From NCBI RefSeq assembly GCF_002245655.1, contig NZ_NOIH01000003.1:1-64000 (forward strand): a stretch of 64,000 nt of DNA, read 5' to 3'. Positions 1 to 64,000 of the stretch are shown one piece after another. The position numbers and the translations under genes are program-made. Source of the DNA: Thauera propionica. Its GTDB lineage: Bacteria > Pseudomonadota > Gammaproteobacteria > Burkholderiales > Rhodocyclaceae. Within the stretch, counting starts at the first letter, position 1, and each line of letters begins with the position of its first letter. The notes beneath the pieces are model-generated. The model made no database searches and had not been told where the DNA came from. It saw only the letters and a program-made list of their open reading frames with translations.

Positions 1-2
1 TC

Positions 3-41
3 CTGAAGATCAAGGCCGCCTTCCCCGGAAAGGCGCGATGA
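3..41 (+). CDS. possible C-terminal tail of a gene entering from the left edge
   Basis: Twelve codons are open from the window edge to a TGA at 39-41, ending LKIKAAFPGKAR. That is too short to prove coding. The reason to suspect a gene is position: the stop lies just before a strong hairpin that would serve two convergent genes, this one and secA. I do not recognise the product. Confidence 0.3.
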   Translation: MKIKAAFPGKAR

Positions 42-45
42 ACCT

Positions 46-88
46 AAAAAAACCGAGGGGGAAGGCTCCACAGGAACCCTCCCCCTCG
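46..88 (-). terminator. rho-independent terminator of secA
   Basis: CGAGGGGG at 54-61 pairs with CCCCCTCG at 81-88, with further partial pairing inside. On the minus strand the stem is followed by a run of seven T (the A run at 46-52). It lies 45 bases beyond the secA stop and faces a possible convergent gene, so the stem may act on both strands. Confidence 0.8.
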
Positions 89-132
89 TTGCTGTCGACG
101 CCGCGCCCTCAGCGTGGCGCCCGCTGTGCAGA

Positions 133-2856
<2,724 letters not shown>

Positions 2857-2974
2857 GTTTGGGGTCGACGTCGATTCGGCAAAGGCGCGAGTTTATCATG
2901 CCGTACCGGGCGTCCCGTGACGCGTGTCTCCAGTTGACCGCGGCGCTTCGCCCATCCCCCGGATTCCACGCATC

Positions 2975-3406
2975 ATGAGCCAGCTCCTCCATCGCTTCCT
3001 CGGCAGCGGCGACGCCCTCGCCCGCCTGCAAGAACACGCTGCCCGCCTGCGGCGACTCCAGGGGGCGCTCGAAGCGGCGCTACCTCCTTACATGGTCGAA
3101 CAATGCCAGGTGGCGAACCTTAAGGATGGTGAGCTGGTCATCACGGCACGCAACGGCGCGACAGCCGTGCGCCTGAAGCAGATGCTGCCGAGCGTGCTGA
3201 CACAGTTTGCGCAAGCCGGCCACGCGGTCAGCAACATCAAGGTGAAGGTCGGCACACCCGAGCAGGTGGAATGGCGCCGCCCCCCGCCGGAACGGCATAT
3301 CTCGGCGAACGCCAAGGCCGGGCTGGCGGACTTCGCGGCGTCCCTGCCGGCGGACTCGCCGCTGCGCGAGTCGCTGGAAAGACTGGTGAGACGGGGCCGC
3401 GAATAG
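2975..3406 (+). CDS. DUF721 (DciA-like) family protein
   Basis: This 143-residue protein begins MSQLLHRFLGSGDALARLQEHAARL. The middle (VANLKDGELVITARNGATAVRLKQMLPSVL) matches the DUF721 fold seen in DciA, the ancestral loader of the replicative helicase DnaB. The C-terminal third is polar and probably disordered. In betaproteobacteria a DUF721 gene commonly sits between lpxC and secA, as here, but on the opposite strand to both. A start 51 bases upstream (2924) is open, but it would add a proline-rich extension that I judge non-native. Family membership is fairly clear. That it loads DnaB is inferred from the family. Confidence 0.75.
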   Translation: MSQLLHRFLGSGDALARLQEHAARLRRLQGALEAALPPYMVEQCQVANLKDGELVITARNGATAVRLKQMLPSVLTQFAQAGHAVSNIKVKVGTPEQVEWRRPPPERHISANAKAGLADFAASLPADSPLRESLERLVRRGRE

Positions 3407-3451
3407 CGGCCGGTGCGGCGGGGACGACTTCGCGCCCGGAAAGTTAGTACG

Positions 3452-3640
3452 TCAGGCCAGCGGCACCAACACACGCTCGATCGCGAACAGCGCGAAAAAG
3501 GCGAACAGCATCACGACCGCGATACGGAAGATCTTCCAAGCCCAGGCCTTGAAGCGCGGATTGCCCGTCAGCAACCACAGGATCACCGAACCGCCGACGC
3601 CAAGCACGGCGAACAGCAGCAGCAGGCGCATGATCAGCAT
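3452..3640 (-). CDS. small two-helix membrane protein
   Basis: The product is 62 residues (MLIMRLLLLFAVLGVGGSVILWLLTG...). It has two hydrophobic segments at about residues 4-24 and 38-57, joined by a short basic loop (NPRFKAWAWK). It begins 29 bases after the lpxC stop in the same direction and is probably the last gene of the dcw-lpxC transcription unit. A second ATG three codons in (3631) is equally possible, and neither has a clear ribosome-binding site. Function is unknown. Position and hydrophobic pattern, not homology, support it as a gene. Confidence 0.6.
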   Translation of the reverse strand: MLIMRLLLLFAVLGVGGSVILWLLTGNPRFKAWAWKIFRIAVVMLFAFFALFAIERVLVPLA

Positions 3641-3669
3641 TATCGGCGCAATCCGGTCGTCGCGTCGGC

Positions 3670-4596
3670 TCAGGCCTGCGCCAGCACGGACTCGTCGAAC
3701 TGGTGCGCCACCGCGGCCGGCGTCGCCTTGGGCTGCTCGAAGGTGACGATCTCCCAGGCCTCGCGGTCCTCGAGCAGGACGCGCAGGATCTGGTTGTTCA
3801 GCGCATGGCCCGCCTTGTGCGCCGAATACGATGCCAGCAGCGGGTGGCCGCACAGGTAGAGGTCACCGATGGCATCCAGCACCTTGTGCTTCACGAATTC
3901 GTCGGCGTAGCGCAAGCCCTCGGCGTTGAGCACGCGGTACTCGTCCATCACGATCGCGTTCTCGAGGCTGCCGCCGAGTGCGAGCCCGTTCGCGCGCATG
4001 AACTCGACGTCCTGCATGAAGCCGAAAGTGCGCGCGCGCGCCACGTCGCGAACATAGGACTGCTCGGCAAAATCGATCGTCACCCGCGTCGAGGTGCTGT
4101 CGATGGCCGGATGATTGAACACGATCGAAAAGCTGAGGCGGAAGCCGTCATAGGGTTCGAGGCGAACCCATTTGTCGCCCTCGACATACTCGACCGCCTT
4201 CTTCACGCGAAGGAATTTCTTCGGCACCGGCTGTTCCTCGATCCCCGCCGACTGCAGCAGGAACACGAAGGGCGCGGAGCTGCCGTCAAGGATGGGAATC
4301 TCCGGCGCATCGACATCGACGTGCAGGTTGTCGATGCCCAGCCCGGCCAGTGCCGACATCAGGTGCTCGACGGTCCCCACCTTCTCGCCACCCTTCTCCA
4401 GCCCCGAGCACATGCGCGTATCGCAAACCGCGTAGGGATCGGCCGGCAGCGTGAGCGGCGGATCGAGATCGACGCGATGGAAGACGATGCCGGTATCAGG
4501 CGCCGCCGGACGCAGGACGAGCGTCACCTTGCGCCCGCCGTGCAGACCGACGCCGGTGGCCTTGACGATGGATTTGAGGGTGCGCTGCCTGATCAT
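3670..4596 (-). CDS. lpxC: UDP-3-O-acyl-N-acetylglucosamine deacetylase LpxC
   Basis: LpxC is the zinc deacetylase that commits UDP-acyl-GlcNAc to lipid A synthesis. The 308-residue product has the family motifs: TVEHLMSAL (zinc His near 78), [11 protein letters not shown] (zinc His and Asp near 238-242) and [11 protein letters not shown] (general-acid His near 265). I chose the ATG giving [19 protein letters not shown], the normal N-terminus, which has AAAGGGA upstream. A longer frame exists but adds non-homologous residues. The gene follows ftsZ after a 212-base gap, the usual arrangement linking lipid A to division genes. Confidence 0.97.
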
Positions 4597-4773
4597 CGTT
4601 AAATTCCCTTTATTTGCCGCAATTTTATCACGCGCCCTCCGGCGGGGCTGGCTATGACACCCATTCAGCCAGACTGTTGCGCAAGCGGATATTGCAATGC
4701 AGCAGGCAGAAACGACGCGGGCACTCGTCACGAACCGGAGGCGGCGGTTCGAAACGGGTGCCCGTTGGACAGG

Positions 4774-4800
4774 CGGTCACGCGCAAAGTGCGCGCGACCG
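4774..4800 (-). terminator. hairpin downstream of ftsZ without a U tract
   Basis: CGGTCACGCGCA at 4774-4785 and TGCGCGCGACCG at 4789-4800 form a 12-bp stem with a 3-base loop. In the minus-strand RNA the single mismatch becomes a G-U wobble. It starts 9 bases after the ftsZ stop. No T run follows, so it may stabilise or attenuate the transcript between ftsZ and lpxC and need not terminate it. Confidence 0.5.
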
Positions 4801-4808
4801 ATTACCGG

Positions 4809-5957
4809 TCAGTCGGCCTGGCGGCGGAGGAAGGCCGGGATGTCGTAGGTGCCGACGCCGCTGGTGCTCATCGCTTCAACCGTGGTGCGACGACCGCTGC
4901 GCATCACGGCCGGCACGTCGAGGTTGGTCATGTCGACGGCAGCGCCGCCGCCCATCGCCGGACCATAGGTACCGGTGCCCTGCACCACCTGCATGACCGG
5001 CTGGCGGGCTGCGCGCGGCGCACCCAGGCCAGTGGCAACCACGGTGATGCGGATGCGGTCTTCCATGCTCTCGTCGAACACGGTGCCGTACTTGACGAAG
5101 GCTTCCGGCGCGGCAAAGGCCTGCACGGTCTTCACGGCGTCGCGCACTTCCGACATCTTCAGCGACTTGCTGGCGGTGATGTTGATCAGCACGCAGCGCG
5201 CACCCGACAGTTCGGTCCCTTCGAGCAGCGGCGAGACGGCAGCCTGCTCGGCCGCGATGCGGGCGCGATCCATGCCGGCGGCTTCTGCCGAACCCATCAT
5301 CGCGCGGCCCATCTCGGCCATCGCGGTGCGCACGTCCTGGAAGTCAACGTTGACCAGGCCCGGCACGTTGATGATCTCGGCAATACCACCGACGGCAGAA
5401 CGCAGCACGTTGTCGGCGGAGCGGAAGCATTCCTCGAAGCCGGCATCGTCGCCATAGACGTCGAGCAGCTTGTCGTTGAGCACGACGATCAGCGAATCGA
5501 CGTGACGCGTGAGCTCTTCGACACCGCTCTCGGCGACGCGGATGCGGTTTTCGAAGTCGAAGGGCTTGGTCACCACGGCGACGGTCAGGATGCCCATCTC
5601 CTTGGCGATCTCGGCCACGACCGGTGCAGCACCCGTGCCGGTACCGCCACCCATGCCACCCGTGATGAACACCATGTGCGCACCTTCCAGCGCCGCGGCG
5701 ATCTCCTCGCGCGACTCCTGGGCCGCGGCACGACCGGCTTCGGGCTTGGAGCCGGCGCCAAGGCCGGTGCCGCCCAGCTGCACCTTGTGCGAGGCCAGGC
5801 AACGGTTCAGCGCCTGAGCATCGGTGTTGGCGGAGATGAAATGCACGCCTTTCACCCCTTCGCGGATCATGTGGTCGACGGCGTTGCCACCGGCGCCCCC
5901 GACACCGATCACCTTGATGATCGTACCAGACGGCTCTTTCTCAACGATTTCAAACAT
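4809..5957 (-). CDS. ftsZ: cell division GTPase FtsZ
   Basis: FtsZ is the tubulin-like GTPase that polymerises into the division ring. It is 382 residues. The tubulin signature GGGTGTG lies at 103-109 and the nucleotide-binding GVGGAGGNAV near 18-27. The C-terminal peptide DIPAFLRRQAD binds FtsA and ZipA. The ATG is preceded by AGGAGG at good spacing. A 141-base AT-rich gap separates it from ftsA, unlike the overlapping junctions upstream. That gap contains several -10-like hexamers on the minus strand (for example TATTAC), so ftsZ probably has extra promoters, as in other bacteria. Confidence 0.98.
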   Translation of the reverse strand: MFEIVEKEPSGTIIKVIGVGGAGGNAVDHMIREGVKGVHFISANTDAQALNRCLASHKVQLGGTGLGAGSKPEAGRAAAQESREEIAAALEGAHMVFITGGMGGGTGTGAAPVVAEIAKEMGILTVAVVTKPFDFENRIRVAESGVEELTRHVDSLIVVLNDKLLDVYGDDAGFEECFRSADNVLRSAVGGIAEIINVPGLVNVDFQDVRTAMAEMGRAMMGSAEAAGMDRARIAAEQAAVSPLLEGTELSGARCVLINITASKSLKMSEVRDAVKTVQAFAAPEAFVKYGTVFDESMEDRIRITVVATGLGAPRAARQPVMQVVQGTGTYGPAMGGGAAVDMTNLDVPAVMRSGRRTTVEAMSTSGVGTYDIPAFLRRQAD

Positions 5958-6098
5958 TTGCCTCGCCTCCTGAATTAACGGCCCTGCTCAACAACGAATG
6001 CCGCCCAGCCTGCATCTAGTAATACACGCGGATTCTAATACTAAATACGGGCTGGCAAATCGGCCTTCATACGAAATGACTGGACTTCTCGTGTCCCG

Positions 6099-7328
6099 TC
6101 AGAAATTCCGTTCGAACCACGACTTCATGCGTCCGAAAAACTGCTTCACGCTGCGCGTATCGCGAGCCTGCTGACCGCGCCGGCGTTGGGCTGCGCCTTC
6201 CATGACGAGCCCCATCGCAGTCGCGTAGCGCGGCTGGCACACGACATCGGCCAGACCACCGTCGTAGAGCGGCCCGCCCACGCGCACCGGCATGTGGAAA
6301 ACGTCCTCGCCGAGTTCGGCCATGCCGCGCATCACCGACGAACCGCCGGTGAGCACGATGCCCGACGACAGCAGTTCCTCGTAGCCGGAGCGGCGCAGTT
6401 CGGCCTGCACCAGCTCGAACAGTTCGGACACGCGCGGCTCGATCACGTCGGCCAGCGCCTGGCGCGACAGCTTGCGCGGCGGGCGGTCGCCCACGCCGGG
6501 CACTTCGATCATCTCTTCCGGATCGGCCATCTGGTGCATGGCGACGCCGTGGCGGATCTTGATCTCCTCCGCTTCGGCGGTCGGCGTGCGCAGCGCCATC
6601 GCGATGTCGTTGGTGATCTGGTCGCCAGCCACCGGGATTACGGCCGTGTGACGGATGGCGCCCTGGGTGAACACAGCGATGTCGGTCGTGCCGCCACCGA
6701 TATCCACCATGCACACGCCCAGTTCCTTCTCGTCGTCAGTCAGCACGGCATGGCTGGACGCCAGCGGCTGCAGGCTCAGGTCCAAGACCTCTAGCCCGCA
6801 GCGGCGCACGCACTTGATCACGTTCTGCGCAGCCGAAACAGCGCCGGTGACGATGTGCACCTTCACCTCGAGACGCACACCGCTCATGCCGATCGGTTCG
6901 CGCACGCCCCCCTGGCCGTCGATGATGAATTCCTGGGTCAGGATGTGGAGGATCTGCTGCTCGGCCGGGATCGGCATCGCACGCGCGACCTCGATCACGC
7001 GCTCGACATCCATCGGCGTGACTTCCTTCTCCTTGATCGCGACCGTGCCGCTGGAGTTGAAGCTCTTGATGTGGCTGCCGGCGATACCGGTATAGACGTC
7101 GTGAATCTTGCAGTCAGCCATCAGCTCGACTTCCTGCACGACGCGCGAGATCGCATCCACTGTGGCCTCGATGTTCACCACCACGCCACGCTTGAGGCCA
7201 TTGGTCGGCTGCGTGCCCAGTCCGACGACGTTGAGACGGCCGTCCGGGCGCACCTCGGCGACCATGCAGGTCACCTTGGCCGTGCCGATGTCCAGGCCGA
7301 CGATCAGATCCTTGTATTCCTTGCTCAT
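6099..7328 (-). CDS. ftsA: cell division protein FtsA
   Basis: FtsA is the actin-like ATPase that tethers FtsZ to the membrane. The 409-residue product starts [20 protein letters not shown] (phosphate 1 loop) and contains VDIGGGTTDIAVF (phosphate 2) and LTGGSSVMRGM (adenosine motif). It ends with an amphipathic membrane-targeting helix (KQFFGRMKSWFERNF). Its ATG overlaps the ftsQ stop by 4 bases, so the two are translationally coupled. Confidence 0.98.
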   Translation of the reverse strand: MSKEYKDLIVGLDIGTAKVTCMVAEVRPDGRLNVVGLGTQPTNGLKRGVVVNIEATVDAISRVVQEVELMADCKIHDVYTGIAGSHIKSFNSSGTVAIKEKEVTPMDVERVIEVARAMPIPAEQQILHILTQEFIIDGQGGVREPIGMSGVRLEVKVHIVTGAVSAAQNVIKCVRRCGLEVLDLSLQPLASSHAVLTDDEKELGVCMVDIGGGTTDIAVFTQGAIRHTAVIPVAGDQITNDIAMALRTPTAEAEEIKIRHGVAMHQMADPEEMIEVPGVGDRPPRKLSRQALADVIEPRVSELFELVQAELRRSGYEELLSSGIVLTGGSSVMRGMAELGEDVFHMPVRVGGPLYDGGLADVVCQPRYATAMGLVMEGAAQRRRGQQARDTRSVKQFFGRMKSWFERNF

Positions 7329-8185
7329 TGCTTGCCCTTCCTGGCGCCTTGCGAGGCGGACTGAAGCAGCACCGTGCCGTCGGCCGGTGTCAGCGCGAAT
7401 CCGCTCGGGTAGCGCAGGTCCGCTACCTTGATGTCGATGTCGATCTGTTCCCGCACGCGCGGCCAGGCCGCGATGAAACGCTTGAGCCTGTCTGCGAGCG
7501 CGGACTTGTCCTGCTCACGGCCGAGCATGATCACCAGGCCGTTGTCGAGCTTGAGCTGCCATGCCTGCCGCGCCGACAGGGCCAGTCCGACCAGGCGCAG
7601 GCCGAGCGGCTGCAGCAGGTCGGAGAACTCGGCATGACGCGCCAGCAGCCAGCCGGCGCTGCCCTGCGGGCCGTCGAACTGCGGCATCTCGGCGTCGCTG
7701 GCGGCGACGAAGACCTCGCCCCGCGAATTCACTAGCCGCGCATCGCCGCTTTCGGAAACCGTCCAGTAAGCCACGGCCTGGTGCTCTTCCAAACGCAGCT
7801 CGATCGCATCGGGCCAGCGCCGGCGGACTTCCGCCTTGCGCACCCACGGCAGTTTCTCGAAGGTCGCCTTCACGCCTTCCAGATCGACAGTGAAGAAAGT
7901 GCCGTCGATGGCCGTGCGCGCCGCGTATTCCAGTTGTGCTTCCGTGACCTTGGCAGGCGGCGTCAGCACCACGATCTCGCGCAGCGGGAACAGCGGACGC
8001 GAGACGAACCAGATCACCAGCGCCCAACCCAGGCCGATGGCAGCCAGCAACGTGAGCAGGTCGGAAATCAGGTTGAGCAGCGCGGGGCGGTGCCACAGGC
8101 CCGTCTCCACGCGCGGTGCGCGCGCAGCCGCCCGCTCCGGACGACCGGAACGGATTGCGGCGGGGCGCACGCTCATTTCAGCCAA
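7325..8185 (-). CDS. ftsQ: cell division protein FtsQ
   Basis: FtsQ is a single-pass protein of the FtsQLB divisome subcomplex. It has a basic cytoplasmic N-terminus, one membrane helix at about residues 36-62, then the POTRA/FtsQ domain ([12 protein letters not shown] onwards). The start is uncertain. TTG at 8185 has AAGGAG six bases upstream and overlaps the ddlB stop. ATG at 8176 ([10 protein letters not shown]) has no recognisable ribosome-binding site and would leave a 1-base gap. I give the TTG because of the Shine-Dalgarno spacing, and the two differ by only three residues. The end overlaps ftsA. Confidence 0.93.
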
Positions 8186-9092
8186 GGCGGGCTCCTTCGA
8201 GGATCTTCAGGCACAGGGCCTCGAACTCGAGACCGGCGACGCGCGCCGACATCGGCACCAGAGAATGACCGGTCATGCCGGGCGAGGTGTTCATCTCCAG
8301 CAGGTAGGGACGTCCGTCCGCGGTGAGGATCAGGTCCGCACGCCCCCAGCCCCGGCAGCCGAGCACACGCGCCGACTTCATGACCAGCGCCTGCAGCGCG
8401 GCCTCGAGCTCGGCAGGCAGGCCGCAGGGGCAGTCGTAACGGGTATCGTCGGTGAAGTACTTGTGCTGGTAATCGTAGTTGCCGTCGGGCGCCACGATGC
8501 GCACCAAGGGCAGCGCCTGGTCTTCGAGGAAGGGTGCGGTCAGCTCCTCGCCGGCGACGAACTCCTCGGCGATGACCAGGCTGTCGTAGCGGGCGGCGAG
8601 TTCCCAGGCGGCACGCAGCTGGCCGGCCTCGGTGACCTTGGTCGCCCCCATGCTCGAGCCTTCATGGACGGGCTTGACGAAGATCGGCAGCCCCAGCTCG
8701 GCGACCACCGCATCCCAGTCGGAGTCGGCCTCGAGGATGGCGTAGCGCGGGGTCGGCAGCCCGCTGGCCAGCCACACCATCTTCGTCCGCCACTTGTCCA
8801 TCGACAGGGCCGAGGCCATCACGCCACTGCCGGTATAGGGGATGCCCATGAGTTCCAGCGCCCCCTGAACCGTACCGTCCTCACCGCCACGGCCATGCAG
8901 CGCGATGAACACCCGATCGAAACCCTCTTCCTTCAGGATGTGAAGGTCCCGTTCGGCCGGATCGAAAGCATGAGCATCCACACCGGCGCCCTGCAGCGCC
9001 GCAAGCACCGCCTGGCCGGACATCAACGACACCTCACGCTCGGCGGACGAACCGCCGAACAGCACAGCAACCTTGCCAAACCGCGCCTTCAC
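8178..9092 (-). CDS. ddlB: D-alanine--D-alanine ligase DdlB
   Basis: DdlB joins two D-alanines with ATP to make the dipeptide added by MurF. The 304-residue protein begins [23 protein letters not shown] and contains the ATP-grasp features [12 protein letters not shown] and [17 protein letters not shown]. The start is GTG at 9092, four bases inside the murC end (GTGA overlap); no ATG lies nearby in frame. It sits between murC and ftsQ as in E. coli. Confidence 0.97.
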
Positions 9093-10504
9093 AGCATTTC
9101 CTCGATCGGTGCGAGCTTGCCCGGCACCGCGCCGATGCTGCCCGCACCCATGGTGATCACCACGTCGCCATCGCGCGCGGCAGAAAGAATCATCTTCGGC
9201 ATGTCGGCGATGTCCTCGACGAACACCGGCTCGACATGGCCGGCAACGCGGATCGCACGCGCCAGCGAGCGTCCGTCCGCGGCTACGACCGGCGTCTCTC
9301 CCGCCGCATAGACTTCGCCCAGCAGCAGCGCATCGACCGAAGACAGCACCTTGACGAAGTCCTCGAAGCAGTCTCGCGTGCGGGTGTAGCGGTGCGGCTG
9401 GAAGGCCAGCACCAGGCGCCGGCCGGGGAAGGCGCCCCGCGCCGCCGCGATCGTCGCCGCCATTTCCACCGGGTGGTGACCGTAGTCGTCCACCAGCGTG
9501 AAGCTGCCCGCCTCGTCGCCATCCTGGTCCAGCAGCGCCACTTCGCCATAGCGCTGGAAGCGCCGGCCGACGCCGCGGAAATCGGCCAAGGCCTTCACGA
9601 TGGCCTCGTCCGGCACCTGCACTTCGGTGGCGACGGCAATGGCGGCGAGCGCATTGAGGACGTTGTGCATGCCCGGCAGGTTGAGCTCGATCGACAGGCG
9701 CGAGGTGCTGCCATTGACGCGTACACAGTCGAACAGCATGCGCCCGCCATCTGCGCGCACGTTCTCCGCACGAATGTTGGCGGTCGGTGACAGGCCGTAG
9801 CGCACGATCTGCTTGGAGACCTGCGGCGCGATCTCGCGCACATTGGCGTCGTCCTCGCACAACACCGCCACGCCGTAGAACGGCAGACGCTGCAGGAAAT
9901 CGACGAAAGCCTGCTTGACGCGGCCGAAGTCATGACCGTAGGTGTCCATGTGGTCGGCGTCGATGTTGGTGACGACGGCGATCATCGGACTGAGCAGTAA
10001 GAAGGACGCATCGGATTCGTCCGCCTCGGCCACCAGGTACTCGCCCTTGCCGAGCCGTGCGTTCGCGCCCGCAGCATTGAGCCGGCCGCCGATGACGAAG
10101 GTCGGATCGATGCCGCCTTCGGCGAGGATGCTGGCCACCAGCGAGGTCGTCGTGGTCTTGCCGTGAGTGCCGGCGATCGCAATGCCCTGCTTGAAGCGCA
10201 TCAGTTCGGCCAGCATCAGCGCCCGCGGCACGATCGGGATATGGCGCTCGCGCGCCGCCACCACCTCGGGGTTGTCGGCCTTCACGGCGGTCGACACGAC
10301 CAGCACGTCGGCGCCGGCAACGTGCCCGGCATCGTGGCCACGCATCACCCGCGCGCCCATCTTCTGCAGGCGGCGCGTCGCGGCGTTGTCGCCGAGATCC
10401 GAACCGCTCACGGCGTAGCCCTGGTTCACCAGCACCTCGGCGATGCCGCTCATGCCCGAACCGCCGATACCGACGAAATGGATGTTCCTGACCTTGTGCT
10501 TCAT
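9089..10504 (-). CDS. murC: UDP-N-acetylmuramate--L-alanine ligase MurC
   Basis: MurC adds L-alanine, the first amino acid of the peptidoglycan stem. It is 471 residues. The N-terminal dinucleotide-like loop is [17 protein letters not shown], the ATP loop is [11 protein letters not shown] near residue 115, and the central domain has [10 protein letters not shown]. Its ATG overlaps the murG stop by 4 bases and its TGA overlaps the GTG of ddlB. Confidence 0.98.
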
Positions 10505-11571
10505 GTCCTGTCTCCGCCGGCCAGTTCCTCGCAGACACGAGCCACCTCGGCCGCCGCGAGGGGGCGGGCAAGAGCGCGGGCGTGCTCGGCCATCTGCAAC
10601 AGGCGCGGGCGGTCGATGCTGGCGAGGATGCCGGCCAGCCGTTCGGCGTTGAGTTCGGTTTGCGGTAGCAGGTAGGCACCGCCGTGCTCCGCGAGGAAGC
10701 GCGCATTGCCGGTCTGATGGTCGTCCACCGCATGCGGAAAGGGCACCAGCAGGCTGGCTACACCCACCGCGGCCAGTTCGGCGACCGTCAGTGCGCCCGC
10801 ACGACAGATCACCAGGTCGGCCTCGGCATAGGCCGAAGCCATGTCGTCGATGAAGGGACGCAGGTCGCCATCGACGCGGGCACGGGCATAGGCGGTGCGC
10901 AAAGCGTCGATCTGCTTCTCGCCCGCCTGATGCACGACCAAGGGTCGCTGGTCGGCCGGCATCCGGCCCAGCGCAGCGGGGACGGCCTCGTTCAACGCTG
11001 CCGCGCCCAGGCTGCCGCCGACGACGAGGATGCGCAGCGGCCCCTCTCGACCGGCGAAGCGCTCAGCCGGTGGTGCGACCGCCGCAATTTCGGCGCGCAC
11101 GGGGTTGCCAACCCAACTGCTCTTGGCCAACACCTGGGGAAAACCCGTCAGCACACGATCCGCCACGCGGGCAAGGACCCGGTTGGCAAGCCCGGCCACC
11201 GAGTTCTGCTCGTGCAGCACCAGCGGCCTGCCCAGCAACGCCGCCATCATGCCGCCGGGGAAGGTGATGTAGCCGCCCATGCCCACCACCACGTCCGGCC
11301 GGGCACTGCGCAACGCACGCAGCGCCTGCCAGAACCCGGACAGCAGATTGACCGGCAGCATCAGCTTGCGCACGAGCCCCTTGCCGCGCAGCGCACCGAA
11401 ACGCACCCAGGCAGTCTCGTAGCCACGGGCGGGCACGATGCGCGCCTCCATCCCATCCGGGTTGCCCATCCACACCACGCGCCAGCCCTTGGCCCGCAGC
11501 GCTTCTGCGACCGCGATGCCGGGGAAGATGTGGCCACCGGTACCGCCGGCCATGACCATCAGCGTCTTCAT
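10501..11571 (-). CDS. murG: lipid II synthase MurG (GlcNAc transferase)
   Basis: MurG is the inner-face membrane glycosyltransferase that adds GlcNAc to lipid I to form lipid II. It is 356 residues. The start [22 protein letters not shown] holds the glycine-rich acceptor loop. [16 protein letters not shown] and [16 protein letters not shown] are the second glycine loop and the UDP-GlcNAc-binding motif. The ATG overlaps the ftsW stop by four bases; a longer open frame upstream reads into ftsW and was rejected. Confidence 0.98.
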
Positions 11572-12797
11572 GCGCCGCCCCCCCGCTTGAGCTGACGCAC
11601 TTCCCAATCGACGCGCAGCAGGATCGCAAGCGCGATGCAGTTGGCGACGATGCCCGAGCCGCCGAAGCTCATCAGCGGCAGGGTCAGGCCCTTGGTGGGG
11701 AGCAGCCCCATGTTGACGCCCATGTTGATGAAGGACTGCACACCGATCCACAAACCGATGCCTTGCGCCACGAGCCCGGCGTAGTAGCGTTCAAGCTTGA
11801 TCGCCTCGCGGCCGATTGCAAAGGCACGATGCACGATGATCGCGAAACCGGCGACGACCGTGAGCACGCCGACGAAGCCCAGCTCCTCGGCGATCACCGC
11901 GAGCAGGAAGTCGGTATGGGCTTCGGGCAGGTAGAACAGCTTCTCGACGCTGCCGCCGAGGCCCACGCCGAACCACTCGCCACGGCCGAAGGCAATCAGC
12001 GCGTGCGACAACTGGTAGCCCTTGCCGAAGGCGTCCTTCCAAGGGTCCATGAAGCCGAGCACGCGCTCCAGTCGGTAGGGCGAGCTCAGAATCAGGATGA
12101 TGAAGCCGATCACCGCCGCGATCGCCAGCAGGGCAAAGACGCGGCCATTCACGCCGCCGAGGAAGAGTACGCCGAACGCGATCGTGGTAATGACGACGAA
12201 GGCGCCGAAATCCGGCTCGCGCAGCAGCAGGAAGCCAACAAACAGGATCACCGCCATCATCGGCAGGAAGCCGCGCTTGAAGCTGCTCATCGCATCGAGC
12301 TTGCGCACCGTATAGTCGGCGGCGTACAGCGCAGCGAAGATCTTCATCAGCTCGGACGGCTGCAGGTTGATCGGACCGAGCGACAACCAGCGCTGCGCGC
12401 CATTGACCTCGCGTCCGATGCCCGGAATCAGCACCACGATCAGCAGCACCACGCCGGCGACGAACAGCGCAGGCGCGAGTTGCTGCCAGCGCGCCATCGG
12501 CAGCTGGAAGGCGACCAGGCCGGCACCGAGCCCGATCGCAAGGAAAACCGCGTGCCGCATCACGAAATAGTGCGACTGGTAGCCGGTGAAGCGGCTGCCC
12601 TCGGCAATGGCGATCGAGGCCGAGTACACCATGACGAGGCCCAGCAGCAGCAGGCCGACGGCGGACCAGATCAGCAGCAGGTCGAGTTCGCGCACCGGAT
12701 TGCCGCCGCGCGCGAAACGGTCCGCAACGCGCGAACCGCTATCGGCCTTGCGCACACCGCCGCTGAACAGACCCGTCAGGCTGGCACCGAGCTTCAT
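11568..12797 (-). CDS. ftsW: septal peptidoglycan polymerase FtsW
   Basis: FtsW is a SEDS-family glycosyltransferase that polymerises lipid II at the septum with FtsI. It has 409 residues and about ten membrane helices after a polar N-terminus. The catalytic-loop region is present (EPDFGAFVV), and the C-terminus has the family motif [19 protein letters not shown]. It overlaps murD at the start and murG at the end by 4 bases each. Confidence 0.98.
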
Positions 12798-14194
12798 CGT
12801 GCGGAGACCTCCGGCAAGCCACGCACCGCCGCCACGAAGACCTCGGCGCGGTGCGCATAGTTGCGGAACATGTCTAGGCTGGCGCAGGCCGGCGACAGCA
12901 GCACGACATCACCCGCCTGGGCGAGCGCGTTCGCGCGTGCGACGGCAGTCTCGAGGTCAGCCGCACGCTCGACCGGCAGGTTGCAGCCGACCAGGGCAGC
13001 TTCGATCCGCCCGGCATCACGTCCGATCAGCATCACGGCCCGCGCCTTGCAAGCCACGACCGGGGCGAGCGGCGAAAAGTCCTGGCCCTTACCATCACCA
13101 CCCGCAATCAACACCACCGGTTGGTCGAACCCGGCCAGCGCGGCCACCGTGGCGCCGACGTTGGTCCCCTTCGAATCGTCGTAGAAACGCACGCCGTCGG
13201 CGCGCTCGGCAACGAGCTCGACGCGGTGCGGCAAGCCACGGAAAGCCAGCAGGCCGGCAAGAAGTGTCTTCGGCTCCAGCCCCAGGCCGGCTTCGCACAA
13301 GGCCAGCGCCGCGAGCGCATTGGCAGCGTTGTGGCGGCCGGCCAGCGGCAAGTCGGCGAGCGCCAGCAGGGGCTGATGCCCGCGGACCAGCCAGTCTGCC
13401 TCGCCATGCCTGGCGATGCCGTAGTCACGGGATCCGCCCGGCGCGTCGGTACCGAAACGGATGATGTCGCGGCCCGGACGCGCCATCGCATTCACGCGGG
13501 CGTCCTCGCGATTCAGGACCTGCGCGCCGCGCCCCTGGAAGATCACGGCCTTGGTCGCGGCGTACTCGTCCAGGCCGGCGTAACGGTCCAGGTGATCGTC
13601 GGTGACGTTCAACACCGTGGCAGCCTCCGCATCGAGGTGCCGCATCGTCTCGATCTGGAAGCTGGACAGTTCGAGCACCCAGCATTGCGGCAAGGCTGCG
13701 CCGGCCGCGAGCCTGTCCATCAGCACGTCGAGTGCGGCCGGGCTGATATTGCCGGCGGCGACGGCGTCGATGCCGGCGGAACGTGCCAGCGCGGCGGTGA
13801 GCGCCGTCGTCGTGGTCTTGCCGTTGGTGCCGGTAATGGCGAGGATACGGGTCTGCCCGCGCACCCCCAGCTCATCCAGCGCCTCGGCCAGCAGGCTCAT
13901 CTCGCCGGTGATCGGCAGATCGCGGCGGCGGACCTCGGCGGCGACACCGACGCGCGGATCGAGACCCGGGCTCAGCGCCACCAGATCGACGCCGTCCAGT
14001 ACCTCGGCACCGAAACCGCCGGTGACGATCTCCGCGAGCGGCGCGTCCTCGCGCAAGGCGTCCAGTCCCGGCGGCGCAGTACGGCTGTCGGCTACGCGCA
14101 CGCGCGCACCGCGCAGCGCGCACCAGCGCGCCATCGCCAGGCCCGACTCGCCGAGCCCGAGCACAAGGACATGTTTTCCCGTAAGTGCGCTCAT
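12794..14194 (-). CDS. murD: UDP-N-acetylmuramoylalanine--D-glutamate ligase MurD
   Basis: MurD adds D-glutamate to UDP-MurNAc-L-Ala. From the ATG giving [18 protein letters not shown] the product is 466 residues. It carries the ATP loop [11 protein letters not shown], the Mur ligase motif [10 protein letters not shown] and the C-terminal [12 protein letters not shown]. The ATG overlaps the mraY stop (ATGA). A longer reading frame extends through mraY and is not real. Confidence 0.97.
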
Positions 14195-15279
14195 CTCAGC
14201 TTCAGCGTCGACAGACCGAACAGCACCAGCATGATGGTGATGATCCAGAAACGGACCACGACCTGCGTTTCCTTCCAGCCACTCAGCTCGTAGTGGTGAT
14301 GCAGCGGCGCCATGCGGAAGATCCGCTTGCCGCCAGTCGCCTTGAAGTACAGCACCTGCACCATCACCGACAGGGTTTCGGCCACGAACAGGCCGCCCAT
14401 GATGAAGAGCACGATCTCCTGGCGGACGATGACGGCGATGGTGCCCAGCGCTGCTCCCAGCGCGAGCGCGCCGACATCGCCCATGAAGACCTCCGCCGGG
14501 TAAGCGTTGAACCACAGGAAGCCGAGGCCGGCACCGCAGATCGCGCCGCAGAACACCGCAAGCTCGCCCGCGCCGGCGATGTAAGGCACGCCGAGGTAGT
14601 TCGAGAAGCCTGCATGACCGGCAACGTAGGCGAAGATCGCCAGCGCGCCCGCCACCATCACCGTCGGCATGATCGCCAGGCCGTCGAGGCCGTCGGTGAG
14701 GTTCACCGCATGGCTTGTGCCGTTGATGACGAAGTAGGTGAGCGCAACGAAGCCGAAGATGCCCAGCGGGTAAGCGACGGCCTTGAAGAAAGGCACGATC
14801 AGTTCGGTTTCGGCGGGCGTGTTGGCGGTAAGCCCGAGGTAGATGGCCGCAGCGAGCGCAATGGCCGAGGTCCACAGATACTTCCAGCGGCTCGCCAGGC
14901 CTTTGGGGTCGCGGTGAACAACCTTGCGCCAGTCATCCACCCAGCCCACGGCGCCAAAGCCGAGGGTGACCAGCAGCGTGACCCACACGTAGTCGTTCTT
15001 CAGATCGCCCCACAGCAGGATCGTCACGCCGATCGCGATCAGGATCAGCGCTCCGCCCATGGTCGGCGTGCCGGCCTTGGTCAGGTGCGACTTGGGACCG
15101 TCGTCGCGCACCGCCTGCCCGATCTTCTTTGCCGCGAGCCAGCGGATCACGCCGGGACCGGCAATCAGCGAGATCGCCAGCGCGGTCAGTGCGGCGAGGA
15201 CCGTCCGCAGCGTGATGTAGCCGAAGACGTTGAATCCACGAATGTCCTGGCCGAGCCAGAGTGCAAGTTCCAACAGCAT
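14191..15279 (-). CDS. mraY: phospho-MurNAc-pentapeptide transferase MraY
   Basis: MraY transfers phospho-MurNAc-pentapeptide to undecaprenyl phosphate, giving lipid I, in the inner membrane. The 362-residue product begins [25 protein letters not shown]. It has about ten membrane helices, the motif GWVDDWRKV with its catalytic aspartates, [10 protein letters not shown], and the C-terminal [14 protein letters not shown]. The chosen ATG is the usual family start; an in-frame start 16 codons upstream is less likely. It begins one base after the murF stop. Confidence 0.98.
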
Positions 15280-15280
15280 G

Positions 15281-16693
15281 TCAGGAGCCGGTATCCATTG
15301 AAGGGGCGGGATTGTGCATTGCCGCAAGCGCGTCCGCCACTCTTTCCATACGCATGAACCGCGAGCCTTTCACCAGCACGACCGAGTCTGCATCCAGCCT
15401 GGGCACCAGCGCCCGCACGAGGGCCTCAGGCGACCCGAAGTGCTGGGCGCCGTCGCCAAAATTGCGCACCGCAACATTGGTCATTTCACCAAGTGCGAAC
15501 AAGCCGTCGACACCCTTGCTCTTGGCGTAGCCACCGATCTCGTCATGAACCTGGGCGCTGGTCTCGCCCACCTCGCCCATGTCGCCGAGCACCAGCCAGG
15601 TGTGTCCCGGCATGGACGCAAGCACGTCGATACCGGCACGCACCGAGTCGGGATTGGCGTTATACGAATCGTCGAGGATCACGGCACCATTCGGCCCGCT
15701 GCGTCGCTGCAGGCGACCGCGCGTGCCGAGAAACTCGCCCAGACCTTCGGTGACCGCCTCGGGCGTGGCGCCTGCCGCAAGGCAGGCCGCAACCGCGCCG
15801 ACGGCGTTGCGCACGTTGTGCAGACCCGGCACCTGCAGTGCAAACTCGATGCGCCCTTGAGGGGTATCGAGTTCGACCCGCGAGCCGAGGCCGCGAAGGG
15901 TACACCGGCCACTCACGTCGGCCGCCTGCTCGATACCGAATGTCACAATCGCACGACCAGCATTCAGCGTGCGCCAGTACTGGGCGTGCGGGTCGTCGGC
16001 GTTGATCACGGCCACACCCGCGCTGCCCAGCCCCGCGTAGATCGCGCCCTTCTCGCGCGCGACCTCTTCAAGCGTGCCCATGCCCTCGAGGTGGGCGCGC
16101 TGCGCGTTATTCACGATGGCGACGGTCGGCTGCGCCAGGTCGGTCAGATAGCCGATCTCGCCCGGATGGTTCATGCCCATCTCGATCACCGCTGCACGAT
16201 GGAAGTCGCGCAGTTCGAGCAGGGTCAGCGGCATGCCGATGTCGTTGTTGAGATTACCCCGCGTCGCTAGCACTGCCTCGTCGCCAAATCCGTCCCGACG
16301 CGCCTGGGCACGCAGGATGGCGGCGCACATCTCCTTGACGGTGGTCTTGCCATTGCTGCCGGTGACGCCGACGACCGGCAGCGCGAAACGCGCGCGCCAG
16401 GCGGCGGCCAAGGTGCCGAGCGCAAGACGCGTGTCCTCGACGACGAGAACCGGCAATGGCGGCTCGGGGTTCGCTTCGAACCAGCGCGCGTCCACCAGGG
16501 CCGCGGCAGCGCCGGCGCGCGCGACGGCCTCGATGAACTCGTGACCGTCGAAGCGCTCGCCGCGCAACGCAACGAACAACTGGCCCGGCACCAGCGCGCG
16601 GCTGTCGGTGCCCACCCCGTCGAAGCGCGTCATGCCGACTGCACGGGCGCCATGTTCGGCCAGGGCGCGTGCGGCATCCTGCAGACTCATCAT
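15281..16693 (-). CDS. murF: UDP-MurNAc-tripeptide--D-Ala-D-Ala ligase MurF
   Basis: MurF adds the D-Ala-D-Ala dipeptide and completes the UDP-MurNAc-pentapeptide. It has the ATP loop [14 protein letters not shown] and later [11 protein letters not shown] and [11 protein letters not shown], typical of MurF. Starting at 16693 it is 470 residues. That ATG overlaps the murE stop, has GGAGGGG seven bases upstream, and is followed directly by a second ATG. An earlier start at 16717 lies inside murE and lacks that ribosome-binding site. Confidence 0.97.
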
Positions 16694-18189
16694 CGTTTCG
16701 CCCCTCCTGCATGCCACGCCCGCAAGGCCAGGTTTGCCTGCTCCAGGTCCGAGAAGGGCAGACGCTGGCCCATGACTTCCTGATACGGCTCGTGGCCCTT
16801 GCCCGCGATCACCACCACGTCATCGGCAGCAGCCTCGGCAATGGCGATGCGGATCGCCTGCGCGCGATCAACGATGCGCTCAGCCTGCGGGCCGGCGCCT
16901 GCCGCCACGGTCTCGAGGATCTTCAGCGGATCTTCCGTGCGTGGATTGTCACTCGTGACAATCACGCGGTCGGCGAGTCGGGCAGCGACCTCGCCCATCA
17001 GCGGGCGCTTGCCCGGATCGCGGTCGCCGCCGCAACCAAAGACGCAGCTCAGCCGGCCGCGACGCGAATGCACCGTCGTGCGCAACGATTCGAGCACCTG
17101 CGCCAGCGCATCAGGGGTGTGCGCATAGTCGATGACGATCAGTGGCTCGCAGACGCCGCCCACCAGCTGCATGCGCCCCTCGGGCGGGGTCATCCGCACC
17201 AGCACCGGCGGCAGTTCATCGAACGGCACGCCACGCGCCAGCAGCGCACCTGCCACGGCCAACAGGTTCGAGACGTTGAACGGCGCGACCATCCGCACCT
17301 GGATCTCGACCACGCGCCGGTCCCATTGCAGCGCGAACCGCAGTCCGGTCGGCGAGGCCTGCAGCCGGTCACCGAGCAGCACACGTGCACCCGGCACCGC
17401 ATCGGCGTTGGCGTGGTACAGGGTGCACGCGATCACGTCCCGCCCCTGCGCCACCAGCCGCCGCGCGAGCATTAGCCCGTAGGGATCGTCGATGTTGATC
17501 ACGCAGCGTTCGACACCCGGCAGCGAGAAGAGGCGGGCCTTCGCTTCGCCGTAGGCATCCATCGAACCGTGGTAGTCGAGGTGATCCCGGCTCAGATTGG
17601 TGAAGATCGCAACGTCGAAGCAGGCCCCATTGACCCGCCCCTGGTCGAGGCCGATGGACGAGACCTCCATCGCCGCCGCCCCAGCTCCCGCGGCAGCAAA
17701 GCCCGCAAGCAGGCGATGCAGATCGAGCGCATCGGGCGTGGTGTTGAGCGAACTCTCCAGTTCGCCCGGGAAGCCGTTGCCCAGGGTGCCGACGATGCCG
17801 CAGCGCACCCCGAGGTCCTGCATGGCGCCCGCCAGCATCTGACTCACCGTGGTCTTGCCATTGGTGCCCGTCACGCCGGCGAGCCATAGGCGCTCCGACG
17901 GACGGCCGTAGATCTCATGTGCCAGATGGCCGGCAAGATCACGCAGACGCTCGACGGGCAGTGACGGGATGGGCAATTCCCCCGCGTCAAAGCCATCGCC
18001 GCTTTCCCACAGCACGGCCGCCGCGCCCCGCTCGATGGCAGACGCCAGGTAGCGTCGCCCATCGGTGCGGAACCCCGGCCACGCCGCGAATACCTCACCC
18101 GGCCCGACGCGGCGCGAGTCCGCCGTGATCCCGCTCGGGGTCACACCAGCCGCCTGCAGGCGCGCGAGGATGGGGGCGGCCAGGCTCAC
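16690..18189 (-). CDS. murE: UDP-MurNAc-L-Ala-D-Glu--meso-DAP ligase MurE
   Basis: MurE adds meso-diaminopimelate to the stem peptide. The 499-residue product has [15 protein letters not shown] (ATP loop), NLSRDHLDYHGSMDAY and the DAP-selecting signature DNPRTEDP, which indicates meso-DAP instead of lysine. The start is GTG at 18189, with AGGAG nine bases away inside the end of ftsI; it begins immediately after the ftsI TAA. Confidence 0.98.
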   Translation of the reverse strand: MSLAAPILARLQAAGVTPSGITADSRRVGPGEVFAAWPGFRTDGRRYLASAIERGAAAVLWESGDGFDAGELPIPSLPVERLRDLAGHLAHEIYGRPSERLWLAGVTGTNGKTTVSQMLAGAMQDLGVRCGIVGTLGNGFPGELESSLNTTPDALDLHRLLAGFAAAGAGAAAMEVSSIGLDQGRVNGACFDVAIFTNLSRDHLDYHGSMDAYGEAKARLFSLPGVERCVINIDDPYGLMLARRLVAQGRDVIACTLYHANADAVPGARVLLGDRLQASPTGLRFALQWDRRVVEIQVRMVAPFNVSNLLAVAGALLARGVPFDELPPVLVRMTPPEGRMQLVGGVCEPLIVIDYAHTPDALAQVLESLRTTVHSRRGRLSCVFGCGGDRDPGKRPLMGEVAARLADRVIVTSDNPRTEDPLKILETVAAGAGPQAERIVDRAQAIRIAIAEAAADDVVVIAGKGHEPYQEVMGQRLPFSDLEQANLALRAWHAGGAKR

Positions 18190-19962
18190 TTACATGCTCT
18201 CCTGTGCCACGGCCGTGCCAGCCGTCCCCTCGGACTGGCGCCGCGCGAGCTGCAACGGGGTCAGCGGAGCGTCGGGCGCCACGCCGAGCGAGCGCAGCGA
18301 GCCTTCCATGATGCGCGAGAACAGCGGCCCGGCCACGGTACCGGCGTAGTAGCTGCCCGCACTCGGCTCATCGATCATCACCGCGACGACAAGGCGCGGA
18401 TTCGACACTGGCGCAAAGCCCACGAACGAGGCGATGTAGCGTTTCGTATAGCGTCCGTTCTCGAGCTTCACCGCGGTACCGGTCTTGCCGCCAACACGGT
18501 AGCCCGGCACCTGAGCCTTGGTCGCCGTGCCGCCCGGCTGGGTGACGGACTCAAGCATGTCTCGCACAGCCTGTGTCGTCTCGGGCGAGAAAATGCGCCG
18601 CCCCTTCATCGGCTGGCCATCGACGCGCGTCAGCGAAAGAGGCACGAGCTCTCCCTCGCGGGCGAACGTAAGGTAAGCACGCGCCATCTGGATCAGGCTC
18701 ACCGAGATACCGTGCCCGTACGACATCGTCGCCTGCTCGATCGGCTTCCAGGTCTTGGCGGGACGCAAACGTCCGCTGCTCTCACCCGGGAAGCCGAGAT
18801 TGAGCGGCGTGCCGAAGCCAAGATCGTCGAAAAGCTGCCACATCTCGGTCGGCGAAAAATACTGCGCGAGCTTCACGGTGCCGATGTTGGAGGACTTCTG
18901 GATGACCTCGGCCACCGTCATCGGCTTGTCGTGACGATGCGAATCCGAGATCGTCGCAGTGCCGATCGTCATTCGTCCGGCGCTGACGTCGATCATCGTG
19001 GTCGGCTTGACCTTGCCGCGGTCGAGCGCGAGCCCGGCGATGAAAGGCTTCATCACCGAACCGGGCTCGAAGGCGTCGGTGAACACGCGGTTGCGCAACT
19101 GCTCACCAGTCAGATTGGCACGGTTGTTCGGGTTGAATGTCGGCGCGTTGACCATCGCGAGGATCTCGCCGGTCCGCGAGTCGATGACCACCGCAGCGCC
19201 CGCCTTGGCCTTGTGCTGCTGCATCGTGTCGCGCAGGGCCGACCAGGCAAGGTACTGGATCTTGCCGTCGATCGACAGCGCCACCTCCTCACCCTCGCGC
19301 GGCGGACGCACTGCCTCGACGTCCTCCACGATCTGCCCGCGGCGATCCTTGATGACGCGGCGCAGCCCGGGGCGCCCCGCCAGCTGCTTCTCGTACGCGA
19401 GCTCAATGCCTTCCTGGCCGCGGTCCTCGACGTTGGTGAAACCCAGGATGTGGGCCATGACCTCGCCACCGGGGTAATAACGGCGGTATTCCTGCTGCTG
19501 GTGAATGCCGGGCAGCTTGAGGTCGGCGATCCGCTGCGCCACCTCGGGCGACAGCTGACGCTTGAGATAGACGAAGTCACGCGGCGTAGCGAGCCGCTCA
19601 TTGAGCTCGCGCACGTCCATCTCGAGCAGGCGCGCAAGCTCACGGGCCTGCGCCGGCTCGAGCTTGGCATCGGACGGCAGCGCCCACACCGAGCGCACCG
19701 GCGTGCTGACGGCCAGCATGTCGCCATGGCGGTCCGTGATGCGGCCGCGGGTGGCGGGAATCTCGATGGTGCGCGCATAGCGCGATTCGCCCTTCGCCTG
19801 CAGGAAGTCGTTATTGACGCCCTGGAGGTAGAGCGCACGCCCGGTCAGGGTGAGCGAGCCGGCAAGCATCGCCAGCAGCATGAAACGCGGGCGCCACAGC
19901 GGCAGCTCGCGCTTGAGCAGCGGATTGTGGTTGAAGGTGACCGTACGTTGATTCTTCTTCAT
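18190..19962 (-). CDS. ftsI: division transpeptidase FtsI (PBP3)
   Basis: FtsI is the class B penicillin-binding protein that cross-links septal peptidoglycan. It is 590 residues with one N-terminal membrane helix (about 26-45). The transpeptidase motifs are intact: SVMK in EPGSVMKPF, SSN in QKSSNIG, and KTGT in VGGKTGTAV. The ATG giving [20 protein letters not shown] overlaps the ftsL stop by four bases. Confidence 0.98.
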   Translation of the reverse strand: MKKNQRTVTFNHNPLLKRELPLWRPRFMLLAMLAGSLTLTGRALYLQGVNNDFLQAKGESRYARTIEIPATRGRITDRHGDMLAVSTPVRSVWALPSDAKLEPAQARELARLLEMDVRELNERLATPRDFVYLKRQLSPEVAQRIADLKLPGIHQQQEYRRYYPGGEVMAHILGFTNVEDRGQEGIELAYEKQLAGRPGLRRVIKDRRGQIVEDVEAVRPPREGEEVALSIDGKIQYLAWSALRDTMQQHKAKAGAAVVIDSRTGEILAMVNAPTFNPNNRANLTGEQLRNRVFTDAFEPGSVMKPFIAGLALDRGKVKPTTMIDVSAGRMTIGTATISDSHRHDKPMTVAEVIQKSSNIGTVKLAQYFSPTEMWQLFDDLGFGTPLNLGFPGESSGRLRPAKTWKPIEQATMSYGHGISVSLIQMARAYLTFAREGELVPLSLTRVDGQPMKGRRIFSPETTQAVRDMLESVTQPGGTATKAQVPGYRVGGKTGTAVKLENGRYTKRYIASFVGFAPVSNPRLVVAVMIDEPSAGSYYAGTVAGPLFSRIMEGSLRSLGVAPDAPLTPLQLARRQSEGTAGTAVAQESM

Positions 19963-20228
19963 GACTGCGGCTCCACCACCAGGACCTGGCCCTGCATCGG
20001 CAGACGCATGCCAAGCCGCTCGCGCGCGAGCTTCTCCACACGTGCGTGGGCCGCCCAGGTGCTCTGTTCCAGCTGCAGCTGCCCCCACTCGACCTCGAGC
20101 CCATGGGCACGCGACTGCTCGCGTTCAAGCTCAGCGTAGAGCTTGCGTGCCTGGTGCTGGGACGAGACCACGCCGAGCGCGCTCGCCACCACCAGCGCCA
20201 CCAGCACCGCGTCTGCCCGGATCATCAT
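19959..20228 (-). CDS. ftsL: cell division protein FtsL
   Basis: FtsL is a small bitopic divisome protein that pairs with FtsB. It is 89 residues. A membrane segment at about 5-23 ([18 protein letters not shown]) is followed by a coiled-coil-like stretch rich in Glu, Leu and Gln, and a conserved end ([19 protein letters not shown]). Two ATGs are adjacent (20228 and 20225), and both overlap the rsmH end. Confidence 0.93.
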
Positions 20229-21163
20229 GCGGGCGCCTCCGTGCGTTCGGCGATGCGCATCACTGCACTGCGCGAACGCGGATTGGCCTCGACCTCCGCC
20301 GCGCTCGGCCGCACGGCCTTGCCGATCAGGCGCAGGCGCGGCGGAGGCAGGTCGGCCGCACGAATCGGCAGGCGCGCCGGAAGCACAGGCGGACGCGACT
20401 CGTCGCGCATGAAGCGCTTGACGATGCGGTCCTCGAGGGAATGAAAGCTGATCACCGCCAGCCGCCCCCCCGGCGTCAGTCGCGCAACGCAGGCAGGCAG
20501 CACGCGCGTCAGCTCCTCGAGCTCCTGATTAATGAAAATCCGTAGAGCCTGGAAGGTACGTGTCGCCGGGTGCTGCCCCGGCTCGCGTGTGCGGACCGCT
20601 TTTTCCACGATCGCGGCAAGTTGTCCAGTGGTTGCAACAGCCCCCCCTGTCCGAGCAGCTGCAATCGCCTTTGCAATCGCATGAGCAAACCGTTCCTCGC
20701 CATAATCCCTGATTACCTCCGTGATCTGGCCGACGGATGCCTCCGCCAGCCATTCCGCCACGGTTTGCCCGCGGCTCGTGTCCATACGCATGTCCAGCGG
20801 CGCATCGAAGCGAAAGCTCATGCCACGCGATGCATCGTCGAGCTGAGGTGACGACACCCCGAGGTCCAGCAGCACGCCGTCCACCTGCACCACACCCAGC
20901 GCATCGAGCTCTGCATCGAGGTCGCCGAAAGCCGAATGCACCAGCGTCAGTCGTGCATCACCGAGCGCCTGCCCGGCCGCGATTGCCGCCGGATCGCGAT
21001 CGAAGGCGATCAGGCGCCCCTGCGCCCCAAGCCGCTCGAGCACGGCGCGGCTATGCCCGCCACGACCGAAGGTGCCGTCGACATAGGTGCCATCGGCATG
21101 GATCGCGAGCGCTTCGACCGCCTCGTTCAGCAGGACGGTGACATGTGCATGGACCGCGCTCAC
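20225..21163 (-). CDS. rsmH: 16S rRNA m4C1402 methyltransferase RsmH
   Basis: RsmH methylates N4 of C1402 in the ribosomal P site. The 312-residue product has [28 protein letters not shown] (SAM loop), [19 protein letters not shown] and the C-terminal [16 protein letters not shown]. The start is GTG at 21163 overlapping the mraZ stop (GTGA). rsmI, which adds the 2'-O-methyl to the same nucleotide, is also in this window at 23.9-24.8 kb. Confidence 0.97.
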
Positions 21164-21603
21164 AGCGCCAGGCTCTCGAAGCCGGGCGGCAACCCGTTGT
21201 TCATCAAGGCCAGCATGGCTTCCTGCTGCTTCTGCCAGCCCTCGTCGGACCAGAGTTCGAAGTGGCTGCCCTGCCCCACCAGCCAGACCTGCTTGTCGAG
21301 CTTGGCGAACTGGCGCAGCGACGGCGCGACCAGCACACGGCCGGCGGCGTCGAGCGCCTCCTCCTGGGCGAAGCCCACGAGCAGACGTTTGAGCATGGCG
21401 GAGGTCGGATCGAGCCCCGGCGCCGCGAGCACCTTGTCGCGAATCGGAACCCAGGCGGGGACGGGATAAACCAGAAGGCAACCATGGGGATGGGCGGTCA
21501 GCACCACCTGGCCGCTCTCGACAGCCAAGGCATCACGATGCCGCGCGGGGATCGCGAGACGACCCTTGGCATCGAGATTGAGCGCTGCGGCTCCTTGGAA
21601 CAT
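21160..21603 (-). CDS. mraZ: transcriptional regulator MraZ
   Basis: MraZ is an AbrB-like DNA-binding protein that represses its own dcw operon. The 147-residue product starts [24 protein letters not shown], the first of two SpoVT/AbrB repeats; the second begins [18 protein letters not shown]. The ATG has GGGGGGA at correct spacing. An in-frame start 60 bases upstream would run through the MraZ operator and is rejected. It is the first gene of the dcw cluster. Confidence 0.97.
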
Positions 21604-21638
21604 CGTCCCCCCTGACGGCACCGGGGCAGTGCCGGAAT

Positions 21639-21673
21639 GACACTTTTCCCCACTTTTTTCCACTTGGACCCAC
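21639..21673 (-). promoter_or_regulatory. MraZ operator: four 10-bp-spaced GTGGG-type boxes
   Basis: On the minus strand the pentamers GTGGG, GTGGA, GTGGG and GTGTC end at 21669, 21659, 21649 and 21639. Each is exactly 10 bp from the next with A/T-rich spacers. MraZ is known to bind TGGG-N5-TGGG repeats upstream of its own gene. The first box overlaps the predicted -10, and the others cover the start of transcription, consistent with repression. Confidence 0.85.
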
Positions 21674-21700
21674 TTTAGTGGAAAGGCCGTACCCGGTCAA
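21672..21700 (-). promoter_or_regulatory. Pmra, main promoter of the dcw cluster
   Basis: TTGACC (21695-21700) and TAAAGT (21672-21677), read on the minus strand, are separated by exactly 17 bp. The -35 matches 5 of 6 and the -10 matches 4 of 6. Transcription would start near 21665, about 60 bases before the mraZ ATG, inside the MraZ box array. Confidence 0.75.
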
Positions 21701-21971
21701 GCTGACAAAACCGGAATCTCGTTGTTACACAATGACTTATGTGAAGCCGGGAAATATTGAATAAACCCTGAAAAATCAAGGGCGATAGCGCATGGACATG
21801 CGAAAACGGTCGAACTCGGACTGGATCGACGCGAAAGTGGGGCGAGGTGGGAAAAACCGGCAGCGGCAAGGCGCACTGGACGCGGGCAGCCCCTTTCCAG
21901 GAGCGCGAACGCGTCGAATGGCGACCTTGGGCGACGCACAAGAGGCGTCTGCAGCGGAGCGGTCGCCGCTC

Positions 21972-22366
21972 AAAAAAGAAGTGGGGAAGTTCGCCGATAA
22001 GCCGGGTTCTGTCGAACATCGCCGGCAAGCCGGCGACATCGGGCAGTCATTCCTCTGGGCGCCCCGTTACCGTGGCGCTCTAGCAGCCTACCCGGGAGCG
22101 ACGCGAGCCACGCCAATGCTCCCCTATTTGGCCTTGCCCCGGATGGGGTTTGCCGTGCCAGTCCTGTTGCCAGTCCTGCGGTGAGCTCTTACCTCACCGT
22201 TTCACCCTTGCCTGATCCCGTTTGCACGGGCCATCGGCGGTCTGCTCTCTGTTGCACTTTCCGTCGCCTCACGGCGCCCGGCCGTTAGCCGGCATCCTGC
22301 TCTGCGGGGCCCGGACTTTCCTCCACGCACGACGAAGTGCGCAGCGACTGCCTGGCGAACTTCCCG
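21972..22366 (-). ncRNA. rnpB: RNase P RNA, bacterial class A
   Basis: This is the catalytic RNA that trims tRNA 5' leaders. On the minus strand the 5' end GGGAAGTTCGCC (22365-22354) pairs perfectly with GGCGAACTTCCC near the 3' end (21995-21984), forming P1. Conserved core segments are visible: GAGGAAAGTCCGGGC just after the 5' stem, and ACAGAACCCGGCTTAT before the 3' stem. A perfect -10, TATAAT, lies at 22373-22378, about 7 bases upstream of the 5' end; no good -35 is seen. After P1 the minus strand reads CACTTCTTTTTT, so P1 plus the T run probably serves as terminator. The mature RNA is about 384 nt. Confidence 0.93.
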
Positions 22367-22388
22367 CGGCAGATTATACGCGCTCGTC

Positions 22389-22826
22389 TCAGCCGCCGTC
22401 GGCCGGCGCCGCAACAAAAGTCGGTGCCCCCTCTTTCAGCACGAAACTGCCGACGAGACGACCGGGGGGCTGGCCGGTGGCGTTATCCCAGTCCTGCACA
22501 CGGCATTGCTCGGTGCTGGCGAGATACCAGCGGTTGCCCTGATGCAGCGCCCACAGACGATCGCCCGCCTCATACACGCGCATTTCGACCAGAGTAGTCG
22601 AGCCCGGATGAATGGACACGCGCTTCTGGCAGTGCGGCAGACGGGACGCGATCAGTGACTGCTTGAGCTCGTCATCCCAGAAGAACTTCTGTTCGCGGAC
22701 CAGGACGAGCGCATGCTGGCTGCCCTCAACCATGTAGGCCGTAGCCGTGTTCTCACAGGCAGACAACACCGGCAGCAGCGCAAGTGCGAGGACAATCCGA
22801 CGGATACCGCTGATTCGACCCACCAT
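22389..22826 (-). CDS. small lipoprotein of unknown function
   Basis: The 145-residue product begins MVGRISGIRRIVLALALLPVLSACENTA, a lipoprotein signal peptide with lipobox LSAC, so it is probably anchored in the outer membrane. The mature part has two further cysteines (PHCQK and EQCRV) and aromatic-rich strands (YEAGDRLWALHQGNRWYLAS). I do not recognise a domain. AGGAGGGGG precedes the ATG. It starts 10 bases after pyrC in the same direction, so the two are probably cotranscribed, and its end carries the upstream part of the rnpB promoter. Confidence 0.75.
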   Translation of the reverse strand: MVGRISGIRRIVLALALLPVLSACENTATAYMVEGSQHALVLVREQKFFWDDELKQSLIASRLPHCQKRVSIHPGSTTLVEMRVYEAGDRLWALHQGNRWYLASTEQCRVQDWDNATGQPPGRLVGSFVLKEGAPTFVAAPADGG

Positions 22827-22836
22827 ATCCCCCTCC

Positions 22837-23871
22837 TCAGGCCACCAGTTTCCAGGACACGCTCTCGCCGGCACGCAGCGGCACCAGCGGATCATCTCCC
22901 AGGTAAGGGTAGCTTGCCGGCACAGTCCACGACTCCTTGCGCAGCGTGATCGTGTCCGCGTTGGGCGCGAGACCGTAGAAAGCCGGCCCGTTCAGGCTCG
23001 CAAAGGCCTCGAGCTTGTCGAGCACACCCGCGGCCTCGAACACCTCGGCGTAGAGCTCGATGCCGGCATGGGCGGTATAGCAGCCTGCACAGCCACAGGC
23101 GTTCTCCTTGGTGCTGCGGGCGTGCGGCGCGGAGTCCGTACCAAGGAAGAAGCGCGCGTTGCCTGAAGTGACCGCCGCCACCAGCGCCTCGCGATGCGTC
23201 TCGCGCTTGAGCACCGGCAGACAGTAATGATGTGGACGGATGCCACCCTGGAAGATGGCGTTCCGGTTCAGCAGCAGATGGTGCGCCGTCACCGTCGCGG
23301 CCACATGCGCCCCGGCGGCGCGCACGAACTGCGCCGCCTCGGCCGTCGTGATGTGTTCGAAGACCACCTTGAGCCCCGGAAAGCGCCGGACCAGCGGCGA
23401 CAGCGTACGCTCGATGAAGACACGCTCACGGTCGAAAACGTCGACCTCTGCGCCGGTCGCCTCGCCATGCACGCACAGCACGAGCCCGAGCTTCTCCATG
23501 CGCTCGAGCACCGGATAGATCTTGTCGATGGCCGTCACGCCGGCATCGGAATTGGTCGTTGCACCAGCTGGGTAAAGCTTGGCGGCCACGATACGGCCCG
23601 TCTGGACCGCGCGATCGATTTCGTCCGGCGACAGGTTGTCGGTGAGATAGAGACTCATCAGCGGATCGAAGCGCGTCCCCGGCACTGCAGCGAGGATACG
23701 CTCCCGGTAGGCAAGCGCCTGCGCAGTGGTCGTCACCGGCGGCTTCAGGTTCGGCATGATCAACGCACGTCCGAAACGGGCTGCAGTATGCGGTACCACG
23801 GTGGCCAGCGCAGCATCGTCGCGAACGTGAAGATGCCAGTCGTCGGGGCGGACGAGGGTGATCGATTGCAT
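22837..23871 (-). CDS. pyrC: dihydroorotase PyrC
   Basis: PyrC cyclises N-carbamoyl-aspartate to dihydroorotate in pyrimidine synthesis. The 344-residue product is the class II type. It has the metal motif HLH in [10 protein letters not shown], the carbamylated lysine in [16 protein letters not shown], further ligands in VHGEAT and FEHITT, and the aspartate in LGTDSAPH. The ATG giving [11 protein letters not shown] is the family start. It is followed closely by a lipoprotein gene. Confidence 0.97.
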
Positions 23872-23920
23872 GGTGCTTATCCTTGAGCCAAGGTCGTGAT
23901 TATAGGCGGTCGAAAGCCCT

Positions 23921-24796
23921 TCAGCGTGGCTCGCGCAACTCGAGCGCGCGCGCATACAGCAGGTTCTTCGGCGCGCCGGTGATCTCCGCGGCAAGCTTTG
24001 CGGCGCCCTTCAGCGGCAGTGCCTCGAGCAGCAGCCCGAGGATGCGTTCGGTTTCAGCATCGAGCCCCTGGACCACGGGGGCGCCGCCCAGCACCAGGAC
24101 GAACTCACCGCGACCACGATTGGGGTCGCCGGCGAACCACTCGGTCGTCTCGCCCAGTGGCATGCGCACGATCTGCTCGTGCAGCTTGGTGATCTCGCGC
24201 GCGATCAGCAGTTCGCGCTCGCCGCCGAACACGGCTGCCATGTCCGCCACGCACTCGACGATACGGTGCGGCGCCTCGTAGAACACCATCGTGTCCTGCT
24301 CGTCGCACAGCGCCTGCAGGGCCGCGACGCGGGCGGCCGATTTCGGCGGCAGGAAGCCCACGAAACGAAACCCACCTTCGGCAAAGCCGGATACCGACAG
24401 CGCGGCCACCGCCGCGCACGGTCCCGGCACGGGCACGACCGGATGTCCTGCCGCACGAACCCGCGCCACCAACTTGGCACCGGGGTCGGAGACGGCGGGT
24501 GTTCCCGCATCGGTGATGAGCGCCACCTGCTGCCCCGATTCGAGCAATGCGATCAGCCGTCCGGCCGCCTCCTGCTCGTTGTGCTGATGCACCGCCAGCA
24601 TTCGCGTCGTGATTCCGAAGGCATCGAGCAGGCGCTGGCTATGCCGGGTATCCTCCGCCGCCACGACGTCGACCGCGGCCAGAACGGACAGCGCACGAAC
24701 GCCAATGTCATTCATGTTTCCGAGCGGTGTCGCCACCACATATAATGACGATGTACTTGCCAGTGGATTCTGCAGCAGGGAAATGGATGGAGTCAT
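23921..24796 (-). CDS. rsmI: 16S rRNA 2'-O-ribose C1402 methyltransferase RsmI
   Basis: RsmI methylates the ribose of C1402 in 16S rRNA, partnering RsmH. It has the tetrapyrrole-methylase fold: [55 protein letters not shown] and [16 protein letters not shown]. Starting at the [14 protein letters not shown] it is 291 residues. A longer start at 24850 would overlap the divergent yraN gene. Its head-to-head arrangement with yraN-diaA-dolP matches E. coli yraL-yraN. Confidence 0.95.
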
Positions 24797-24840
24797 GTCG
24801 TCAGTTGGCACGCCGGGCGGCGCAAGGAGGAAAAACAGGA

Positions 24841-25272
24841 ATGGCAGCACGTCAACGCGCCACCGGCGCAGCCCGGAGTCCGGACCGCGACATTGTCGAC
24901 GCCCGGCCGACCCGCGCGCAAGCGCAGGGACAACTCGCCGAGGACCTGGCCGCCCGCCACCTCACCGCCAACGGCCTGCACCTCATCGCCCGCAACGTGC
25001 ACTGCCGCGGCGGCGAGGTCGACCTGATCTGCCTCGACCGCAACTGCGTGGTGTTCGTCGAGGTCCGCCTGCGCACCAATGCCCGCTTCGGTGGTGCAGC
25101 CGCCAGCATCACCGCGAGCAAACGCCGGCGTGTGCAGCTGGCGGCACAGTGGTGGCTCGCCGGCCAGGGAAGGCGCTTCCAGGGCGCGGCGTGCCGATTT
25201 GACGCCGTGCTGCTCGACCGCCCGGACGAAGCGCACATCATCTGGTTACGTGGCGCCTTCGATGCCGGATGA
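24841..25272 (+). CDS. YraN family (UPF0102) endonuclease-like protein
   Basis: The 143-residue protein has the YraN/UPF0102 core: [37 protein letters not shown] followed by VVFVEVRLR. The E-V-D...V-E-V-R pattern is a PD-(D/E)XK-nuclease-like active site, with Arg at the usual Lys position as is common in this family. The cellular role is not established. AAGGAGG lies upstream of the ATG; a start further upstream would overlap rsmI. It leads the three-gene run yraN-diaA-dolP. Confidence 0.88.
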
Positions 25273-25316
25273 AGGTGCGTGCTAGACTTTTGCGTCCATC
25301 GAATGACGAACGCGAA

Positions 25317-25910
25317 ATGGATCTCATCGAGCGCATCTCCCGACAGTTCCAGGACAACACGCGCACCACGCTCGACGCCCTCGAGATGCTCGCCGCCCCG
25401 ATCGCCGGCGCCATCGAGGTCATGACGTCGAGCCTGCTCGACAATGGCAAGATCCTCGTCTGCGGCGGCAGCGGCTCGTCCGGCGACGCCCGCCGTTTCG
25501 CCGCGCAACTGGTCAACGGTTTCGAACTGGAGCGCCCCTCTCTGGCCGCCTTCGCGCTCAGCGCCGACGCCTCCACGCTGGCCCCGATCGCGGGCGACCC
25601 GAGTCCGGCAGCGCTTTTCTCGCGCCAGATCCTCGCACTGGGCCAGCCCGGCGACGTTCTCCTCACCTTATCGACCAGCGGCGACTCCTCGCGCATCGTC
25701 GACGCGATCCGGGCCGCGCAGGAACGGGACATGCGCATCATCGCGCTGACCGGCATCGAAGGCGGCACGGTGGCCGAACTTCTCGGCCCGGACGATATCC
25801 ATCTGTGCGCCCCCGCCGATCGCACCGCCCGCATTCAGGAGCTGCATTTGCTCATCCTGCATTGCCTGTGCGACGGTATCGACTGTTTACTACTCGGAGT
25901 GGAAGACTGA
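25317..25910 (+). CDS. diaA: DiaA/GmhA-like SIS-domain protein
   Basis: The 197-residue SIS-domain protein resembles both sedoheptulose-7-phosphate isomerase GmhA and the DnaA-binding replication regulator DiaA. The loop is VCGGSGSSGDARRFAAQ; LSTSGDSS and RIQELHLLILHCLCD are typical. Of the four GmhA zinc ligands, His61 and Glu65 are Arg60 and Gln64 here, while Gln174 and His182 remain. Isomerase activity is therefore doubtful. Context (between yraN and dolP, as in E. coli) favours a DiaA-type role. The start is MDLIERISRQFQD; its TGA overlaps the next ATG by one base. Confidence 0.85.
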   Translation: MDLIERISRQFQDNTRTTLDALEMLAAPIAGAIEVMTSSLLDNGKILVCGGSGSSGDARRFAAQLVNGFELERPSLAAFALSADASTLAPIAGDPSPAALFSRQILALGQPGDVLLTLSTSGDSSRIVDAIRAAQERDMRIIALTGIEGGTVAELLGPDDIHLCAPADRTARIQELHLLILHCLCDGIDCLLLGVED

Positions 25911-26575
25911 TGCCCAACGCCCCTCACATCGCCAGCTATTCCGCACAGCCCTTGCAGGGCCGCCGCCGGCTCGTCCTAGGCCTGCTGGCTGCAGGCAGCC
26001 TGCCTCTGCTTCAGGGCTGCTTCCCGGTCGTCGCCACCGGCGTCGGCGCGGGTGCCGCCATGATTTCCGACCGGCGCACCAGCGGCGCCTACGTCGAGGA
26101 CGAAGGCATCGAATGGAAGGTCGCCAGCCGTATCCGCGAACGTTTCGGCGATAGCGTTCACATCAACGTCACGTCCTACAACCGCAACGTGCTGCTGACC
26201 GGCGAGGCGCCGAACGAGACAGTGCGCGGCGAACTCGAACGCATCGTCGCCGGTGTCGAGCACGTGCGCGGCGTCATCAATGAAGTCGTGGTCGGACCCA
26301 ATTCGTCCCTGACCGCACGCGGCAACGACGCCTTGATCACCTCCAACGTCAAGGCCCGCTTTGTCGACGCGCAGCGTTTCTCCCCGCACAACGTCAAGGT
26401 CGTGACCGAAGCCAACGTCGTCTTCCTGCTCGGCATCGTCACCCGCGCCGAAGCCGACGCCGCAGCCGAGGTGGCCCGCACCAGCAAGGCCGTACGCAAG
26501 GTGGTGCGCGTGTTCGAATACATCAGCGAGGAAGAGGCGCGCCGCCTCGACAACCCGACCGGCGCGCGCAAATAG
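25910..26575 (+). CDS. dolP: BON-domain outer membrane lipoprotein (DolP/YraP-like)
   Basis: The 221-residue product has a lipoprotein signal ending at LLQGC (Cys near residue 37), then two BON domains: about 64-130 (VASRIRERFGDSVHINVTSYNRNVLLTGEA) and 140-205 (ITSNVKARFVDAQRFSPHNVKVVTEANVVFLLG). DolP binds anionic phospholipid and supports outer-membrane integrity in E. coli. The N-terminus before the hydrophobic stretch is unusually long (about 20 residues). It overlaps diaA by one base and faces mpl six bases away. Confidence 0.9.
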   Translation: MPNAPHIASYSAQPLQGRRRLVLGLLAAGSLPLLQGCFPVVATGVGAGAAMISDRRTSGAYVEDEGIEWKVASRIRERFGDSVHINVTSYNRNVLLTGEAPNETVRGELERIVAGVEHVRGVINEVVVGPNSSLTARGNDALITSNVKARFVDAQRFSPHNVKVVTEANVVFLLGIVTRAEADAAAEVARTSKAVRKVVRVFEYISEEEARRLDNPTGARK

Positions 26576-26581
26576 GCGGTT

Positions 26582-27934
26582 TCAGTCCGCTGCGGAGAGT
26601 GCATCGAGCAGTTTCTGATGCACGCCACCGAAACCACCGTTGCTCATCACCAGCACGTGGTCGCCCGGCTGCACCGCGGCGACCACGTCGGCCACCAGCT
26701 GCTCCAGCGCCTCATAGGTCCGGGCGCGCTCACCCAGCGGCGACAATGCATCCGCCGCATCCCAGCCCAGATTGTTCGCGTAGCAATACACCTGATCGGC
26801 TTCGGCCAGACTGCCCGGCAGTTGCGCCTTCATCACGCCGAGTTTCATCGTATTCGAGCGCGGCTCGAGCACGGCCAGGATGCGCCCCCGCGGCTCTCGC
26901 CGACGCAGGCCGCCGACGGTCAGCGCGATCGCCGTCGGATGATGGGCAAAGTCATCGTAGACCCGCACACCCCGCTTGACACCGCGCAGCTCCAGCCGGC
27001 GCTTGATGCCCTTGAAACGCGCAAGGCTGGCGATGGCCTGCGCCGGCGTGACCCCGACATGCCGCGCCGCCGCGATTGCTGCCAGGGCGTTCTCGCGGTT
27101 GTGACTGCCCGCCAGCGGCATGATGACCCGCCCCTGCTCCACGCCGCCCAAGCTGAACACGGCCTCGGCCTCGGACACCCCTGTCTCGACCGTCCACTGC
27201 GCCGGATCGTTGAACCACTCCAGCTCCGACCAGCAGCCGCGGTCGATCACGCGCTTCAGACTATCCTCGCGCGCATTGGCGACCACCCGCCCCATCGCCG
27301 GGATCGTACGCACGAGATGGTGGAACTGGGTCTCGATGGCACCCAGGTCGGCAAAGATGTCGGCATGGTCGAACTCGAGGTTGTTCAGGATGGCCGTGCG
27401 CGGCCGGTAGTGCACGAACTTGGACCGCTTGTCGCAGAAGGCCGTGTCGTATTCGTCAGCCTCGATCACGAAGAAAGGCGACTCGGTCAGCCGCGCCGAG
27501 AGACCGAAGTTCTGCGGCACGCCGCCGACCAGGAAGCCTGGATTCAATCCGGCGTCCTCCAGCATCCATGCCAGCAAGGAGGTCGTCGTCGTCTTGCCGT
27601 GCGTGCCAGCCACCGCCAGCACCCAGCGCCCGGCCAGCACATGCTCGGCCAACCACTGCGGCCCGGAAACATAATTCAGACCGCGATCGAGGATCGCCTC
27701 GAGCAGCGGGTTGCCACGCGACACTGCATTGCCGACGACGAACACGTCAGGCGCCAGCTCGAGCTGCGACGGATCGTAACCCTCTATCAGGCGGATGCCC
27801 TGCTCCTCGAGTTGGGTGCTCATCGGCGGATAGACATTGGCGTCGCAGCCGGTGACGGTGTGGCCCGCCGCGCGCGCAAGCAGCGCCACGCCGCCCATGA
27901 AGGTGCCGCAGATACCTATGATGTGGATGTGCAT
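26582..27934 (-). CDS. mpl: murein tripeptide ligase Mpl
   Basis: Mpl recycles cell-wall peptide by attaching L-Ala-gamma-D-Glu-meso-DAP to UDP-MurNAc. The 450-residue protein begins MHIHIIGICGTFMGGVALLARAAGH and carries the Mur ligase ATP loop [31 protein letters not shown] and YDDFAHHPTAI. The CGTFMGG and DKRSKF motifs separate Mpl from MurC. The ATG chosen is the family N-terminus. It is separate from the dcw cluster and divergent from the next gene. Confidence 0.96.
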   Translation of the reverse strand: MHIHIIGICGTFMGGVALLARAAGHTVTGCDANVYPPMSTQLEEQGIRLIEGYDPSQLELAPDVFVVGNAVSRGNPLLEAILDRGLNYVSGPQWLAEHVLAGRWVLAVAGTHGKTTTTSLLAWMLEDAGLNPGFLVGGVPQNFGLSARLTESPFFVIEADEYDTAFCDKRSKFVHYRPRTAILNNLEFDHADIFADLGAIETQFHHLVRTIPAMGRVVANAREDSLKRVIDRGCWSELEWFNDPAQWTVETGVSEAEAVFSLGGVEQGRVIMPLAGSHNRENALAAIAAARHVGVTPAQAIASLARFKGIKRRLELRGVKRGVRVYDDFAHHPTAIALTVGGLRRREPRGRILAVLEPRSNTMKLGVMKAQLPGSLAEADQVYCYANNLGWDAADALSPLGERARTYEALEQLVADVVAAVQPGDHVLVMSNGGFGGVHQKLLDALSAAD

Positions 27935-28014
27935 GGGGGAGAAGCTCCGAGAGGCCGTCATCCGGATGAAACCGGCCCGTGTAGAATTGGGCGGCATTCT
28001 ACCCGACCCCCATC

Positions 28015-28629
28015 ATGCACTCACACGCCCCCCACAGCGGCACCCTGCGGCGCGAGATCGCCGCCCTGGCTGCCCGCATGATGGCCGAAGACGGCATCAG
28101 CGACTTCGGCTTCGCCAAACGCAAGGCAGCCAAGCAGCTGGGCGCAAGCGACTCCGACGCCCTGCCCAACAATGCCGAGATCGAGGCCGAGTTGCGCGCG
28201 TGGCAGGCCCTGTACCAGGATGAGGAGCAACCCGAGCGCCTGTATGAGATGCGCAGCGCCGCGGTCGAAGTGATGCGCCTGCTGGCCGATTTCCGCCCTT
28301 ACCTTACGGGCGGCGCCCTAGACGGCACAGCGGGCCGCTACTCGGAACTGGAGATCGAACTCTTCCCCGAGAGTGCCAAGGAGGTCGAGATCTTCTTCCT
28401 CAACCAGGATTTCCACTACGAGCATCGCGAGCCCCGGCGGCCCGCGCCCAACACGCCCGAAGCCATCCTGAGCTTCGACTGGGACGATGTGCCAGTCCGC
28501 CTGTCGATCTACCCGGCAGGCGCCGAGCGCAGCGGCCGCCGCGGTCAGGAGCGTGCCCGCCTGGCGCAGGTCGAAGCCTTGCTGGCCAGCTCGAGTCTGG
28601 ACCAGCAACCCAGCCCCTCCGGCGAATGA
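28015..28629 (+). CDS. conserved hypothetical protein, possible nucleotidyltransferase fold
   Basis: The product has 204 residues. The N-terminal half is helical (LRREIAALAARMMAEDGISDFGFAKRKAAKQLG). The C-terminal half contains YLTGGALDGTAGRYSELEIELFPESAKEVEIFFLNQDFHYEH, whose G-G-x(5)-G...S/E-x-E-x-E-L pattern is reminiscent of a polymerase-beta-type nucleotidyltransferase loop and acidic pair. I cannot confirm this. No signal peptide or membrane segment is seen. It is divergent from mpl (80 bases apart), and a thioredoxin gene follows with its ribosome-binding site overlapping this stop. Confidence 0.7.
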   Translation: MHSHAPHSGTLRREIAALAARMMAEDGISDFGFAKRKAAKQLGASDSDALPNNAEIEAELRAWQALYQDEEQPERLYEMRSAAVEVMRLLADFRPYLTGGALDGTAGRYSELEIELFPESAKEVEIFFLNQDFHYEHREPRRPAPNTPEAILSFDWDDVPVRLSIYPAGAERSGRRGQERARLAQVEALLASSSLDQQPSPSGE

Positions 28630-28640
28630 AGGACGCAGCC

Positions 28641-29192
28641 ATGAACCGAAACCTGCAAACCGCACTGATCCTCGTCGTCGCCCTGCTCGCGGGCATCGGC
28701 GGTTACTTCGCCAATCGCGGCGGCCAGTCCGAGCCGGGCACGCAAACCCGCGAGATATCGACCGAGACGGTCAACGCCCTGCTGGCCTTGAACCTGCCCG
28801 ATACCCATGGCCACGTGCAAGCCCTCGAACAATGGCGCGGCAAGGTCATAGTCGCCAACTTCTGGGCCACCTGGTGCCCGCCATGTCGCAAGGAGATCCC
28901 GGACTTCGCTGCCGCCAGTCAGGCGCTTGCAGACCAGCCGGTGCAATTCGTCGGCATCAGCATCGACAGTCTGGAGAAGGTGCAGACCTTCGACGAAGAG
29001 TTCAAGGTGCCCTACCCCCTGCTGATCGCCGGCCCCGAAGTCCTCACGCTGGCGGCCGGCTTCGGCAACGACGCCCGCGCCCTGCCCTTCACGGTCATCA
29101 TCGATCGCGACGGCAAAGCCCGTCACATCAAGCTCGGCACCTTGAACCGGGAGGAACTCGAGGGCAGAATCCGCGCACTGCTCGCCCTCTGA
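28641..29192 (+). CDS. TlpA/ResA-like periplasmic thioredoxin
   Basis: The 183-residue membrane-anchored thiol-disulfide oxidoreductase has an N-terminal helix (LQTALILVVALLAGIGGYFAN) and a periplasmic thioredoxin fold with active site WCPPC in NFWATWCPPCRKEIPDF. The cis-Pro region is ALPFTVIIDRDG. Such proteins reduce cysteines of apocytochromes or copper chaperones, and the substrate here is unknown. The ATG at 28641 has AAGGA seven bases upstream; an ATG at 28626 overlapping the previous stop is less well placed. Confidence 0.9.
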   Translation: MNRNLQTALILVVALLAGIGGYFANRGGQSEPGTQTREISTETVNALLALNLPDTHGHVQALEQWRGKVIVANFWATWCPPCRKEIPDFAAASQALADQPVQFVGISIDSLEKVQTFDEEFKVPYPLLIAGPEVLTLAAGFGNDARALPFTVIIDRDGKARHIKLGTLNREELEGRIRALLAL

Positions 29193-29550
29193 GGCTGACT
29201 CCGCAATAGCCGCAACTGGACAAGTTGACGGGAATTACGGCAAACTCGCCGCCATGAAGCGTACATCACGCAGCCAAAAGGCTGAGTGGCGACGCGGCGG
29301 GAGTCACGTTTCGCCCACTCGCACCAGCGTTTTTGGCCATCGACCGAGCCTGGCAACAAGCCACCGCAGGGGGCTTGCCGTGGGCTTTTCGCTGCTTCCG
29401 ACCGTCATCGGCCGCCAGCCTGGTCATTTCCAGAACCCGCCGCGCGCAACATCGCGCCATCCCAACGCCCGTTCGCGGCACCCAGAAAATTAATCCACCA
29501 CTGCCGTCGGCCGCCCTGTCAGGCGAGGCCGCTCGGTCCGGAGAACTAGC
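29193..29550 (+). other. 358-base gap before accB, probable promoter and leader
   Basis: I see no convincing gene. Short frames here have arginine/serine-rich, non-conserved translations. CAAGCC (29357-29362) and GGCTTG (29372-29377) can form a short hairpin. TTGACG near 29225 looks like a -35 but has no matching -10. The length suits a promoter and untranslated leader for accBC, whose expression is autoregulated in other bacteria. Confidence 0.4.
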
Positions 29551-30000
<450 letters not shown>

Positions 30001-30007
30001 TCGCGCC

Positions 30008-31366
30008 ATGTTCGAGAAGATCCTCATCGCCAACCGCGGAGAGATCGCACTCCGCATCCTGCGGGCGTGCCGCGAACTGGGCATCAAGACCGTCGCGGTG
30101 CATTCCGAGGCGGACACCGAGGCCAAGTACGTACGCCTGGCCGACGAGTCCGTGTGCATCGGCCCCGCCTCCTCCACGCTCAGCTACCTCAATGTCCCGG
30201 CCATCATCTCCGCAGCGGAAGTGACCGATGCCGAGGCGATCCACCCCGGCTACGGCTTCCTGTCGGAGAACGCCGACTTCGCCGAGCGCGTCGAGCAGTC
30301 GGGCTTCGTCTTCATCGGCCCACGCCCCGATACCATCCGCCTGATGGGCGACAAGGTGTCGGCCAAGGATGCGATGAAAGCCGCCGGCGTGCCCTGCGTG
30401 CCGGGCTCCGACGGCGCACTGCCCGAGGACCCGAAGGAAATCGTCAAGATCGCGCGCGCCATCGGCTATCCGGTGATCATCAAGGCGGCGGGCGGCGGCG
30501 GCGGGCGCGGCATGCGCGTGGTGCACACCGAGGCCGCGCTGCTCAACGCCGTCACCACCACCCGCGCCGAAGCCCAGGCGGCATTCGGCAACCCCGTGGT
30601 GTACATGGAAAAGTTCCTCGAGAACCCACGCCACGTCGAGATCCAGGTGCTGGCCGACCAGCACGGCAATGCCGTCTATCTGGGCGAGCGCGACTGCTCG
30701 ATGCAGCGCCGCCACCAGAAGGTCATCGAGGAAGCGCCCGCGCCCGGCATTGATCGCAAGCTGATCGCCAAAGTCGGCGAGCGCTGCGCCGAAGCCTGCC
30801 GCAAGATCGGCTATCGCGGCGCAGGCACCTTCGAGTTCCTGTTCGAGAACGACGAGTTCTACTTCATCGAAATGAACACCCGTCTGCAGGTCGAGCACCC
30901 GGTGACCGAGTTCATCACCGGCGTCGACCTGGTGCAGGCGCAGGTGCGCGTCGCTGCCGGCGAGAAGCTGTGGTTCCGCCAGCGCGACATCGAGTTCCGC
31001 GGCCATGCCATCGAATGCCGCATCAATGCCGAGGACCCGTTCAAGTTCACGCCGTCGCCCGGCCGCATCAGCAACTGGCACACGCCCGGCGGCCCCGGCG
31101 TGCGGGTCGATTCGCACGTGTACAACGGCTACACCGTGCCGCCGCATTACGACTCGATGATCGGCAAGCTCATCACTTACGGCGACACCCGCGACCAGGC
31201 CATCCGTCGCATGCGCATCGCACTGTCGGAAATGATGGTCGAGGGCATCAAGACCAACGTCCCGCTGCACCAGACGCTGATGCTCGACCCGCGCTTCATC
31301 GAAGGCGGCACCAGCATCCACTACCTGGAGCACAAGCTGGCCGACCGCAACGAAGTGAAGGGCTGA
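30008..31366 (+). CDS. accC: biotin carboxylase subunit of acetyl-CoA carboxylase
   Basis: AccC carboxylates the biotin of AccB using ATP and bicarbonate. The 452-residue ATP-grasp enzyme starts [25 protein letters not shown]. It has the glycine loop [12 protein letters not shown] near residue 160, [17 protein letters not shown], and the metal and catalytic region [16 protein letters not shown]. It sits in the usual accB-accC-prmA order. Confidence 0.98.
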
Positions 31367-31372
31367 GCACCG

Positions 31373-32275
31373 ATGTGGATCTCGGTCACACTGCAGGCTG
31401 ACGCGGCAAAGGCCGAAGCGCTGTCCGACGCCCTGATGGAGGCCGGCGCACTGTCGGTGTCCATCGAGGATGCCGACGCCGGCACCGAGGCGGAGACGCC
31501 CCAATTCGGCGAGCCCGGCCACCTGCCGACCGCGCTGTGGGACCACAGCCGCGTCATCGCGCTGGTGGACGGCGACACCGACGATGCCGCCCTCGCCGCC
31601 CTGCTCACCGAAGCGTCGAAGGCCGCTGGCTTCACCGTCGTGCCACCCTACACCACCGAACAGGTCGCCGAGCAGAACTGGGTGCAACTCACGCAAAGCC
31701 AGTTCGATCCGATCCGCATCACCGACCGGCTGTGGATAGTGCCGTCGTGGCACGAGGCGCCCGATCCGGCGGCGATCAACATCGAGCTCGACCCGGGCAT
31801 GGCCTTCGGTACCGGCTCGCACCCGACCACCCGGCTGTGCCTCGAATGGCTGTGTGACAGCATCACACCCGGTTGCAGCGTGCTCGACTACGGCTGCGGC
31901 TCGGGCATCCTCGCCATCGCGGCAGCCAAGCTGGGCGCGGGCGACGTGCTTGGCGTCGATATCGACGAGAAGGCAGTCGAGGCCGCACGCGACAACGCCG
32001 AACGCAACGCCACGACGATTCGCCTGCAGCACTCGGGCACGCCGGTCGGCGACACCTTCGATGTCGTGGTCGCCAACATCCTGACCAACCCCTTGTGCGT
32101 ACTGGCTCCCGCCATTGCCGCGCGCGTTGCGCCGGGAGGCAAGGTGGCGCTGTCGGGCGTGCTCGAAACCCAAGCCGAGCAGGTCATCGAAGCCTGGGCG
32201 CCCTTCATCGCGCTGCAGGTCGGCGCCACGCACGAAGGCTGGATCCGACTCGAGGGGCAACGCCCCGTCGCATGA
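31373..32275 (+). CDS. prmA: ribosomal protein L11 methyltransferase PrmA
   Basis: PrmA trimethylates ribosomal protein L11. The 300-residue protein begins MWISVTLQADAAKAEALSDALMEAGALSVSIED (substrate domain). It has the SAM site DPGMAFGTGSHPTTRLCLEWL and LDYGCGSGILAIAAAKLGAGDVLGVDID, plus the catalytic-type NILTNPL. It follows accC by six bases and overlaps the next gene (ATGA). Confidence 0.97.
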   Translation: MWISVTLQADAAKAEALSDALMEAGALSVSIEDADAGTEAETPQFGEPGHLPTALWDHSRVIALVDGDTDDAALAALLTEASKAAGFTVVPPYTTEQVAEQNWVQLTQSQFDPIRITDRLWIVPSWHEAPDPAAINIELDPGMAFGTGSHPTTRLCLEWLCDSITPGCSVLDYGCGSGILAIAAAKLGAGDVLGVDIDEKAVEAARDNAERNATTIRLQHSGTPVGDTFDVVVANILTNPLCVLAPAIAARVAPGGKVALSGVLETQAEQVIEAWAPFIALQVGATHEGWIRLEGQRPVA

Positions 32276-33444
32276 TGCTGACCCGCTGCCCAGCCTGCCA
32301 GACGGTGTTCCGGCTCAGTCCGGAACAGCTCAACGCGCGTCGGGGCGAGGTTCGCTGCGGCCATTGCTTCCACCCCTTCAACGCTCGCGAACACGAGATC
32401 CGCCCACGCGAGGCTCTGGCTTCGCCGCGCTCGCCGCGCCTGACCTTTCCGGAAATCGAGACGGCGGCGCCGTCGCCAGCACCGGCACCGGCAGAACCGA
32501 TCCGACCGCCAGTCGCGGATGAGCCCGTCCAGACGCAGGCGGCAAGCCTGACCGATCTCGATTTCGTGATTCCGGATTTCCCCGGCCTGACGCCACCGCG
32601 CGAGCGTTTCGATCCAGAACCGCTCGATACCGATGCCGATGCATCCCGTGCGCAGCCTACGGCAACGTTGCCAGAGGTTCTTCGCAGCGGACGCAGGGCA
32701 GCACCCGCCGAGTCCGCGGGCCAAGGCGAACAGCCGTCGACCTCCGAAGCAAACCCGGCGGTCGAAGAAGCGCCCCCAGATGCGGCAGCGCTCTCTGCGG
32801 CGGATGTCCGCGCTGAACCCCTCTCGCCCGGAAACGAGGCCGAGATCGTAGCGCCCGAACCCGCCACGGCGCCCCCCGAGCCTGTCGTGCCGGCCGACAT
32901 CAAGCCAGCCCACATCGACATCGCGCGGCTCGACGCACGGTACGGCCGCCCACCCAAGCCGGCCAGCGCCGCGGTGCGCACGCTGGAAGGTCTCACCGTC
33001 GGCCTGCTGGCCGGGCTATTGCTTGTACAGGGCACCTATCTGTATCGCACCGAGATCGCACGCGAACTGCCCGGCCTGCGCCCGATCCTGACGACCGCCT
33101 GCGCACAGCTGGGCTGCGACGTTCCCTATCCCCGCAATGCAGAGTCGATCGGGCTCGACGCCTCGGACCTGCAATCGGAACCGGGACGGCCGGGCAATTA
33201 CGTCCTGCACGCCACGGTCAACAACCGCGCGGACTATGCACAGACCTGGCCCCATCTGGAATTGACGCTGACCGATGCGCGCGACATGCCGATCGCCCGC
33301 CGAACCCTCGCTCCAGACGAATGGGTTCCGGCGGCGCAACGCGTCGAGGCGTTCGCAGGGCGGCGGGCGGTCAATGCCCGCATCCGCTTCGAAGCGCCTG
33401 ATCTTGCACCAACCGGCTACCGGGTCTACGTCTTCTACCCCTGA
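32272..33444 (+). CDS. zinc-ribbon and DUF3426 membrane protein
   Basis: The 390-residue protein has three parts. An N-terminal MJ0042-type zinc ribbon has Cys6, Cys9, Cys29 and Cys32 (CPAC and CGHC). A long Pro/Ala/Glu-rich low-complexity linker spans about 50-240. One membrane helix (TVGLLAGLLLVQGTYLY) precedes a C-terminal DUF3426 domain with LTDARDMPIARRTLAPDEWVP. Genes of this kind regularly follow prmA in betaproteobacteria; the function is unknown. The start at 32272 overlaps the prmA stop, and a second ATG follows immediately. Confidence 0.87.
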   Translation: MMLTRCPACQTVFRLSPEQLNARRGEVRCGHCFHPFNAREHEIRPREALASPRSPRLTFPEIETAAPSPAPAPAEPIRPPVADEPVQTQAASLTDLDFVIPDFPGLTPPRERFDPEPLDTDADASRAQPTATLPEVLRSGRRAAPAESAGQGEQPSTSEANPAVEEAPPDAAALSAADVRAEPLSPGNEAEIVAPEPATAPPEPVVPADIKPAHIDIARLDARYGRPPKPASAAVRTLEGLTVGLLAGLLLVQGTYLYRTEIARELPGLRPILTTACAQLGCDVPYPRNAESIGLDASDLQSEPGRPGNYVLHATVNNRADYAQTWPHLELTLTDARDMPIARRTLAPDEWVPAAQRVEAFAGRRAVNARIRFEAPDLAPTGYRVYVFYP

Positions 33445-33476
33445 CCTTCTACCGGTAACGCCCGTCGTCTCGGCAC

Positions 33477-33950
33477 TCAGCGCGTCACGCGCGTGGTGCC
33501 GGCGTCGCGCAGCACGCGCACGCGCTCGCCGGGCCGGAAACCCTCGCCCTCGTCGGCCTGCACCACGGCCAGGAACTGGCCGTTATCCAGCCGAACGGTG
33601 ACTTCAACCCCTTGCGTACGCGTCACGCCTTCCTCGACCGCAGCGCCGGCCACGCCACCCGCCACAGCCCCGATCACCGTCGCCACCGCCTGACCGCGGC
33701 CGCCGCCGATCGTGCTGCCGGCAATGCCGCCCACGGCCGCGCCTGCCACCGTACCCACCGGCGACTTGGTCCCCTCCAGTTGCACGCCGCGCACCGACTC
33801 GACGGTACCGAACTGCACCGTCATCGCGCGGCGCGCCTCGGTGCGCGAATAAGTTCCACCACCCAGCCCCTGCGCACAACCGCCAAGGATCAGCAATGCA
33901 GCAAGCGCACCCGCCGTGGCCCGCAGCCTGGTCGATTTCAGATTCACCAT
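33477..33950 (-). CDS. glycine-zipper outer membrane lipoprotein (SlyB/Pcp-like)
   Basis: The 157-residue lipoprotein has lipobox LGGC (Cys25). The centre has a glycine-zipper double helix (SPVGTVAGAAVGGIAGSTIGGGRGQAVATVIGAVAGGVAGAAVEEG), typical of SlyB/Pcp lipoproteins. A small C-terminal beta domain (VEVTVRLDNGQFLAVVQADEGEGFRPGERVRVL) follows. It probably sits in the outer membrane. The start lies within the end of the upstream kinase gene (7-base overlap), so the two are likely cotranscribed. Confidence 0.88.
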   Translation of the reverse strand: MVNLKSTRLRATAGALAALLILGGCAQGLGGGTYSRTEARRAMTVQFGTVESVRGVQLEGTKSPVGTVAGAAVGGIAGSTIGGGRGQAVATVIGAVAGGVAGAAVEEGVTRTQGVEVTVRLDNGQFLAVVQADEGEGFRPGERVRVLRDAGTTRVTR

Positions 33951-34879
33951 AGATCCTCCCCGAAAGCCTGCCGATAGCGCGCCGCAATATCGTCGCGCGT
34001 CGGCTGGTGGTTTTGTCCGCCACGGCAGGCGATCTTGATCGCGCCCATCACCGCAGCCAAACGGCCCGCACGCAGCATGTCCCAGCCATTCGCGATGCCG
34101 TGAAGCAGGCCGGCCCGATACGCGTCGCCACAGCCCGTGGGATCGACGATCGCATCCGGTCTGGCGGCTGGGATGCTCAACACCTTACCGCGATGATGGA
34201 TACGCGAACCTTCGCCACCCAAGGTCACCACAAAGGCATCCACCATCGCGGCGAGATCGGCCTCGCTGCGGCCCGTCTTCTCGCACATCAGGCGAGCCTC
34301 GTAGTCATTGACCGTGCAGTAGGTAGCCAGTTGCAGGCATTCGAGTAACTCTTCGCTACCGAGAATCGGCAGCGCCTGACCCGGATCGAACACGAAGGGC
34401 ACGCCTGCCTCGGCAAAGCCCTTCGCATGGCGCAACATGCCATCGCGGCCGTCAGGCGACACGATACCCAGCTTCACGCCCTTCGCCTCGCGCACATCGT
34501 TAAGGTGCGAATGAAACATCGCGCCAGGGTGGAAGGCGGTGATCTGGTTGTCGTCGAGGTCCGTCGTGATGAAGGCCTGGGCGGTGAAGGTGCCCGGGAC
34601 CTCGCGCACATGATCCTCGCGCAGCCCCAGCTTCTGCAGGCGATAGCGATAGGGGCCGGCATCCTCGCCGACGGTGGCCATGATCAGCGGATCGCTGCCG
34701 AGCAACTTCAAGGAATAGGCAATGTTGCCGGCGCAGCCACCGAACTCGCGGCGCAGATCCGGCACCAGGAAGGATACATTCAGGATGTGGATCTGCTCGG
34801 GCAGGATGTGATTCTTGAAGCGGTCGTGGAAGACCATGATCGAGTCGTAGGCGACCGATCCGCAGACGAGGATGGACAT
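33944..34879 (-). CDS. PfkB-family sugar or nucleoside kinase (adenosine kinase-like)
   Basis: The 311-residue PfkB-fold kinase begins MSILVCGSVAYDSIMVFHDRF, with substrate-side GGCAGNIAYSLKLLG and the anion-hole and catalytic motif DPTGCGDAYRAGLL (usually DTxGAGD). Sequence flavour and length fit the betaproteobacterial proteins annotated as adenosine kinase, but ribokinase-like activity on another substrate cannot be excluded. A perfect TATAAT lies about 37-42 bases upstream, inside the loop of the terminator of the preceding HIT gene. Confidence 0.85.
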   Translation of the reverse strand: MSILVCGSVAYDSIMVFHDRFKNHILPEQIHILNVSFLVPDLRREFGGCAGNIAYSLKLLGSDPLIMATVGEDAGPYRYRLQKLGLREDHVREVPGTFTAQAFITTDLDDNQITAFHPGAMFHSHLNDVREAKGVKLGIVSPDGRDGMLRHAKGFAEAGVPFVFDPGQALPILGSEELLECLQLATYCTVNDYEARLMCEKTGRSEADLAAMVDAFVVTLGGEGSRIHHRGKVLSIPAARPDAIVDPTGCGDAYRAGLLHGIANGWDMLRAGRLAAVMGAIKIACRGGQNHQPTRDDIAARYRQAFGEDLW

Positions 34880-34903
34880 AGGGCAGGCCCGCAGGGACGA
34901 ATG

Positions 34904-34931
34904 AAAAAGGCCGCCATTATACGAGGCGGCC
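34904..34931 (-). terminator. terminator of the HIT gene with an embedded -10 hexamer
   Basis: GGCCGCC (34909-34915) and GGCGGCC (34925-34931) form a 7-bp stem with a 9-base loop. On the minus strand it is followed by five T (34904-34908). The loop reads TATAAT on the minus strand (34916-34921), a perfect -10 placed to start the PfkB gene transcript near 34909. Confidence 0.75.
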
Positions 34932-35012
34932 CTGCTGCCCTGTCCGGCAGACGGTCACGTTCCCGGCAGGATTGGCGACGCGACCGAGGCCGCTCGCCTG
35001 CCGGAAGCCATG

Positions 35013-35429
35013 TCAGTCCACCAGTCCTGCGCGCAGGCGCTCAGCCATCTCCTGCAGGGCCTCGCGCGACGGGTTCTTCACCGGCCACGCCAGCGCCATG
35101 CCGTCGTCCGTCCATCGCGGCAGCACGTGGATATGGAAGTGGAACACCGTCTGCGCGCCTGCGGGCTCGTTCGCCTGCAAAAGCGTCACGCCCTCGCAGC
35201 CGGTCACTTTCTTCACCGTCCGCGCCATTCGAGCCGCCGTGCGCAGCGCCGCGCCAGCCAGCGTGTCGTCGAGCGCGTAGATGTTGTCGCGATGCGGTTT
35301 CACCATCACCAGCATGTGGCCGGGATTCACCGACTGGATGTCCATGATCGCGAGCGTGTGCTCATCCTCATACACCTTCGATGCCGGCAGTTCGCCCTTC
35401 ACGATGCGGCAGAACACGCAGTTGTCCAT
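35013..35429 (-). CDS. HIT-family nucleotide hydrolase
   Basis: The 138-residue histidine-triad protein begins MDNCVFCRIVKGELPASKVYEDEH, the usual HIT opening. The triad is HFHIHVLPR. It probably hydrolyses dinucleoside polyphosphates or AMP-linked substrates, but the physiological substrate is unknown. It is divergent from olsB and has its own terminator, so it is monocistronic. Confidence 0.9.
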   Translation of the reverse strand: MDNCVFCRIVKGELPASKVYEDEHTLAIMDIQSVNPGHMLVMVKPHRDNIYALDDTLAGAALRTAARMARTVKKVTGCEGVTLLQANEPAGAQTVFHFHIHVLPRWTDDGMALAWPVKNPSREALQEMAERLRAGLVD

Positions 35430-35454
35430 CCCCTCTCCTCGTCTGTCTGCGTTT

Positions 35455-35510
35455 CAGTCATCGCATCGTAACCATCGCGTCACCGCATCGCAACGCAGGC
35501 TTTCGAGAAT
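35455..35510 (+). promoter_or_regulatory. candidate PHO box array and promoter of olsBA
   Basis: Four heptamers start every 11 bp at 35455, 35466, 35477 and 35488: CAGTCAT, TCGTAAC, GCGTCAC and TCGCAAC. PhoB half-sites are CTGTCAT/C repeated every 11 bp, and the units match 6, 4, 5 and 3 of 7 positions. GAGAAT at 35505-35510 could be the -10, ten bases after the last unit, where PhoB-dependent promoters place it. The match is degenerate. Confidence 0.45.
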
Positions 35511-35540
35511 GGCCCCATTCCAACAGGACGGACAACAGCC

Positions 35541-36308
35541 ATGCTCGAGAACCGCCAGCCCCGCCAGGACACCGCCGCCCGCAAGGGCCGCAACCTCCAC
35601 GTCGGCCTCGCCACCTGCGAAACCGAGATCCTCGAAGCCCAGAAGCTGCGCTATCGCGTGTTCGCCGACGAGATGGGCGCTCGCCTGCCGACCCGCACGC
35701 CGGGCGTCGACCGCGACATCTACGACCCCTTCTGCGAACACCTGATCGTGCGCGACGAAGATGCCGGCCGCATCGTCGGCACCTACCGCATCCTGTCCCC
35801 GTCCGCGGCGCGCAGGGTCGGCGGATACTACTCGGAGAACGAATTCGACCTCACCCGCCTCCAGCACCTCCGCCCGCGGCTGGTCGAGATCGGGCGCTCC
35901 TGCATCGATGCCGACTACCGCAGTGGCGCGGTGATCGCGCTGCTATGGGGCGGCCTCGCACGCTACATGCAGGAGAACGGCTACGACTATCTGGTCGGCT
36001 GCGCCTCGGTCAGCATGGCTGACGGCGGCCACGCCGCAGCCAGCCTGTATAATCGCCTGCGCGAAAAGCACCTCGCACCGACCGAGTACCACGTGTTCCC
36101 GCGCTGCCCACTGCCGATGCGCGCACTGCGCAGTGACCTTGCCGCCGAGCCGCCGCCGCTGATCAAGGGCTACCTGCGCGCTGGCGCCTGGATCTGCGGC
36201 GACCCCGCCTGGGATCCCGACTTCAACACCGCCGACCTGCCGATCCTTATGCCGATGACCAAGGTCGACGACCGCTACGCGCGACACTTCATGGGACGCC
36301 AAGGCTGA
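35541..36308 (+). CDS. olsB: L-ornithine N-alpha-acyltransferase OlsB
   Basis: OlsB transfers a 3-hydroxyacyl chain from acyl-ACP to ornithine, making lyso-ornithine lipid. The 255-residue GNAT-fold protein has the family segments EAQKLRYRVFADEMGARLP, IYDPFCEHLIVRD, GRIVGTYRIL, YYSENEFDL and EIGRSCIDADYRSGAVIALLWGG. It overlaps olsA by one base at the stop, so the two form a complete ornithine-lipid pathway. A candidate PHO box upstream fits phosphate-limited synthesis of phosphorus-free lipids. Confidence 0.92.
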   Translation: MLENRQPRQDTAARKGRNLHVGLATCETEILEAQKLRYRVFADEMGARLPTRTPGVDRDIYDPFCEHLIVRDEDAGRIVGTYRILSPSAARRVGGYYSENEFDLTRLQHLRPRLVEIGRSCIDADYRSGAVIALLWGGLARYMQENGYDYLVGCASVSMADGGHAAASLYNRLREKHLAPTEYHVFPRCPLPMRALRSDLAAEPPPLIKGYLRAGAWICGDPAWDPDFNTADLPILMPMTKVDDRYARHFMGRQG

Positions 36309-37129
36309 TGAACGGACAGGGGCAGACCGCTGACCTGCGGACGCAGACACAGGCCTCGGCGGCCGCTCCTGTCGTGCCGGCCGCATTCGCACCCACACCG
36401 CCGCTCTTGCGCGCCTGGCGCTACCTGCGGCTCACCCTTCACCTGCTGCAGGGTGCGGCAACGCTGGCGCTGGTCTATCCCTTGTGCAAGCCCACGACCC
36501 GGCTGAGCCTGCGCCAGCGCTGGTCCCGGCGCCTGCTCGTCATCCTGGGTCTGCGCCTGCAGCTGGAAGGTGCGCCGATCGCACCGGGCGCGATGCTGGT
36601 CGCCAACCACATCTCCTGGGTGGACATCTTCGTCATCAATGCCGCCTCCCCTTCAGCCTTCGTCAGCAAGGCCGAGGTGCGCAGCTGGCCGCTCATAGGC
36701 TGGCTGGCCGCGCGCAACGACACCATCTTCCTGCGCCGTGGCAGCCGCGGCCACGCGCGCATCATCAATGCCGAGATCGCCGCCTTGCTGGACGCCGGCC
36801 GCAACGTGGCCATCTTCCCCGAAGGCACGACCACCGACGGCAGCCACGTGCTGCATTTCCACGCCGCGCTGCTGCAACCTGCCGTCGCCAGCGGCCACGC
36901 CGTGCAGCCGCTCGCGTTGAGCTACCGGAACCCGGATGGAAGCCACAGCCGCGCGCCCGCCTACGACGGCGAACTGAGCCTGGGCCAATGCACGGCCAAC
37001 ATCATCGCAGCGCGGGAGCTCGTCGCACGGGTAACGGTTTCGGCGCCCATCGAGACGGCCGAAGGCATCGACCGCCGCAGCCTCGCCCAACAGGCTCGTG
37101 CCGCAGTCATGCGGGATATCGGCGCCTAA
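36308..37129 (+). CDS. olsA: lyso-ornithine lipid O-acyltransferase OlsA
   Basis: OlsA adds the second, ester-linked acyl chain to lyso-ornithine lipid. The 273-residue PlsC-type acyltransferase has the HX4D motif in NHISWVD and the substrate motif FPEGTTTDGS. A hydrophobic stretch near 45-62 probably associates with the membrane. Context directly behind olsB separates it from the general phosphatidate acyltransferase PlsC. Its TAA overlaps the apaH stop tail to tail. Confidence 0.9.
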   Translation: MNGQGQTADLRTQTQASAAAPVVPAAFAPTPPLLRAWRYLRLTLHLLQGAATLALVYPLCKPTTRLSLRQRWSRRLLVILGLRLQLEGAPIAPGAMLVANHISWVDIFVINAASPSAFVSKAEVRSWPLIGWLAARNDTIFLRRGSRGHARIINAEIAALLDAGRNVAIFPEGTTTDGSHVLHFHAALLQPAVASGHAVQPLALSYRNPDGSHSRAPAYDGELSLGQCTANIIAARELVARVTVSAPIETAEGIDRRSLAQQARAAVMRDIGA

Positions 37130-37923
37130 CCCGGCACCTGGAACACCTCGCCGTCCTCGATGCGCACCGCAGTGAGCTTGCCGCCCCACACGCAGCCCGA
37201 ATCGAGCGCAATCAGTCCCGGCTCGCGGTAGAAACCCAGCGCCGACCAATGGCCGCACACAATCGTGTGCGTGCGATTCATCCGGTCCGGCACGCGGAAC
37301 CACGGCAGCGTGCCCGGCGGCGCCTGGTCGGGTGCCCCTTTCGCGCGCAATGCCATGCGTCCGTCGGGCGAGCAAAAGCGCATCCGCGTGCAGGCGTTGA
37401 CGATCACGCGCAGCCGATCCCAGCCCTTGAGCTTTTCGTCCCAGCGCTCGGGCCGGTTGCCGGCCAGTTGCAGCAGGAAGGTCTTCGCCTTCGGCCCAGT
37501 CAGCGCCGCTGCAACCTCGTCGGACAGCGCCTTCGCCTTCGCCACGGTCCAGCCGGGCAGCAAGCCCGCATGCACCAGCACGTGGTCGCCCTCGACCTGT
37601 ACCAGCGGCCGCTGTGCCAGCCAGCCCAGCAATTCGTCGCGATCCGGCGCCTCCAGTACCTGGAACAGGGTGTCGTCACTGTCACGCCGCGAATAGCCGG
37701 CCGCAACCATCAGCAGATAGAGATCATGGTTGCCGAGCACGACATTCGCCGCCGGCCCCATGTCTCGCAGCATGCGCAGCACGCGCAGCGACTCCGGCCC
37801 GCGATTGACGAGATCGCCAACCACCCAGAGCTGGTCCCTTGCAGGGTCGAAGGCGATGCGCTCGAGCATCCGATCGAGCGGTCCGTAACAGCCCTGGATG
37901 TCGCCGATGGCGTAGCTTGGCAT
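37126..37923 (-). CDS. apaH: bis(5'-nucleosyl)-tetraphosphatase, symmetrical (ApaH)
   Basis: ApaH cleaves diadenosine tetraphosphate into two ADP and can remove Np4 caps from RNA. The 265-residue metallophosphoesterase begins MPSYAIGDIQGCYGPLDRML and has GDLVNRGPESLRVLR and LGNHDLYLL, the metal-ligand motifs. The ATG is the family start; upstream in-frame residues are not conserved. Its stop codon overlaps that of olsA, leaving no room for a terminator between them. Confidence 0.95.
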   Translation of the reverse strand: MPSYAIGDIQGCYGPLDRMLERIAFDPARDQLWVVGDLVNRGPESLRVLRMLRDMGPAANVVLGNHDLYLLMVAAGYSRRDSDDTLFQVLEAPDRDELLGWLAQRPLVQVEGDHVLVHAGLLPGWTVAKAKALSDEVAAALTGPKAKTFLLQLAGNRPERWDEKLKGWDRLRVIVNACTRMRFCSPDGRMALRAKGAPDQAPPGTLPWFRVPDRMNRTHTIVCGHWSALGFYREPGLIALDSGCVWGGKLTAVRIEDGEVFQVPG

Positions 37924-38083
37924 GCTGGGAACGGGGGTGCGCAAAGACCCGCACCGAGAACGTGAAAGGGAGCTGAATCTTACCGGCGTATTGCTGCGCT
38001 CGGGTTTCATCTGAGTTGCCGACATCCGTGAGCGCCAGGCGGATACTGCGCGGTCCGCGAGCACCAGCGATCGAGAACGCAGC

Positions 38084-38117
38084 AAAAAACAAAACGGGAG
38101 CCGAAGCTCCCGTTTTG
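38084..38117 (-). terminator. terminator of the porin gene
   Basis: CAAAACGGGAGC (38090-38101) and GCTCCCGTTTTG (38106-38117) form a perfect 12-bp stem with a 4-base loop. On the minus strand it is followed by a T run (38084-38089). The stop of the porin gene is 27 bases before it. Confidence 0.92.
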
Positions 38118-38143
38118 ATCTTCAAACCTGTCCGGAAGACAGA

Positions 38144-39190
38144 TTAGAAGGTGTGACGCACGCCGAGACCGAACTTGCTCTCGTAGCCTTCGCCAGCCAG
38201 CGAGTTCTCTTCGATGTCGTAGTCGCCGTACTGAGCGTACACCGTGGTGCGCTTCGACAGGCTGTGGTGGTAACCAATCGAGAAGCGATCGTTGTTGGAA
38301 TCATCCACATCGTCGATCTCTTGCTGACCGTAAGCCAGCACCACGTTGCCAGCTGCCGAGACCGGAACGGTGGCAGCAAGGAACCACTGCTTGACCTTAC
38401 CGTCATCCCCACCGAGCTCGAGCTTGTCCTGACCATAGGCAGCAGCCAGTTTGACCACGCCGAAGTCATAGGCGGCACCCAGATCCCAGACGGTTTCGGT
38501 TGCATCGATAGCGTCAACCTTGACCTTATGGTAGTTCGCGCCAAGGGTCAGCGGACCGTTCTTATAGACAGGCGAGACTGCCCAGATGTTCGCATCCAGA
38601 TCGTCGTCAGCGCGCTCGTCATTCAGTGCGCTAGCGGTGTAAGCCACAGTCACCGTCAGGCCCGAGAAGCTCGGCGAGATGTAAGCGACAGTGTTATCAA
38701 GACGGGTGACAGGATCTGCTTTGCCCGAAAGCACGAAGTTCAGCAGACCTGCACCTTGGGTGTAATTGGTGCTGAAACCGGTGATGGCCGAATCCAGGAA
38801 GGGGTCCAGGCTGCCCAGGAATGCGTTTTGCGGGGTGGTCAGGCGACCAGCGGCAACGGTACCGAAACCGCCACTCAGGAACAGGTAAGAATCACGACGC
38901 GAGCTCGACGCGATGTAGTCACGCTCTTCGTTGGTGTCGAAGTTCAGACGGGTCTGAACGTCGAAACCAACCTTCAGGCCATTGCCCAGATCTTCGGTGC
39001 CCTTGAAGCCGATGAAGCTGGGCTGCAGCAGGCCGCTGTCGATACCGTTACGGCTCTCAGCGTCACCCGAGTGCGAACCCGAGTAGGAATAACCCATATC
39101 GACACGACCGTAGACGGTCACGTTCGACTGAGCGAAGGCCGGAGCGGCAGCAGCGGCGGCAACAGCCAGCGCGATCAGTTTCTTCTGCAT
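38144..39190 (-). CDS. general outer membrane porin
   Basis: The 348-residue trimeric-porin-type beta-barrel has signal peptide MQKKLIALAVAAAAAAPAFA and then QSNVTVYGRVDMGYSYSG, the classic betaproteobacterial porin start. It shows alternating strands, the loop region PQNAFLGSLDPFLDSAITGFS and a terminal phenylalanine (SKFGLGVRHTF) needed for barrel assembly. It is monocistronic, with its own promoter and a strong terminator. Substrate selectivity cannot be read from the sequence. Confidence 0.95.
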   Translation of the reverse strand: MQKKLIALAVAAAAAAPAFAQSNVTVYGRVDMGYSYSGSHSGDAESRNGIDSGLLQPSFIGFKGTEDLGNGLKVGFDVQTRLNFDTNEERDYIASSSRRDSYLFLSGGFGTVAAGRLTTPQNAFLGSLDPFLDSAITGFSTNYTQGAGLLNFVLSGKADPVTRLDNTVAYISPSFSGLTVTVAYTASALNDERADDDLDANIWAVSPVYKNGPLTLGANYHKVKVDAIDATETVWDLGAAYDFGVVKLAAAYGQDKLELGGDDGKVKQWFLAATVPVSAAGNVVLAYGQQEIDDVDDSNNDRFSIGYHHSLSKRTTVYAQYGDYDIEENSLAGEGYESKFGLGVRHTF

Positions 39191-39269
39191 GTGTTTCTCC
39201 TCAAATATGAAGTTGAGACCTTGGCATGTGCCTCGGCCCTACTCACCTCTCTGGCGAGAAGTTGGAGCG

Positions 39270-39298
39270 ATTCTGCAAACCCGCCGCGCCCCTTGCAA
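39270..39298 (-). promoter_or_regulatory. porin promoter
   Basis: On the minus strand TTGCAA (39293-39298) and CAGAAT (39270-39275) are 17 bp apart, matching 4 of 6 at each hexamer. Transcription would start near 39263, giving a leader of about 70 bases before the porin ATG, which has GAGGAGA just upstream. Confidence 0.55.
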
Positions 39299-39335
39299 GC
39301 CCGGCAGCGCTAAAACACCACATTCGGAGGATTGT

Positions 39336-39353
39336 TGTTGCAGTCGTGCAACA
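39336..39353. promoter_or_regulatory. 18-bp palindrome between porin and rpoH
   Basis: TGTTGCAGTCGTGCAACA is a perfect inverted repeat with 7-base arms and a 4-base centre. It lies about 40 bp upstream of the porin -35. I do not recognise the binding protein; the form suits a dimeric helix-turn-helix regulator. Confidence 0.45.
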
Positions 39354-39502
39354 GATGACAACGCCAATGGCACCTGCCTGCGGGAATCGCAGCCGGCGCC
39401 GTCGGGCGGGGTCGTAGCCCTGACAATGGGATACCCGCATGCCCGAACCCACGTACGATCGGGAGGAAGCGCCGTGTATCAAAGACGGAACTCGAGCCCG
39501 GC

Positions 39503-39529
39503 TTAGCACTCTGATGCCCCGAGTGCTAA
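39503..39529 (+). promoter_or_regulatory. CIRCE element (HrcA operator) upstream of rpoH
   Basis: TTAGCACTC, nine bases, then GAGTGCTAA match the CIRCE consensus at every position. HrcA represses heat-shock genes through this site. It sits 28 bases before the rpoH ATG. TAATAT at 39527-39532 may be a -10, with TTAGCA at 39503-39508 as a weak -35 at 18 bp, so the operator would cover the promoter. Confidence 0.95.
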
Positions 39530-39557
39530 TATTCGAGCGCAAGGAGGACACAAGCCT

Positions 39558-40409
<852 letters not shown>

Positions 40410-40471
40410 AGTTCACGTTGGCATGCAAGTGGCTATACTCAGCCAAGAGCCTGGCCAACGGAGAACGCGAC

Positions 40472-40708
40472 ATGCCCCACTACAGCAAGCTGCTTGACCG
40501 GATCAGCATCTCGGCAGACCAGTGCGGCGGCCGTCCATGCATCCGGGGTTTGCGAATCCGGGTTTCGGACGTTCTCGGTTTGCTGGGCGCAGGCGCGAGC
40601 TTTGAAGAGATTCTCGAGGACTATCCTTTCCTGGAGGAGGCGGACATCCGTGCATGCCTCGAGTACGCAGCCATTCAGGCCGATCACACAATCCTCGTCG
40701 CAGCATGA
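40472..40708 (+). CDS. DUF433 protein, probable antitoxin
   Basis: The 78-residue DUF433 protein has the signature ISADQCGGRPCIRGLRIRVSDVLGLLGAGASFEEILEDYPFLEEADIRACLEYAA. These proteins are frequently encoded just upstream of a PIN-like DUF5615 protein and are thought to be the antitoxin. GGAGA precedes the ATG. Its TGA overlaps the ATG of the next gene by four bases, so the two are translationally coupled. The pair is inserted between rpoH and the oxidase region. Confidence 0.9.
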   Translation: MPHYSKLLDRISISADQCGGRPCIRGLRIRVSDVLGLLGAGASFEEILEDYPFLEEADIRACLEYAAIQADHTILVAA

Positions 40709-41037
40709 GGCTGCTGGTCGACAATCAGCTTCCAGCGGCTCTGGCTCGCTGGCTCTCGTCGAAGCAGCTATGCGCAGCGCACGTCACGGACGTTGGCCTC
40801 GCAGACGCCTCGGATAGCGAGATCTGGCGCCACGCGCGAGAAGAGAGCTTGGTCATCGTCACGAAGGACGACGACTTCCGTATCCTCGCCAACCACCAAA
40901 GAAGCATCCCGCCTCAGGTCGTCTGGGTTCGGCTGGGAAACTGCCGTAAGCAGGCATTGTTCACGGCCTTCGACTCTGTACTCCCCCAGTTGATCGAGGC
41001 GCTCGAAGCCGGCGAATCCATCGTCGAGATTCGCTGA
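40705..41037 (+). CDS. DUF5615 PIN-like protein, probable toxin
   Basis: The 110-residue DUF5615 (Mut7-C-like PIN fold) protein begins MRLLVDNQLPAALARWL, with the acidic residue after LLV, then DVGLADASDSEIWRHAREESLVIVTKDDDF, whose D-D-D cluster is a likely metal site, and VVWVRLGNC. PIN-fold toxins cleave RNA; that activity is inferred. It is paired with the DUF433 gene. The stop is one base from the convergent sco stop. Confidence 0.88.
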   Translation: MRLLVDNQLPAALARWLSSKQLCAAHVTDVGLADASDSEIWRHAREESLVIVTKDDDFRILANHQRSIPPQVVWVRLGNCRKQALFTAFDSVLPQLIEALEAGESIVEIR

Positions 41038-41038
41038 C

Positions 41039-41656
41039 TCACTTCCCCGCCAGCAGCGCCTTGATGTCCGCCGCGATCACTGCGGGATCCTCGGCGTGCT
41101 TCACGTACAAGCGCAGCCTGCCCTGCGGGTCGAACACGTAGGTGCCGGCCGAATGGTCGATGGTGTAGTGCCCCTCCAGGTCGCCGCTCTTGCGGTAGAA
41201 CACACGGAAATCCTTTGCTACCTCGGCGATCTTGTCGGGCGTGCCATACATCCCGAGGAAGCGCTTGTCGAACACCGGCACGTATTCGGCCAGCAGCGCA
41301 GGCGTGTCGCGCTCGGGGTCGACGGTGATGAAGATGACCTGGACCTTGTCGCCGTCCGGGCCGAGTTGTTGCATGACCTCGCTCATGCCGGCCAATGCCG
41401 TGGGACAGACGTCAGGGCACTGGGTGTAGCCGAAGAAGATCGTGACCACCTTGCCCTTGAAGTCCGCGAGCGTGCGCGTCTGGCCGTGGTGATCGGTGAG
41501 CTGCAGCGTCTTGCCATATTCGGCGCCGGTGATGTCGGTGCTGCGGAACACCGGCTCGGGCGGGGTGCAGGCCGCGAGCAACGCGACGGCAAGCGCCGTG
41601 GCCGCAGCGCGGGCAAGGCGGGAGAAACGGAACGTAGGGGAAAAGCGGGAAGACAT
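41039..41656 (-). CDS. Sco1/SenC copper chaperone lipoprotein
   Basis: Sco proteins deliver copper to, or reduce the cysteines of, the CuA site of oxidase subunit II. The 205-residue product has lipobox LAAC (Cys30), the copper-binding CPDVC (Cys80 and Cys84) in FFGYTQCPDVCPTAL, and the third ligand His in IDHSAGTYVFDP. GAGGTG precedes the ATG. It is the last gene of the assembly operon starting with SURF1. Confidence 0.95.
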   Translation of the reverse strand: MSSRFSPTFRFSRLARAAATALAVALLAACTPPEPVFRSTDITGAEYGKTLQLTDHHGQTRTLADFKGKVVTIFFGYTQCPDVCPTALAGMSEVMQQLGPDGDKVQVIFITVDPERDTPALLAEYVPVFDKRFLGMYGTPDKIAEVAKDFRVFYRKSGDLEGHYTIDHSAGTYVFDPQGRLRLYVKHAEDPAVIAADIKALLAGK

Positions 41657-41755
41657 CGGGCACCTCGTGCTGCCGGTTCAATCAGCGCCCGATGATAGAC
41701 GCTTGCGACGCGCGCAAACACCGTCTGCGTCAAGGCGCCGCACGTCCGGCGTGCA

Positions 41756-42652
41756 TCACCACCGCAGGTAATGGTCGACCAGCAGCGCCCCGAACAGCCC
41801 GAACAAGTAGGCGATGGAGAAGCGGAAGGTACGCCGTGCCAGCGCGTCGCTATAGTCGCGGAACAGCCGCCAGGCGTAGCGGATGAACTGCAAGCCAAGC
41901 GCCACCGCTACGCCCAGATAGAGCGCGCCGCTCATTCGTGTAGCGAAGGGCAGCAGCGTGACGCCGAACAGGATCAGGGTGTACAGCAACACCGACAGGC
42001 GGGTGAACTCGGCGCCGTGCGTGACGGGCAGCATCGGCAGCCCCGCGCGCGCGTAGTCGGCGGTGCGGTACAGGGCCAGCGCCCAGAAGTGCGGTGGCGT
42101 CCACGCGAAGATGATGAGGAACAGCAGCAGCGCATCGGCGCTGACCTCGCCCGACACCGCGGCCCAGCCGAGCACTGGCGGCATCGCGCCGGATGCACCG
42201 CCGATCACGATGTTCTGCGGCGTACGCGGCTTCAGCAGCACGGTATAGACCACCGCGTAGCCGACGAAGGTGGCGAGCGTCAGCCACATCGTCAGCGGAT
42301 TGACCGCCTGATGCAGCAGTGTCAGACCGAAGCCGCCGAGCACGCCGGCGAACAGCAGCACCTCGGTGGGCGACAGCTCGCCGCGCGGCAAGGGGCGGGC
42401 CCGGGTGCGCGTCATGCGGGCGTCGATCTGCTGCTCGATCAGGCAGTTCATCGCCGCCGCGGCACCGGCGACACAGGCGATGCCGACCGTCGCAGCGAAC
42501 ACGGTCAAGGCGTTGGGCAAGCCGTCGGGCACGGCGAGGAACATGCCGATCACCGCGCAGAACACGATCAACGTATTCACGCGCGGCTTGGTCAGCACGT
42601 AGAAGGCGCGCAGGCGGCTGGCGCGGGCGGCGTCCAAAGCGGCGATTTTCAT
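41756..42652 (-). CDS. ctaB: protoheme IX farnesyltransferase (heme O synthase)
   Basis: CtaB attaches a farnesyl group to heme B, making heme O, precursor of heme A. The 298-residue UbiA-family prenyltransferase has about nine membrane helices. The prenyl-diphosphate site is [21 protein letters not shown], with Glu where many relatives have the first Asp. It begins [26 protein letters not shown] and overlaps the ctaA stop by four bases. Confidence 0.96.
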
Positions 42653-43734
42653 GATCTCCCCTCCTCGATCGCCATCGCCAGCGCCGGATCGGGCCGGCGC
42701 TGCGGGGCGACGAATGGCAGGGCGCGCGGTGCGCCGAGCCGGAAATTGACCCACACCATCACCCACACCAGCAGGGCCGCGCCGGCGTTGTGCGCCGCGG
42801 CCAACGGCAGGGGCAGCGACAGCAGCACGTTGGCGATGCCCAGCCCGACCTGCAGCGCCAGCGCCGCCAGCAGCACGACGCCGACATCAAAGGTCGCGCG
42901 CCGTCGGCACAGGGCGCCGCCCAGCAACAGCAGTGCGCCCCCCGCGACCAGCGCGCCGATGCGATGTGACCAGTGGATGGCAGTGAGCGCGGCGTTCGAC
43001 AGCAGTTCGCCATCTGCCGTCATGCCGAGTTCGCGCACCACGTGGAAGGCGTTGGCGTAGTCGGCCTCCGGCGCGAAGCTGCCGTGACAGGTCGGGAAAT
43101 CGGTGCAGGCCAGCGCCGCGTAATTGGTGCTGGTCCAGCCGCCGAGGGCGATCTGTGCGATCAGCAGGGCGAAGGCCAGCCTGGCACCCAGCTGCAGCCG
43201 GCGCGGCGATCGACCCGCGTGCGATGGCGCCGCCATCGGCTGCACGGCACCGGAGGCGCGCAACACCAGCCAGGCCAGCAGGGCCAGCGTGGTCAGGCCG
43301 CCCAGCAGGTGCGCGGTGACGATGGCGGGCTTGAGCAGCAGGGTCACCGTCCATTTGCCGAGCAGCCCCTGGAAGATCACCACCCCGACCAGCGCCAGGG
43401 CCACACCCGGCGCGGCACGCGGGTTGTCGCGCAAACGCCAGGCCAGCACCGCGATGACGATGATCAGCAGGCCAAGGCTCGCAGCGAGGTAGCGGTGGAT
43501 CATCTCCTTCCACGCCTTGGGCAGGCTGACCGGGCCGTCCGGCGCCGCGGCATGGACGTCGCGGATCACGTCGGCGGCATGCGCCGGCGTGAGCTTGCCG
43601 TAGCAGCCCGGCCAGTCCGGGCAGCCGAGCCCGGCATCGGCCAGACGCACATAGGCGCCGAACACCACGACGACGAAGGTCAGCAGCAGCGCGCCCAGGG
43701 CGAGGCGCTTGTAGAGGCGCAGGCCGCGACTCAC
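42649..43734 (-). CDS. ctaA: heme A synthase CtaA
   Basis: CtaA oxidises heme O to heme A for the aa3 oxidase. The 361-residue COX15-type protein has eight membrane helices and four conserved heme-ligand histidines ([23 protein letters not shown] and AAAHNAG). Cysteine pairs lie in periplasmic loops (GCPDWPGC and CTDFPTC). The start is GTG at 43734 overlapping the upstream stop (GTGA). Its end is coupled to ctaB. Confidence 0.96.
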
Positions 43735-44384
43735 GGCCGCCCTCCCCGCCCCAGCGCCGAGTACTTCAGCAAGCGTTGCAGATCCTTGGTGAGGGCACGC
43801 GCCGCCGCCGTCGCATCGGCCCGGTCGTCGAAACGCATCATGACGTTGCCCAGCGGATCAACGAGAAGAATGGTGCCGGGCGCCAGTTGCGGCAGCGCAG
43901 CCAGCCACGCCGCATCGGCACGGGCGATGCGCAGCTCGTCGGCCACCGACGTGCCGGGCAGATGATCGGCTGCCGGTTCTGCGCCATCACTGACCAGCCA
44001 AAGCCGGCCCACCCGCTCCATCTCCTTGGCCTGGGCGATGCGCGCCTGGCGCGACACGTACAGCGCACGCGCGCAGGCCGCATCGCAGGCGGCCGGTGCG
44101 GCCACGACCAGCGTCCAGCGTCCCTCGAGCTCGGCGCGCGTCAGCGCCGGCTGGCCCCCAAGCCCGGGCAAGCCACTCTGCGGCAAGGGCGTCAGCGGCA
44201 GCAATGCGCCGTTGTTCACCCGCCCCTGCGGCTGCCAGACGTAGAACATGAAGTAGGACGCCAGCACCGGCAGCACGCATACCAGCGCCAGCAGCAACAG
44301 GGTGCGCCGTGCCCGGCGGCGAAGCGCGGGCGGCACCGGACCGAGGGGCTCAGTGTCCGGCGAAGCGAGGGTTCCGCTGCTCAT
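43731..44384 (-). CDS. membrane-anchored Sco-like thioredoxin-fold protein
   Basis: The 217-residue product has one N-terminal membrane helix (about 28-50) and a periplasmic domain. The stretch LEGRWTLVVAAPAACDAACARAL aligns by eye with the Sco motif region. It keeps the C-x3-C pair (Cys100 and Cys104), but the later region (TILLVDPLGN) lacks the copper-binding His of Sco. A role in oxidase assembly, perhaps as a thiol reductant, is inferred from position between SURF1 and ctaA. It overlaps SURF1 by 35 bases, and GGAG precedes the ATG. Confidence 0.8.
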   Translation of the reverse strand: MSSGTLASPDTEPLGPVPPALRRRARRTLLLLALVCVLPVLASYFMFYVWQPQGRVNNGALLPLTPLPQSGLPGLGGQPALTRAELEGRWTLVVAAPAACDAACARALYVSRQARIAQAKEMERVGRLWLVSDGAEPAADHLPGTSVADELRIARADAAWLAALPQLAPGTILLVDPLGNVMMRFDDRADATAAARALTKDLQRLLKYSALGRGGRP

Positions 44385-45183
44385 GAGGTCTCCGGAAGAT
44401 CAGGCGCCAGGCGAACCCGGCGGTGAGCAAGGCGGCAAGCGCCGCAAGCGCGTACCACTGGAAGGCATAGCCGCGATGACGGTCGATGCCGGCGGACGGC
44501 AGCGGCCAGTCGCGCACCAGGCCGTCATTCACGACCGAGGTCTGCAGCGCGATCCAGAGTGCAACGCAGGGGGCTGCGGCCTCGCCTCGTGCGCGTGGTC
44601 TGGCCGTCGGGCAGAGCGCCAGCCCCAGTCCGGACGCCCCGGCCCATTGCGCCAGATCGAGCACCTGCACCACCTTTCCGCCAGTTGCCTGTCCCGCGCG
44701 CGCCAGCGTGAAGGGCGAGGCTTCCGGCCGATGCAGCCGGCCTTGCAGTTGAACCGGCCCGCGCGCGACCGACACGTCCGGCACCGCGCGACGATCCGGC
44801 CCCACCGCGATCCAGCCGCGGTTGACCACTACCACGCCCGAGCCGTCGGCAAGCTTCAGGGGTGTCAGCACGTGGTAGCCGGCCTGCCCGGCATGGGTGC
44901 GGTTGTCCAGCAGGATCGTTTCCGCCGGCAACCATTCGCCCTCGAGCAGCAAGGGCTGGCCCAGCCGCAACCCGGCTTCGTCGGTGTCGGTCGCGAGTGG
45001 CGCCGAGGCCGTCGCGCGCACGGCCGGCCGCGCCGCCGCGTCATCGAGCAGCGCCTGCAGTTCGCTCTTCTCCTGCGCACGGCGCAGCTGCCAGTTGCCG
45101 AGCGACGTCGTGAGGGCGACCACGAGCACGCCCGCCAGCAGGGGCAGGAGCATTCGCAGGCGTGCTGTCGCCCGGGTGCTCAC
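44350..45183 (-). CDS. SURF1-family oxidase assembly protein
   Basis: SURF1 proteins help insert heme A into oxidase subunit I. The product has the family layout: an N-terminal helix (LLPLLAGVLVVALTTSLGNWQLRRAQEK), a periplasmic domain with LLDNRTHAGQAGYHVLTPL and VVVNRGWIAVG, and a C-terminal helix (YAFQWYALAALAALLTAGFAW). I chose GTG at 45183 (277 residues), seven bases from GGAGGAGG; a GTG six bases upstream is too close to it. The gene is divergent from the DUF2909 gene. Confidence 0.93.
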   Translation of the reverse strand: MSTRATARLRMLLPLLAGVLVVALTTSLGNWQLRRAQEKSELQALLDDAAARPAVRATASAPLATDTDEAGLRLGQPLLLEGEWLPAETILLDNRTHAGQAGYHVLTPLKLADGSGVVVVNRGWIAVGPDRRAVPDVSVARGPVQLQGRLHRPEASPFTLARAGQATGGKVVQVLDLAQWAGASGLGLALCPTARPRARGEAAAPCVALWIALQTSVVNDGLVRDWPLPSAGIDRHRGYAFQWYALAALAALLTAGFAWRLIFRRPHEQRNPRFAGH

Positions 45184-45255
45184 GAGCACGCCTCCTCCGT
45201 TTGGTGCGCCCCATCGACGCGGCTACACTGCAGCGAAACCCCGCGGAGAACCGTC

Positions 45256-45456
45256 ATGCGCATCGTCGTCATCGCCTTCCTGCTGATGATCGTGGCCAGC
45301 CTGGCCTCGGCGCTGTTCCTGCTGATGCGCGACCGCAACGCGGCCGGCGGCACCCGGGTCGCCCGCGCCCTGGCCATCCGCGTGGGCCTGTCGCTGACGC
45401 TGTTCGCGCTGCTGATGGCCGGCTTCGCCACCGGGCTCATCGAGGGCAGGCTGTAG
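45256..45456 (+). CDS. DUF2909 twin-helix membrane protein
   Basis: The 66-residue protein has two membrane helices (IVVIAFLLMIVASLASALFLLM and VGLSLTLFALLMAGFATGLI) joined by the short polar loop RDRNAAGGTRVARALAI. This is the DUF2909 pattern found beside aa3 oxidase genes in betaproteobacteria. GGAG precedes the ATG. It is the only plus-strand gene in the oxidase region and lies between SURF1 and ctaE. The function is unknown; an oxidase assembly or accessory role is inferred from context. Confidence 0.85.
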   Translation: MRIVVIAFLLMIVASLASALFLLMRDRNAAGGTRVARALAIRVGLSLTLFALLMAGFATGLIEGRL

Positions 45457-45489
45457 GCGCATGCGGCAGTCACGACCGGTCTCCCCGTC

Positions 45490-46365
45490 CTAGAGCCAAT
45501 ACACGACGACGAACAGGATCAGCCACACCACATCCACGAAGTGCCAGTACCAGGCCGCGGCCTCGAAGCCGAAGTGGTGGTCCGGGGTGAAGTGGCCCGC
45601 CATCACACGGAACAGCATCACCGCCAGCATGATCGCGCCGATGGTGACGTGCAGGCCGTGGAAGCCGGTCAGCAGGAAGAAGGTGGAGCCGTAGATGCCG
45701 CTGTCGAGCCGCAGGTTGAGGTCGGCGTAAGCGTGCACGTACTCGTAGGCCTGCAGCGCGATGAAGATGGCACCCAGCACGATGGTGGCCAGCAGGCCGA
45801 GCTTGAGCTGGCTGCGCTTGTTGCCCAGCAGGCCGTAGTGCGCCCAGGTCAGCGTGACGCCGGAGGTCAGCAGGATCAGCGTGTTGATTGCGGGAATGCC
45901 CCACGCCCCCATCGGCGTGAAGGGGTCGGCGCCGCTCTGCGCGTAGGGGCCGGACGTAGGCCAGGTGCTGGTGAATCCCTGCCACAGCAGGGCCTCGTTG
46001 TCGCCGGACGCCAGCCACGGCACCGACAGCACGCGAGCGTAGAACAGTGCGCCGAAGAAGGCGGCGAAGAACATCACCTCGGAGAAGATGAACCAGCCCA
46101 TCGACCAGCGGAAGGACACGTCCACCCGCCTGCCGTACTGGCCGGTCTCCGATTCGCGCACGACCTGGCCGAACCAGCCGAACAGCATGTAGATCAGGAT
46201 GGCGATGCCGGCGAAGAACAACCACGGCCCCGCGGGCGCATCGTTGAGCCACAGCGCCGAACCGGCACCGAACAGCAGAAGCGCGATCGAGCCGAAGATC
46301 GGGTACTTGGACGGCTCGGGCACGAAGTAGTGGTCGAACGAGCGGCTTGCTGTTGCATGACTCAT
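45490..46365 (-). CDS. ctaE: cytochrome c oxidase subunit III
   Basis: Subunit III stabilises the aa3 oxidase and its proton uptake path. The 291-residue protein has seven membrane helices and begins MSHATASRSFDHYFVPEPSKYPIFGS. It has EVMFFAAFFGALFYAR with the conserved Glu, GFHGLHVTIGAIMLAVM, and the C-terminal AAWYWHFVDVVWLILFVVVYW. GGGGGA precedes the ATG. Confidence 0.97.
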   Translation of the reverse strand: MSHATASRSFDHYFVPEPSKYPIFGSIALLLFGAGSALWLNDAPAGPWLFFAGIAILIYMLFGWFGQVVRESETGQYGRRVDVSFRWSMGWFIFSEVMFFAAFFGALFYARVLSVPWLASGDNEALLWQGFTSTWPTSGPYAQSGADPFTPMGAWGIPAINTLILLTSGVTLTWAHYGLLGNKRSQLKLGLLATIVLGAIFIALQAYEYVHAYADLNLRLDSGIYGSTFFLLTGFHGLHVTIGAIMLAVMLFRVMAGHFTPDHHFGFEAAAWYWHFVDVVWLILFVVVYWL

Positions 46366-46401
46366 GACGTGTTCCCCCTGGCCTGTACTTGCCCGGTGCC
46401 G

Positions 46402-46614
46402 CTAGGCGAGCACCACTTGCACCGCGATGACGATGAGGATGACGAAGACCGCGCCGGCCAGCACGCCGGCCACGACCACCGCCAGCGGGTTGAGCGAGCC
46501 GGCGTCTTCCATGTAAGCCTGGCGCCTGCGCACCCCGAAGAATGACCACAGCACGGCGCGCAGCGTCGGCCAGAAGCCGGCGCGGCGCGGGTTGCCGGCA
46601 CCGTGCGCGTTCAT
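46402..46614 (-). CDS. DUF2970 small membrane protein
   Basis: The 70-residue protein has the DUF2970 core (WPTLRAVLWSFFGVRRRQAYMEDAGSLNPLAVVVAGVLAGAVFVILIVIAVQVVL): a cytoplasmic basic segment and one C-terminal membrane helix. It is regularly found between ctaG and ctaE in betaproteobacterial oxidase operons; function unknown. Its ATG overlaps the ctaG stop. Confidence 0.9.
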   Translation of the reverse strand: MNAHGAGNPRRAGFWPTLRAVLWSFFGVRRRQAYMEDAGSLNPLAVVVAGVLAGAVFVILIVIAVQVVLA

Positions 46615-47213
46615 GACGCCCCCTCCACCAGCGCTGGCTTCGGTGGTTGCGCCGCGGCGGTGTTGCGGCCCGGCAACTCGAAGAAGGTGTAGGAGAGCGT
46701 GATCACCGTGACGTCTGCCGGCAGCGCTGGATCGACGACGAACACCACCGGCATCGTGCGCTGCTCGCCTGGCGCCAGCGTCTGCTGCTCGAAGCAGAAG
46801 CAGTCCATCTTGTTGAAGTAGCGCCCGGCAAGTTGCGGCCCGTAGCTCGGCACCGCCTGGCCGGTCACCGGCACGTCGCGGGTGTTGGAGACTTCGTACT
46901 CGACCTGCACCAGTTGCCCCGGATGGACCTCGATCGAGCGCTGCATGGGCTGGAAGCGCCAGGGCAGGTGGTGCAGGTTGGCATCGAACTGCACCAGGAC
47001 TCGGCGACTGGTATCGACCTGGGTGTTGAGCACCGCCCTTGCCCCCTGCTCGGCCTCGGGCCGCAGGAAGTTGTTGATGCCGGTCACTTCACAGATCTTT
47101 TCGTAGAAGGGCACGAGCAGGAAGCCGAAGCCGAACATGACCGCGGCCGACACTGACAGGCGCAACAGCAGGCGACGGTTCTCCGCGGCGAGGCGGCCAG
47201 GGTGGGTACTCAT
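46611..47213 (-). CDS. ctaG: copper chaperone CtaG (Cox11)
   Basis: CtaG inserts copper into the CuB site of subunit I. The 200-residue bitopic protein has an N-terminal membrane helix (LSVSAAVMFGFGFLLVPFYEKICEVTG) and a periplasmic Ig-like domain. The copper motif is CFCF in FNKMDCFCFEQQTL, followed by the conserved MPVVFVVDP. It overlaps the 38-residue gene upstream and the DUF2970 gene downstream by four bases each. Confidence 0.96.
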   Translation of the reverse strand: MSTHPGRLAAENRRLLLRLSVSAAVMFGFGFLLVPFYEKICEVTGINNFLRPEAEQGARAVLNTQVDTSRRVLVQFDANLHHLPWRFQPMQRSIEVHPGQLVQVEYEVSNTRDVPVTGQAVPSYGPQLAGRYFNKMDCFCFEQQTLAPGEQRTMPVVFVVDPALPADVTVITLSYTFFELPGRNTAAAQPPKPALVEGAS

Positions 47214-47326
47214 TGCCCGAACACCTTGTACTTGAGGATGACGAAGACGAAGAAGGCGAACGCCACCGCCGCCAGCATCAGGCCGGTGCGACGGTTGGCT
47301 GCCTTGCGATCCTCGCTGCGCGTCAT
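47210..47326 (-). CDS. 38-residue oxidase-associated membrane protein
   Basis: The product is MTRSEDRKAANRRTG followed by one helix (LMLAAVAFAFFVFVILKYKVFG). Tiny genes of this form are annotated as cytochrome oxidase small assembly protein in related bacteria. The ATG is preceded by AAGGGTGAGG, and the stop overlaps the ctaG ATG. A longer frame starts 69 bases upstream but adds non-conserved residues. It is easy to miss because of its size. Confidence 0.8.
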   Translation of the reverse strand: MTRSEDRKAANRRTGLMLAAVAFAFFVFVILKYKVFGQ

Positions 47327-47437
47327 GTCCTCACCCTTCCTTGCCACCCTGGTGGCGAGGCGGAGAGCAGAGCCTCCTTCTCCCGAGATCTCCACCCCTG
47401 CTCCCCGCTCACCCCTGAAACCCTGCAGCGCCGGTTC

Positions 47438-49015
47438 CTACTTAACCACTGGTGCCTGCTCGAAGGTGTGGTGCGGCGCTGGCGACGGCACCGTCCACTC
47501 CAGCCCCTCGGCGCCTTCCCACGAACGCGCCGCGGCACGCTCGCCGCCACGCACGCACTTGACCACCACCACCAGGAAGATCAGCTGCGACAGGCCGAAG
47601 CCGAAGGCACCGACCGAGGCCAGTGCGTTGAAGTCGGCGAACTGCAGCGCGTAGTCCGGAATGCGGCGCGGCATGCCGGCCAGGCCGAGGAAGTGCATCG
47701 GGAAGAAGGTGATGTTGAAGAACACGATCGAGCACCAGAAATGCAGCTTGCCGAGGAATTCGCTCGGCATGTGCCCGGTCCATTTCGGCAGCCAGTAGTA
47801 GGCGCCGGCGAACAGCGCGAACAGCGAGCCGGCGACCAGCACGTAGTGGAAGTGCGCGACCACGTAGTAGGTGTCCTGCACCTGGATGTCGATCGGCGCG
47901 ATGGCGCAGATCAGGCCGGTGAAGCCGCCCATCGTGAACACGAAGATGAAGCCGGTGGCCCACAGCATCGGCGTCTCGAAGGTCATCGAGCCGCGCCACA
48001 TCGTCGCCACCCAGTTGAACACCTTCACCCCGGTGGGCACGGCGATCAGCATGGTCGCGTACATGAAGAACAGCTGGCCGGCGGCCGGCATGCCGGTGGC
48101 GAACATATGGTGCGCCCACACGGCGAAGGACAGGATGGCGATCGAGGCCGTCGCATAGACCATCGACGCATAGCCGAACAGCGGCTTGCGCGCGAAGGTC
48201 GGGATGATCTGGCTGACGATGCCGAAGGCCGGGAGGATCATGATGTAGACCTCCGGGTGGCCGAAGAACCAGAAAATGTGCTGGTACATCACCGGATCGC
48301 CACCGCCCGCAGCGTTGAAGAAGCTGGTGCCGAAATGGCGGTCGGTGAGGATCATCGTCACCGCGCCAGCCAGCACCGGCATGACCGCGATCAGCAGGTA
48401 GGCGGTGATCAGCCAGGTCCAGCAGAACAGGGGCATCTTCATCAGGGTCATGCCCGGCGCGCGCATGTTGAGCACGGTGACGACGATGTTGATCGCGCCC
48501 ATGATCGAGCTGATGCCCATGATGTGGATGGCGAAGATGGCGAGGTCCATGCCCATGCCCATCTGTACCGACAGCGGCGCGTACAGCGTCCATCCTGCGG
48601 CGGTGGCGCCACCCGGCACGAAGAAGGAGCCGATCAGCAGGATCGCGGCCGGTGGCAGCAGCCAGAAGCTCCAGTTGTTCATGCGCGCGAAGGCCATGTC
48701 ACTGGCGCCGATCATCAGAGGGATCATCCAGTTCGCGAAGCCGACGAAGGCCGGCATGATGGCGCCGAACACCATCACCAGGCCGTGCATGGTCGTGAGC
48801 TGGTTGAAGAATTCCGGCTGCACCACCTGCAGGCCGGGCTGGAACAGCTCTGCGCGGATCGTCAGCGCCATCACGCCCCCGGACAGGAACATGATGAAGC
48901 TGAAGATCATGTACATCGTGCCGATGTCTTTGTGGTTGGTCGTCGTGAGCCAGCGCATCAGGCCGGTCGGGCCGGGCTGATGCCCCTGGAGCTGATCATG
49001 TGTGACGGCGGCCAT
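47438..49015 (-). CDS. ctaD: cytochrome c oxidase subunit I
   Basis: The catalytic subunit of the aa3 oxidase binds heme a, heme a3 and CuB. The 525-residue protein has 12 membrane helices. The heme a ligand is in TMHGLVMVF, the CuB His-Tyr pair in FWFFGHPEVYIMILPAFG, the two CuB His in the VWAHHMF region, and the heme a3 and heme a His pair in YYVVAHFHYVL. AGGAGG precedes the ATG. It follows ctaC after 98 bases. Confidence 0.98.
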   Translation of the reverse strand: MAAVTHDQLQGHQPGPTGLMRWLTTTNHKDIGTMYMIFSFIMFLSGGVMALTIRAELFQPGLQVVQPEFFNQLTTMHGLVMVFGAIMPAFVGFANWMIPLMIGASDMAFARMNNWSFWLLPPAAILLIGSFFVPGGATAAGWTLYAPLSVQMGMGMDLAIFAIHIMGISSIMGAINIVVTVLNMRAPGMTLMKMPLFCWTWLITAYLLIAVMPVLAGAVTMILTDRHFGTSFFNAAGGGDPVMYQHIFWFFGHPEVYIMILPAFGIVSQIIPTFARKPLFGYASMVYATASIAILSFAVWAHHMFATGMPAAGQLFFMYATMLIAVPTGVKVFNWVATMWRGSMTFETPMLWATGFIFVFTMGGFTGLICAIAPIDIQVQDTYYVVAHFHYVLVAGSLFALFAGAYYWLPKWTGHMPSEFLGKLHFWCSIVFFNITFFPMHFLGLAGMPRRIPDYALQFADFNALASVGAFGFGLSQLIFLVVVVKCVRGGERAAARSWEGAEGLEWTVPSPAPHHTFEQAPVVK

Positions 49016-49113
49016 GCGGGGTCCTCCTGTCGAACAGCGCTACAACGACGACTCAACAACGCGATGCACAAACGCGGTGACCCTGATGCCGCCGCGGAGA
49101 TGCAATTCCGTTC

Positions 49114-49929
49114 CTATTGGGCGGCCAGCGCCACGTTCTGCGCCTGCATCTGGGCACTGACCCACTCGGCGTACTTCTCGGCCGACACGACGTGCACTTC
49201 GATCGGCATGAAGCCATGGTCGCGGCCGCACAGCTCGGCGCAGTTGCCCCGGTAGATGCCTTCCTTGTCGGCGCGGAACCAGGTGTCGCGGATGAAGCCG
49301 GGAATGGCGTCCTGCTTGACGCCGAAGGCCGGCACCCACCATGAATGGATGACGTCGTTGGCCGTCAGCAGCACGCGCACCTTCTTGCCCACCGGCACCA
49401 CCAGCGGCTTGTCGACCTCGAGCAGGTATGCCTCGCCCTTGGGGGCGCCGCCTTCGATCTGCTCGCGCGGCGTCGACAGGCTGGACAGGAAGCGGATGCC
49501 CTCGCCCTCGCCCTGCAGGTAGTCGTAGCCCCACTTCCACTGATAGCCGGTGGCCTTGATCGTCAGGTCGGGGTTGGAGGTGTCCTTCATCTCGATCACG
49601 GTTCTGGTCGCAGGCCAGGCCATGCCGAGCAGGATCAGGATGGGGATGACGGTCCAGGCGATCTCGACCGCGGTGTTCTCATGGAAATGGGCGGCGACGG
49701 CGCCCTTGGACTTGCGATGATGGAACACCGCCCAGAACATCACACCGAACACGCCGATGAAGATGACCAGACAGATCACCAGCATCAGCGTGTGCATGTC
49801 GTTGATCTGCTCGGCGATGCCCGTGACCGGGGCCTGCAGGTTGTAGCGCGCCGGCGAATCCTGCGCGAGCGCAGGACCGGCAAGGCCGACAGCGGCGGAT
49901 GCAGTCGCGAAGCGACGGGCACTTTCCAT
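49114..49929 (-). CDS. ctaC: cytochrome c oxidase subunit II
   Basis: Subunit II accepts electrons from cytochrome c at the CuA centre. The 271-residue protein has a short signal peptide (cleavage near ALA-Q at 22-23) and two membrane helices (about 46-68 and 88-105). A periplasmic cupredoxin domain holds the CuA ligands His195, Cys230, Glu232, Cys234, His238 and Met241 (CAELCGRDHGFM). There is no fused cytochrome c domain. The ATG at 49929 follows GGGGG; a GTG two codons upstream is too close to it. It is the first gene of the oxidase operon, with an FNR-type box 80 bases upstream. Confidence 0.97.
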   Translation of the reverse strand: MESARRFATASAAVGLAGPALAQDSPARYNLQAPVTGIAEQINDMHTLMLVICLVIFIGVFGVMFWAVFHHRKSKGAVAAHFHENTAVEIAWTVIPILILLGMAWPATRTVIEMKDTSNPDLTIKATGYQWKWGYDYLQGEGEGIRFLSSLSTPREQIEGGAPKGEAYLLEVDKPLVVPVGKKVRVLLTANDVIHSWWVPAFGVKQDAIPGFIRDTWFRADKEGIYRGNCAELCGRDHGFMPIEVHVVSAEKYAEWVSAQMQAQNVALAAQ

Positions 49930-50008
49930 GACCACCCCCTACATCTTGTAGTTTTGGCAGGCGTGACCGATGTTGCCATAGCGAAAAACACAGCCGCAAC
50001 ACGGTTTT

Positions 50009-50022
50009 TTGATAAAAATCAA
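50009..50022 (-). promoter_or_regulatory. FNR/ANR-type box upstream of ctaC
   Basis: TTGATAAAAATCAA is a perfect TTGAT-N4-ATCAA site for the oxygen-sensing FNR/ANR/DNR family. Its centre is about 86 bp from the ctaC ATG. A weak -10 (TATGGC, 49975-49980 on the minus strand) would place the site about 45-48 bp upstream of the start, near the class II activator position. Confidence 0.8.
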
Positions 50023-50023
50023 T

Positions 50024-50040
50024 ATATTGCGTCGCAATAT
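50024..50040. promoter_or_regulatory. 17-bp perfect palindrome next to the FNR box
   Basis: ATATTGCGTCGCAATAT has 8-base arms around one central base. It lies one base beyond the FNR-type box, so two regulators could bind side by side upstream of ctaC. I do not recognise the site. Confidence 0.6.
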
Positions 50041-50180
50041 CTGCTACCCGCCGCATCACGGCTGCACTTGCGCGCTGCATTCGGGGTTTTCCCATGGGGC
50101 GTTTTTTTGCAGTGCCGCAACTGCGCACGACGCGCCCGTCATCCGGCAAGGATGCAATCGGACTGCAGTGAACTGCGCCC

Positions 50181-50627
50181 TCAGCCGGTGGCGGACAGCT
50201 TGCGCCGCAGGGCCCGCATCAATGCGCCGATGACCGGCAAGTGGGCATAGAGCTCCTCGGCCGGATCCCAGTAGTCGCGATGCAGGACGACACGCCCGTC
50301 GGCATCGAAGCTCAGGTGGCTGACGCCACGGACCACCAAGGCACGCCCACGCAGGCGCAGGTGAAAGTCCCAGCCCAACATGGCTTGGTCGCCCTGCACG
50401 ATGCGACTGGTGACCACGAAGCGCGGTGAGTCCGCGGTCGCGAACATGTGTTCGAAGATGCGGCGGATCGCGGCGACGCCGATCACCTCGTTGAAGGGGT
50501 CCTTGAAATGCGCGTCGGGGGCGTAGAACTCGCCGAGGCGGACGAGCGAAGCCGGTGTCAGGGCCTGGTAGAAGTCGGCAAGCGCGTCGACGGCATCATT
50601 GACGGAGCGCTGGTTCGGGTTGGTCAT
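50181..50627 (-). CDS. SnoaL/NTF2-like small protein
   Basis: The 148-residue protein of the NTF2/SnoaL fold reads VDALADFYQALTPASLVRLGEFYAPDAHFKDPFNEVIGVAAIRRIFEHMFATADSPRF, then VRGVSHLSFDADGRVVLHRDYWDPAEELYAHLPVIGALMRALRRKL. Such proteins act as small enzymes or ligand-binding proteins. The polar pocket residues suggest an enzyme, but no reaction can be assigned. It is the last gene of the nine-gene operon and follows the SDR gene by eight bases. Confidence 0.85.
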   Translation of the reverse strand: MTNPNQRSVNDAVDALADFYQALTPASLVRLGEFYAPDAHFKDPFNEVIGVAAIRRIFEHMFATADSPRFVVTSRIVQGDQAMLGWDFHLRLRGRALVVRGVSHLSFDADGRVVLHRDYWDPAEELYAHLPVIGALMRALRRKLSATG

Positions 50628-50635
50628 TCGCGTAT

Positions 50636-51424
50636 TCAAAGTCCGGTTGCGCGCCGGATCAAGGCAAAGTAAGCGCGCCGCGGCAGCCACTGCAGCAGCT
50701 TCAGTACGCGCGTGAAGCGGCGCGGAAAGTGGATCTCGAAATCGCCCCGCCCGAAGCCGGCGACGATCTCCTGTGCCGCGTCCTCGGCGGAGATCAGCGC
50801 CGGCATACGGAAGTCGTTCTGCGCCGTAAGCGGCGTGGCGACGAAGCCGGGATCGATCAGGAACACGCCCAGCCCCTTCGGCGCCAGGTCCAGGTAAAGC
50901 GTTTCGGCGAAGTTGATCAGCGCGGCCTTGCTCGGCCCATACACCGTCGCCTTCGGCAACCCGCCGTAGCCGGCGACGCTGCCCACCAGCGCGATCGCGC
51001 CGCTGCCCTGCCCCAGCAGTTGCGGAATCACCGCCGCCGCGCCCGCCATGGTGCCGAACAGGTTGGTGTCGAGCGTCTCGCGGATCGCCTCGGGCTGCAG
51101 TTCCCAGGCGCGCAGCGGCCGGTAGGTGCCGGCGTTGAGCACCACCAGGTCGATGCCGCCCCAGGCATCGACCAGCCCGTCGCGCACGCGCTCGAAATCC
51201 TCGGGCCGGGTGACGTCCATCGGCTCGACGACCATGGCGGGGCCACAGTTCGCCGCGAGGGCCTCGAGCCGCTCGCGGCTGCGTGCCGATACCGCGACAC
51301 GCGCACCGCGCGCCGCCAGGGCCTGCACCAGCGCGGCGCCGATGCCGGTCGATGCCCCGACCAGCCACACCCGCCGCCCCTGCCAGTCGCGGATCGGCGC
51401 GTTGAGCGGCGCCAGCCAGCCCAT
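50636..51424 (-). CDS. short-chain dehydrogenase/reductase
   Basis: The 262-residue SDR has the NAD(P) loop VGASTGIGAALVQAL, the NAG motif in VLNAGTYRPL, the active-site Ser in VGSVAGYGG and the catalytic YGPSK (Tyr-x3-Lys), so it should be active. The C-terminus is basic and hydrophobic (RRFTRVLKLLQWLPRRAYFALIRRATG), suggesting membrane contact and a lipid-like substrate. The ATG overlaps the DUF3833 stop by one base. Confidence 0.92.
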   Translation of the reverse strand: MGWLAPLNAPIRDWQGRRVWLVGASTGIGAALVQALAARGARVAVSARSRERLEALAANCGPAMVVEPMDVTRPEDFERVRDGLVDAWGGIDLVVLNAGTYRPLRAWELQPEAIRETLDTNLFGTMAGAAAVIPQLLGQGSGAIALVGSVAGYGGLPKATVYGPSKAALINFAETLYLDLAPKGLGVFLIDPGFVATPLTAQNDFRMPALISAEDAAQEIVAGFGRGDFEIHFPRRFTRVLKLLQWLPRRAYFALIRRATGL

Positions 51425-51954
51425 CAGCCGCCCCGCTTGTAGAAGGACAGCGTTACCTCACCGAGGCGGAAGCCCCATTTGCTCATCACCGAACGGTTCA
51501 GCATCACGCGGTCGTCCATCAGGAACATCCAGTCGTCGAAGTCGACGTTGTAGACCTTGCCATCGACCGGCAAGGCCAGCACATAGCGCCAGCGCAGCGC
51601 GTTGCCGGCCTCCTCGCCGCGCGCCTCGCCGACCACGTCATCCGCGCGGCCGACGTAACGCCCCTCGCCGGTGCGGGTGATCGTCCACACTCGGCGCTGC
51701 GTGCTGCCGTCCGAATAGGTGAAGCGCTCGTCCAGCGTACCGACTTCGCCCTGCCAACTCGCGTCGATGATCACGGTGAAACGCTTGACCACCTCGCCGG
51801 AACGGTCCTGGAAGATGCCGTGCGCCTCGAGCGTGCCGTTGAAATACTGGCGCAGGTCCAGCACCGGCGTCTCGCTGCGGTATTTGTCGATCTCCACCGA
51901 ACTGCACCCCCACAGCCCGAACAGGGCCACCATCAAGACAAGGATTCGCTTCAC
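51424..51954 (-). CDS. DUF3833 lipoprotein
   Basis: The 176-residue product has a lipoprotein signal (lipobox GLWGC, Cys17) and a DUF3833 domain (LRQYFNGTLEAHGIFQDRSGEVVKRFTVIIDASW...MDDRVMLNRSVMSKWGFRLGEVTLSFYK). The fold is probably a lipocalin-like barrel; the function is unknown. The start is GTG at 51954 overlapping the MFS stop (GTGA), with GGAG ten bases upstream. DUF3833 genes recur beside DUF1365 and cyclopropane-synthase-like genes, as here. Confidence 0.9.
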   Translation of the reverse strand: MKRILVLMVALFGLWGCSSVEIDKYRSETPVLDLRQYFNGTLEAHGIFQDRSGEVVKRFTVIIDASWQGEVGTLDERFTYSDGSTQRRVWTITRTGEGRYVGRADDVVGEARGEEAGNALRWRYVLALPVDGKVYNVDFDDWMFLMDDRVMLNRSVMSKWGFRLGEVTLSFYKRGG

Positions 51955-53273
51955 GTTTCACAGGCTCCGCAGGGCGTCCGTGCGGCCGCAGGCAGCTGCG
52001 TGGCGGACGCGGTTTCGAGGACGTGGCGCCAGCGCCACAGCAAGGCGACGGCCAGCAACTTCAATCCGACCGGCACCACCGCGTACACCACCGACAAGGC
52101 CGCCAGCGCATCGAGCGCCGTCGCGCCGGGCGCGTAGCCGAGGGCAGCGAGTAGCGGCAGCGCCAGGCCCGCGGCGAGCGCGAGGTTGGCCTTGGTCACG
52201 AAGTTCCACCAGCCGAAGCAGGCGCCCGCGTGCGAGCCCCCGCCACCTTGCGTATCGTCCCGCGCCAGCAGGTCGGCAAGCAGCGACGGCGGCAGGCTCA
52301 GGTCGGCGCCGAGCGCCACGCCGGACAGCACGCAGATCGCGCCATAGGCGAGCAGATCACCCTGCCCGATGGTCGCCGCCCAGCCGAACACCACCACCGC
52401 CAGCCCCATGCCGGCCAGCCACGCGCGCAACTTGCCGACCCGCTGCGAGATGCGGACCCACAGCGGCAGGCTGGCCGCTGCGGCGGCGAAATACAGCATC
52501 AGGAAGGCGCCGGCGAAGGCGGTGGCGCCAAGCACGTCGGCAACGAAGAACAGCACCGTCGCCGACGGGATGGCTGCGGCGATGCCGTTGACCGCGAACA
52601 CCGCCAGCAGCCGGCTGAAGCCGGGGACGCGCAAGGCCGCCCCGAGCCCGGCGAGCACCGGGCGCCGGGCGGGTGCCGCGCTTGCCGGCAGTGGCGCCCG
52701 CCACAGGGTCCACAGGCCGAAGACCAGCAGCAGCGGGATGAAGACCAGGGCCAGCCGCGCCAGCCCGCCCACCTCGCCACCCTCGGCGGCCAGCAGCGCC
52801 GGCAGGGCGGCAGCCAGCATCACCCCGAAAAGCGCGAAACCCTCGCGACTGGCGACGAAGCGCGTGCGCAGCGCGGAGGTCGGCGCCACCTCCGCGCCCC
52901 AGGCATTGTGAGCGATGCTCGCCACCGAGTAGCCGAGCGAGACCAGCACCAGCAGCACGAACAACCACAGGGCGCCCGCACCATCCGGCGGCGCAAGCAG
53001 GCCGATCATGCCGAAGCCCAGCAGCGGCAGCGCGGCGGCCACCCAGGCACGGCGGCCGGGCCGGCGGTCGAGCGCCCAGCCGATCAGGGGATCGGTCAGG
53101 GCATCGACGATGCGCGCGGCCAGCAGGACGGCGCCGACGGTCGCCAGCGGCAGGCCAAGCTCGGCGTAAAGGCGCGGCACATGCACGTACAGCGGCAAGG
53201 CCGCAAAGGCGAGTGGCAGCCCGAGCGCGCCGTAGGCGAGCAGGTCCCGCCGCCGAACGCCGTCCGCGTTCAT
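51951..53273 (-). CDS. MFS transporter of the GPH/MelB type
   Basis: The 440-residue carrier has 12 predicted membrane helices. LLAARIVDALTDPLIGWALDRR is the melibiose-carrier (GPH) signature, and IAHNAWGAEV, RTRFVASREGFALFG and ADLSLPPSLLADLLARDD are typical. The substrate is unknown; a lipid or lipid precursor is an inference from the operon. The final 20 residues are cysteine-containing and probably cytoplasmic. It overlaps the genes on both sides by four bases. Confidence 0.9.
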   Translation of the reverse strand: MNADGVRRRDLLAYGALGLPLAFAALPLYVHVPRLYAELGLPLATVGAVLLAARIVDALTDPLIGWALDRRPGRRAWVAAALPLLGFGMIGLLAPPDGAGALWLFVLLVLVSLGYSVASIAHNAWGAEVAPTSALRTRFVASREGFALFGVMLAAALPALLAAEGGEVGGLARLALVFIPLLLVFGLWTLWRAPLPASAAPARRPVLAGLGAALRVPGFSRLLAVFAVNGIAAAIPSATVLFFVADVLGATAFAGAFLMLYFAAAAASLPLWVRISQRVGKLRAWLAGMGLAVVVFGWAATIGQGDLLAYGAICVLSGVALGADLSLPPSLLADLLARDDTQGGGGSHAGACFGWWNFVTKANLALAAGLALPLLAALGYAPGATALDALAALSVVYAVVPVGLKLLAVALLWRWRHVLETASATQLPAAARTPCGACET

Positions 53274-53836
53274 TGCGCGCGTCCGTCGAGCCCGAGCAGG
53301 CGCGCACGCAGTTCGGGCTCGCGCGTGCGCGCATCGAGCCAGATGGCGAAGAAGGCGCGCGCGAGAGCGGGGTCGTCGATCTCGGCCGTCAGCCGCCCCT
53401 CGTGCCAGAAGCGGGCGCCTTCGCCGGGCTGATGTAGTCCGACCAGCGTGTCGCCCGCCCGCACGGATGGCAGCGCGCGCGCGAGTTCGTCGCGCCAGCG
53501 CTGCAGCGTCGCCTCGTCGCGCTCACCCAGGCGGCGGATCTCGTCGATGCTGGTGTCCACCAGCCGGCGGCCGTCGATGTCACGCGCGTAACGGATCGCC
53601 AGAGCGTGCGTGTCGTCGCCAGGGGCCTCCGCCCCGCCGGCCACCAGCAGCCGCACGTCGTAGAGCTTGAAGCCCAGCCAACGCATCTCGCCTTCGCCGA
53701 GCACGCGCAGCGGCGCGGGCGCAAATTCCTCGGCGGCAGGCAGCACGTAGGCGTGCAGCGGCATTACCAGCAACGCCAGGGCAAGCCCCGCCGCCACGCA
53801 GGCGCCAAACCGCGCGCGACGCCGTGTCGCGTTCAT
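53270..53836 (-). CDS. chalcone-isomerase-like exported protein
   Basis: The 188-residue product has a signal peptide (GACVAAGLALALLVMPLHA) and a chalcone-isomerase-like domain (LRVLGEGEMRWLGFKLYDVRLLVAG, LAIRYARDIDGRRLVDTSIDEIRRLG, FWHEGRLTAEIDDPALARAFFAIWLDARTREPELRARLLG). Bacterial members of this family lack a known flavonoid role; some relatives of the fold bind fatty acids, which fits this operon. It is overlap-coupled to the CFA-like gene and the MFS gene. Confidence 0.87.
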   Translation of the reverse strand: MNATRRRARFGACVAAGLALALLVMPLHAYVLPAAEEFAPAPLRVLGEGEMRWLGFKLYDVRLLVAGGAEAPGDDTHALAIRYARDIDGRRLVDTSIDEIRRLGERDEATLQRWRDELARALPSVRAGDTLVGLHQPGEGARFWHEGRLTAEIDDPALARAFFAIWLDARTREPELRARLLGLDGRAQ

Positions 53837-55065
53837 CCCGCTTCTCCGACGTGGGCAAAGACGTAGTGATGAACGTCGATGTCACCGGTTTCGAAGCCCG
53901 CCTCGCAGTAAGCCAGGTAGAAGCGCCACATTCGGCGGAAGCGTTCATCGAAGCCCTGCGCCTTGATCACCGGCCACTGCGTCTCGAAACTGCAATGCCA
54001 GTGTGCCAGCGTGCGCGCGTAATCTCGGCCAAAGGTGAAATCGCCGACCACGGCGAGTCCGGCGCCCTGTGCTTGCCGGCCGACCTCCGCCGGACTGGGC
54101 AGCATCCCGCCGGGGAAAATGTAGCGCTGGATGAAGTCGGTGCCGCGCCGGTAGCGCTTGAACAGCGCATCGGCGATCGTGATCGCCTGCACCACACAGC
54201 GCCCGCCCGGTTTGAGCAAGGCCGAGAGCTGGGCGAAGTAGGTCGGCCAGAAGCGCTCGCCGACGGCCTCGATCATCTCGATCGACACGACGTGGTCGTA
54301 CTGGCCGCGCACGTCGCGATAGTCGCACAGGGCGAAGTCCACGCGGTCGGCAAACCCGCCGCGCTCGGCGCGCGCCTGGGCGAAGGCAAGCTGCGACGGC
54401 GACAGGGTGATGCCGAGCACGCGGCAGCCGAACTCGGTGGCCGCCACCTCGGCGAAGCCGCCCCAGCCGCAGCCGACCTCGAGGATGGTCTGCCCCGGCT
54501 GCGCGCCGAGTTCGCCCAGGATGCGGCGGTACTTGCGCAACTGGGCGTCATGAAGTGACTCGGCGGGCGTGTCGAACACCGCAGCGGAGTAGGTCATCGA
54601 CGGGTCGAGCCACAGCGCATAGAAATCGTTGCCGAGATCGTAATGGGCCTCGATGTTGCGGCGCGAGCCCGCACGGGTGTTTGCCCGCAACAGGTGGGCG
54701 ACGCGGTGGCCCAGCATGCGGAACATGCGGCCGTAGATCGCCTCGCCGATGCGGGCGCGGTTGCGCGACAGCAGGGTCAGCAGGCCGGTCAGGTCGTCCG
54801 TGTCCCACAGCCCGTCCATCCAGCTTTCGCCGAAGCCGATGTCGCCGCGCGCGAGGGTCTCATCGAACACCGCGTGGTCGCGCACGCGCAGGTGGGCGAC
54901 CAGCGGCCCGTGGCCCGCACGCAGGTGCGTGCCGTCGGGCAGCTCGATGGCAATCGCGCCGCCGTCGAGGCGATCGAAAATCTCCAGCGCCAGCCGGGTG
55001 GCGCGGGGCAGGCGCGACAGCTTGATGCTGGCGAGCGGCTGCAGGGCATGTTCCAGGGCGTTCAT
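53833..55065 (-). CDS. cyclopropane-fatty-acid-synthase-like SAM methyltransferase
   Basis: The 410-residue enzyme of the Cfa family acts on double bonds of membrane phospholipid acyl chains. The SAM site is LEVGCGWGGFAEVAA (about 195-209). Compared with E. coli Cfa, Glu266 and Tyr349 match bicarbonate-site residues Glu239 and Tyr317, but Cys139 is Ala161 (MTYSAAVF) and His266 is Gln293 (VVQAITI). Loss of two bicarbonate ligands suggests that methyl transfer may not end in a cyclopropane ring. The ATG overlaps the DUF1365 stop by four bases. It is flanked by DUF1365 and an FAD enzyme. Confidence 0.93.
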   Translation of the reverse strand: MNALEHALQPLASIKLSRLPRATRLALEIFDRLDGGAIAIELPDGTHLRAGHGPLVAHLRVRDHAVFDETLARGDIGFGESWMDGLWDTDDLTGLLTLLSRNRARIGEAIYGRMFRMLGHRVAHLLRANTRAGSRRNIEAHYDLGNDFYALWLDPSMTYSAAVFDTPAESLHDAQLRKYRRILGELGAQPGQTILEVGCGWGGFAEVAATEFGCRVLGITLSPSQLAFAQARAERGGFADRVDFALCDYRDVRGQYDHVVSIEMIEAVGERFWPTYFAQLSALLKPGGRCVVQAITIADALFKRYRRGTDFIQRYIFPGGMLPSPAEVGRQAQGAGLAVVGDFTFGRDYARTLAHWHCSFETQWPVIKAQGFDERFRRMWRFYLAYCEAGFETGDIDVHHYVFAHVGEAG

Positions 55066-55883
55066 CGCGAAGTCTCCTCGAGCGGCGGCAGCGGCTTCGG
55101 GTGGAAGCGCACGCGCCGGACGGCCAGGCGCAGGGCCTGCCAATGGATGCGGGCGATCACGCCCAGAGTCATGAAGGGCTGGCGCAACAGCCAGCGTCGC
55201 ATCGCGCGACCGTCGAGCGCCTCGGCGCGGCCACCGAGGCGGGTCGAGAGCTGCAGCACGCCGCCATCCCACAGGTCGACCGTGACCGCGTGCAGGCCGG
55301 GCCGGCGCTCGAAGCGGAAGCGGTATTCGCCGCGCACCGGGAAGAAGGGCGAGACGTGGAAGATCTTGCTCGCGCGCAGTTCGTCGCCGGATTCGATCGG
55401 GCGCAGGTCGGGGTGATGCACAAGATAATTGTGGTGCTCGCCGAAGGTGTTGCTGACCTCGGCCAGTACCACGCGCAAGCGGCCGGAAGCGTCGTGACAG
55501 AACCAGAAGCTGACCGGGTTGAACACGTAGCCCAGCACGCGCGGCATGGTCTGCAGCACCACCTCGCCGTCGCAGATGTCCCGCAGTCCGTGCGCGTCGA
55601 GAATGCGCTGCAGCCAGGGCAACAGGGGCGAACCGTCGCGCGCACCGTGGTCCCGGCGGCGGAAGCTGAAGGCGCCGGCGCGTTCGATGCCAAGCAGCGG
55701 CACATGCAATGCGTCGATCTGCGACAGGGGCAGACGCAGGAAGGCGGTGGGATAGACGAAACGGTTGTGCGCGACGACATGGCGCTCGTGCATCACCGCG
55801 CCGAAGCACACCGCGGGCTCCAGATCACCGACAGCGGCCGCAGCCGCTTCTCCGCGATCCAGCGCGACCGAATCGCTCACCAT
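55062..55883 (-). CDS. DUF1365 protein
   Basis: The 273-residue DUF1365 protein has CFGAVMHERHVVAHNRFVYPTAFLRLPL, the core RVLGYVFNPVSFWFCHDASGRLRVVLAEVSNTFGEHHNYLV, and FHVSPFFPVRGEYRFRF. Many conserved His and aromatic residues suggest an enzyme, but no reaction is established to my knowledge. It is almost always next to an FAD amine-oxidase-like gene and a Cfa-like gene. Its ATG lies inside the end of the FAD gene (7-base overlap). Confidence 0.93.
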   Translation of the reverse strand: MVSDSVALDRGEAAAAAVGDLEPAVCFGAVMHERHVVAHNRFVYPTAFLRLPLSQIDALHVPLLGIERAGAFSFRRRDHGARDGSPLLPWLQRILDAHGLRDICDGEVVLQTMPRVLGYVFNPVSFWFCHDASGRLRVVLAEVSNTFGEHHNYLVHHPDLRPIESGDELRASKIFHVSPFFPVRGEYRFRFERRPGLHAVTVDLWDGGVLQLSTRLGGRAEALDGRAMRRWLLRQPFMTLGVIARIHWQALRLAVRRVRFHPKPLPPLEETSR

Positions 55884-57244
55884 GCCCTGCCGGCCTCGAC
55901 CGCCCCGGCGACGGCGTCACGCCAGGGCACTGCCACACCCATCGACTCCACGACCGCGATCGCCGAACGCAGGCCGTCCTCGTGGAAGCCATAGCCCGTC
56001 CAGGCGCCTGCGAACCAGCTGTGGTTGCGGCCCTGGATGCGGTTCAGGCGATTCTGGGCGTCGATGGCGCCGCGGTCGAACACCGGATGCGCGTAGGTGA
56101 TGCGCTTGATCAGGCGCTCGGGCGCCGGCTCGCGGAAGGGGTTGAGCGAGACGACGACCGGCGTCTCGAACGGCAGCGGCTGCAGGCGATTGATCAGGTA
56201 GCTTACCGACACCGGGCGCGCATCGGGCGCGCCCTTCCCGGCCAGGTAGTTCCACGCCGACCACACCTTGCGGCGCGCGGGCAACAGGCTGGCGTCGGTA
56301 TGCAGCAGCGCGACGTTGTCCTGGTAGCGCACGGCGCCAAGGATGCGCCGCTCCTCCGCGCTCGCCTGCGGCCCGAGGATGGCCAGGGCCTGGTCGCTGT
56401 GGCAGGCGAACACGATGCGGTCGAAGCGCTCCGTGCCCTGCGACGAGCTGACCCACACCCCGGTTTCGTCGCGCGAGATCGCCGTGACCGGGCTGTTCAG
56501 CCGCAAGTCCTCGATCTTCTGCAACATCCTGCGCACGTAGCTGCGCCCACCGTTCTTTACCGTTAGCCATTGCGGGCGGTCAAGGATCTGCAGCAGGCCA
56601 TGGTTGTGGCAGAAGCGCACGAAAGTCGCCAGCGGGTAGTCCAGCATCGTGCGCGTCGGGCAGGACCAGATCGCGGCCGCCATCGGCAGCAGGTACCAGT
56701 CGCGGAAGGCGTCGCTGTAATCCTCGAGCACAAGGAAGTCGCCCAGCGACAGGTTGGGCAGGCCGCCCTCGCGCGCGAGCTGCGTGGTGTCGCGATTGAA
56801 GCGCAGGATGTCACGCAGCATCGTTAGAAAAGCCGGCCGCACGAGGTTGCGCGGCTGGGCAAACACGCTCGCCAGATCCGTTCCGGCCCACTCGATGCCT
56901 GGCTCGGCCAGGCTCACGCCGAAGCTCATCTCGGTCTCGACTGCCTCCACGCCCAGCTTCGCGAACAGCGCGCACAGGTTGGGATAGGTGCGGCGGTTGA
57001 AGACGAGGAAGCCGGTGTCGACGGGATGCGTCACGCCGCCCAGCGTCACGTCCACGGTGTGGGTGTGCCCGCCGGCCTCGGCGCCGGCCTCGAACACCGT
57101 GACCTGAGCATGGTCGGCCAGCAACCAGGCGGCAGACAGGCCTGCGATGCCACTGCCGATGACCGCGACCCGCTCGCCGGGACGCAGGGCGTCGTCAGCA
57201 CGGTCGCCGAAACCGGACCGGAAGAGATGCTCGGGCGCGTTCAT
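55877..57244 (-). CDS. FAD-dependent amine-oxidase-like desaturase/oxidoreductase
   Basis: The 455-residue flavoprotein has the FAD loop VAVIGSGIAGLSAAWLL near residue 27 and the second nucleotide motif FEAGAEAGGHTHTVDV. Conserved internal segments are GFLVFNRRTYPNLCALFAKLGV and VFACHSDQALAILG; the end reads WFAGAWTGYGFHEDGLRSAI. This resembles carotenoid desaturases and the flavoproteins paired with Cfa-like enzymes. I infer oxidation of a methylated acyl chain. The ATG at 57244 shares one base with the upstream TAA. Upstream frame extensions are not conserved. Confidence 0.9.
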   Translation of the reverse strand: MNAPEHLFRSGFGDRADDALRPGERVAVIGSGIAGLSAAWLLADHAQVTVFEAGAEAGGHTHTVDVTLGGVTHPVDTGFLVFNRRTYPNLCALFAKLGVEAVETEMSFGVSLAEPGIEWAGTDLASVFAQPRNLVRPAFLTMLRDILRFNRDTTQLAREGGLPNLSLGDFLVLEDYSDAFRDWYLLPMAAAIWSCPTRTMLDYPLATFVRFCHNHGLLQILDRPQWLTVKNGGRSYVRRMLQKIEDLRLNSPVTAISRDETGVWVSSSQGTERFDRIVFACHSDQALAILGPQASAEERRILGAVRYQDNVALLHTDASLLPARRKVWSAWNYLAGKGAPDARPVSVSYLINRLQPLPFETPVVVSLNPFREPAPERLIKRITYAHPVFDRGAIDAQNRLNRIQGRNHSWFAGAWTGYGFHEDGLRSAIAVVESMGVAVPWRDAVAGAVEAGRAW

Positions 57245-57489
57245 TATCGACGCTCCCGTTCGGGTGCTGCCGAGGTCGCCGCCGGAACGCGCAAGGGCGC
57301 AATGTCGGCGCGATGGGCGAACAGCATGAGATCGATGAGCGCCGGGTCCTTGGGCGCCGGGCTTTCGGCGCGCTGCACCGGGTTGCGCGTCGCCTCCGGC
57401 TGGACGGCGGCCGCGTGGCCCGCGCCGAGGACCGCCACGATACCGAGGACGAGAGCAGGCACGCTGGAGAGGTTCGCTGCGTATTTCAT
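57244..57489 (-). CDS. small exported protein, first gene of the lipid operon
   Basis: The 81-residue product has a signal peptide (MKYAANLSSVPALVLGIVAVLGAGHAAA) and a short mature part rich in Ala, Pro and Arg with FAHRADIAPLRV. There is no recognisable domain. The ribosome-binding site AGGA lies inside operator 2, and the ATG follows that operator directly. The stop overlaps the next start (TAATG). Coding is supported by the signal peptide and tight coupling, not by homology. Confidence 0.65.
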   Translation of the reverse strand: MKYAANLSSVPALVLGIVAVLGAGHAAAVQPEATRNPVQRAESPAPKDPALIDLMLFAHRADIAPLRVPAATSAAPERERR

Positions 57490-57490
57490 G

Positions 57491-57507
57491 ATTTGTCCTG
57501 GACAAAT
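57491..57507. promoter_or_regulatory. operator 2 of the lipid operon
   Basis: ATTTGTCCTGGACAAAT is a perfect palindrome with 8-base arms and one central base. It lies just after the predicted transcription start and overlaps the ribosome-binding site of the first gene. The same core, TTGTCC-N-GGACAA, recurs at 57556 and, with one mismatch, at 60362. Confidence 0.85.
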
Positions 57508-57522
57508 GTCGATTGCAATTGA

Positions 57523-57551
57523 ACAGTAGGTCACAGCGACCACCATGTCAA
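57523..57551 (-). promoter_or_regulatory. promoter of the nine-gene lipid operon
   Basis: On the minus strand a perfect TTGACA (57546-57551) is followed after 17 bp by TACTGT (57523-57528). Operator 1 lies just upstream and operator 2 just downstream; their centres are 63 bp apart, close to six helical turns. Confidence 0.7.
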
Positions 57552-57555
57552 TGCT

Positions 57556-57568
57556 TTGTCCTGGACAA
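57556..57568. promoter_or_regulatory. operator 1 of the lipid operon
   Basis: TTGTCCTGGACAA is a perfect 6-1-6 palindrome, four bases upstream of the -35 hexamer of the lipid operon. It is also in the intergenic region of the divergent Na/Pi cotransporter gene, so it could affect both. Confidence 0.85.
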
Positions 57569-57638
57569 TTTTGCATACTTCCACGAACCGGCTTGCGGTA
57601 TTACGCTTTAGCCATCCCCAGTCCCTCGGGAGCACCCC

Positions 57639-59348
57639 CTGGAAACGCCCGTCCCCACCACTTATGAGCTCGTCTCCGCCCTCGTCGGCGGCATCGGCCT
57701 GTTCCTCATCGGCATGCACATGATGACCGAGGGGCTGAAGCTCGCCGCCGGCCGCGCGCTGGAAGGGCTGCTTGAGCGCGGCACCGCCACGGCGCCGCGC
57801 GGACTCGCCGCAGGCATGACCATCACCGCGCTGGTGCAGTCGTCGACGGCCGTCACCGTCGCCAGCATCGGCTTCGTCAACACCGGCCTGCTGTCGCTGA
57901 AGAACGCGCTGTGGGTGATCTTCGGCTCCAACGTCGGCACGACGATGAACGCCTGGCTCGTTGCGGCCCTGGGCTTCGGCTTCAGGATTGACGCCTTCGC
58001 CCTGCCCTTCGTCGGCATCGGCGCCGTGCTGATGCTGGCCGGTCGCACCCTGCGCGCACGCGCGCTGGGCCAGGCGCTGGCCGGGTTCGGCGTGCTCTTC
58101 CTCGGCATCGACGTGCTCAAGGACAGCTTCTCGGGTGTCGGCAGCATGATCGACCTGCAGGACTTCATCACGCCGGGCGTCGCCGGCTGGCTGATCCTGA
58201 TCGGTATCGGCACCGTGCTGACGGTGCTGATGCAGGCCTCCGGCGCGGTCATCGCCATCGTCATCACCGCGGCGCAAGGCGGGCTGCTGACGGTCGAAGC
58301 CGCCTGTGCGATGGTCATCGGCACCAACATCGGCACCACCTCCACCGCCATCCTGTCGGCGATGGGGGCCACCTCCAACGCGCGCCGCCTGGCCGCGGCC
58401 CATGTGCTGTTCAACTTCGTGACCGGCGCGATGGCCCTGTTGATGCTCCCGCTGCTAATCACGCTGCTCGGTGTGCTGCGCGAGTGGTTCGAGCAACCGG
58501 CGACACCCGCGGTCATGATCGCGATGTTCCACACCGCCTTCAACCTGCTCGGCGTGCTGCTGATGGTGCCGATCGCGCCGCTGATGCTACGCACGCTCGC
58601 GGGCCACTTCCGCACGCGCGAGGAGGAAGTGGCGCGCCCCCACTACCTGGACACGAACTCGCTGGCGATTCCCGACCTCGCGATCCACGCCTTGCGCATG
58701 GAACTCGCACGCACCCAGGGCTTCGCAGTTGCTGCGCTGGCGGCAGCCAACCGCCTGCCGCCGGACGAAGCGAGCGTCGAGCACGAGACCTCGGCCCTGC
58801 AGGCGCTGGCACCCGCCATAGGCAACTACGCCCGCCAGTTGAGTGCCGCGAGTCTCCCTCCCGCCCTGGTCGAGACGCTCGCGCACTGCCTGCGCACGCT
58901 GCAGTACCAGGAGACGACGGCCATGCTGATGCGCGAAGCGGTCGCGCTCGCCGGCAATCTGGCGCGCACGGCGACACGCGACTTCTCCGCCGAGATCGAG
59001 ACCTTCCGCCAGTCCGTCGCCCACCTGGCAGAAGCCGCCGACCCCGAGCGTCCCGACTTCAGTCCCGGCGCGGTGTCGGTGCGCCTCGAGGAGGCGGAGG
59101 CGCAGTACCAGAAACTGAAGGAAGCCCTCCTGCTCGGCGGCGCACACGCGCGCCTCGACATTCACACGATGCAGGACTGGCTTCGCCTGGCGAGCCTGGA
59201 GCGCCGCGCGACCGAACAGGTGGCGAAGGGCGCGCGCATGCTCGCGGCGCTGGAAGAAGGCACGTCGGCCGCCGAAGTGGCGCGCAACGACGAGGCCGAG
59301 CGCACCGGAAACGACCCGATCGAAGCGGCCGACGCCAATGCCGGCTGA
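57639..59348 (+). CDS. Na+/phosphate cotransporter-like protein with PhoU-like tail, probable CTG start
   Basis: NptA/YjbB-type protein. Two inverted Na/Pi repeats carry the hallmark QSSTAVTVASIGFVNTGLL and QASGAVIAIVITAAQGG with GTNIGTTSTAILSA, followed by a helical PhoU-like domain (about 330-550). The first in-frame ATG (57714) would cut the first membrane helix in half. Upstream codons stay open to a TAG at 57609, contain no ATG, GTG or TTG, and read LETPVPTTYELVSALVGGIGLFLIGMHMM from CTG at 57639. GGGAG lies six bases before that CTG, so I use it (569 residues). It is convergent with the MerR regulator, with a 3-base gap. Confidence 0.85.
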   Translation: METPVPTTYELVSALVGGIGLFLIGMHMMTEGLKLAAGRALEGLLERGTATAPRGLAAGMTITALVQSSTAVTVASIGFVNTGLLSLKNALWVIFGSNVGTTMNAWLVAALGFGFRIDAFALPFVGIGAVLMLAGRTLRARALGQALAGFGVLFLGIDVLKDSFSGVGSMIDLQDFITPGVAGWLILIGIGTVLTVLMQASGAVIAIVITAAQGGLLTVEAACAMVIGTNIGTTSTAILSAMGATSNARRLAAAHVLFNFVTGAMALLMLPLLITLLGVLREWFEQPATPAVMIAMFHTAFNLLGVLLMVPIAPLMLRTLAGHFRTREEEVARPHYLDTNSLAIPDLAIHALRMELARTQGFAVAALAAANRLPPDEASVEHETSALQALAPAIGNYARQLSAASLPPALVETLAHCLRTLQYQETTAMLMREAVALAGNLARTATRDFSAEIETFRQSVAHLAEAADPERPDFSPGAVSVRLEEAEAQYQKLKEALLLGGAHARLDIHTMQDWLRLASLERRATEQVAKGARMLAALEEGTSAAEVARNDEAERTGNDPIEAADANAG

Positions 59349-59351
59349 AGC

Positions 59352-60278
59352 TCAGTCCGCGTTTTCGCGGGCGCTGCGCCATTCGCGCAAGGCGGCAAGA
59401 GTGTCGTCCAGATCGCCGACCACGCGCACCCCGGGCAGACGGCGCTGACGGTCGCGCACCGCGGCGCCACCCGCCCACAGGGCGATACGCGGCGGCAGGC
59501 TGGCGCGCAGTTCCAGCAGGTCGTCGATCGCCTGGCGCGACGGGTAGGCGATGCTGAACGACAGGCCGACGATGTCGAAGTCGCCGCCGGCCGCTGCATT
59601 GCGGATATCGGCCAGCGGCGTGCGCGTGCCGAGCGACACGCAGGACGCGCCCTCGGGCACGAGCATGGCTTCTGCCATCAGCAGGCCCAGCACATGCACC
59701 TCGTCGGGCAGCGTGGTGAGCAGGATGCGCGGCCGCCCGCCGGTACCGGCCTGCGCACCGATGGCGCTGCGCAGCAGGTTCTGCACCTGCTCGGAAAACA
59801 GATGTTCCTCGGACACCTCCAGTTCGCCGCGCAACCAGGCTTCGCCCACCGCCGTAGCCAGCGGCGCCACGGTCTCGGCGACGAAACGCTGAAGCCCCTG
59901 CTTGAGCAGAGCCTGGCGCAAGCCGGCCGCCAGTTCCGCGCTGCGGTGCAGGCAGACGCATTCGAGCAGGCGAGTGTCGCAGCCGCCCTCCTCCCCGGCG
60001 CCGGCGGCACGCCCATGCTGTGCGAGCAACTGCATCAGTTCTTCGGATGACGCGCCGCAGATCTTCGCCGGCCGGTGACCGTGATCCAGCAGGCGACGGA
60101 TCAGGCGCAACTTCTCGACCTGCTCCGGCGGGTACTGGCGCTCGCCATGGGCATCGCGCGCGGGCGCCGGGAAGCCGTAGCGGCGCTCCCACACCCGCAG
60201 GGTGTCCTTGGGCAAGCCGGTATCGCGCTCGACGGCGGCGATGTTGAATGCGATCTCTTCCGGAGGCGCGGCGTTCAT
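59352..60278 (-). CDS. B12-binding MerR-family regulator of the CarH/LitR photoreceptor type
   Basis: The 308-residue product has three domains. The MerR helix-turn-helix is at about 10-75 ([27 protein letters not shown]). A helical B12-cap domain holds W148-x9-E158-H159 ([13 protein letters not shown]), the motif that packs on the upper face of adenosyl-B12 in CarH. The Rossmann B12-binding domain has E193-V-H195-x2-G198 (lower axial His) and GG at 270-271; the usual S-x-L is S-F-S here. CarH/LitR proteins repress in the dark and release DNA when light breaks the Co-C bond. That this one does so is inferred from the motifs. The neighbouring lipid operon and the regulator's own promoter share a palindrome, suggesting control of both. 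Confidence 0.9.
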
Positions 60279-60339
60279 GCGGGACCAGGTTCAGGAGTGG
60301 GAACGGTAAGGCGGACAAACCGTCGTCCGCCGCATGCGA

Positions 60340-60376
60340 ATGCTAGGCAGCGACATCGGTTTTGTCCACGACAAAA
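60340..60376 (-). promoter_or_regulatory. regulator promoter with operator 3
   Basis: On the minus strand TGGACA (60363-60368) and TAGCAT (60340-60345) are 17 bp apart. The -35 lies inside the palindrome TTTTGTC-CAC-GACAAAA (60360-60376). Its 13-bp core at 60362-60374 is the operator TTGTCC-N-GGACAA with one mismatch. Binding would repress the regulator gene itself. A lone half-site GGACAA lies at 60313-60318. Confidence 0.7.
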
Positions 60377-60470
60377 TGCCGAACCCGAGATGCGACCCCA
60401 GCCGGTTTGCCGGCGCCGATGCCCGTCCCGCGCACAGGCTCCCGCAACGAAGCCGGTACAATGCGGCCCC

Positions 60471-62336
<1,866 letters not shown>

Positions 62337-62481
62337 CGCCTGCGGGCGATTCGGGCAGAACCCGTTAGCTCCGTCACACGCCAGAAGCGTGCTCGACACT
62401 ATATTCGCCACATGTTCGCAACCACTGCTGCGGGCTCTGGCCAGGCGCGCCACGAACCGCAACACGCTCTCTAGTCACTTC

Positions 62482-64000
62482 ATGCCCCTGATCCGGACCC
62501 TGCTCTCCCTCACGCTCACTCTCGGCGCCCTGCCGGCGATGGCTGCGCCAACGCCCGCCGACACGCAGCCGGGAGGCGACGACGTCTTCGACATGAGTCT
62601 CGAGCAGTTGATGGACGTCGTCGTCACCTCGGTGTCGAAGCGCTCGCAGCCGCTGTCTGCCACGGCCGCCGCGGTGCACGTCATCAGCGCCGACGACATC
62701 CGCCGCAGCGGTGCCACCAACGTGCCTGAGGCGCTGCGCCTGGCGCCGGGCGTGAATGTGGCGCGCTTCAGCAACAACCGCTGGAGCGTGTCGATCCGCG
62801 GCTTCGGCGGGCGCTACGCCAACAAGCTGCTGGTGCTGCAGGACGGCCGCAGCCTGTATTCTCAGGCCTATTCGGGCGTGTTCTGGGAGTTCAACGACAT
62901 CCCGCTGGAGATCGTCGAGCGCATCGAGATCGTGCGCGGCCCGGGCGCCTCGATCTGGGGCGCCAATGCCGTCAATGGCGTCATCAACATCATCACCCGC
63001 AATGCGCGCAGCGCGCAGGGCAGCCAGCTCGCAGCCACGGCGGGCACCGAGCTGCACGGCAGCCTGTTCGCCAGCCATGGCCTGGCCCTGTCCGACGACG
63101 CCCATCTCGAGCTGCACGCCAAATCGCAGTACGTCGAACCTTCCACGACGCTCGAAGACGGCCCGGCGCGCGACTTCTGGCGCACGCGACAGGCCGGTTT
63201 CCGGCTCGACGCCAAGGCGGGCGGCGACAGCCTCCGCTTGCAGGGCGCGGTGCGCGACAGCGCCGCCGGCGACCATTTCCTGCAACGCACGCCGCTCATC
63301 GATGCACCGGCACACTCCTACACCAGCGTCGGCGAGAACGCCTACCTGCTCGGCCGCTGGGAGCACCTGTCCGGCGAGGGCATCACCCACAGCGTGCAGG
63401 CCTACGTCGAGAAATCGCGCCTGGACATCCTCGCCGGCAGCGAACGGCGCAGCACCTTCGACATCGAATACCAGCAGCAGCGCAAATTCGGCGCAGGCGT
63501 TGACCTCGTATGGGGCGGCAGCTGGCAGCACACGCGAGACGAACTCCGTGGCCGTGCGCCCTACGTCACGATCGAGAACACCCGCGACCGCGCCGAACAG
63601 TTCAGCCTCTTCGCCCAGGGCGAGTTCGCACTGGTACCCGAGCGCTGGACCTTGACACTGGGCAGCCGGGTCGACCTCAAGGACGACGCCAAGCTCGCCT
63701 TCCAGCCGAATGCGCGCATCCTGTTCACCCCCGACCCCGCGCACAGCCTGTGGGCATCCATCGCCCGCGCTGCACGCACCGCCACACGGGCCGAGCAGGC
63801 TCCGGTGGCCACCCTGCCTGCCCGCAGCACCGGGCTACCGGGGCCAGTCAGTCATGTCGTGCCCGTCGTCTATGGCAACCCCGACTTCGGCACCGAGTAC
63901 GTGCGCGCGCTCGACCTCGGCTGGCGGGCCAACTGGTCGCGGACGCTGGGCACCGAGATTGCGGCCTATCACTACCGCTACAGGGATCTGCGCAACGCAC
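62482..64000 (+). CDS. TonB-dependent outer membrane receptor (truncated by window end)
   Basis: The first 506 residues of a TonB-dependent receptor. The signal peptide MPLIRTLLSLTLTLGALPAMA is followed by the TonB-box-proximal segment FDMSLEQLMDVVVTSVSKRSQPLSATAAAVHVIS. A plug domain follows (IRRSGATNVPEALRLAPGVNVARFSNNRWSVSIRGF, VERIEIVRGPGASIWGANAVNGVINIITR), then barrel strands. The DVVVTSVSKRSQ opening is seen in receptors annotated for colicin I, vitamin B12 or heme-like ligands, so the ligand is open. It begins 145 bases after recQ with no good ribosome-binding site visible. Confidence 0.92.
   Translation, partial: MPLIRTLLSLTLTLGALPAMAAPTPADTQPGGDDVFDMSLEQLMDVVVTSVSKRSQPLSATAAAVHVISADDIRRSGATNVPEALRLAPGVNVARFSNNRWSVSIRGFGGRYANKLLVLQDGRSLYSQAYSGVFWEFNDIPLEIVERIEIVRGPGASIWGANAVNGVINIITRNARSAQGSQLAATAGTELHGSLFASHGLALSDDAHLELHAKSQYVEPSTTLEDGPARDFWRTRQAGFRLDAKAGGDSLRLQGAVRDSAAGDHFLQRTPLIDAPAHSYTSVGENAYLLGRWEHLSGEGITHSVQAYVEKSRLDILAGSERRSTFDIEYQQQRKFGAGVDLVWGGSWQHTRDELRGRAPYVTIENTRDRAEQFSLFAQGEFALVPERWTLTLGSRVDLKDDAKLAFQPNARILFTPDPAHSLWASIARAARTATRAEQAPVATLPARSTGLPGPVSHVVPVVYGNPDFGTEYVRALDLGWRANWSRTLGTEIAAYHYRYRDLRNA

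What the first reader, a model, noticed from the sequence alone, without database searches (positions are those of the whole stretch)
59352..60278. CarH/LitR-type B12 photoreceptor motif in a MerR regulator
Seen: a MerR helix-turn-helix, E-x-H-x2-G with His195, a GG pair, and W148-x9-E158-H159. Known: W-x9-EH marks adenosyl-B12 photoreceptors such as CarH, whereas MerR/B12 proteins lacking it are light-independent. Inference: this protein senses light, and expression of its targets should rise on illumination. One deviation is S-F-S in place of S-x-L in the B12 loop.
Basis: partly seen in the sequence, partly recalled or inferred. Interest (0 to 1): 0.75.

Follow-up and report, generated by a model that had tools for sequence, protein, structure and literature searches.

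The report
B12 light-sensing repressor of photoprotection genes
A bacterium carries a gene switch that very probably uses vitamin B12 as a light detector to turn on DNA-repair and membrane-protection genes, and it belongs to a branch of such switches that lacks one amino acid important in the best-studied relative.

Summary
The 308-aa protein at 59352-60278 (-) has a MerR domain, both B12 domains, W148-x9-E158-H159, E193-x-H195-x2-G198, S240 and GG270-271. Its nearest solved relative is TtCarH (E 3e-29). In its 98-row branch of the tree Trp, His159 and the axial His are kept in 97 of 98. 'SFS' is a branch trait, not a defect. New evidence points to light: a palindrome TTTGTCCWRGACAAA, often paired 63 or 74 bp apart around a promoter whose -35 box keeps an 11-bp register, lies upstream of litR in 73 of 85 relatives and tracks litR (78 of 80 genomes against 13 of 119). 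In this genome the five perfect intergenic copies precede litR, a furan-fatty-acid-type operon (two), a photolyase, and a flavoprotein/photolyase-family/DUF3429 promoter region. Best reading: a class I LitR/CarH-type AdoCbl photorepressor of photoprotection, not carotenoid, genes. Cofactor, oligomer, DNA binding and light response are untested.

The parts
59352..60278 (-). litR/carH-type gene, 308 aa: MerR DNA-binding domain (residues 12-73), four-helix bundle (103-169), B12 Rossmann domain (184-297)
   Evidence: AlphaFold2 model, mean pLDDT 92.9
59835..59837 (-). Trp148, adenosyl cap of Wx9EH
   Evidence: W in 97 of 98 rows of the branch
59832..59834 (-). Leu149 at the place of TtCarH His132 (upper cobalt ligand after light)
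   Evidence: His in 1 of 98 rows, L178
59802..59807 (-). Glu158-His159 of Wx9EH
   Evidence: 98 and 97 of 98 rows
59694..59696 (-). His195, predicted lower axial cobalt ligand (TtCarH His177)
   Evidence: 97 of 98 rows
59553..59561 (-). S240-F-S242 of the B12 loop, a signature of the branch
60362..60374 (.). operator candidate TTGTCCACGACAA between litR and recQ; on the minus strand it starts 96 bp before the litR ATG
   Evidence: same distance in the 92% relative L055
57556..57568 (.). operator candidate O1 (TTGTCCTGGACAA on +), upstream of the -35 box
57546..57551 (-). -35 box TTGACA, starting 17 bases after the start of O1, so its ACA is 11 bp from that of O1
   Evidence: same offset in 42 of 50 promoter pairs of relatives
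57523..57528 (-). -10 box candidate TACTGT, 17-bp spacer
   Evidence: read directly from the sequence
57493..57505 (.). operator candidate O2 (TTGTCCTGGACAA on +), 63 bp from O1, between the predicted transcription start and the first ATG
57244..57489 (-). small ORF, 81 aa, first gene of the predicted regulated operon, signal-peptide-like start (read by eye)
   Evidence: 68% identical copy in L055, weak matches elsewhere; no Pfam family for the longer frame
55877..57244 (-). FAD oxidoreductase (Amino_oxidase), UfaD-like by domain and place
   Evidence: found within the fetched flank of litR in 67 of 80 family loci
55062..55883 (-). DUF1365 protein, UfaO-like
   Evidence: 8e-75; UfaO carries DUF1365 (passages of PMC7380195)
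53833..55065 (-). cyclopropane-synthase-family methyltransferase, 410 aa, UfaM-like
53270..53836 (-). chalcone isomerase-like protein
51951..53273 (-). MFS_2 transporter
51424..51954 (-). DUF3833 protein
50636..51424 (-). short-chain dehydrogenase
50181..50639 (-). SnoaL-like protein, last gene of the cluster
   Evidence: same gene order in Azoarcus sp. KH32C

Best explanation
The protein is a class I LitR/CarH-type transcription repressor. Inferred mechanism: in the dark it binds adenosylcobalamin (His195 below, W148-E158-H159 capping the adenosyl group), forms an oligomer and occupies T-N2-ACA half-sites arranged as the palindrome TTTGTCCWRGACAAA; two such palindromes, mostly 63 or 74 bp apart, bracket the promoter of a furan-fatty-acid-type operon and block RNA polymerase. 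Light breaks the Co-C bond, the oligomer lets go, and the operon, a photolyase, a flavoprotein/photolyase-family unit, DUF3429 and litR itself are expressed. Because Leu149 cannot ligate cobalt, the light state should be water/hydroxide-ligated rather than bis-His. Shown here: motifs, fold, conservation and register of the palindrome, its co-occurrence with litR, and the genes behind it. Inferred: cofactor binding, oligomer state, light response, direction of regulation, and binding of this protein to these sites.
For: Sequence and fold: E 3e-29 to TtCarH; residues 94-305 of the model match TtCarH B12 domains at Z 20.7-21.7 (rmsd 2.1-2.8 over 190-198 residues in those rows) and photocobilins at Z 22.1-22.8; Foldseek puts full-length TtCarH first, 5e-18 to 1e-15. 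W, H159 and axial His in 97 of 98, E158 in 98 of 98; RxWERRY recognition helix present (R28-V-W30-E-R-R-Y34). Operator: perfect TTGTC-N3-GACAA upstream of 73 of 85 litR relatives, at most one mismatch in 79 of 85; 135 copies in 1.01 Mb against 0-5 for each of the other 19 orders of the half-site letters; 125 of 132 copies in 80 family loci fall in the 330-bp litR upstream windows. Link to litR: 78 of 80 genomes with litR have TTGTCCWRGACAA, 13 of 119 without (Fisher 1e-38, not corrected for kinship). Architecture: -35 TTGAC at offset 17 in 42 of 50 pairs of the 62-64 bp class and at offset 28 in 16 of 18 of the 73-76 bp class, i.e. one extra 11-bp unit, with a further T-N2-ACA in that unit in 9 of 18; published CarH operators are 11-bp direct repeats nnnnTnnACAn with the -35 inside one (passages). 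Targets in this genome. Adenosyltransferase (CobA/CobO/BtuR) and CobS families are present. One relative of the protein in the genome; the other four matches are weak, E 0.002-0.03.
Against: His132 of TtCarH is missing, and the Arg176-Asp201 salt bridge of the TtCarH dimer has no counterpart (Val194, Arg219), while the place of Gly160 is a gap; so assembly as in TtCarH is not assured. Full-length superposition on TtCarH is poor (rmsd 12-18), and AppA's SCHIC domain scores as high as TtCarH (Z 20.8), so fold alone does not show light sensing. The protein scores 128.5 bits against the 400-bit cut-off of NCBI's CarH equivalog model. In the window the central base of O1 on the operon strand is A, so O1 lacks the T of T-N2-ACA that 37 of 50 relatives have. 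The window's litR promoter has one perfect site, not a pair, and litR and the operon lie on one strand with a gene between, unlike 66 of 80 relatives. 5 of the 10 perfect sites of the genome lie inside long open frames, so the motif alone is not specific. The 28 T-N2-ACA at +11 (first class) and 13 at +22 (second) are the TTGACA boxes themselves, not independent sites, and the nine extra ones come mostly from one sub-branch.
Confidence: 0.75

Rival explanations
1. AdoCbl-dependent but light-insensitive repressor: it senses B12 supply (or B12 damage), and without the His132 ligand photolysis does not dissolve the oligomer.
For: Leu149 in place of His132; TtCarH H132A mostly stays tetrameric in light in PMC10442372 (passages). 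Another B12-type domain exists in the genome (a 1259-aa frame matches residues 175-272, E 0.002, not identified further).
Against: The genes behind the sites are photolyases and oxidative-stress-type genes; none of those identified is a B12 gene. CtMerR with Arg at the same place monomerises in light (passages); SasPcob, Gln there, forms a water/hydroxide-ligated light state. An earlier report that H132A does disassemble in light is cited in PMC10442372.
Confidence: 0.12
2. B12-independent LitR of class II kind, whose light signal comes from a short LOV protein.
For: An operon of the same kind (flavoprotein, UfaM, SDR) and a two-site promoter layout are described for class II LitR of Pseudomonas (PMC9758184).
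Against: Full B12 motif and axial His are kept, which class II lacks by its description. No LOV core motif, by a narrow pattern, in the 30 best of 57 PAS_9 matches of the genome (27 weaker matches not looked at, and a LOV gene missed by PAS_9 is possible). The Pseudomonas site TGTACA-N12-TGTACA occurs 0 times in 1.01 Mb of relatives' loci.
Confidence: 0.06
3. The palindrome belongs to another regulator, and litR is only one of its targets.
For: 13 of 119 genomes without a litR match hold the motif; litR itself is a target, so gene and site could be lost together.
Against: Site presence follows litR in 78 of 80 genomes; the 11-bp register with the -35 box is the published CarH signature; the genes behind the sites resemble a LitR regulon elsewhere. 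One of the 13, G056, has the site beside the flavoprotein at a contig end of an 85% complete genome, so its litR may simply be missing from the assembly.
Confidence: 0.1

Closest known systems
CarH/LitR of Thermus thermophilus (class I LitR; PDB 5C8D-F, 3WHP)
   Same: Domain order, Wx9EH, axial His, B12 motif spacing, RxWERRY helix, -35 box in 11-bp register with T-N2-ACA half-sites, photolyase gene nearby in Thermus
   Different: About 35% identity; Leu for His132; Val/Arg for the Arg176-Asp201 pair; palindromic double operator around the promoter; neighbouring operon is of the lipid type, not carotenoid genes
CtMerR of Chloracidobacterium thermophilum (PDB 8JBS/8JBT)
   Same: MerR + B12 domain without the His132 ligand (Arg there), tetramer in dark and monomer in light (passages of PMC11796333)
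   Different: 21-22% identity in the structural matches; Leu rather than Arg; targets of CtMerR not known to me
PplR/PmlR class II LitR of Pseudomonas
   Same: Controls an operon of the same kind (photolyase, flavoprotein, UfaM, SDR) from one site at the -35 box and one between start site and ATG
   Different: No B12 motif, driven by a short LOV protein, site TGTACA-N12-TGTACA
RSP1091-1087 (ufaD, ufaO) and ufaM of Rhodobacter sphaeroides, raised in chrR mutants
   Same: UfaD (phytoene-desaturase-like), UfaO (DUF1365) and the SAM methylase UfaM make furan fatty acids (passages of PMC7380195)
   Different: Control there is through ChrR (RpoE recalled); here under a B12-type repressor. Homology of the window's enzymes to UfaD, UfaO and UfaM was not tested by alignment

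Membership tests
CarH / class I LitR | MerR-type DNA-binding domain with RxWERRY helix | tested here: met
   MerR_1 8e-15; RVWERRY at 28-34
CarH / class I LitR | Wx9EH adenosyl cap | tested here: met
   W148, E158-H159; 97 of 98 rows of the branch keep all three
CarH / class I LitR | E/DxHx2G-x41-S ... GG with axial His | tested here: met
   E193, H195, G198, S240, G270-G271 at the published spacing
CarH / class I LitR | T or V two residues after that Ser (SxT/V) | tested here: not met
   Ser242; Ser in 95 of 98 rows, Thr in 3. One letter of the published consensus; I therefore say CarH-type variant, not plain CarH
CarH / class I LitR | NCBIfam equivalog NF052513 (CarH) above cut-off | tested here: not met
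   128.5 bits against 400
CarH / class I LitR | His after the Trp as light-state ligand (in many CarH; Arg, Gln or Tyr in other light-responsive proteins) | tested here: not met
   Leu149; His in 1 of 98 rows of the branch, L178, and in 4 of the 35 relatives
CarH / class I LitR | Operator of 11-bp steps of TnnACA with the -35 inside one | tested here: inconclusive
   register of the -35 box kept in relatives and in the window, but O1 of the window has A for T, and the arrangement adds palindromes; binding not tested
CarH / class I LitR | AdoCbl binding, dark oligomer, release of DNA by light | not testable with these tools
   needs protein
Class II LitR (Pseudomonas) | four-helix bundle kept, B12-binding motif lost; LOV partner | tested here: not met
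   motif complete; no LOV motif in the 30 best of 57 PAS_9 matches
Class III LitR (Burkholderia) | C-terminus without similarity to known functional domains (PMC9758184) | tested here: not met
   B12-binding and B12-binding_2 above cut-off
Furan fatty acid (ufaD-ufaO-ufaM) operon | flavoprotein, DUF1365 protein and SAM methylase of the cyclopropane-synthase family side by side | tested here: met
   activity and direct homology to the R. sphaeroides enzymes not tested

The most novel reading that the evidence does not exclude
A branch of AdoCbl photorepressors that works without the bis-His light state: mostly Met or Leu stands where TtCarH puts its second cobalt ligand, so the photoproduct stays labile (water-ligated) and could be exchanged for fresh AdoCbl, and the branch uses a two-palindrome operator in 11-bp register to switch furan-fatty-acid synthesis and DNA repair with visible light.
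Probability: 0.4. Interest if true: 0.65.

Novelty: new variant of a known kind. Interest (0 to 1): 0.5.

Why it matters
It would put one photoprotection module, furan-lipid synthesis plus photolyase, under a third kind of sensor (ChrR in Rhodobacter, LOV with class II LitR in Pseudomonas, and here B12), and it offers natural CarH-type proteins without His132 to settle the published disagreement on whether bis-His ligation is needed for release from DNA. It also suggests an operator and promoter for green-light control in beta-proteobacteria.

Tried and rejected
Carotenoid link: the genome has two SQS_PSY genes, side by side at C55:332495-334110; the one scanned is HpnD above NCBI's cut-off, so they look like hopanoid genes; the other was not scanned. 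No carotenoid gene was recognised at a site.

Cobalamin riboswitch: none at gathering threshold in the window; the one Rfam match is RNase P RNA. The rest of the genome was not scanned.

P. putida-type operator TGTACA-N12-TGTACA: 0 in 1.01 Mb of loci.

One-mismatch sites in the own genome: 89 on a strand against 81 for the reversed control, so only perfect sites were used there.

Reading the 63/74 bp spacing as helical phasing alone: the 74-bp class has an extra 11-bp unit between O1 and the -35 box, so a repeat-unit reading fits at least as well.

Genome-contig scan gave five loci, one of them weak; the genome search was used instead. Families not listed are not excluded by it.

Rows dropped: the counts used 95 rows, leaving out L133, L178 and L180, long rows that the tree puts at the base of the same 98-row branch; L178 has His after the Trp and L180 has lost the motif. 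Counts on all 98 are and are the ones quoted. One pair at 77 bp was in neither class. The upstream region of L129 is only 42 bases and that of L134 298.

Literature: 18 papers hold one of five strings and ten were listed, none with a 13-mer; a paper with TTGTCCTGGACAA or TTGTCCAGGACAA would hold two strings and rank first, but TTGTCCTAGACAA alone could hide among the eight not listed. No title on a LitR of this family among those listed (20 of 21; 20 of 2,537; 12 of 676; 12 of 20). Subscription papers on LitR classes II and III and the first CarH structures were not available; what I say of them is as cited in the papers above.

Full report
What was checked. Pfam gives MerR_1, B12-binding_2 and B12-binding above cut-off; phmmer against solved structures gives TtCarH/LitR (3WHP, 5C8D) at 3e-29 across residues 10-295, and CtMerR (8JBS) at 2e-7. 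The motif residues W148, E158, H159, E193, H195, G198, S240, G270 and G271 are as stated and at the published spacing (21, 48). An AlphaFold2 model from 56 sequences has mean pLDDT 92.9; its residues 94-305 match photocobilin, TtCarH and CtMerR B12 domains at Z 20-23. AppA's SCHIC domain (Z 20.8) ties with them, methionine synthase is lower (18.4), and the full-length superposition on TtCarH is loose (rmsd 12-18), so fold alone would not prove light sensing.

In TtCarH the His after the Trp of Wx9EH becomes the upper cobalt ligand after light. Here it is Leu149. In 85 relatives aligned first (81 from 80 family loci plus L021-L024) it is never His. In the 98-row branch that holds the protein it is Met 31, Leu 25, Glu 12, Ala 12, Val 5, Ile 4, Thr 4, Phe 2, Lys, Arg and His one each, the His being L178. 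In the 35 relatives, His follows the Trp in four (the Thermus protein L168, L178, L181, L182), and the Trp itself is missing in three (L180, L185, L188). The Arg176-Asp201 pair of the TtCarH dimer is Val194/Arg219 here and the Gly160 place is a gap, while Gly192 is kept as Gly210. The literature is split on His132: the H132A protein mostly stays tetrameric in light in PMC10442372, against an earlier report that it cites (passages); CtMerR, with Arg there, is a dark tetramer and light monomer, and its Glu of the EH pair turns toward the cobalt instead (passages of PMC11796333); the photocobilin SasPcob ends water/hydroxide-ligated (passages of PMC10979010). So the missing His changes the expected photoproduct, not necessarily the function.

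The palindrome. Upstream of the neighbouring operon I found two exact copies of TTGTCCAGGACAA 63 bp apart, bracketing TTGACA-N17-TACTGT on the minus strand, and a third, TTGTCCACGACAA, between litR and recQ. In the window, TTTGTC-N3-GACAAA with up to two mismatches occurs only at these three places (one of 100 shuffles also reaches three). Genome-wide there are ten perfect TTGTC-N3-GACAA places. Five are between genes, and all five sit before litR or photoprotection-type genes: two before the operon, one before litR, one 4 bp before the ATG of a 479-aa photolyase, one before a flavoprotein followed by a photolyase-family gene, with DUF3429 divergent. Five lie inside long open frames (one of them, L001, not clearly a gene) and are taken as chance.

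Conservation. Of 199 genomes of the family, 80 have a relative at E up to 1e-20; in a spread of 369 genomes of the class, 47 at E up to 1e-15, most of them distant. In 85 upstream regions, 73 hold a perfect site and 79 one with at most one mismatch. The other 19 orders of the half-site letters occur 0-5 times in the same 1.01 Mb, against 135. In the 80 family loci 125 of 132 perfect sites are in the 330-bp litR upstream windows. The pattern TTGTCCWRGACAA is present in 78 of 80 genomes with litR and 13 of 119 without (counted by hand from the two tables; Fisher 1e-38 ignores kinship). Misses among litR genomes are G021 and G065; among genomes without litR, G052 and G129 hold several sites and are unexplained.

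Architecture. Neighbouring sites (at most one mismatch) in 120 upstream regions are 62-64 bp apart in 50 cases and 74-75 bp in 18. Read on the operon strand, the -35 TTGAC starts 17 bases after O1 starts in 42 of 50 of the first class and 28 bases in 16 of 18 of the second. The second class is thus the first plus one 11-bp unit. T-N2-ACA stands 11 bp beyond that of O1 in 28 of 50, and in the second class at 11 bp in 9 and at 22 bp in 13 of 18; the 28 and the 13 are the TTGACA boxes themselves, the nine are additional but come mostly from one sub-branch; every other offset from 3 to 40 has at most 5 (first class) or 1 (second). Published CarH operators are tandem 11-bp repeats nnnnTnnACAn with the -35 box in one (passages of PMC9304148). 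This is the strongest link between the palindrome and a CarH-type DNA-binding domain. In the window the register of the -35 is kept but O1 has A instead of T at its centre. Two more distant relatives (L181, L183) have the same palindrome twice at 42 bp.

Genes behind the sites. Beside litR, 66 of 80 family loci have the flavoprotein on the opposite strand; 67 have it at all within the fetched flanks, 67 the DUF1365 gene and 62 the methyltransferase, with several loci cut by contig ends. In the window litR and the operon lie on the same strand with a Na/Pi symporter gene between them. Azoarcus sp. KH32C carries the whole series next to a LitR gene on a plasmid. Flavoprotein, DUF1365 and methyltransferase are the set of UfaD, UfaO and UfaM, which make furan fatty acids in R. 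sphaeroides (passages of PMC7380195); I infer the same here without an alignment. Of the 30 loci brought in, 19 hold litR, the flavoprotein, DUF3429 or the second flavoprotein by tblastn; of the other 11, three sites precede a glutathione peroxidase, one a lipocalin, one a fasciclin, one an unidentified frame, and five lie in coding frames (read by eye; one glutathione peroxidase confirmed). Of 20 further sites that I picked from the (truncated) list away from litR, 14 lie before recognisable genes: DUF3429 three, DUF2189 three, fasciclin two, a LytTR-PAS regulator with a membrane protein two, lipocalin/SDR, flavoprotein/SDR, photolyase-family and UfaD-like one each; six do not (classes drawn after the fact, Pfam for part of them). 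The genome has the cobalamin adenosyltransferase and CobS families and no second litR.

Relation to known classes. Takano and co-workers divide LitR into classes I-V; class II lacks the B12 motif and answers to a short LOV protein, class III has an unrelated C-terminus (PMC9758184: abstract, introduction, first results and discussion read; passages). This protein has the class I motif apart from Ser for Thr/Val, but falls far below NCBI's CarH equivalog cut-off. I therefore call it a class I LitR/CarH-type variant that probably works like CarH. In the tree it sits in a 98-row branch of proteobacterial proteins apart from the Thermus protein (quick search, many open forks, root by midpoint).

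Verdict. Light, cofactor and binding remain experiments. The novelty is moderate: a known kind of photoreceptor, in a branch nearly without the upper ligand of TtCarH, with an operator layout and a lipid/DNA-repair regulon that I did not find described in the searches made (within the limits told under Tried and rejected).

Noticed in passing
window 21982-22363 (-): Bacterial class A RNase P RNA, 315.7 bits; the only Rfam match at gathering threshold in the window.
   Followed up: no
window 57244-57489 (-): Small 81-aa ORF with a signal-peptide-like start just after O2; 68% identical copy in L055, weak matches in L058 and L065.
   Followed up: partly
L180 (genome G478): A relative that has lost the Trp, the His of EH and the axial His, i.e. 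a natural member without the B12 ligands; a one-mismatch palindrome overlaps its presumed start.
   Followed up: no
L095 (genome G188): Two litR copies about 4 kb apart, each with two palindromes upstream.
   Followed up: no
genomes G052 and G129: Several perfect palindromes but no litR match at the threshold used.
   Followed up: no
L237, L238: Palindrome between a LytTR-PAS regulator and an unnamed membrane protein, in two genomes; a possible second light-linked regulator.
   Followed up: partly
L181, L183: The same palindrome twice at 42 bp spacing in front of distant relatives of another sub-branch.
   Followed up: no
window 45490-49935 (-): Cytochrome c oxidase genes (read by eye from the frames) directly downstream of the light cluster.
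   Followed up: no
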